This document shows, piece after piece, positions 1 through 33,425 of a DNA stretch of 33,425 nt. Position 1 is the stretch's first letter. Each line of letters begins with the position of its first letter. The notes below the pieces were generated by a model. It was not told where the DNA came from and did not search any database. It saw only the letters and a program-made list of their open reading frames with translations. The DNA is taken from NCBI GenBank assembly GCA_016932045.1, contig JAFGDO010000014.1:1-33425 (forward strand), written 5' to 3'. A program made the translations under genes and the position numbers. Source of the DNA: Candidatus Dojkabacteria bacterium. Its GTDB lineage: Bacteria; Patescibacteriota; Dojkabacteria; JAHIVN01.

Positions 1-1
1 G

Positions 2-1126
2 AAATGTCACTGTATCTCCTTCATAGTAACTCCCCGGTCCTACAACTACTTTTTCTAACTCAAATCCCCTCTCTGGCGGTGGCGGAGAAGGGCAAGTACA
101 ATCAGTTTGACACGTTCCATATTCACATTGATCTGTATTCCCAGGAGGATCACACTCTTCTCCAGGATCTATCGTACCATCTCCACACTCAGGAGGAATG
201 TCATTTACAAATACATGAGCAGTAGCATTACATTCACTTTCAGGATATAATCCTCCATCAGGATTATATGTCCTTACTGTTAAAGTGTATGTTCCATTTG
301 TAACATTAAATATAGTTTGACCATTACAGCCACTATTCCGTGCATCGCAGGAAAAAGAAAAACCATTTGGTCCAGCTACTTCAAGCCTTGTGTCCGAAGC
401 AAATTGTCCTGTACCATTATGAAAACTTCCAACTCTAAATGATTCCCCCACATTAATTGTAATTTCCGGCATCCAATGATGGTACATATCTTCCTGTACT
501 CGTGCCTGTGTATTTGTATAAGGACATCCAGGTGGTGGGGGAGGTTGTCTATCACAATCGCATCTAAATAACTGCTGACATCCAGAACAAGTATCATAAT
601 AGGTCCAGTGTGTAACATCTTCAGGCTGCCCGGAAAGTTCTGCTTCACATTTTGCAATACAAGAATTCATATCACAACCACAACTTCGATAATTAACTCC
701 AGGTATCCCAACAAAACAATCTTCGGCGTTTCCCACAGAACAATACCCCATGCTACCACCTCCGCAACGATCACCTGCAGGAACACACATCACAGTCTGA
801 CCATGATTTAAATGCTGTCTCATTGAGTCATTACAAGTGCTTGGAGTTGAACAATCAACAGGACCTGTTGAAGGACATGTTGTAGAGGTAATATCTGTAC
901 ATATGGAACCATATCTAGTTCCTCCCGGCGAGTGGAAATCTATGTCACAAAATGGTGCAAAAGACGGACAGGGACCCGCACAACCAGAAATTTGGGCCTC
1001 AATAGGCGACTTTAGAGCTGATATATTCATGTAAATTATTGCAGTAAAGCCTAATACCACAATAATTATTGAGTAAATGTTTAGAAATTTTTCTAAGAAC
1101 TTAGGTAGTTTTACTCCTGTTTTCAT
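2..1126 (-). CDS. Partial secreted Cys-rich surface protein (C-terminus off the left edge of the window)
   Basis: Own reverse-strand translation from ATG at 1126: MKTGVKLPKFLEKFLNIYSIIIVVLGFTAIIYMNISALKSPIEAQISGCAGPCPSFAPFCDI... then ...ECGDGTIDPGEECDPPGNTDQCEYGTCQTDCTCPSPPPPERGFELEKVVVGPGSYYEGDTVTF; no stop to the edge. N-terminal TM/signal, many Cys, a CGDGxxxxGEECD motif of the Myxococcus Cys-rich/DUF4215 type, then the probable start of a DUF11-like repeat. Absent from the ORF track because it has no stop in the window. Confidence 0.85.
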   Translation of the reverse strand, partial: MKTGVKLPKFLEKFLNIYSIIIVVLGFTAIIYMNISALKSPIEAQISGCAGPCPSFAPFCDIDFHSPGGTRYGSICTDITSTTCPSTGPVDCSTPSTCNDSMRQHLNHGQTVMCVPAGDRCGGGSMGYCSVGNAEDCFVGIPGVNYRSCGCDMNSCIAKCEAELSGQPEDVTHWTYYDTCSGCQQLFRCDCDRQPPPPPGCPYTNTQARVQEDMYHHWMPEITINVGESFRVGSFHNGTGQFASDTRLEVAGPNGFSFSCDARNSGCNGQTIFNVTNGTYTLTVRTYNPDGGLYPESECNATAHVFVNDIPPECGDGTIDPGEECDPPGNTDQCEYGTCQTDCTCPSPPPPERGFELEKVVVGPGSYYEGDTVTF

Positions 1127-1200
1127 GATTGTTTATATAAATTTATATATTAATTATAGCATTTTTATACTATTTATAACAAACTATGGGGCAATTTTGG

Positions 1201-1206
1201 TATAAT
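1201..1206 (+). promoter_or_regulatory. Extended -10 (TGGTATAAT) just upstream of the sortase start
   Basis: tttTGGTATAAT followed by 9 nt and then ATG at 1216; predicted TSS almost at the start codon. Confidence 0.5.
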
Positions 1207-1215
1207 TAAAGAGTA

Positions 1216-1881
1216 ATGAAATCAGATACTAATCCAGTAAAATACATTCTTGCATGTTTAGGATTTTTAGTATTATTTTCCATGCCTATTGTAGCAGTTC
1301 TAGCCATGTGGGACTTTAAACCCTCAAATATTAAAAATGAGCTTATAGATATGTTTAATCCTTCAAACAAGTCTGGTAACTACAACTTTGAAATACCAGC
1401 TGGCGAAGATGCTTTGCTAACCTCTAATATATTAAACGAAAGTCGGGATATAACCATTACACCAAGGTCAAATCCTGCTACACTGGTGATTATTGCATAC
1501 GCTGCAATTGAGGGTCCAGTAGTTTATGGAACAGATGGAGAAGCTCTTTTAAGACAAGGATTCTGGCATCATCCGGCCTCAGTTTATCCGGGAGAGCAGG
1601 GTGTTAGTGTTATTTTTGGGCATCGTAGATACCACTTGCCTCCAGCAAAAGATACATTTTACAATTTAGATAAGGTAAATATAGGGGAGAGAGTTGAAAT
1701 TAGCCTTTCAGACGGAACATGGCTTGAATACACAGTGATAGAAACAAAGATCATAAATCCTGATGAGATAAACAATGAAATCAATGAGCAGACTGATAAA
1801 TACATAGTAAAATTTGTGACTTGTACTCCGCTTGGAACCTCATCGCAAAGGTTGGTCGTTGTGTGCGAGAGAGTGCTTTAG
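1216..1881 (+). CDS. Sortase family protein
   Basis: N-terminal TM; catalytic His region IFGHRRYH, Cys motif VKFVTCTPLGTSSQRLVVV (TC...R). Confidence 0.88.
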   Translation: MKSDTNPVKYILACLGFLVLFSMPIVAVLAMWDFKPSNIKNELIDMFNPSNKSGNYNFEIPAGEDALLTSNILNESRDITITPRSNPATLVIIAYAAIEGPVVYGTDGEALLRQGFWHHPASVYPGEQGVSVIFGHRRYHLPPAKDTFYNLDKVNIGERVEISLSDGTWLEYTVIETKIINPDEINNEINEQTDKYIVKFVTCTPLGTSSQRLVVVCERVL

Positions 1882-2384
1882 CTTGTTAGCTTTTTAGTCT
1901 TTTAATTTGGATATCATCTTATTCAATATTCTCATTATTTCATTAAGAAGTTTATCTACATTTTTTATTATTTTTCTTTTACAATATCCTAATCTTTTAC
2001 CAATTTTAATTTGAGTCTCAAGTTCAGCTCCTGAACTGTAAGCAATTACTAAGAAACGATAGAATTCCTTTCTTGTTAATCTTCTCCTGCCCTCAGCTAT
2101 GTTGGAAGGGATAGAGACTGCAGTTTTTCTTGTATGAGAAGTTAAATTATAAAGTTCATAGTTCGGATAATGTTTGGTTAATTCATACACTTTAATAACA
2201 AGATCCATAGATTTCTGCCAAACGATTAGATCTTTGTATGTATAAATCATATTTTTAGTGTCAAAAAGTTCAATTCTAAGTAACATAGAATTAGACACTA
2301 TACAAGGGGTGATCAATAAATATAGAATAGATCTTTATAAGAAGATGGCCTAATCAGCCGATAAGCTACAAGCTAAGAAGCTAA
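1878..2384. mobile_element. Candidate small element: 15-bp inverted repeats flanking the four-helix-bundle gene
   Basis: 1878-1892 ttagcttgttagctt and 2370-2384 aagctaagaagctaa (reverse complement ttagcttcttagctt): 14/15 match, bracketing the ORF. Confidence 0.4.
1894..2253 (-). CDS. Four helix bundle protein (S23/TIGR02436-like)
   Basis: MIYTYKDLIVWQKSMDLVIKVYELTKHYP...SIPSNIAEGRRRLTRKEFYRFLVIAYSSGAELETQ is characteristic of the family; start probably at the internal ATG (MIYTYKDL) rather than the track start at 2316. Confidence 0.85.
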   Translation of the reverse strand, partial: NMIYTYKDLIVWQKSMDLVIKVYELTKHYPNYELYNLTSHTRKTAVSIPSNIAEGRRRLTRKEFYRFLVIAYSSGAELETQIKIGKRLGYCKRKIIKNVDKLLNEIMRILNKMISKLKD

Positions 2385-2389
2385 AAGCT

Positions 2390-4495
2390 CTACCTGCCTT
2401 TTAGTTCCCTAATCTTATCACGCAGCTCTGCAGCCTTCTCAAACTCCATCATATCAGCAAAAATGAGCATCTGTACTTCAAGATCAGATAAAAGTCTCTT
2501 TTTCTCTTTAGGGGACATAGCACTAAAAGATTCGATACGTTTCTCCAGAGTAGCTGTAACAGTCTTTTCTTCCCTCTCTTTTTCTAATCTTGAAAGTTGC
2601 TCGCGAATTTCTTTCTTGATTGATTGCGGTTGGATATCATGTTTTGTGTTAAATTCTTCTTGAATTTCCCTTCTTCTCTCAGTTTCCTTTATAGCATTTT
2701 TCATGCTTCCAGTTATGCGATCCGCATACATGATAACGCGTCCCTCCTCATGTCTAGCTGCCCGTCCAATTGTTTGGACAAGACTTACGTTACTCCGCAG
2801 AAATCCCTCTTTGTCGGCATCGAGTATAGCTACTAAGCTTACTTCAGGAAGATCAAGCCCCTCACGAAGCAGATTGATACCGACAACTACATCGTACTTT
2901 CCTAGCCGAAGATCGCGCAGGATCTCAACCCTTTCGACTGTATCTATCTCGCTATGTAGGTATTGCACCTTCATCTTAATATCAGAAAGATAGGCAGAAA
3001 GATCCTCAGCCATTCTTTTCGTCAAAGTGGTAACTAACACCCTTTGACCGTTATCAATTGTTTTTCTAATCTCGACAATCAAATCATCAATTTGATTTGC
3101 ACATTCATATTCTTTTAAAGCTTCAGCTTGATCATTTAATTTATCCTTTTTTAGTTCTTTAAGTAAATTTTCTTTATTTTCTTTTTCACTTGGCCGGACA
3201 AAAATTTCAGGATCGAGTAGTCCGGTAGGTCGAATTAATTGCTCAACAACTCCATCTTCCATTTTGCCTTCCTCCTTTACCCTTTTGCTTAATCCAATTT
3301 CATATTCATCAGGTGTTGCACTAGTGTAAATTGCTTGGTTTAAGCGCTTATTAAATTCTTCAAACCTTAAAGGACGATTATCAAGAGCACTAGGAAGCCT
3401 AAAACCGTACTCAACCAAAATTTCCTTTCTTGCACGATCTCCGTTGAACATTCCTCTTATCTGAGGGACAGTCATATGTGATTCATCGAGAAAAAGCAGC
3501 CAATCTTCGGGATAGTAATCGAGTAGGGTAGAAGGAGGTGAACCGGGCTTCCTTTTTTCAATATATCTAGAATAATTTTCTATTCCCGAGCAATAATTTG
3601 TTTCCCGAAGCATCTCAATGTCATAATTTACTCTTTGATGAATTCTGTGTGCTTCTAAATCTTTACTTAATTTTTTGAAATACTTTACACGCTCTTTAAG
3701 TTCAGCTTCAATATCCGGTATTGCAGCAATTAATGCCTCATAGGGAGTAACAAAATGTTTTGCGGGGAAAATAGTTATTTCATTTGGAGTACTTAATACT
3801 TCACCTGTAATCGGGCTGATAACTTTAATAGAATCCATAACATCCCCGAAGAATTCAACTCTAACTGCTGTTTCACCACCAGCTGTGTAGACGTCAATTG
3901 TATCTCCTCTGACTCGAAACATCCCACTGTAAAAATCATACTCACTTCGCTCATATTGGAGATCACCTAAATGCCGGATGAATTTATTCCTGTTATATTG
4001 CTCCTGAACCTTAAGTTTTCTTGACAGTGACATGTAATCCTCCGGATTTCCAAGACCGTATATACAAGAGACCGAAGCTACAATTATGACATCTTTTCGT
4101 GAGAGAAGTGACTGAGTTGCCGAACTCCTGTATCTCTCAATATTTTCATTTATATCTGCTTCTTTCTCGATATACAGATCCCTTCTTGGAACATATGCCT
4201 CGGGTTGATAATAGTCATAATAGGAGACAAAATATTCAACAGCATTCTCAGGAAAGAATTCTTTAAACTCGCTATAAAGCTGAGCTGCCAATGTCTTGTT
4301 ATGAGAGATGACGAGTGCTGGCTTTTGAACATTCTGTATTACTGAAGCCATTGTGAAGGTCTTTCCAGAACCTGTAACACCAAGAAGGGTTTGGTGTTTT
4401 ATATCTGCTTCAAGCCCCCTTGTGAGCTGATCAATAGCCTGCGGCTGGTCACCTGCAGCCTTATATTTTGATTTTAGCCTAAATTTATCTGACAT
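2390..4495 (-). CDS. uvrB: Excinuclease ABC subunit B
   Basis: Full-length UvrB: LLGVTGSGKTFTMA, YYDYYQPEAYVP, LLREGLDLPEVSLVAILDADKEGFLRS, C-terminal UVR motif. Confidence 0.98.
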   Translation of the reverse strand: MSDKFRLKSKYKAAGDQPQAIDQLTRGLEADIKHQTLLGVTGSGKTFTMASVIQNVQKPALVISHNKTLAAQLYSEFKEFFPENAVEYFVSYYDYYQPEAYVPRRDLYIEKEADINENIERYRSSATQSLLSRKDVIIVASVSCIYGLGNPEDYMSLSRKLKVQEQYNRNKFIRHLGDLQYERSEYDFYSGMFRVRGDTIDVYTAGGETAVRVEFFGDVMDSIKVISPITGEVLSTPNEITIFPAKHFVTPYEALIAAIPDIEAELKERVKYFKKLSKDLEAHRIHQRVNYDIEMLRETNYCSGIENYSRYIEKRKPGSPPSTLLDYYPEDWLLFLDESHMTVPQIRGMFNGDRARKEILVEYGFRLPSALDNRPLRFEEFNKRLNQAIYTSATPDEYEIGLSKRVKEEGKMEDGVVEQLIRPTGLLDPEIFVRPSEKENKENLLKELKKDKLNDQAEALKEYECANQIDDLIVEIRKTIDNGQRVLVTTLTKRMAEDLSAYLSDIKMKVQYLHSEIDTVERVEILRDLRLGKYDVVVGINLLREGLDLPEVSLVAILDADKEGFLRSNVSLVQTIGRAARHEEGRVIMYADRITGSMKNAIKETERRREIQEEFNTKHDIQPQSIKKEIREQLSRLEKEREEKTVTATLEKRIESFSAMSPKEKKRLLSDLEVQMLIFADMMEFEKAAELRDKIRELKGR

Positions 4496-4617
4496 GATAA
4501 TTCCTAAAAGAATACAGAGTATTTTAGCATATTTGGTGGGGAAGAGAAGACTAAAAAAGGATTCCCCTTGGAGTCAGTGATGTGATTTAAACAAGCACAT
4601 CATACGAATCATGCTTC

Positions 4618-5355
4618 TTACGCTAAAGCATTCCCTGCAGAAATCATAAGGGTTCCTACAAGGAACTCTAGTTCCGCTTGTGTTAAGTGACCATTTTGTG
4701 ATAGAGCGTCTTCAATTTGAGATCGAGCTTCTCTTCTAGATTTCGTCCTGCTATATCTAGGTCTGCTGTCATCCTGTCCGGGAGTACAATCGCGCTCACT
4801 TGGCCAAACTCCACGCTGCGCACCTGTCCTCCACGGTTCGATACTAGCCTCAACTACCCAATCCGGCCTTCCTCTCAAATAAACCATATCACATGGTAAA
4901 GTAACACTCGCTCGGAGCCCTATACTTCTGCTTCGTCTGTCCTCTATTTGCTTTAAACTCAGACCTTCACCAACTTTTATACCATCTACAGAATTTGATA
5001 CTGGGAATTGTTGATCACTATTAGTAAATAATAATGATTTTCCTTGACAAAAAAGAATGAAATTAGCTATTTTCCTTTCATTTATTGATACCAAAATCGT
5101 ATATCCGGCTAAAGTTCCATTTCCTTTATGACAAAATAAAACACCATTTCTGCTTTGAAAATCAAAATCATGTTGTCGGAGTATCATTTCTGCAATAGGG
5201 CAGATATCCTCTGGAACAAAACTACCTGATAGTTCACCATGCTCTCTCAGTACTGCTTGACCTTCAATGGTTGAAAGATAGTACAATACAGTCATTGCCT
5301 GAGAAGTTGCAATTCTTGTTTCTGCTTGAAAATTTGGTAATGGCTGTTCTTCCAT
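4618..5355 (-). CDS. Hypothetical soluble protein (lineage-specific)
   Basis: ORF with no family I recognise; likely start MEEQPLPNFQAET at 5355 with an extended -10 TGCTATAAT at 5385-5380 upstream. Confidence 0.6.
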   Translation of the reverse strand: MEEQPLPNFQAETRIATSQAMTVLYYLSTIEGQAVLREHGELSGSFVPEDICPIAEMILRQHDFDFQSRNGVLFCHKGNGTLAGYTILVSINERKIANFILFCQGKSLLFTNSDQQFPVSNSVDGIKVGEGLSLKQIEDRRSRSIGLRASVTLPCDMVYLRGRPDWVVEASIEPWRTGAQRGVWPSERDCTPGQDDSRPRYSRTKSRREARSQIEDALSQNGHLTQAELEFLVGTLMISAGNALA

Positions 5356-5442
5356 AGTCCCATAATAACAATTGGTGTGATTATAGCATATATAACTCCT
5401 AAATATGCAATAGTTTCCAGTCATCAAACTATCCAGCAATCA

Positions 5443-5470
5443 AGCCTCCCCAGAGGCGAACAAGCTATCC
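5443..5470. repeat. Dispersed 28-bp repeat, copy A (overlaps tgt stop)
   Basis: AGCCTCCCCAGAGGCGAACAAGCTATCC; 23/28 identical to 6637-6664. Confidence 0.7.
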
Positions 5471-6568
5471 GACCATCTGCCTCATCATATTCGAATAGTA
5501 CCTCAAATTATGAATACTGCACAACCTCATAGCAGTAATTTCCTTTGCTTTGAATAGGCTGTGCAGATAGGCTCTTGAAGCAGCGGGGTGACGATTTATA
5601 ACTTTGCAAGCTTCGCAATCGCAAGCACGATCTATCGCTCTATTATCATACTTATACTTTGTACTTTTAAGGTTAATACTTCCAAATGAAGTATAACACT
5701 GTCCATGACGACCGTTCCTAGTAGGTACAACACAATCAAATAAATCGTAACCATGTTTTATACAAAATTCTACGTCATCCGGTTTTCCAACCCCCATTCC
5801 ATAACGAACTTTGTCTTCTGGAACAAGTCCGGCAAAATGCTTAAGCATATCCCTTGTTGTCTTCTTATCATCTTTTAGAAGAATTCCGCCATATCCATAC
5901 CCATCAAAACCAATTTCAATCAGTTTCTCAGCACATTCTTTCCTAAGTTTCTTGTAGTTACCTCCTTGAATAACTGAAAAAAGTAGAGGCCTTTTCTTTT
6001 TTGGATCATCAAACTTCTCATCGTTTAGCTGATATCTTTTCAAAAATTCTTGCTTTGCCCTTTCTGCCCACTGAACTGTAATATCGACCGCTCTCTTATT
6101 GTCCTTAAGTGAAGAATCTCCAATGATAGGGTCATCCAGAACGACCATAATATCTGACCTAAGGTTTGCTTGAATATTGATAGAATCTTCAGGAGTTAAC
6201 TTGTGTTTCGTACCATCAGTCGGAAGGATAAATTCTGCACCTTCCTCTGTCACTTTTCCTTTTCCAGTCTGATGAATAAGTGAAAATACTTGCCAGCCTC
6301 CACTATCAGTTAAAATCGGTCCGTACCAGCCAAAAAAGGAATGAAGTCCTCCCATACGCTTAATATATTTGTCCCCAGGATTTATCTTCATATGGAGGGT
6401 AGTAGTTAGAATTTGGTCAATCCCTGCACTTCTAACGTCTTGAAATGAAAGCATCTTTACAGCTCCATAGGTAGCATCAGGAAGAAAAGCTGGCGTTTGT
6501 ATATCGCCATGCGGAGTCGTTAATATACCTTTCCGAACACCTTTTATTGTTGAAGTTAATTGAAACAT
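5465..6568 (-). CDS. tgt: Queuine/archaeosine-type tRNA-guanine transglycosylase
   Basis: FLPDATYGAVK, LTDSGGWQVFSL, FSVIQGGNYKKLRKECAEKL, DLFDCVVPTRNGRHG, and the C...CDCEAC...H zinc motif. Likely start MFQLTSTIKG at 6568. Confidence 0.96.
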   Translation of the reverse strand: MFQLTSTIKGVRKGILTTPHGDIQTPAFLPDATYGAVKMLSFQDVRSAGIDQILTTTLHMKINPGDKYIKRMGGLHSFFGWYGPILTDSGGWQVFSLIHQTGKGKVTEEGAEFILPTDGTKHKLTPEDSINIQANLRSDIMVVLDDPIIGDSSLKDNKRAVDITVQWAERAKQEFLKRYQLNDEKFDDPKKKRPLLFSVIQGGNYKKLRKECAEKLIEIGFDGYGYGGILLKDDKKTTRDMLKHFAGLVPEDKVRYGMGVGKPDDVEFCIKHGYDLFDCVVPTRNGRHGQCYTSFGSINLKSTKYKYDNRAIDRACDCEACKVINRHPAASRAYLHSLFKAKEITAMRLCSIHNLRYYSNMMRQMVG

Positions 6569-6614
6569 AATTATGAAATGGCTAGATAGTTTGATAGTCA
6601 GATAGTTATTAAGC

Positions 6615-7439
6615 TTACTCAACGATCTGGCTATCTAGCCTCGCCAAAGGCAGGCAAGCTATCCAACTATGTAATCTCATCCACTGATCAAGTTCTAACT
6701 CACTAGCCCTTGCATTCTCACCAATCTTTAAGTCACTGAATATTTTTAATAATTCTGCTTTATCTATCTTATAAATCCCAGACAAATTATTCACTAACTT
6801 CTTTCTCGGATTTAAAAACGAAGACTTTAAAAACTTCACAAATTTTTTTCTATTTTCAATTCCCAATTTTTCATTTTTAATTACAAATCTTATTATTGCA
6901 CCATCAACTTTCGGCTCAGGATTAAAAAATTCTTTCGGGACTGTACAGATATACTCTACATCGCAAAATACAGATGCGTAATTCGATAAGAATGTTGCTC
7001 TTGGAAACTTAGCAGCATAATCTTCAGCTACCTCCTTTTGTATAATTACTGTAATATCCTCGGGAGGATTCTCGACTTCAATAAATTTTTTGATAACTTC
7101 CTTTGAAATATTGTACGGAAGCGAACCTATAACTTTGTATCCTTCCCCTTTAGGAATTGACCTAGACACATCACACTTCAAGATGTCATCATGAATAATT
7201 TCTATATGATCTTCGTCAAGGAACCTATTCCTTAGAAGTCGGACAAACCTCTCATCAATCTCAATTGCTATCACCTTGCAAGCCTCATGTACCAGATATT
7301 GAGTTACCATTCCTGCCCCTGGACCTATTTCAATGATCAAATCTTCTTTTCTTATACATGCGCTTTCCACTAACTTTTTTGCAAAGTCCCTCGAAGTTAA
7401 AAAGTTTTGACCAAATTCTTTTCTAAAGTAGTTATTCAT
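6615..7439 (-). CDS. rsmA: 16S rRNA (adenine1518/1519-N6) dimethyltransferase
   Basis: FGQNFLTSRDFAKKLVESA, IEIGPGAGMVTQYL, GSLPYNISKEVI; standard KsgA/RsmA. Confidence 0.96.
   Translation of the reverse strand: MNNYFRKEFGQNFLTSRDFAKKLVESACIRKEDLIIEIGPGAGMVTQYLVHEACKVIAIEIDERFVRLLRNRFLDEDHIEIIHDDILKCDVSRSIPKGEGYKVIGSLPYNISKEVIKKFIEVENPPEDITVIIQKEVAEDYAAKFPRATFLSNYASVFCDVEYICTVPKEFFNPEPKVDGAIIRFVIKNEKLGIENRKKFVKFLKSSFLNPRKKLVNNLSGIYKIDKAELLKIFSDLKIGENARASELELDQWMRLHSWIACLPLARLDSQIVE
6637..6664. repeat. Dispersed 28-bp repeat, copy B (encodes part of the RsmA C-terminal tail)
   Basis: AGCCTCGCCAAAGGCAGGCAAGCTATCC; 23/28 identical to 5443-5470. Confidence 0.7.
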
Positions 7440-7578
7440 GTAAGACTTACTATCAAAAAGATATAGACCTTATGGCTATCTAACTATCCAGCAATATAGC
7501 AACATAAGAGCGAATTAATTATACAAAGATTCAAATATAAAATTATTCAATTAGAAAGCTTGCCGTACGACTTCTTGT

Positions 7579-8352
7579 TCATAGGACATTAAACCTTTGA
7601 AGAAGATCTTTGTGTGCAAGAACTTCTTCCTTATCATCAAGCTCATCAAAGTTAAACTTACCCTCATATTTCCTTTCCAATGCATTGAGAATTATCAAGT
7701 CGGCAATATGTGGATTTTTTGGTAAAAATGAACCGTGCAAGTATGTTCCTATTACATTTCTGTATACGCATCCCTCTGTTTTATCCTTCATATTGTTTCC
7801 GAAACCTTTTAAGATAAATGCTAAAGGCTGAACATCCTTTCCCAAAAACGTCTGACCACTATGATTTTCGAAACCAACAATTGTGTCCAGTTGCATCCTT
7901 TCTGTTATGAATATTTCTGAATTCAGACTAGCTACAACATTTCCAATACATCTACTCTTAACTTTTGTATCTGGAGCACGAGTTTCAATATCAAGAGTTC
8001 CTATCCCCTCTATCACTTTGCCTTCACCTGTAAGGAAATACTTCCCAAGCAGTTGAAACGCCCCGCATATAGCAAGAAATGAAACATCTTTTTCTATCTG
8101 CTCTGTCAGATCATCCTTTTTACTTAGTAAATCTCGGAAAACAGTTATCTGATCTTCATCCTGCCCACCACCCATAAAATAGATATCTGTTTCTTTTGGC
8201 AACCTACCTTTTAATCCAACCTTCTCGACTTTTACCGAGATTCCCCTCCATTCACATCTTTTGTACAGAGCAATGACATTACCTAGATCACCATATATAT
8301 TCATATGATCAGGATAAAGATGCGTAATTGTTATCTCTAGTTTTCTTCTCAT
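7579..8352 (-). CDS. gatD: GatD-like class I glutamine amidotransferase (CobB/CobQ-like)
   Basis: ITHLYPDHMNIYGDLGNVIALYKRCEWRGI, FMGGGQDEDQ, FLAICGAFQLLGKYF (nucleophile Cys), GTYLHGSFLPKNPHIADLII. Confidence 0.9.
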   Translation of the reverse strand: MRRKLEITITHLYPDHMNIYGDLGNVIALYKRCEWRGISVKVEKVGLKGRLPKETDIYFMGGGQDEDQITVFRDLLSKKDDLTEQIEKDVSFLAICGAFQLLGKYFLTGEGKVIEGIGTLDIETRAPDTKVKSRCIGNVVASLNSEIFITERMQLDTIVGFENHSGQTFLGKDVQPLAFILKGFGNNMKDKTEGCVYRNVIGTYLHGSFLPKNPHIADLIILNALERKYEGKFNFDELDDKEEVLAHKDLLQRFNVL

Positions 8353-8358
8353 GGCTTA

Positions 8359-8364
8359 ATTATA
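8359..8364 (-). promoter_or_regulatory. -10 box TATAAT 6 nt before the gatD ATG
   Basis: Minus strand TATAAT-TAAGCC-ATG; implies a near-leaderless transcript. Confidence 0.5.
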
Positions 8365-8421
8365 TACATCATTTAGGTCATGTTAATCAATTCAATCATT
8401 TCTATCTCCTTAATTGCTTTC

Positions 8422-9714
8422 TCACTTCCAAAACTCTCTAATTTTGGTGATATTTCCTATAGCTTTACGAACACCTAACATTGCTGTATAAGTAGGAAGA
8501 ATATATAAAGTCTCGCCCTCTTTAAGTCTTGCAAGAGACATGCTTAAAGCTTCAGCTATATTTGATTCTACATCAGCAGAAAGTAAGGCTACCTCCGCGT
8601 ACTTTAGTCTTAGTAACATATCGTTAGCACGTTTACCACTGACTGTTATCCAGGAAATATCAGCTTCACTTAGCAATTCCACCTTAGAATCCCAAAGCCA
8701 ACTGACATCTCGTCCATCAGCAATTTCATCATTTATCACAATCATAAGTTTCAAAGCACTTTTACTCCTTAACATAGAAAGATTAGCTGTAAAGCTTGCG
8801 GGATTCTTGATAAGTAGAATCTTTATCGATCTTCCCTGCACGTTAACAAGTTCTCCTCTACCAAATGCAGGGATAAATGAATGAAAAACTTTGTTAAGTT
8901 CTTTATTATTAAAATTCGTTAGTTGTGTTGCAGTTGTTATTGCCGCAATTGCACTATAAATATTTTGAATCCCCGGAGGACTAAATTCTATGTTTTTAAA
9001 AATTTTATTTAAACCGACATAATCAAATACGGAAGATAGATCTTCATTAATTTTAATTTTCTCTGCAAAAGCATTATCACGCGGTTTGTCTCCCGTAAAT
9101 TTGAAGTATTTCCTCTCAAAAAATATATCTTTTTTTCTTTTATCCTGAATAGAAAAAAATATCGTTTTATTTCTTAAACCTGTGGAAAGCGAACTTACAT
9201 TTTCATCGTCACTGTTAAGGATTAAAACAGCTTCCCTAGACCTGTTTATTGCTTCTTGAATATAGCTTCTTGTTTTTACAACTTCGCCATAAGCATCCAA
9301 CTGATCTCTAAATAAGTTTGTCACAATGATATAATTCGGGACAAGGTACTTTACAAGATTTGGAATTGTCGCCTCCTCAACTTCAAACACAGCAATATCA
9401 CTTCTTACTTTTCCAAATAAATTACAATCCATCAGAATCGCTGATACTATACCTCTAAATAGATTTGCTCCACTAACATTAGAGACTACTTTGATGCCTT
9501 TTGTAGTTAACAAATGTTTAAGCAACTGTTGTGTTGTAGTTTTCCCATTTGTTCCGGTTATAAGAACTATCTCCTTATATTTTCTTGCAGATTTTGAAAT
9601 CAAACTAGGAAAGTACTTTTCAATAAGTAATCCAGGCAGCGATGTACCGCCCCCAAGTCGGAAAAAACGAAGTAAAACTATAACAATTTTTGCTAAATTT
9701 GAAATGATAAACAT
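8422..9714 (-). CDS. murT: MurT-like Mur ligase family protein (lipid II isoglutaminyl synthase subunit)
   Basis: GGGTSLPGLLIEKYFP, VLITGTNGKTTTQQLLKHLL, VFEVEEATIPNLV, NLFRDQLDAYGEV, PGIQNIYSAIAAITTA; adjacent to GatD. Likely start MFIISNLAKI at 9714; the track extends to 9882. Confidence 0.9.
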   Translation of the reverse strand: MFIISNLAKIVIVLLRFFRLGGGTSLPGLLIEKYFPSLISKSARKYKEIVLITGTNGKTTTQQLLKHLLTTKGIKVVSNVSGANLFRGIVSAILMDCNLFGKVRSDIAVFEVEEATIPNLVKYLVPNYIIVTNLFRDQLDAYGEVVKTRSYIQEAINRSREAVLILNSDDENVSSLSTGLRNKTIFFSIQDKRKKDIFFERKYFKFTGDKPRDNAFAEKIKINEDLSSVFDYVGLNKIFKNIEFSPPGIQNIYSAIAAITTATQLTNFNNKELNKVFHSFIPAFGRGELVNVQGRSIKILLIKNPASFTANLSMLRSKSALKLMIVINDEIADGRDVSWLWDSKVELLSEADISWITVSGKRANDMLLRLKYAEVALLSADVESNIAEALSMSLARLKEGETLYILPTYTAMLGVRKAIGNITKIREFWK

Positions 9715-9816
9715 GAATGTCTGTAAAAAGGAAATGCAAATAGATGGTATCATAAAAAGGTAGATATGACCATCAACAAAGATTCTAAAAGGCTGATAAA
9801 CTAACTTCCTCTCGAT

Positions 9817-9839
9817 GGTCAATAGTTTAACTATTGACC
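9817..9839. repeat. Perfect 10-bp inverted repeat, 3-nt loop
   Basis: ggtcaatagt-tta-actattgacc between dnaE and murT. Confidence 0.6.
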
Positions 9840-9917
9840 CGATGCGGAATCCTGCACAGTCAAAGACTAAACCTTCGACCACAATAATCCCACCAAGCGG
9901 GATAAGTTATCCTCCGC

Positions 9918-12900
9918 CTACTTCACAATATACTCTTCAATAATACTCTTTACTGAAGCATTTAAGCGTATTCTTCTTTTCAACTCTTTCCTTTGCTTCT
10001 TTCCATCCTTATCAGAATAATAAAGAGTCACTTTATTATCACCTGGATTATCTACAATCATCTGCTTTAATATTTTCAATTTCATAGGATCTTTTTCCTT
10101 TGTTATATCAAGCGTAATAGAGTTATTTCCATTTGTTATAGATGGTTCGAAATTACTGAAGGATTTTAGTTCATCTATAATGATAGACAAAGATCCGTTC
10201 CTAGTAGAAGTTTTGCCGATGAAAACATACGGCTTGTCAACTTGTAGCCTATCCTTATTCTTTTCATAAACTCCGTTAAATACCACAGCCTCAATCTCAT
10301 CTTGCATACTTTCTATCTTTATAAACGCCATTGGTTTACTTCCATTTTTTGTCTTTATCTCACGTTTTTCGGAAATTATCCCTCCTAACTTAACAGTTTT
10401 GTTACCATTAAGTTTTTTTACATCAGGCACAGCCATGATTTCTTCACCAAAGTATTTACGATATTTTTTCAGAGGATGACTGGAAAGATAGGTACCTATA
10501 AGTTCCTTCTCCCAAGATAATTTTTCATGTTCTGACTCTTCGGGTACATCGGGTATTGGTGTCACTGAAACATGCTTTACTCCATCACCCAAGTCAAAAA
10601 GACCTGACTGGCCACCTTCTGCTCTTTTAGCAAGTTTAGCCTCTCTATCAACAATACCCGGCATTATTTCAAGTAAAGCAGATCTTTGGCCAAATTGATC
10701 CATCGCTCCCACCTTTATCAGGCATTCAAGCACCTTTTTCGTTAGATTTGCTGAACCTACTCTGGATACAAGATCATCTAAACTTCTATACTCACCTTTT
10801 TCTTTTCTCTCATCAACAATTCTCTTTACAATTTTTGTTCCAACATTTTTAATTGCAGCTAGACCGAAACGAATTTCCTTATCTCCTTCAATAATAAATC
10901 CAACGCCGCTTTTATTTATATTCGGCGGTAATACCGTTATACCCATACGCTCAGCCTCAAGTAGATCACGAGTAATCTTATCTGAGCTTTCAATATCAGT
11001 TTCCATTAGTCCCGCTAGAAACTCTACTGGATAGTGTGATTTAAGATATGCAGTCTGATAGGATATTAGAGCATATGCACCTGCATGTGACTTATTAAAT
11101 CCATAATCTGCAAATGGCTCAATAAAGGAAAATATTTTCTCAGCAGTAGACTTATTTAATCCATTTTTCATACTTCCCTTTATGAACTTCTTCTTTTCCT
11201 CAACCATTATTTCCTTTTTCTTCTTACCCATAGCTCTTCTAAGAATGTCAGCTTCACCAAGCGTATAGCCTGCAATATCTACAGCTATTCTTAAAACCTG
11301 CTCCTGGTAAATTGCAAAACCATATGTGCTGCTAAGGATAGGTTCAAGTTTAGGATGCAAATATTGCACCTTCTGTTTACCAAACTTACGTTCTATGTAG
11401 TCAGGAATGTATTGCATTGGACCAGGGCGATATGCAGCACCAAGAAACATTAAATCATCGAATTCAGTTGGTTTAAGTTCCTTTAGATATTTTTTCATAC
11501 CATCACTTTCAAATTGAAAAACTGCTGTTGTTTCGCCCCTTCTAAATATCTCATAAGTCTTTTTATCATCCAAAGGTATCTTATCAATGTCAACTTCTTC
11601 ACCCTTAAATTTTTTTATAAGATCTAGACTATTTTTTATAATTGTTAGGTTAGCTAAGCCTAAAAAGTCAAACTTCATAAGACCTATACTCTCGATTCTA
11701 TAGCCTTCAATCTGAGTAATAATCCTATCCCCTTGACCGGCCTCCTTTTGCAGCGGAATATAATTAGAAATAGTATCTGGTGTAACCAAATATCCGCATG
11801 CATGTGTTGATACATGTCTTGCAACTCCCTCTATTTTTTTTACAATTTCTGCTAACTTCTTAAGTTGTGAGTCAGAATTAATGATGTTCTTAAATTCTTC
11901 ATGGTCTTTCATCATGTCCTCCATATGAGCCACCTTCCCGAACTTCACATCAACCATTTTTGAAAGTCTATCAGCAATCTCAAGATCAATGTCAAGTACA
12001 CGAGCAACATCCCTAATTGCAGCCCTTGTTTTCATCCTTCCGAAAGTCCCGATAAATGAAGTATTTTTCTCACCATATTCGTGTGTCATGTATTCAAAAA
12101 GTTCATCCCTTCTGTCGTCTTGAAAATCTATATCAAAGTCAGGGGGTGATGGTCTTTCAGGATTTAAGAATCTCTCAAAATACAACTCAAAGTGAAAAGG
12201 ATCGATGTTGGTAATATTTAATGAGTAAGCCACCACACTCCCAGCACCACTACCTCTGCCCGGTCCTACAAGAATGCCTCTATCTAGAGCCCATTTTACA
12301 TAATCTTGAACAACTAGAAAATAATCGTCATATCCTTTTGTATGAATAAGATCTAGTTCATAATCAAGCCTTTCTTTAGTCTCTTTCGTAACTTTGCCAT
12401 ATCGTTTGTGAGCACCTTCAAAAGCTAATTCTTTTAAGTGTTCTTTTGCTGTTTGTCCTTTTGGAAGCTTTTGGTACTTTGGCTGGACTCTTTCAAACAT
12501 GATATTAAAATCCTCTATGCTTTCCACAATACGCTGAGTATTATCAATTGCTTCAGGTATGTCTTTAAATAGCTTCTTCATCTCGTCAGGACTTTTTACA
12601 TAAAATTCTTCAGACCAAGCCTTTCTTCGCGTATCATCATCCATCTTTTTCCCATCACTTATAGCCCAAAGAACCTCCTGTGCATACCAATCGTCTTTAT
12701 CCAGATAATGAGAATCACAAGAAGCAACAAGTGGTAGATTCAATTCCTTAGCAAATTTTATCTGTTTCGGAATAAGATTTTCAGCCTCCTTTATACCGTT
12801 CCGTTGGAGCTCTATATAGAATTCATCTAAATTTTTCTTCAAGAATTCTGCCCATTTCTTTGCTTCGACCTCTTGATTTTTATAAAGATGATCATTTACA

Positions 12901-13325
12901 ACACCCGATAGACATGCGGAAAGACCAATTAATCCTTTTCCATACTTTTCTATAAGTTCCTTGTCAATTCTAGGGCGGTAATAAAAACCCTCTAAGTTTG
13001 CTATGGTCACAAGTTTCACCAAATTTCGATAGCCTTCGATATTCTTTGCAAGCAGAACCAGATGATATCTCTTGTCATCGACTTTCGGCACTTTATCAAA
13101 TCGCGTTCTAAGAGCAACAAAAGCCTCTACCCCCAGTATAGGCTTTATACCGGCTTCTTTACACATATCCCAGAAATCGTATGTTCCGTACATCACTCCA
13201 TGATCAGTAAGAGCCACACTTTTCATTCCAAGCTCTTGAGTTTTTGCTATAAGATCAGGAATACGTATAAGACCATCAAGCAGTGAATACTCGCTATGTA
13301 TATGTAAATGCGTAAAATCTGTCAT
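9918..13325 (-). CDS. dnaE: DNA polymerase III alpha subunit
   Basis: PHP domain HLHIHSEYSLLDG; GPGRGSGAGSVVAYSL; PDFDIDFQDDRRDE; FNKSHAGAYALISYQTAYLK. Likely start MTDFTHLHIH at 13325. Confidence 0.97.
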   Translation of the reverse strand: MTDFTHLHIHSEYSLLDGLIRIPDLIAKTQELGMKSVALTDHGVMYGTYDFWDMCKEAGIKPILGVEAFVALRTRFDKVPKVDDKRYHLVLLAKNIEGYRNLVKLVTIANLEGFYYRPRIDKELIEKYGKGLIGLSACLSGVVNDHLYKNQEVEAKKWAEFLKKNLDEFYIELQRNGIKEAENLIPKQIKFAKELNLPLVASCDSHYLDKDDWYAQEVLWAISDGKKMDDDTRRKAWSEEFYVKSPDEMKKLFKDIPEAIDNTQRIVESIEDFNIMFERVQPKYQKLPKGQTAKEHLKELAFEGAHKRYGKVTKETKERLDYELDLIHTKGYDDYFLVVQDYVKWALDRGILVGPGRGSGAGSVVAYSLNITNIDPFHFELYFERFLNPERPSPPDFDIDFQDDRRDELFEYMTHEYGEKNTSFIGTFGRMKTRAAIRDVARVLDIDLEIADRLSKMVDVKFGKVAHMEDMMKDHEEFKNIINSDSQLKKLAEIVKKIEGVARHVSTHACGYLVTPDTISNYIPLQKEAGQGDRIITQIEGYRIESIGLMKFDFLGLANLTIIKNSLDLIKKFKGEEVDIDKIPLDDKKTYEIFRRGETTAVFQFESDGMKKYLKELKPTEFDDLMFLGAAYRPGPMQYIPDYIERKFGKQKVQYLHPKLEPILSSTYGFAIYQEQVLRIAVDIAGYTLGEADILRRAMGKKKKEIMVEEKKKFIKGSMKNGLNKSTAEKIFSFIEPFADYGFNKSHAGAYALISYQTAYLKSHYPVEFLAGLMETDIESSDKITRDLLEAERMGITVLPPNINKSGVGFIIEGDKEIRFGLAAIKNVGTKIVKRIVDERKEKGEYRSLDDLVSRVGSANLTKKVLECLIKVGAMDQFGQRSALLEIMPGIVDREAKLAKRAEGGQSGLFDLGDGVKHVSVTPIPDVPEESEHEKLSWEKELIGTYLSSHPLKKYRKYFGEEIMAVPDVKKLNGNKTVKLGGIISEKREIKTKNGSKPMAFIKIESMQDEIEAVVFNGVYEKNKDRLQVDKPYVFIGKTSTRNGSLSIIIDELKSFSNFEPSITNGNNSITLDITKEKDPMKLKILKQMIVDNPGDNKVTLYYSDKDGKKQRKELKRRIRLNASVKSIIEEYIVK

Positions 13326-13569
13326 AATAATAAACCACAATATCTAGACAGGTTACGATTTCAGATAATTGTCGATATCGTCCAGGTGAAATTTCCGTCC
13401 AGAATTGATCCAAAAGATTAGTTCTCTGCTGATCCTAATATAGTAAACTTGTTTCTTGATTACAAGCTACTTTGAACAACTATTATAGTCAAAGTCATAC
13501 AATAGTATATATCATTGTATACTCAATTGATCAGACAATTGTATTTCCTATTTAAACAAGTTCTAGGGA

Positions 13570-14304
13570 TCAATAAAGAGGAATCTGGTTGTAGTAGAAG
13601 TATAGGTCCTGTATCCATTTCTCGGGATTCAGCGGCCCATATGAAGAATAAGCTAATTTCTCAATTGTATTTACTCCTCTTAGATAATAATTTTGAGCAA
13701 TCCAATCAGATGCTTTTGGAATTGCAACCTCCCAACTTGGATACTTCACTCCCATAAGTCCCCAAGCATTACAGCATCCTATTGGTATCCTTCCGAATCC
13801 TGATTCTACACCAGCTAAGGAAAGATAAATCTTACAATAATGGATTCCATATTTTTCACACGAGTTAAGAATGAGTTCTGCATAAGGAGCCATCGGTGAG
13901 CCCATTCTATATAGGAAATTTTGGAGGGGTTGGATTTTTTGCAATCGACGTTGTCTCTCTTCTTCCTCTTTTCGCTTTTTTTCTTCTTCAATCTTTCGAA
14001 GTTTTTCTGCATAACGCTCTTCTGCTTGAACAACCTCCTCTTCGCTAGGAATCTTTAGTTCTATCTCAACACCATTTGGCGACTCTACATAAATTTTGTT
14101 TTGAGCAAGTGAGTCATAAGCACCTAGAACATCAGCGGCCGAAGCCTCAACCTCACTGACAGCCTTAGTCTCATTTATAGAATCAAAAGCAAGTATAAAC
14201 ATGAGTATTAGTGCTAAAGCTCCAATAGCTATACGTACATATGGAATTATTCTTTCGAGGGATTTTTTCAGCAAAGCGTGACGCCTTGATTTTTTCCGTT
14301 TCAA
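13570..14304 (-). CDS. Membrane-anchored lysozyme/transglycosylase-fold protein with coiled-coil stalk
   Basis: TM helix, Glu/Lys/Arg-rich coil, then SCEKYGIHYCKIYLSLAGVESGFGRIPIGCCNAWGLMGVKYPSWEVAIPKASDWIAQNYY. TTG start with aaagga-like SD. Confidence 0.72.
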   Translation of the reverse strand: MKRKKSRRHALLKKSLERIIPYVRIAIGALALILMFILAFDSINETKAVSEVEASAADVLGAYDSLAQNKIYVESPNGVEIELKIPSEEEVVQAEERYAEKLRKIEEEKKRKEEEERQRRLQKIQPLQNFLYRMGSPMAPYAELILNSCEKYGIHYCKIYLSLAGVESGFGRIPIGCCNAWGLMGVKYPSWEVAIPKASDWIAQNYYLRGVNTIEKLAYSSYGPLNPEKWIQDLYFYYNQIPLY

Positions 14305-14517
14305 ATTAAATTTCCTTTACTTAAGAAAGGATTTTTACTAATTTTAGTCCCTAAAATCGGGCAAAATTAATGATTGGCATTATATCAATGAGCCGTATCA
14401 TAGTCAAATTAACTATAAGACACTCTGGCTTTAGTAAAAAATAGTCACACTGTTTTTGGAATTATATATCTGATCAAGAAAGTAACCTGAGCAAAACTAT
14501 TAGCATCTTCAATTTAA

Positions 14518-14549
14518 AATGAAAAATTAATAATTATAAATTTTTCATT
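14518..14549. repeat. 11-bp perfect inverted repeat, AT-rich hairpin
   Basis: aatgaaaaatt / aatttttcatt with a 10-nt loop in the 435-bp divergent intergenic region. Confidence 0.55.
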
Positions 14550-14739
14550 CTCAATTATTTATAGTTTACCCTCCGTTAACCTCAAACTCATTATAATTCA
14601 ATAACTCTTTATGATAGTGCCCTGAAGTGTATCTTTGTTACTATTCAGAATATACGACGTAATAGATTTTAAATATAGGATCTTTACAAAGTTTTCCCAA
14701 TTCAGTACATTATACTAGTTAAAATATTAGCACTTCTCG

Positions 14740-16701
14740 ATGAAATCAAAGAAAACTTTCATTATCATCTTTGTTCTTCTTATTATCCTCTCAGTATTAC
14801 TTTGTTCCTGTGGTGTAGGTACCTACCTAGCATATAATTACTACCGAGATTTTATCGAGGATGGGAAAATGCCAGATGGGAAAAAACCACCTAAAGTTTC
14901 TGATTTAATGGAAACATTTTCAAGTGCAAAAGAATTTGATGATTATGTAGAGAAGCTGGAGGATGATTATAAGAAAGAGTATGAGAAGCAAGAAGCTTCA
15001 GGAGATCAGACACCTTTTGCTGCAATGGGTGATGCAGGGGACGCAACCGCAGAAGAATCAATTACTAATGTTCAGGAAGTAGGTGTGGATGAAGGAGACA
15101 TCGTAAAAGCTTATAAAGATTATCTTGTTGTTCTGCGAAGGGGAAGATTATTTACTATTAAATTAACAAACAGAAATAACGAAGTACTAGAACCTATTTC
15201 GGATATAAAGGCTTATCCTGAAGGTTTTTCACAAGGTACTTGGTATGATGAGATGCTGATCTATAACGATCGAGTTATAGTAGTCGGATATAGCTATGAT
15301 CTTTCAGCAACGGAGCTTGAGTTCTTTAGGATTGACGAAACAGGTCATATAACCCATGAAGCCGGATATTATATTGACTCAAATGATTATTACTCCTCAA
15401 GAAACTATGCAAGCAGACTAGTTGATAATGAGTTAATAATTTACATGCCATACTACCTATTTACATGGGATTATAGTACAGATGATTATAACCGTAAGAT
15501 AGCACTTCCACAAATTAGAGAATGGATAAAGGATAATGAATTAACAGATGGCAAAGATATACTTGATAAAACAGATATCTACAAGCCTATACAGGATACT
15601 CTTGATCCTACTCTTCACACAGTTGTAAGATGCAATCTGGATAGCTCCGAACTTAATTGCAATGCGAAAGCAATCCTCGGACCTTACTCACGGAATTTCT
15701 ACGTTTCTCCTAATGCAATATATGTATGGGTTAGTGAATTGTCCTACTACTGGTTATATGAAGAAGAATCAGGTGAAACAAAGCGACCAGAACTAGATGC
15801 TTATGTATATAGATTTGATCTTGGTAGTGAAACTGCATCTGTACTACAGGCAGACGGAACTCCAATCGACCAATTTTCTTTTAAAGAAGAAGATGGATAT
15901 CTGAATGTTTTAGTAAGAGAAGATAGTGCAGGTGATGCCATGTGGAATCCAGAATTTACCTCAGGTAATCTCGCCCTACTTAGAACCTCACTTGATAACT
16001 TTACAAACGAACCAAACCCAGTATCACCTCGGGACTACACACCACTCCCAGAACCCGAAGGCTACACAGTGCAAAATCGATTTATAGGTGATTATGTGCT
16101 TTATGGATCGGGCAGTAACTGGTACTACGATGAGACAAGTAAGGATACTCTTTATGTGCAAAACTATAAAAAACGAGAGAACACACAAGAGATAGAACTT
16201 ACACATAGTGTCGATAGGATTGAAGTTATGGGAGATGAAGGAGTGGTAATAGGGACCGACAGTAAAGATCTTATATTCAGCTCCATAGAATTATCACAAA
16301 ACGCTGATGTCATAGATACTTATACTGTTTCTGACGCTGTTCAGGGAGAACTACGCAGTCATGGATTTTTCTTCAAAGCAAGTGGTGATAATTCTGGCGG
16401 TGTATTAGGACTGCCAATTAGAAGAGAAGGGGAATCTTATGAGCACCTTTTTGATGATTCAGCCGAAGTAAAATTCCTGAATGTTAGTCATAGGGGTGAA
16501 TTTTCGGGTCTTGGATCTCTTGAAGCCAGTCCTCCTGATAGAGAAGACGATAATTGTGAATTTTCTTGTGTAGATTGGTATGGAAACTCAAGGCCGATTT
16601 TCTACAAAGATAGAATTTTTGCGCTTATGGGATATGAACTTGTTGAAGGCCAGATATCAAGAGAAAGAATAATAGAGATTGATAGGCTGAATTACCTTTG
16701 A
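14740..16701 (+). CDS. Beta-propeller domain lipoprotein (PF09826-type)
   Basis: Lipobox-like LLCSCG; TNVQEVGVDEGDIVKAYKDYLVVLRRGRLFTIKL resembles the beta-propeller domain family N-terminal motif. Confidence 0.8.
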   Translation: MKSKKTFIIIFVLLIILSVLLCSCGVGTYLAYNYYRDFIEDGKMPDGKKPPKVSDLMETFSSAKEFDDYVEKLEDDYKKEYEKQEASGDQTPFAAMGDAGDATAEESITNVQEVGVDEGDIVKAYKDYLVVLRRGRLFTIKLTNRNNEVLEPISDIKAYPEGFSQGTWYDEMLIYNDRVIVVGYSYDLSATELEFFRIDETGHITHEAGYYIDSNDYYSSRNYASRLVDNELIIYMPYYLFTWDYSTDDYNRKIALPQIREWIKDNELTDGKDILDKTDIYKPIQDTLDPTLHTVVRCNLDSSELNCNAKAILGPYSRNFYVSPNAIYVWVSELSYYWLYEEESGETKRPELDAYVYRFDLGSETASVLQADGTPIDQFSFKEEDGYLNVLVREDSAGDAMWNPEFTSGNLALLRTSLDNFTNEPNPVSPRDYTPLPEPEGYTVQNRFIGDYVLYGSGSNWYYDETSKDTLYVQNYKKRENTQEIELTHSVDRIEVMGDEGVVIGTDSKDLIFSSIELSQNADVIDTYTVSDAVQGELRSHGFFFKASGDNSGGVLGLPIRREGESYEHLFDDSAEVKFLNVSHRGEFSGLGSLEASPPDREDDNCEFSCVDWYGNSRPIFYKDRIFALMGYELVEGQISRERIIEIDRLNYL

Positions 16702-16761
16702 AACTAGAAACTCAAAATAGATTCACGAGATGCATAATAATGGATGAGTAACTTCTGCTCC

Positions 16762-17772
16762 CTAACTCATCCCATACGGATCGTTCGCAGTAGTATCTTC
16801 TGATGGAGATTCTTGGTCCAACTGCGACACATCATTCTGAGGATTATCAGGATAAGCAGGCTGTAATGGCTCACTTCCCATTTGCTGTGGCATCTGTTGT
16901 TCTTGATATACCTCACGCTTTGGTTGCTGTCCTGCAACATACTGGTTATCTGTGAATTGCTGCTGTCCTGTACTATCCGCAACAGGTTGTTGGCTAGGAG
17001 CTATTTGCTGCTGCGGTTGCACTTGTTGTGGGCCGGTCGGAGTAGGTTGATAAGATGGTGGAGCTGTAGGAGTTTGCGGTATATTCACATTAATCGTAGA
17101 TGGTTGCTGCATAGGAACTTGCGGAGGAGCAGTCGGTCCAGCACTAACTTGTTGTTCAGGCTTTCTTCCTGCAGGCTGCATCACCAGCTGATCTTCCTTG
17201 AAGATTTCATTTAACAACTTATCAGAAAGGAAGTCCATGATGATTATGAGAATGACAGCAACAAGTGTTGATGTCTCAAAAACTACATTTTCTGATCCAA
17301 AAGTTGGAAGTAATCCCTTGAATGGCTCGTAAACTGGAGAAGAAAGGCCATATAGCAAATTTAAAAAAATACTTCCGCTGGCGCCAAGTAATTTAAAAAT
17401 AACTCTTAGCCCTAGAATAACTTCGGTGATTTTAAAAAAAGTATCTAAGAGATTTCTCAGTCTCTCATTAAATTTCTCCTTAAAAAAACCATAGATGATC
17501 TTAAGGGTAAAAAATCCTATAACTGCATAGATTATCATAGCTATTATTGAGTTTATCTCAAATACAATTCTTCCTGAACCTAGATCAGCTAAAGTAACAT
17601 CGAATGGTCCGAATATCGGTCCCGACAAACCGTACCAGAATTTTACAAAAGCACTTTCTTCGCTTGCACCTATCAATTTAAGAAGAATACGGATAAGAAG
17701 TACGATCTCAAACAGACCGAAAACAAAAAGGAATATTCCTTGTAGAATTTTTTGTACTTGTTTTTTTTCCAT
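16762..17772 (-). CDS. Double YggT-domain membrane protein with Pro/Gln-rich tail
   Basis: Two similar halves: LLIRILLKLIGASEESAFVKFWYGLSGPIFGPFDVTL and LGLRVIFKLLGASGSIFLNLLYGLSSPVYEPFKGLLP; P/Q-rich C-terminus. Confidence 0.78.
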   Translation of the reverse strand: MEKKQVQKILQGIFLFVFGLFEIVLLIRILLKLIGASEESAFVKFWYGLSGPIFGPFDVTLADLGSGRIVFEINSIIAMIIYAVIGFFTLKIIYGFFKEKFNERLRNLLDTFFKITEVILGLRVIFKLLGASGSIFLNLLYGLSSPVYEPFKGLLPTFGSENVVFETSTLVAVILIIIMDFLSDKLLNEIFKEDQLVMQPAGRKPEQQVSAGPTAPPQVPMQQPSTINVNIPQTPTAPPSYQPTPTGPQQVQPQQQIAPSQQPVADSTGQQQFTDNQYVAGQQPKREVYQEQQMPQQMGSEPLQPAYPDNPQNDVSQLDQESPSEDTTANDPYGMS

Positions 17773-17803
17773 TATGATATATTTGGCAGAATTTAACTAA
17801 CAG

Positions 17804-18973
17804 CTATTTTATCAAATTTAACACTTCCTCTACAATTAAGCTGGCTGCATTTGGTTCGACTTTTTCCTGAGCAAACTTGATTGTTCTTTTCAGTGATTTA
17901 TTATTCACATCCTTATTTCTTGCGATATTTTTCATCAAACTTTCAATAGATTCCAGTAATATACCTGGCTTCAGATCTTTTTCTTCAATAATTCTTGCTA
18001 AGCCTACATTTGCAACCATTTTTGCATTTAAAAGCTGTTCGTTATTTATACTCCACGGGATTGGGATAAGTATGCAGGGCTTTCCTAATGCCAGAAGTTC
18101 TGTAATAATATTAGCACCGGCCCTTGAAATTATAAAATCGGCCTTTGAGAACACCTCACCGATTTCCGACCCAAAGATTGTTCCCCTTACAATATATACC
18201 CCCTTGGTTTTTCCTATCAGTGACTTTGCAAATCGGTCGGCTTTCTCGAAATCCCTAGTTACTGTTGTCAAACCTGTCTGATGAATTACATTGTACTTTT
18301 TCAATAACTTCTCAATGATCTCAAAAACACTTATATTTATGATATGAGCACCTTGATTACCTCCAGTGATATAAATGGTTTTAACTTTATCATTAACAAA
18401 GAAACTATTTGTAGCGACATTCAAGACATTCTTTCTTACAGGATTACCTGTTAACTTTACCCTGGACTTTTTGAAGAACTTCGCAGATTCACCCCATGAG
18501 ATCAAAGTTTTGTTTGCAAATTTGGATATAACCCTATTCGCAAGACCAACTACGACGGTCTGCTCATGAGTTACCGAAGGAATTTGCAAAACTCTAGAAA
18601 GAATTACTATTGGAACAGCAATATAACCCCCGAAAGAAATCACTGCAGAGGGACGCTCTTTTATAAGTATGCAAAGCACCTGAAGGAACCCAAAGGGTAT
18701 CCGAATAAGATTAAGGACAAAATCTAAAAACGAAGAGAAGTTGTTAAATCTAATTACCTTTCCTGTAGTTATATTTTTAAAAGGAATTCCTAAGTCAGTA
18801 CTAACTACATTATACTCTGCACTAAACTCCTCGTCCTTTTCCATGGTTTTTTTACGTCCGACCCAGACAAAATTTGTAAATCCCCTTGACTTTAATTCTT
18901 CTATTACTGCTAATGCCGGAGTTAAATGTCCTCCCGTAATTAGAAACTTATGATTTTTATCTTCCTCTTTCAT
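17804..18973 (-). CDS. murG: UDP-N-acetylglucosamine--N-acetylmuramyl-(pentapeptide) pyrophosphoryl-undecaprenol GlcNAc transferase
   Basis: ITGGHLTPALAVIEEL, SFGGYIAVPIVI, THEQTVVVGLANRV, TGGNQGAHIIN, SRAGANIITELLALGKPCILIPIP. Confidence 0.93.
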   Translation of the reverse strand: MKEEDKNHKFLITGGHLTPALAVIEELKSRGFTNFVWVGRKKTMEKDEEFSAEYNVVSTDLGIPFKNITTGKVIRFNNFSSFLDFVLNLIRIPFGFLQVLCILIKERPSAVISFGGYIAVPIVILSRVLQIPSVTHEQTVVVGLANRVISKFANKTLISWGESAKFFKKSRVKLTGNPVRKNVLNVATNSFFVNDKVKTIYITGGNQGAHIINISVFEIIEKLLKKYNVIHQTGLTTVTRDFEKADRFAKSLIGKTKGVYIVRGTIFGSEIGEVFSKADFIISRAGANIITELLALGKPCILIPIPWSINNEQLLNAKMVANVGLARIIEEKDLKPGILLESIESLMKNIARNKDVNNKSLKRTIKFAQEKVEPNAASLIVEEVLNLIK

Positions 18974-18981
18974 ACTTAAAC

Positions 18982-19010
18982 ATTATACTGTCATATTTAT
19001 ATGTTGTCGA
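18982..19010 (-). promoter_or_regulatory. murG promoter: TCGACA -17 nt- TATAAT
   Basis: -35 TCGACA at 19010-19005, 17-nt spacer, -10 TATAAT at 18987-18982, 8 nt then ATG at 18973. Confidence 0.65.
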
Positions 19011-19149
19011 CTTATGAAGAAGCAGACAGAATGTAGCTAACTGCTAATAGCAAAAAGGGGAAGTAATAGATGATAGATATGAGTTGGGAGTTAAATGATT
19101 CAAGATTGCTGCCTGCCGTATAATACGTAGACTGCAGGTGAGGCAGGTA

Positions 19150-19209
19150 GATTGAAGATTGAAGATTGAAGATTGATAATTGATAATTATTAATTGTTAA
19201 TTATCAATT
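19150..19209. repeat. Tandem gattgaa heptamers followed by a 12-bp perfect inverted repeat
   Basis: gattgaa x3 then aattgataatta (19178-19189) - ttaattgt - taattatcaatt (19198-19209). Confidence 0.7.
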
Positions 19210-19218
19210 GTTAGTGGG

Positions 19219-20568
19219 TTATTCATAACGAAGAGCATCAACAGGGTCAAGTCTTGAGGCTCTTAAAGCAGGATAAATTCCGGCAATCGTTGACACACCA
19301 ACTGATATAACAAGTCCCAGCAAAAGAAGAGGAGAAACATTAGAAAGATCAAGAGTTTCAAATGTCGAAAGAATTGTTTTATGCCCCCATATATTTAGAA
19401 TCTCAGAAATACCAAATCCCAAGCCAATTCCTAAAATTCCTCCAAAAAATCCAATTAGCGATGCCTCAATTGTAAAAAGTAAGGCAATACTTCTTCGGGT
19501 TGCACCTATAGCCTTCATGACACCTATTTCCCGTGTTCTCTCATAAACAGCCATTATAAGAGTATTTAGAATTCCAAGAGAAGAAACAGCCATTGCAAGT
19601 ATGCCGAATGATGAAAAAATAATAGTGATAACTCCGAACATATCATCCATCACATCCTTATTATCTTCATATGACCTTGCCATAAAACCTAGTTCTTCAA
19701 TATCAGCCTTTACTTGACCTGCTAAAGAAGGATCAGTTAGTTCAACTGCCACATAACCTCTATCAGTATCTTCATCAGTCATGATTTTATCATTATCTTT
19801 CGCAAATTTAGTCATCTCCAAAGCATCTTGGTACGGGACAAAGATAACTGAAGAAAGTATGGTTTTTTCAGAGATTCCAACTATCTCAAATTCGAAATAC
19901 TTATCTTCGGCATCTTGAGGTGTACTTGTAGAAAAACCCATCATGCCGCTGGCAGCTTGAGGTAATGATGTTTGGGTAACATGCAAGTAAATCTTTTTAC
20001 CGATAAGTTCGTCCGGATCATCAACCCCAAAAGATTCCATAAACTGGTTCGCTATAACTACTTTCCCCTGATCGTCATCATTAACATAATCACCAGCAAC
20101 AAGATCCAGATTCTTCAGTACAAAATTAGGATAGTAAAATACAAACCCAGCTTTAATCCTTTGTTCACTCTCTTCTAGTTTTACATAATCTACACTTGGA
20201 AAAAGTGATTCATAAACATTTGCAACACCATCAATAGCCTTCATATTATCAATATCGTGATCTTTAAAACTTCCAAACTCCCAGTCAAAACTACCCTGGT
20301 CTTCATCTGTATACTCTTCCGGAGCTTTCCCTAGCCCGCTCAAAATATCCATACCAGGCCTATCTTTCGTAGGATAGACTTCAATTAGACGATCCGAGTT
20401 TAGGGTATTAAATTGCATATCAAAAAATTTCTCAAAGCCAGGAATAACAGCATAAACAATAGAGATAAGAGTAGCTCCTATGACAATCGAGAAAATTGTA
20501 AGCAGTGTCCGTAGTTTCTGACGAAACAAATTCTGAAATGAAATTTTTATTATATCTCCAATTTTCAT
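19219..20568 (-). CDS. ABC transporter permease, MacB/FtsX type
   Basis: N-terminal FQNLFRQKLRTLLTIFSIVIGATLISIV, periplasmic-type core domain, C-terminal ERTREIGVMKAIGATRRSI...GIYPALRASRLDPVDALRYE. Confidence 0.95.
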   Translation of the reverse strand: MKIGDIIKISFQNLFRQKLRTLLTIFSIVIGATLISIVYAVIPGFEKFFDMQFNTLNSDRLIEVYPTKDRPGMDILSGLGKAPEEYTDEDQGSFDWEFGSFKDHDIDNMKAIDGVANVYESLFPSVDYVKLEESEQRIKAGFVFYYPNFVLKNLDLVAGDYVNDDDQGKVVIANQFMESFGVDDPDELIGKKIYLHVTQTSLPQAASGMMGFSTSTPQDAEDKYFEFEIVGISEKTILSSVIFVPYQDALEMTKFAKDNDKIMTDEDTDRGYVAVELTDPSLAGQVKADIEELGFMARSYEDNKDVMDDMFGVITIIFSSFGILAMAVSSLGILNTLIMAVYERTREIGVMKAIGATRRSIALLFTIEASLIGFFGGILGIGLGFGISEILNIWGHKTILSTFETLDLSNVSPLLLLGLVISVGVSTIAGIYPALRASRLDPVDALRYE

Positions 20569-20638
20569 AACTTAGTATGTAAATAACTTCAATACGATTT
20601 TGTCTAACAATTTAATCGATTAATCATATCCCCTAAAT

Positions 20639-21349
20639 TTAATCCGTATGCTCCTTTACAATGTCCCCCTTCCCATTCCTGACATCTTCCACAATCTTTC
20701 CATCAAGAATTCTAAGTATTCTATCGGCTTTATGAGCTATCCGATCGTCGTGAGTAACAACTATAATGGTAACTCCCATATTTTCTTTGAGGCTCCTAAG
20801 CAATTCTATAATCTTCTCTCCGGATTTACTATCCAGATTCCCTGTAGGTTCATCAGCAAGTATAATATTTGGTGAATTGACTATCGCACGAGCTATACAA
20901 ACCCGCTGTTGTTGTCCTCCGGAAAGTTCTGTTGGTTTATGTGATAATCGTTGTTCCAGTCCTACTTTTCTCAGTGCATCTTTAGCTCTTTCCTGACGTT
21001 CTTTTTTTGCGATTCCGGAAAAAATAAGCGGTAATTCAACATTTTCTAAAGCTGAATACTTCGGCTGGAGATTAAATTGCTGAAATATAAATCCAATTGT
21101 TGAATTCCTATATCTTGCAAGTTCTTTATCCTTAAGCTTTCCAAGATTCTGCTCACCTACATTTATTTCACCCTTATCCAATGTATCAAGCCCTCCAATC
21201 ATGTGAAGAAGTGTTGATTTACCACTTCCAGAAGGACCTATAATTGCAATTAACTCTCCATCTTGGACATCAAAAGAAACGCCATCAAGTGCACGAATCT
21301 CTTCGCCTCCTAATCGATAAATTTTATAAGCTTCTTTAATACTAATCAT
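20639..21349 (-). CDS. ABC transporter ATP-binding protein (MacB/LolD family)
   Basis: IGPSGSGKSTLLHMIGGLD, ELSGGQQQRVCIARAI, ILADEPTGNLDSKSG, VVTHD. Confidence 0.96.
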   Translation of the reverse strand: MISIKEAYKIYRLGGEEIRALDGVSFDVQDGELIAIIGPSGSGKSTLLHMIGGLDTLDKGEINVGEQNLGKLKDKELARYRNSTIGFIFQQFNLQPKYSALENVELPLIFSGIAKKERQERAKDALRKVGLEQRLSHKPTELSGGQQQRVCIARAIVNSPNIILADEPTGNLDSKSGEKIIELLRSLKENMGVTIIVVTHDDRIAHKADRILRILDGKIVEDVRNGKGDIVKEHTD

Positions 21350-21538
21350 AATTCGAGTACATAATATAGCACATCACACACTAAACTTCCATATTTTTCC
21401 TCTATACTTCTCGGCTACTCAACAATCTAACCATCTTACTATCCAGCTATCAACCTATCCAACTACCCAGCCATTAAACAATGTACCAGTCTACAAGTTA
21501 CTAGGTACAATCTAGCAATACAGATATCTATTTTGCTA

Positions 21539-22738
21539 TCACCTTTCCTTACTCGAGTACCTACTTACATTCAAAAGTATCCCTACTCCAACAAGAACGA
21601 CCACCATAGAACTACCACCATACGAGAAAAAAGGTAAGGGAATACCTGTAAGCGGACCGAGTGCTATATTAGCGGCGATGTTTAAGAATGTCTGAAGTCC
21701 TATCCAGACTGTGATACCCATTGCAAGAAGCGACCCAAGTCTGTCTGGAGCATTTTGAGCAATTCTTATTCCCCTCGAGATAAAAAGTAAAAAAGCGAGA
21801 ATCAAAACGAAATCTCCAACAAAACCGAATTCTTCAGCAAAAACAGCAAATATGGTATCTGTAAAAGCGCTATTCCCAACAAGATAAAAGAACTTCTGTC
21901 TTGACTCACCAAAACCAACCCCAAATAAACCACCTGAGCCGATGGCAATAAGTACCTGATTTATCTGATATCCAGCTCCCCATGGATCAGGAACATTCCC
22001 ACTTTTTAAGGTCTCCATAAACGTCTGGACTCTTCGCAATCGGTATGGAGAAATAATAGCAGCAACAATTCCTACAGCAAACATCAGTGTTATAATTAGG
22101 AATGAGCCAATAGTATGGATTATGTCAGTACCGGATATGAAGTAAACCACAAGTGCAGTTGCACCTACTACGGCAGTTGTTCCAAGATCCGGCTCAACTA
22201 CTATTAAAAAACAAATAAGCATAAGAATGATTCCGAAAGGCAACAATTCATTCCTTAGGTGATCCCTAAGAGCTTCTTTTAAGTTTCCTACTCTTTGTTT
22301 TTGCTTTGAGAGCCAGCAAGCAAGATAGATTGTAAACGTTAACTTAGCAAGTTCAGAAGGTTGAATATTAAATGAACCAAAATTGATCCATCTGCGGCTA
22401 CCAAATATAATAGGACCGGCAATTACAACTATAGCTAGTAAGACGATAGTTGTCACAATAGCAGGTATAATCAATTTAGGATAATTGTGGTAATCAAAGA
22501 AATAAGCAAAGGTTGCAAAAAAAGTACCAATTCCAACCCACATAAGTTGAAGTTTTAGAAAACGGAATTGATCTCCAAAATTTTCAGCTGCAACAATAAC
22601 ACTGGCATCGTACACCATGACGACTCCGAAAATAGTAAGGATTGCTACTATAGCAAGAAGTAGAAAGTCAGGGGAACCTTCAGTAAATAACCTTGATTTT
22701 GTACGCTGTAAAAAATTCTTCCTGCGTTTATTCATCAT
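21539..22738 (-). CDS. ftsW: FtsW/RodA/SpoVE family cell-cycle protein
   Basis: GSRRWINFGSFNIQPSELAKL, VVEPDLGTTAVV, GVGFGESRQKFFYLVGNSAFTDTIFAVFAEEFGFVG, GLTGIPLPFFSYGGSSM-like (GPLTGIPLPFFSYGGSSMVVVL). Track start is TTG at 22774; ATG at 22738 (MNKRRK) is likelier. Confidence 0.93.
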   Translation of the reverse strand: MMNKRRKNFLQRTKSRLFTEGSPDFLLLAIVAILTIFGVVMVYDASVIVAAENFGDQFRFLKLQLMWVGIGTFFATFAYFFDYHNYPKLIIPAIVTTIVLLAIVVIAGPIIFGSRRWINFGSFNIQPSELAKLTFTIYLACWLSKQKQRVGNLKEALRDHLRNELLPFGIILMLICFLIVVEPDLGTTAVVGATALVVYFISGTDIIHTIGSFLIITLMFAVGIVAAIISPYRLRRVQTFMETLKSGNVPDPWGAGYQINQVLIAIGSGGLFGVGFGESRQKFFYLVGNSAFTDTIFAVFAEEFGFVGDFVLILAFLLFISRGIRIAQNAPDRLGSLLAMGITVWIGLQTFLNIAANIALGPLTGIPLPFFSYGGSSMVVVLVGVGILLNVSRYSSKER

Positions 22739-22788
22739 AAATTCATTGTATATTAGAAACTTATGATCTTGCAAATTTAATTATACAT

Positions 22789-22816
22789 TCGACATATAGC
22801 TTTTATCTGATATAAT
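22789..22816 (+). promoter_or_regulatory. Promoter TCGACA -16 nt- TATAAT (extended -10 TGATATAAT)
   Basis: -35 TCGACA 22789-22794, -10 TATAAT 22811-22816, 10 nt then ATG at 22827. Confidence 0.6.
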
Positions 22817-22826
22817 ACTATCGGCC

Positions 22827-25046
22827 ATGAGTGAAACAGAATTACAGGAACAACCATTACCAACAAGTGAGACATCTGTCTTTAGTCCCGGTAGAGAAGG
22901 AGAATACTGTCCACTTGTAAACGAAGCTCTCATGAAATATGCAGAAGCAGGTGAAACTCAAAGAGCAGCAAGATCATTATCAAACGAGTTATTAAACTTG
23001 TTTTTTGGTACCCTAGGCGATTCTCTAAAATTTGATCACTTTCTAAAAGCAATAGAATACTTGAGAACAAGTGTTCTTAGTGCATCACCACAGTATCGAG
23101 TCGCTTTTACTCCAGACCTTATATCTATAAATTTTAAATACCAAACAGAAAAGAGAGGGATTGCAGAAGCTCCAATAGATCCTCAGGTTCTCGTAAGATT
23201 ATGTGAGATAGCAGGATCTGAGCATTTCCTAGCAGAACTCGCTAAATACACACTCGAAGTTGTATTATTTAGAGCAAAATTCGAAGTTGCAGTTGAAAGA
23301 ATAAATGTAATATGCTGTGCTTTGGCAGAGTCTATGCTTGTTGAGGATCAACAGAGTACTAAAGCTTTATTCTATGCTGCTACAGGTACATATTACATGG
23401 ATACTACCACAGAGGTGCAACTTGATGCTCAACATTTGAATGCTACAACCTTTGAAGTTCATGCTATTACTACTCTTAAAAATGCTAGTCAAGACACACA
23501 AGACAGAGAACGGAATATTCCACAACACATTTTAGCTTTCTATAACAACTTTGTTTTAGCAGCTTGGGGAATACATGAAAACACACGCGCAAACGAACTG
23601 TCTCACTGGCTTGATCTAATTTTATATAAAGCTTCACATTGTTTACCAACTCATGAACTCAAGGCTTATGATTCAGCTATAAATAGCTCAACAGTTCAGT
23701 TCACTCTTGGTTTTCGACATTATACAGCTGAACAAATTCTTAGAATTCTTTCAAAGTCATTATTTCTCTTCATGGAATCAGGTGAACTTGCACAAATTAG
23801 AGCCCTGGAGCTTGAAAGACTTAAAGGGAGAGAGCCCAGTCAGGCTGATCTTAGAAATGTTGGGAAGTTATCCTGCTCTGTCAAGACAAATCCATTTTTT
23901 TCAATAATACAAGCAAAAACAAAAATTAACTTCGCACAAATTGGAGAATGGGTAATGAATGGAAATATACAAGCTATCTCAGACTTTTCAAAATCGCAAC
24001 TTGGTACGTGGATACAAAGTGCTGAACCAGCTGCAGAACTAGCACGTAGACTACAAGCAAAAGAAAGAGCTGGTCAAGATCTGATCTTAATTATAAATGG
24101 ACAAACAATTCCTTTAGTTCTTCATCATCCTGCAACAGGAGAGGTGGTAGAGGCAAGAGAACTTGCCCCTGCTGAATTAGCTTATCATGCAGCGACACTT
24201 TATAGAGAAACAAATTCACAAGCTAGAATAATAACTATGAGAGAAGCACAATGCATGTGCTCATATATGCTATTCAGTCCAGAAGAAATTCCTTGGATTA
24301 CTCAGGATCTGCTACCAAGACAAGACATCTGGGACTTACCAAACCCGGACTGGACTAGGGAAGTCCCCGCCATAACTGAGCATGCAGTCTCACAAGATTC
24401 TGTAACTGTATGTTACAGAGGTGATAGACTAGTAACTCCAGATCAATCTAACATAAGACAAGCACTTGACTTAGAATATGTTGAGTACATAGCTGTAAAT
24501 CCAAAAGTAGCAATAGGCGTTATTGCCGTAACTGTCCAATATAACCAGTCTCAGTTGAGATTTTTAATAGATAGTGACTGTAATGTATATCTTCGAGGGG
24601 AACTTGGAATAAGGGAGGCTCTGGATCCTCATAATATTTTAACCTCATCGCTTGAGCCATATCCGGCATATTGGTACTCTTTATTAATACTGACTGGACT
24701 TGCAAAGATTACAAGCGGAGAACTCATGAAGGAGGCCAATAGGAGAGTAAGAAGAGGAGGCGGTGAGCCTAAAGTTATAACCTTTACAGGTAGGAGAGGG
24801 TTTAAACGTATACTTCCAGAAGGCTACTTCTTTACCCCTGATCAATATCTTCTTGCTTTAGCTGTTGGGAGAGATCTTCATAGAATAAATGAGCGAGAAG
24901 GAGGATATAGTCACGGTTTTAAACTTGCAACTGTTGATAAAGACTCTGGTACCATTGAAGTTAAAAGAGGAAGAATCACTTATGTATTTCCTGCCCAGGC
25001 CTCAGAGCATGTCGAACTATTACCAATAGAGTGGCACTTTGATTAG
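22827..25046 (+). CDS. Large hypothetical soluble protein, no recognised family
   Basis: 739-codon ORF with its own promoter; no TM, signal or family motif I recognise. Confidence 0.8.
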   Translation: MSETELQEQPLPTSETSVFSPGREGEYCPLVNEALMKYAEAGETQRAARSLSNELLNLFFGTLGDSLKFDHFLKAIEYLRTSVLSASPQYRVAFTPDLISINFKYQTEKRGIAEAPIDPQVLVRLCEIAGSEHFLAELAKYTLEVVLFRAKFEVAVERINVICCALAESMLVEDQQSTKALFYAATGTYYMDTTTEVQLDAQHLNATTFEVHAITTLKNASQDTQDRERNIPQHILAFYNNFVLAAWGIHENTRANELSHWLDLILYKASHCLPTHELKAYDSAINSSTVQFTLGFRHYTAEQILRILSKSLFLFMESGELAQIRALELERLKGREPSQADLRNVGKLSCSVKTNPFFSIIQAKTKINFAQIGEWVMNGNIQAISDFSKSQLGTWIQSAEPAAELARRLQAKERAGQDLILIINGQTIPLVLHHPATGEVVEARELAPAELAYHAATLYRETNSQARIITMREAQCMCSYMLFSPEEIPWITQDLLPRQDIWDLPNPDWTREVPAITEHAVSQDSVTVCYRGDRLVTPDQSNIRQALDLEYVEYIAVNPKVAIGVIAVTVQYNQSQLRFLIDSDCNVYLRGELGIREALDPHNILTSSLEPYPAYWYSLLILTGLAKITSGELMKEANRRVRRGGGEPKVITFTGRRGFKRILPEGYFFTPDQYLLALAVGRDLHRINEREGGYSHGFKLATVDKDSGTIEVKRGRITYVFPAQASEHVELLPIEWHFD

Positions 25047-25057
25047 TAATGAAATCC

Positions 25058-25474
25058 CTAATCAGCTTTATCCAGTGCTAAATTCGTTCTTTTTCTATGA
25101 ATAAATCTATCTACAAGATAGACAACTGAGCCAACAACGACTCCGACCCCGATGAGTGTACCTCCAGCATAAAGTAATAATTCGGATGAGCTAGTATGAA
25201 GAAGTATACTTCCAAGTTCTTTTGTGACTGCTCCAAGAACTTTTTCAACTCCAGGTCTTGCTAACATTCTTCCCGCTTGACTCAACAGACTACTCGCAAA
25301 TAACATCCTTGTTGACTCCGCCACAAGAAAAACACCAGGATCACTTTCTACAACTGAGTGTCCCGCTGCCATCGCTACACCTGTTAAGGATATACCACCA
25401 CCGACAACAAGAGATTTTTGTACACTACTAAATGAGTCTCCATCAGATAGTTGAGTATCTGTTGTACTTTCCAT
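25058..25474 (-). CDS. Small hypothetical membrane protein
   Basis: Hydrophobic helices incl. LLLYAGGTLIGVGVVVGSVVYLVDRFIHRKR; TATAAT at 25495-25490 upstream. Confidence 0.65.
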   Translation of the reverse strand: MESTTDTQLSDGDSFSSVQKSLVVGGGISLTGVAMAAGHSVVESDPGVFLVAESTRMLFASSLLSQAGRMLARPGVEKVLGAVTKELGSILLHTSSSELLLYAGGTLIGVGVVVGSVVYLVDRFIHRKRTNLALDKAD

Positions 25475-25537
25475 ATGTATTAGAGTAAAATTATAATTGT
25501 CAGAATTATATCAAACTATAGGTTTTACTGCAAAATA

Positions 25538-25771
25538 ATGAAAGTAAGAATAAAGCCTAATATGACAATTGCAGAGATAGTTGAGAGGTATCCAGATACT
25601 GTTGATATACTTATAAAATATGGATTCCACTGCATAGGTTGCGCTTTGGCTTCGTATGAAACGATAGAGCAGGGAGCAAAGGCTCATGGACTGAGTAGTA
25701 AAGATATCAAAAAGCTTTTAACAGAACTGAATACTATCACAAAGAAACTGGAATCGGATACAAGCAAATAA
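25538..25771 (+). CDS. DUF1858-domain protein (stand-alone)
   Basis: MTIAEIVERYPDTVDILIKYGFHCIGCALASYETIEQGAKAHG matches the DUF1858/ScdA-N type CxGC motif. Confidence 0.88.
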   Translation: MKVRIKPNMTIAEIVERYPDTVDILIKYGFHCIGCALASYETIEQGAKAHGLSSKDIKKLLTELNTITKKLESDTSK

Positions 25772-25792
25772 CAGATAGCATATGCATTTTAC

Positions 25793-26314
25793 TTAGCTAC
25801 TGGATATGATCTCCAAAAGTTCCACCTCAAACACCAACCCTGCATTAGGAGGTATACTGCCGGATCCGGTTTCACCATACCCCATACTCGAAGGAATTGT
25901 TAACTTCCTCTTGCCACCGACTTTCATTCCAAGAAGTCCTTGATCCCATCCATCTATCACCTCTCCAGCGCCAACTGTAAACTCAAATGGTTCTCCCCGA
26001 TCTAGAGAGCTGTCAAACTTCGTACCATCTAGCAATGTGCCATTGTAATGAACCCGCACCTTATCACCATCCTTTACTTCATCACCCGAGCCAACGGTTA
26101 AATCTTCCATCAGAAATTCTTCAGCATCTTGTGCTTCTATATTTTGTTCATCCATATTTTGCTCTTCTAATAAATTATTTAAACTATCTAAGTCAATCTG
26201 AGTAGGCTCTACCTTCGGATTTGATGGACTAGTTCTGTCCATGATGAAGACGAAAGCAGAAATAAATAATACCACTGGTAGAAGGATAATTGAAATTTTT
26301 TTTAGGATGCCCAT
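25793..26314 (-). CDS. Membrane-anchored FKBP-type peptidyl-prolyl isomerase
   Basis: [85 protein letters not shown]-terminal TM. Confidence 0.95.
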
Positions 26315-26427
26315 TGAAATAGTTAATAACCCTTTAAAATATACTTTAGGAAGCCCCCGTATCCACCATTTGATTTATTTTACGGGAGAACATTTAAATC
26401 AACATAAAAACATCGATCTCTATACTA

Positions 26428-26461
26428 ATCCCGTATAACTCGCTTCGCTAGTATACGGGAT
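26428..26461. repeat. Hairpin with 10-bp perfect arms
   Basis: atcccgtata (26428-26437) ... tatacgggat (26452-26461), downstream of tRNA-Gly. Confidence 0.6.
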
Positions 26462-26507
26462 GTTAGATCCAGTAGTCACTCACCTGCTCTCGTGAAATGA
26501 ATCTAAA

Positions 26508-26581
26508 AGCGGTAGACGGGATTCGAACCCGTGACCTTTTCCTTGGCAAGGAAACATTCTAGCCAACTGAACTACTACCGC
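26508..26581 (-). tRNA. tRNA-Gly (GCC)
   Basis: GCGGTAG TA GTTC AGTTGGCTA GAAT G TTTCC TTGCCAA GGAAA AGGTC ACGGG TTCGAAT CCCGT CTACCGC T folds as a full cloverleaf; anticodon GCC. Confidence 0.96.
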
Positions 26582-26818
26582 ATTATTCTATTTAATTCCT
26601 CTCTGCCAACTCCTGATTTATAATACTTTTCTTTCCTTCGAGCCTCTCGTCTTGTTTTAAATGAACCTAATTCAATAATCTTTGTGAATGGTCGATATGG
26701 TTTAGTTGATTTAGTTTTACCTTTATTGTGATCAGAGAACCTTTTTCTTAGATTACTAGTCATTCCGACATACCCATAATTCTTTCCTTCATTTTATAAC
26801 AGCGTATACATAATACAT
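26575..26818 (-). pseudogene. GIY-YIG endonuclease domain protein (UPF0213-like), apparent +1 frameshift
   Basis: Frame 1 from 26818: MYYVYAVIK*; frame 2: (N)EGKNYGYVGMTSNLRKRFSDHNKGKTKSTKPYRPFTKIIELGSFKTRREARRKEKYYKSGVGREELNRIMR*. Joined they give a complete GIY-YIG domain; the track lists only 26575-26763. Confidence 0.82.
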
Positions 26819-26824
26819 TTTTTT

Positions 26825-26880
26825 ACATTCTAGCCTGCCTGTCGGCAGACTGGCCAACTGAACTACTACCGCATTATTCT
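26825..26880 (-). repeat. Duplicated tRNA-Gly 5' half containing a 20-nt hairpin insertion
   Basis: acattctagcc + tgcctgtcggcagactggcc + aactgaactactaccgcattattct; the two flanks are identical to 26554-26564 and 26565-26589 of the tRNA locus. Confidence 0.85.
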
Positions 26881-26929
26881 GTTGGAAGGATCATGAATTA
26901 TAATATTATAGTTCATACTTCCCTTCAAT

Positions 26930-27355
26930 CTAATTCCATAAAATGTCTTCTATCAAAGACTCATACTTCAAACCCTCACCACCATTTCCTTTATATTTGA
27001 AACCCCATCTGTCAAATAATCTAATCATTGCTGTATTATCATGAGTTGTTGAACCGGTAATACTTGTTATCCCGACTTGTTCTGCAATTCTAACCAAAGC
27101 TCCCATAACATCGTTACCATATCCTTGAGCAAAAATTCCAAATTCTTGAATAACGGCATCATTACTAACCTTCAGCCAAGCTGTTCCAACAATTCGTCTC
27201 CCTTCTTTTTCCACAACATTAAATGAAACTCGCTCTCCTCCGCTTCCTATTCCAGTTTTAGGATGCAGTTCAACTCTTTGATAACTTTCGGAAATCCCTA
27301 GCATCTGAATAGCCAAACTTGTCTCACTCCCGTAATCATCATACTCCATTTTCAA
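26930..27355 (-). CDS. GNAT-fold acetyltransferase-like protein
   Basis: VIQEFGIFAQGYGNDVMGALVRIAEQVGITSITGSTTHDNTAMIRLFDRWGFKYKG resembles GNAT motifs A/B. Confidence 0.6.
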   Translation of the reverse strand: MKMEYDDYGSETSLAIQMLGISESYQRVELHPKTGIGSGGERVSFNVVEKEGRRIVGTAWLKVSNDAVIQEFGIFAQGYGNDVMGALVRIAEQVGITSITGSTTHDNTAMIRLFDRWGFKYKGNGGEGLKYESLIEDILWN

Positions 27356-27403
27356 ACATTACTCACTTATTCCTCAGGCAGCCAGAAATAGAACAAATTA
27401 ATA

Positions 27404-27477
27404 TGGACGGAGCAGGAATCGAACCTGCGACCTCACGGATGTAAGCCGTGTGCTCTAACCTGCTGAGCTATCCGTCC
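27404..27477 (-). tRNA. tRNA-Val (TAC)
   Basis: GGACGGA TA GCTC AGCAGGTTA GAGC A CACGG CTTACAT CCGTG AGGTC GCAGG TTCGATT CCTGC TCCGTCC A; anticodon TAC. Confidence 0.96.
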
Positions 27478-27621
27478 GCTACTTATTACTCGTTTTTAGT
27501 GTAATAATAAGTATTGCTAATGAGCATAGCTATTTTACTAAATGAGATAGTGATAGGCAAGAAGAATTATTTTATTAAACTTATTTTGTTTGTAATATAA
27601 TTCCACTATACTAGAACCTAC

Positions 27622-28419
27622 ATGAAGAAGCATCTACAGCTTATAAAGCTAACAATTATGGAGACAATTGAGTACAGAGGCAAGATCATTATATGGTTTC
27701 TTGCAGGCTCGATTGCCCCATTGATTGCACTCGCGATTTGGTTAAGTTCAATGGGAGATCAAGCCTATGCCAATGGTATTTCCAAATCTTACATTATCAC
27801 ATATTACGGCTTAATACTCATATGCGGACAGCTTTTTTTTCCTCATGTAGTAAGAGAAACCGAAAGAAGAATACAGGACGGCAGTCTAAATATCTTCCTT
27901 ACACGACCTTTAACGCTTCCTAAATACACCATAACTCACGAGAGTACTTGGAAAGTACTCGAAACATTATTCGCTTTACCTTTTTTGATAATATTCTTCG
28001 TAGCTTTTAAAGACTACATTGTAGTAGAACAAACTAATTCTTTATTAATTCTTCTTGCTTTAGCCCTGTTTACTACTGGGTATCTCATCAACTTACTTTA
28101 CGATTTCTGCATTGGATCTTTAGCCTTTTGGATTTTCAAAACATCAAGTATTACGAGAACTTCTGACCTGATATTTAGCCTAACAAGTGGACGAATTATT
28201 CCACTCATGTTTCTTCCATCTTTTTTACAAAAAATTGTGAACTTCTTGCCGTTTAAATATACTCTTTATCTACCGATAAATATCCTAATGGGACAAATGA
28301 CAAAAGAGGAGATACTTACTTCAGCTCTTATTCAATTGTCCTGGTTAATATTTATGCTTATGTTAAGAAAATTTATCTGGTCTAAGGGAATAAGAAAATA
28401 CGAAGGGGTTGGGATATAA
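27622..28419 (+). CDS. ABC-2 type permease (PF06182-like), subunit 1
   Basis: About six TM helices; VVRETERRIQDGSLNIFLTRPLTLPKYTI is the typical ABC-2 intracellular motif. Confidence 0.75.
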   Translation: MKKHLQLIKLTIMETIEYRGKIIIWFLAGSIAPLIALAIWLSSMGDQAYANGISKSYIITYYGLILICGQLFFPHVVRETERRIQDGSLNIFLTRPLTLPKYTITHESTWKVLETLFALPFLIIFFVAFKDYIVVEQTNSLLILLALALFTTGYLINLLYDFCIGSLAFWIFKTSSITRTSDLIFSLTSGRIIPLMFLPSFLQKIVNFLPFKYTLYLPINILMGQMTKEEILTSALIQLSWLIFMLMLRKFIWSKGIRKYEGVGI

Positions 28420-28544
28420 ATTGAGTATTTGAAATACATTTCTATTTTACTTCTACTTAACTATATCGTGTTTTTGGAGAACATAACAGAGACGAAGAAT
28501 TTTCATTACTTAATTTTTAAAATTATTCAAAGAGTTTTGGAACG

Positions 28545-29327
28545 ATGAGATATATCAAAATAACTTTACATATCATGAAAATCTCTTTACTTAGAGAACT
28601 TGAACATCGGGTTCACTTTGTATTTTCTACGTTTGGAAGCATTTTTGGAATAATATTAATCTACGTAATTCCAATATTGATACTTGAAAAAACCGGTTAT
28701 ATTGCAGGACGATGGAATCAACTTGATATAGTGATAATCTCTTCTTGTTTTGCCATCATCTCAAGCCTTGATTCCTCATTTTTCCATACACTTGATTTCT
28801 TGCCAGAACAGATAGCTAAGGGAGAATTAGATTACTCACTTAGAATCCCTTTAGACAGTCAATTTTCATCCTCAGTAAAATTCTTTAATTGGGATCATGT
28901 TCCGAACTTTTTCATAGGAATACTTGGTGTCATCTATGCCTTGGCAGTGGGAAATTATAAATTGAATTTACTTATTATTTCTTCATTTATACTAGCACTC
29001 ATTTCGGGAATAGTTATCTTTTATTGCCTGCACAAGATTATCATGATACTTAGTTTCTGGCTAATAGGCGCTGATAACCTGGCCGCTCTTTTTCACGTTA
29101 TCAGAAGAAGTTCTAATATCCCAACTGAAGTTTTTGGTAAATCTCTTTTATTTATATTTACGTACTTCATACCTATCGTATTCATTACCACTTACCCCGC
29201 TATCATTATCAAAGATAGTATTTCTTATGTATCATTAATATCTGCCCTTGTGGCAATTCTTCTATTCATATTTACGAGGAAATTTTGGTTGTTAGGACTT
29301 AAGTCTTACAGCGGTGCAAGCAGCTAG
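28545..29327 (+). CDS. ABC-2 type permease (PF06182-like), subunit 2
   Basis: About six TM helices; DFLPEQIAKGELDYSLRIPLDSQF; C-terminal RKFWLLGLKSYSGASS. Confidence 0.75.
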   Translation: MRYIKITLHIMKISLLRELEHRVHFVFSTFGSIFGIILIYVIPILILEKTGYIAGRWNQLDIVIISSCFAIISSLDSSFFHTLDFLPEQIAKGELDYSLRIPLDSQFSSSVKFFNWDHVPNFFIGILGVIYALAVGNYKLNLLIISSFILALISGIVIFYCLHKIIMILSFWLIGADNLAALFHVIRRSSNIPTEVFGKSLLFIFTYFIPIVFITTYPAIIIKDSISYVSLISALVAILLFIFTRKFWLLGLKSYSGASS

Positions 29328-29412
29328 ATTTATAAACTTTCAATGGACCTCTAGTACTTATTTATATTGAATACGTTTCCAATATAGTTCAGGCGGAAAG
29401 ATACCATAGGCA

Positions 29413-31389
29413 TTAGTCGCAACAAGGATAATAATAGTAGTGCGAACTATAATAAGTTCCAAGAACCCTTTCTGTTACTTCCTGTGACTTCTTAGGATTT
29501 AATGAGTCAATGACCCACATTTTCTTTTCACTGTTAAAAAACACAAGATTCCCGGCTCCAAAGAAGTAATCGTCTACATTTCCGTCTCTTGTCACTTGTG
29601 ACTCATTACTGCCGGAAACTTCAATCATATATACATCAGATTTTGCATCTCTATTTGATATAAAGCTTACAAAATCACTATTTGGTGTAAATCGAGCCTG
29701 TAATTCATCAGTTGAGGTATCCGTAATTCTTACCTTCTTGTTATCAAAAACTCCCACGACCCATAAATCCCATTTATTTGAAGCTGCATCATACATCCTT
29801 ACCAACACCCTTTGCCTGTCATTTGAGATATCCATCACATAAGCATAACTTCCATCTTGAGCTTCAAGTATCATTCTTCGCTCAACACTAGCCGGATTTA
29901 GATAGTACACACCGTTTCTATTCCCGGGATCTTCACTGCCGTTCAAGCTATATACAATGAAGTCACCATTATTTGCAACCAAATCGGAGCCGATATATCC
30001 ATCCGAAAGCTCTAAAACATTTTTCATATCAGTACCATCCAAATTTCCAAAGTACATCGTCAGTTTGTATGGTTCCGGATGATAGGTATAGATTACAAAC
30101 ACGCGCTTCTTTGATACAAAGTCGTAGGAACCTATACTGCCTCCAAAGTCTTCATAATTCGTCTTTGAAATCTTTGTAAGAGGCCCCCCCTCAGAACTAA
30201 CAGAATAAGCAAGAGCCATAACATATCCATAAGCATTCTTCAACTGATCTCTTGTTGAAAGGAAGTAAACAGTCCTGCCGTCATTTGAAAGATAGGGAGA
30301 ATAATTATCGCCTTTATTATCTGAAAGCATTTTCTCTCCTGATCCATCGTAATTAGATATATATACATTTTGATTACCCACTCTGTTTGATACATAAACA
30401 ACTCGACCGCTTCTCACGAGTTCAATGTCAATAGGTTCATTTAATCCCTGAACTAAATCATACTCTGACTGCTTTGTGATATACCCCTCATAAAAAAAAT
30501 CCAAAGTTATCTTCTCCTGAATTGCTAAATCTTTAAGTGTAAAGAAACCATCTTCATTTACGGTCTCAGTTTTCTCTCCGACAACAACACTTGTTCCTGG
30601 TAGAATTCCCAGAGTTGTCCAATCAACCACTTTTGCAGTCAAGTCAGCAGCCGGAGTCAGCTCTATCTCACCAAGATTATTAACTCCTTCATTAATTTCA
30701 ATTTCTAGTAGTTCATCTTTAAAATCAACTGATTCCAGTCGCAATTCATAATCCCCAATAGGAGCAGCTAGTACCTCAAACATACCGTCAGGCTTCACAT
30801 CTAATTCTTCACTATCTAAATAGAAGCTTACTTGTGAAAAGTCATAAGCTTCTTCATTCTTATACATTAATTTTCCTAAAACATCTCCAAATCCAGCAGG
30901 TTCAAGGGTAAAGTTTCTTTCAATACGACCTCTTTTCAGACCTACTTCTTGTCTCAATTCTTTGTAATTTTCTGCATTAATATTTACTACTGATTCTCCG
31001 TACCTCAAATTTCCTAAGACGTATGAACCATTAACAGCTGTGTTTGTACACTTGTCATTTATACAAACACTAGCACCTTCGATAGCTTCATCGTCCTGAT
31101 TATATATGTAACCCGCAATAGACGAAGGAAATAAATAAGTATCTAGCTTGAAGATAAAAACAAAGACGATAAGCATTAGAATTGCACCAAAAGTAACTCC
31201 TGAAACGAAAAAAATTTTCTGTTTCTTATTTAATTTGGTAAACCAGTCTTTTAACTTTTGGAATATATTCATCTTTTTATCCTTCCCGCTTTGCACCTCC
31301 TGCTTTTCTTCCTCAGAAAGTTCTTCTATCTTAAATGGATCTTCTTCTAAAGTTTCATTTTTCTGTAAACTCTTTTTTAATTCATCCAT
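29413..31389 (-). CDS. Membrane-anchored surface protein: carboxypeptidase-regulatory-like domains plus PD40/TolB-like propeller
   Basis: IAGYIYNQDDEAIEGASVCINDKCTNTAVNGSYVLGNLRYGE (CarboxypepD_reg-like); repeated VYVSNRVGNQNVYISNYDGSGEKMLSDNKGDNYSPYLSNDGRTVYFLSTRD (PD40). Confidence 0.85.
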   Translation of the reverse strand: MDELKKSLQKNETLEEDPFKIEELSEEEKQEVQSGKDKKMNIFQKLKDWFTKLNKKQKIFFVSGVTFGAILMLIVFVFIFKLDTYLFPSSIAGYIYNQDDEAIEGASVCINDKCTNTAVNGSYVLGNLRYGESVVNINAENYKELRQEVGLKRGRIERNFTLEPAGFGDVLGKLMYKNEEAYDFSQVSFYLDSEELDVKPDGMFEVLAAPIGDYELRLESVDFKDELLEIEINEGVNNLGEIELTPAADLTAKVVDWTTLGILPGTSVVVGEKTETVNEDGFFTLKDLAIQEKITLDFFYEGYITKQSEYDLVQGLNEPIDIELVRSGRVVYVSNRVGNQNVYISNYDGSGEKMLSDNKGDNYSPYLSNDGRTVYFLSTRDQLKNAYGYVMALAYSVSSEGGPLTKISKTNYEDFGGSIGSYDFVSKKRVFVIYTYHPEPYKLTMYFGNLDGTDMKNVLELSDGYIGSDLVANNGDFIVYSLNGSEDPGNRNGVYYLNPASVERRMILEAQDGSYAYVMDISNDRQRVLVRMYDAASNKWDLWVVGVFDNKKVRITDTSTDELQARFTPNSDFVSFISNRDAKSDVYMIEVSGSNESQVTRDGNVDDYFFGAGNLVFFNSEKKMWVIDSLNPKKSQEVTERVLGTYYSSHYYYYPCCD

Positions 31390-31653
31390 TATTATAAAAA
31401 ATAAATTTATATATTGCTTGATGTTGCAATGTAAGTAAATACTAATATCAGTATAAAGTTAAATATATACTTTTACAATACTTTTAATAGTAACGTAATT
31501 TCCTAATACCTGTAACAAATTGTAATACTTCAAAGTGGTAAGGTAACTGATCAAAACGACCGAGAAAATCGAGATCACAAAATGATAAAGTTGAATATAT
31601 ATTCCTTTCAATCTAAATATGTTGTAATATATCTTAAGAATTAACATTCAAAA

Positions 31654-32157
31654 ATGACTCATAAACTGCCTGTAAAACAATTTGAAGGATTCACTTTAGT
31701 TGAGATAGTAATTGTTGTAGCTATAATAGGCATCATTGCTGCTGTAACGGTTGTAGCATTAAAACCACAGGAACTTTTCGCAAACGGAAGGAATGCAAGA
31801 AGAATTACCGACATTGCAGCATTAAACACTGCAATGGGGCAATGGCTTGCACGAGAAGGTTTACAAATGACGGATCCTTACAGCACTTTGGGTCTGACTG
31901 CTCCAGGAGTATCTGCTTTAACCCCTGGAGACGGAAGCATTACAGGTGAAGGGGTGAATGCCTCAGCAGTTACACAACTGACATCAGCAGGTTATATGCA
32001 AAGTATTCCCCTAGATCCAAACGGCGTACAGTACCGTATAGGAGTAGACAATGTTGCTACACCGGCATATGTACTTATTTGCACCGATCAGGTAGAAAAC
32101 ACATCCTCATATCCGGAAGGTCAATATCCGAATGGGATGTTTTGTCAGAGTAATTAG
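31654..32157 (+). CDS. Type IV pilin-like/pseudopilin protein
   Basis: Prepilin motif FEG|FTLVEIVIVVAIIGIIAAVTVVAL. Confidence 0.92.
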   Translation: MTHKLPVKQFEGFTLVEIVIVVAIIGIIAAVTVVALKPQELFANGRNARRITDIAALNTAMGQWLAREGLQMTDPYSTLGLTAPGVSALTPGDGSITGEGVNASAVTQLTSAGYMQSIPLDPNGVQYRIGVDNVATPAYVLICTDQVENTSSYPEGQYPNGMFCQSN

Positions 32158-32235
32158 TTTTACAAAGTGAGACTAGCACTTCGTTTAGTAACGACTTCTC
32201 ATCTAACTTTACCTGGAAACAAAGCCCTCAATAAA

Positions 32236-32997
32236 TTACACAGGTCTGAGAGTACCTCCGAATACTTGCCAAGCAAGTGCAGATTTTGCCAGCAAACTAA
32301 GAAGAATATACACTCTCTCACCCCAGAGATAATCTTTCCATTTACCAAACTTTTTATATTGAAGAAACATATTAACCGCAAAAGTATTGAAGAATAGAAA
32401 GATTGAAAAGAATATCCAGTAAACAAAATCCGGTGGTTTTGCTTCTCCCTCACCCGAACCAAAAAGATACAAGGCAATTACAACCCAGGGGATAGCACCT
32501 GCAAAACAACCGTAAATAAACGAAGTCCAGTTTGTCATTTTGGTCGACTGATTATGAAGCTCCATAACTAACCCAAAAAAGATCATACAGGCATTGATGC
32601 TAAACATAAGAATTAAACTCCCGATATCATATACACCTACCAGCATAGCAATTAGTACAATCATAAGTGATGCACTCAGAGAATATTCATACCATCTTGC
32701 ATAGTTTATTCCTCTCTTTAAATTCTTCACATACCATTCATATACTAAAGGAAGTGTTAAAGTGAAATGGGAAACAGCAGATAAAACAAGAAACAACGAT
32801 AATAAAGGAGCAACCCTTATATTGAGAATTGTTTCCCTTTCCGGTTGAAGTATCATTACATCGCTACTAAACTTTAAAAAGTTTGTATCAAGCGGTAAGG
32901 TAAAATCATTGCTAACAAGAAGCATCACAATAGCTTGCACGAGATGAAACACCCCCATTACTAGATTGAAAATTCTCAAGTTTCTATATTTGTCCAT
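32236..32997 (-). CDS. Heliorhodopsin
   Basis: Seven hydrophobic helices; TM3 RWYEYSLSASLMIVLIAMLVGVYDI with Glu104 counter-ion position; SHFTLT His77; TM7 GERVYILLSLLAKSALAWQVFGGTL with Lys238 and Ser234 four residues before it, as in heliorhodopsin 48C12 (Glu107, His80, Ser237, Lys241). Confidence 0.96.
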   Translation of the reverse strand: MDKYRNLRIFNLVMGVFHLVQAIVMLLVSNDFTLPLDTNFLKFSSDVMILQPERETILNIRVAPLLSLFLVLSAVSHFTLTLPLVYEWYVKNLKRGINYARWYEYSLSASLMIVLIAMLVGVYDIGSLILMFSINACMIFFGLVMELHNQSTKMTNWTSFIYGCFAGAIPWVVIALYLFGSGEGEAKPPDFVYWIFFSIFLFFNTFAVNMFLQYKKFGKWKDYLWGERVYILLSLLAKSALAWQVFGGTLRPV

Positions 32998-33001
32998 AAA
33001 T

Positions 33002-33412
33002 TTAAATTTTTAATAATTTAGCAATAAAATAACTAAGACAAGTTACAGTTCCGCTTAAGATCATTCCCCAAAGTACATCAAGCACAACGACTTCTATAGG
33101 CCAATCCTTTAGAGTTGCTAAGTTAGTCAAGTCATAAGTCATATAAGTAAAGAATCCAAATAAAACTCCAAATAAAATCGCTATAGATAAAGAATTCTTT
33201 TCAATTGCAGGTTGTACCGCAAAAATCAAAATCCCAAGTACATAGAAAATATATAAGAATAACACAGCTAACCAATTAATTCTTGCTTGAAGAAAGTCAC
33301 TTAGGTGTTTTGCATAAAAGCCCTTTGAAATAATTCCAAGCCAAACAAGATCAATAGAAATATGTATAGCTAATGTTGAAAGATATAAAAGAAAATACCG
33401 AAGATATTTCAT
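33002..33412 (-). CDS. DUF2177 family membrane protein
   Basis: SIDLVWLGIISKGFY...VLFLYIFYVLGILIFAVQPAIEKNSL...GVLFGFFTYMTYDLTNLATLKDWPIEVVVLDVLWG. Confidence 0.9.
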   Translation of the reverse strand: MKYLRYFLLYLSTLAIHISIDLVWLGIISKGFYAKHLSDFLQARINWLAVLFLYIFYVLGILIFAVQPAIEKNSLSIAILFGVLFGFFTYMTYDLTNLATLKDWPIEVVVLDVLWGMILSGTVTCLSYFIAKLLKI

Positions 33413-33425
33413 AGTACTTCATAAA

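Follow-up and report, generated by a model that had tools for sequence, protein, structure and literature searches.

The locus described here raises the question of heliorhodopsin (HeR) function for a CPR bacterium. Is the open reading frame lying near the end of the window, by which we mean the whole contig analysed (33,425 bp), a genuine HeR? From where would it obtain its retinal, and does the DUF2177 gene that adjoins it indicate what it does? The features discussed below are located in Table 1.

Table 1. Location of the features at the window locus and of related features in other genomes and plasmids
Feature	Source	Position	Strand	Description
Heliorhodopsin (HeR) gene	Window genome (G000)	32236..32997	(-)	253 aa, ATG start; PF18761, NF038020, residue map, AlphaFold model
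DUF2177 gene	Window genome (G000)	33002..33412	(-)	136 aa, four-helix membrane protein; PF09945 E=1.6e-41
HeR - DUF2177 - pyrimidine dimer DNA glycosylase - small protein - formamidopyrimidine-DNA glycosylase	G002	L054:5099-8018		
HeR remnant	G001	L053:6737-6850		35 aa
Broken HeR gene	G014	L058:7777-8587		Frameshift
Broken HeR gene	G032	L061:7895-8137		In-frame TAG
Carotenoid cluster	G041 (Dojkabacteria)	L081:6321-11789		
Carotenoid cluster	G019 (Dojkabacteria)	L083:4590-9326		
HeR-family protein	G232 (same phylum)	L149:4733-5788	(+)	~350 aa, N-terminal extension
HeR gene	Lactococcus petauri plasmid, NZ_CP141705.1	L150:5592-6368		
HeR gene	Chloroflexota plasmid, CP069395.1	L151:4995-5759		

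The open reading frame encodes a canonical heliorhodopsin

An initial annotation, made from the sequence alone, had assigned this open reading frame to the heliorhodopsins. The assignment was confirmed by the conserved residues, by the predicted fold and by two profiles that match over the whole length of the protein, namely Pfam PF18761 (E=1.6e-101, 339 bits versus a cut-off of 26.7) and the NCBIfam HeR equivalog NF038020 (342 bits versus a cut-off of 100). The gene is present in a single copy in the window genome (1.46 Mb, 94.5% complete), and the same profile search gave no HeR match among the 14 control genomes. A search with the type-1 microbial rhodopsin profile had also been proposed at that stage; PF01036 has no match genome-wide, and the motif found in TM7 is SxxxK, not DxxxK.

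The protein aligns end to end with solved heliorhodopsins, TaHeR (6is6, E=4e-83) and 48C12 (6su3, E=3e-60). We checked 15 residues of the retinal pocket and proton network of 48C12, and all 15 are kept in the window HeR (window=48C12): N11=N16, H18=H23, Q21=Q26, S73=S76, H77=H80, Y89=Y92, R101=R104, E104=E107, Y105=Y108, S108=S111, E146=E149, E227=E230, S234=S237, K238=K241 and W243=W246. In 48C12 these residues form the Schiff-base site and the hydrogen-bond network (PMC9726877). The Schiff-base lysine K238 is found in TM7 within the motif S234-x-x-x-K238, the counterion glutamate E104 is found in TM3, and the histidine pair of the proton network, H77 and H18, is present. Lys238, Ser234, Glu104 and His77, which had been singled out by the initial annotation, align with K241, S237, E107 and H80 of 48C12.

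The AlphaFold model of the protein (pLDDT 88.9, pTM 0.84) contains seven helices and, in the A-B loop between helices 1 and 2, a two-strand sheet (residues 33-44 and 49-61). It superposes on TaHeR 6is6 with a TM of 0.91 and on 48C12 with a TM of 0.89, the values for type-1 rhodopsins being far lower. The likeness to 48C12 (6su3, 6uh3) that had been noticed by eye holds for the network residues and for the fold, with the nuance that TaHeR is closer (53% versus 43% identity) and that 48C12 lies on a distant branch of the tree. TaHeR (PDB 6is6, 7u55) shares the Schiff-base and counterion residues, but it comes from a Thermoplasmatales archaeon, unlike the window HeR, and we know of no DUF2177 partner for it. 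We conclude that the open reading frame encodes a genuine, canonical heliorhodopsin (type-3 rhodopsin) of full length, whose retinal site and proton network are intact. By analogy with the family, it would have an inverted topology, with the N-terminus inside, and a long photocycle.

All the network residues that we checked match those of 48C12, for which no pump activity is known to us, and among proteins of solved structure TaHeR is the nearest. Both points argue against a transporter of ions (protons) driven or gated by light, an alternative to a sensor that we consider improbable. The intact proton network would suit such a transporter, and V2HeR3 from an Emiliania huxleyi virus does move protons (PMC9448325), whereas studies of prokaryotic HeRs report regulatory partners (PMC9529153, PMC9769723 and PMC11109279).

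The gene is native to a Dojkabacteria lineage

The initial annotation had suggested a CPR host. This is supported by the relatives of the window genome, HGW-Dojkabacteria-1 (G022) and Ca. Dojkabacteria STE_192 (G002), the latter belonging to the same family, and by the HeR phylogeny that had likewise been proposed. In a tree of 61 sequences, the window HeR is sister to the HeR of G002 (99/94; 70% identity) inside a seven-member Dojkabacteria clade (99/91); because of this placement, we consider the gene as native to the lineage and not as a contaminant. The HeR of HGW-Dojkabacteria-1, from the same host class, falls in the same clade and is 68% identical to the window HeR, but its genome is without DUF2177 and has instead a DUF1295 gene at 2.2 kb from HeR. 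The remaining Dojkabacteria HeRs are scattered over several other positions of the tree, and Dojkabacteria seem to have acquired HeR more than once.

Matches above the cut-off were found in 58 of 381 CPR genomes; in Dojkabacteria, a HeR occurs in 20 of the 56 genomes. Heliorhodopsins from CPR have been published, including seven in Dojkabacteria (PMC9166423); the window HeR is an ordinary, well-conserved protein of a family already known in this host class.

The retinal is probably scavenged

In the window genome we found no match for phytoene synthase (SQS_PSY), for which 7 of the 14 control genomes match, nor for an RPE65-type dioxygenase, for which two control genomes match. The BCD (blh) model gave zero matches in the window genome and zero in all the controls. 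Since neither phytoene synthase nor RPE65 was found genome-wide, scavenging is the likeliest source of retinal, which would probably be taken from neighbouring or host cells; the scavenged chromophore proposed by the initial annotation fits these searches, in which control genomes do match. External retinal is rapidly bound by heliorhodopsin, and a like reasoning was followed for Saccharibacteria (PMC9296517).

A genome in which no retinal or carotenoid route is detected could also harbour a dying gene, whose product would mostly lack retinal and on which selection would be relaxed. Broken copies do occur in the class, with a frameshift in G014, an in-frame stop in G032 and a 35-aa remnant in G001, which suggests repeated loss of HeR in Dojkabacteria. 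The window copy is nevertheless full length, keeps 15 of 15 network residues and remains 70% identical to the HeR of G002, and the quick binding of external retinal by heliorhodopsins (PMC9296517) also speaks against such a decay, which we judge very unlikely.

Two Dojkabacteria genomes, G041 and G019, carry carotenoid clusters with genes for a desaturase-like oxidoreductase, phytoene synthase, lycopene cyclase and a DUF1295-alpha/beta-hydrolase fusion; G041 has a HeR too. No recognised carotenoid cleavage enzyme was found in HeR-bearing relatives with carotenoid genes, such as G041. A 271-aa protein encoded beside the DUF1295 fusion of G041 resembled TspO by eye, and was dropped as Pfam gives no match.

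A DUF2177 gene directly precedes the heliorhodopsin gene

The DUF2177 gene lies directly upstream of HeR, on the same strand and with a gap of 4 bp, and probably forms an earlier gene of one operon with it. It was absent from the initial annotation, though it is the most informative feature of the locus. The AlphaFold model of DUF2177 shows the four helices with a pLDDT of 95.9, and a fold search with this model against the PDB returned nothing below E=2. Because the contig stops 13 bp beyond DUF2177, the start of the operon and its promoter are outside our view; predictions of intrinsic terminators and promoters near the pair are at chance level.

HeR with DUF2177 is one of the ten putative helR operon groups listed in a published report (PMC11109279), in which the 'DUF2177-containing' group appears with no function given to DUF2177 and, in the section consulted, with CPR not named. 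To this group we add a link to ChrR clusters and to a gene slot shared with DUF1295.

The pairing recurs in a distant heliorhodopsin clade

The order DUF2177-HeR on the same strand was found in three genomes, i.e. the window genome, G002 and G199. The first two represent two genera of one family, and G199 belongs to another class of the phylum. Since the HeR of G199 sits in a distant clade, the pairing has arisen at least twice. With an assumed probability of 0.001 per genome, adjacency in 3 of the 14 CPR genomes having both genes gives P ~4e-7, and P 9e-5 when the window genome and G002 are counted once (two events). AU tests on a shared origin of the DUF2177 copies of the window genome, G002 and G199 gave P values of 0.21 and 0.095, the value of 0.21 being that for the window genome and G002. 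In G001, which belongs to the genus of G002, only the ~35 last HeR codons are left, beside a gene for an fpg-type DNA glycosylase that also flanks the HeR-DUF2177 block in G002; DUF2177 was not found in the G001 genome, as if the two genes had been lost together.

The pairing concerns only 3 of ~60 CPR HeR loci, where the neighbours are mostly unrelated. A conserved HeR neighbourhood across CPR was rejected, the recurrent neighbours in these loci being DUF2177 (three loci) and a few pairs such as HAD and NUDIX. At the genome level, co-occurrence of HeR and DUF2177 is not significant (11 versus 8.1 expected among 381 genomes, P=0.16; P=0.14 for the class), so neither gene needs the other. These observations would suit a stand-alone HeR photosensor acting on an unlinked partner, the adjacency with DUF2177 having arisen incidentally as genes were reshuffled within a compact genome. 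We see this as possible but not probable, because the same order and strand recur with a distant HeR in another class, above chance placement, and because DUF2177 is linked to light stress independently of HeR.

The stretch of G002 listed in Table 1 has the appearance of an island against light and oxidative damage. As a general partner of HeR, the pyrimidine-dimer glycosylase was rejected, since it adjoins HeR only in G002 and G004 and is absent from the window genome. Photolyase was also rejected as a partner of the window HeR: none was found in the window genome, with seven control genomes matching.

The slot downstream of DUF2177 in CPR

We examined 43 CPR DUF2177 loci and defined the slot as the gene directly downstream of DUF2177, at less than 300 bp and on the same strand. 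The slot contains DUF1295 in 22 loci, HeR in the three genomes mentioned above, TspO in one locus and the pyrimidine-dimer glycosylase in another one. TspO is encoded directly upstream of DUF2177 in 5 of the 43 loci, and six TspO proteins were confirmed by Pfam. In a DUF2177 tree, the window copy groups (88/86) with the CPR copies of G391 and G350, and in both of these genomes the slot is occupied by DUF1295. In G151, by contrast, a HeR is itself preceded by DUF1295, at a distance of 31 bp.

We tentatively suggest, with more doubt than confidence, that an operon against photo-oxidative stress, (TspO)-DUF2177-DUF1295, is widespread in CPR, that HeR repeatedly took the position of DUF1295 in it, and that DUF2177 would thereby have become a directly light-gated membrane protector. 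If true, this would give at once a concrete function to a HeR group and to DUF2177.

DUF2177 is associated with light and singlet-oxygen stress elsewhere

On rhizobial plasmids, DUF2177 is located at 5 kb or less from the gene of a ChrR anti-sigma factor in 9 of the 10 annotated loci examined, usually in the company of a sigma factor, cyclopropane-fatty-acyl synthase-like proteins, DUF1365, an FAD oxidoreductase and DUF1295. Singlet oxygen triggers the ChrR regulon, whose ufa genes produce furan fatty acids in Rhodobacter (PMC7380195). In Chlamydomonas, the induction of DUF2177, DUF1295, DUF1365 and CFA genes by singlet oxygen needs SAK1 (PMC4067076). In a Listeria record, a deoxyribodipyrimidine photolyase gene precedes DUF2177 and DUF1295 follows one gene later. 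Caulobacter vibrioides and Lactococcus lactis also have both DUF2177 and DUF1295. DUF2177 thus tracks singlet-oxygen defence independently in alphaproteobacteria, in Listeria, by its photolyase neighbour, and in Chlamydomonas, and our likeliest guess is that it protects or remodels membrane lipids.

DUF2177 is common to the window locus and to the sigma-E/ChrR cluster of alphaproteobacteria (UfaM/UfaD/UfaO, PMC7380195), and the CPR relatives further share DUF1295 and TspO with it. Unlike this cluster, the window locus shows no gene for ChrR, CFA or DUF1365; by phmmer, the rhizobial ChrR, CFA, DUF1365, FAD-oxidase and sigma proteins have no match in the 7.4 kb around HeR, the contig ending 13 bp past DUF2177. 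Conversely, the rhizobial ChrR clusters examined are without HeR.

Clustering was also assessed for six light-linked families in Dojkabacteria, which form 16 pairs within 10 kb versus 1.07 expected. HeR lies within 10 kb of the other five families in six cases versus 0.56 expected (P 3e-5), and in two cases versus 0.33 expected (P=0.04) when they are narrowed to DUF1295, photolyase and phytoene synthase, these P values being optimistic because two families were picked after having been sighted near HeR and because the genomes, being related, do not count as independent.

A possible light input to a membrane stress operon

From the HeR sequence, the 4-bp arrangement, the recurrent pairing and the stress context of DUF2177, which are observed, we infer the operon link and the role in light stress. 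We give about an even chance to the explanation that the window HeR is a light sensor using scavenged retinal, and that it was captured by a membrane operon with DUF2177 that serves against photo-oxidative stress. In this mechanism, apo-HeR would pick up retinal from neighbouring or host cells, and light would isomerise the bound retinal. By homology with 48C12, the Schiff-base proton would travel via E104 to H77 and H18, and a slow conformational change would then be sensed by a partner on the membrane or cytoplasmic side. The partner that is modulated would most likely be the co-encoded DUF2177 membrane protein, or the process that DUF2177 serves. The pair would be a light-responsive version of a singlet-oxygen stress module, represented elsewhere by DUF2177 and DUF1295, sometimes with TspO, in many CPR relatives and by the sigma-E/ChrR cluster with its lipid-modifying enzymes in alphaproteobacteria.

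HeRs were reported to regulate a glutamine synthetase (PMC9529153), a photolyase (PMC9769723) and an ABC transporter (PMC11109279), each encoded by a neighbouring gene, so that this type of mechanism has precedents. The diversity of these published partners would also suit the stand-alone photosensor. For a HeR coupled to DUF2177, the pairing provides a specific and cheap-to-test lead on light-stress protection. It is also a lead on DUF2177, a conserved membrane protein for which no structural relative was found in the PDB, and on light use and light tolerance in CPR cells showing no retinal or carotenoid route. What is added here is DUF2177 as a candidate photo-oxidative-stress protein, with HeR as its possible light input.

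Other members of the heliorhodopsin family

In the HeR-family protein of G232, the Schiff-base lysine is replaced by V (K241 of 48C12) and the counterion by G (E107), so that covalent retinal binding would not be expected from its sequence. HeR genes were also found on plasmids: that of Lactococcus petauri is a mobilizable plasmid of 10.5 kb, with an IS6 element near the HeR gene, and the second one comes from Chloroflexota. Such plasmid-borne HeRs may offer a route for horizontal spread.
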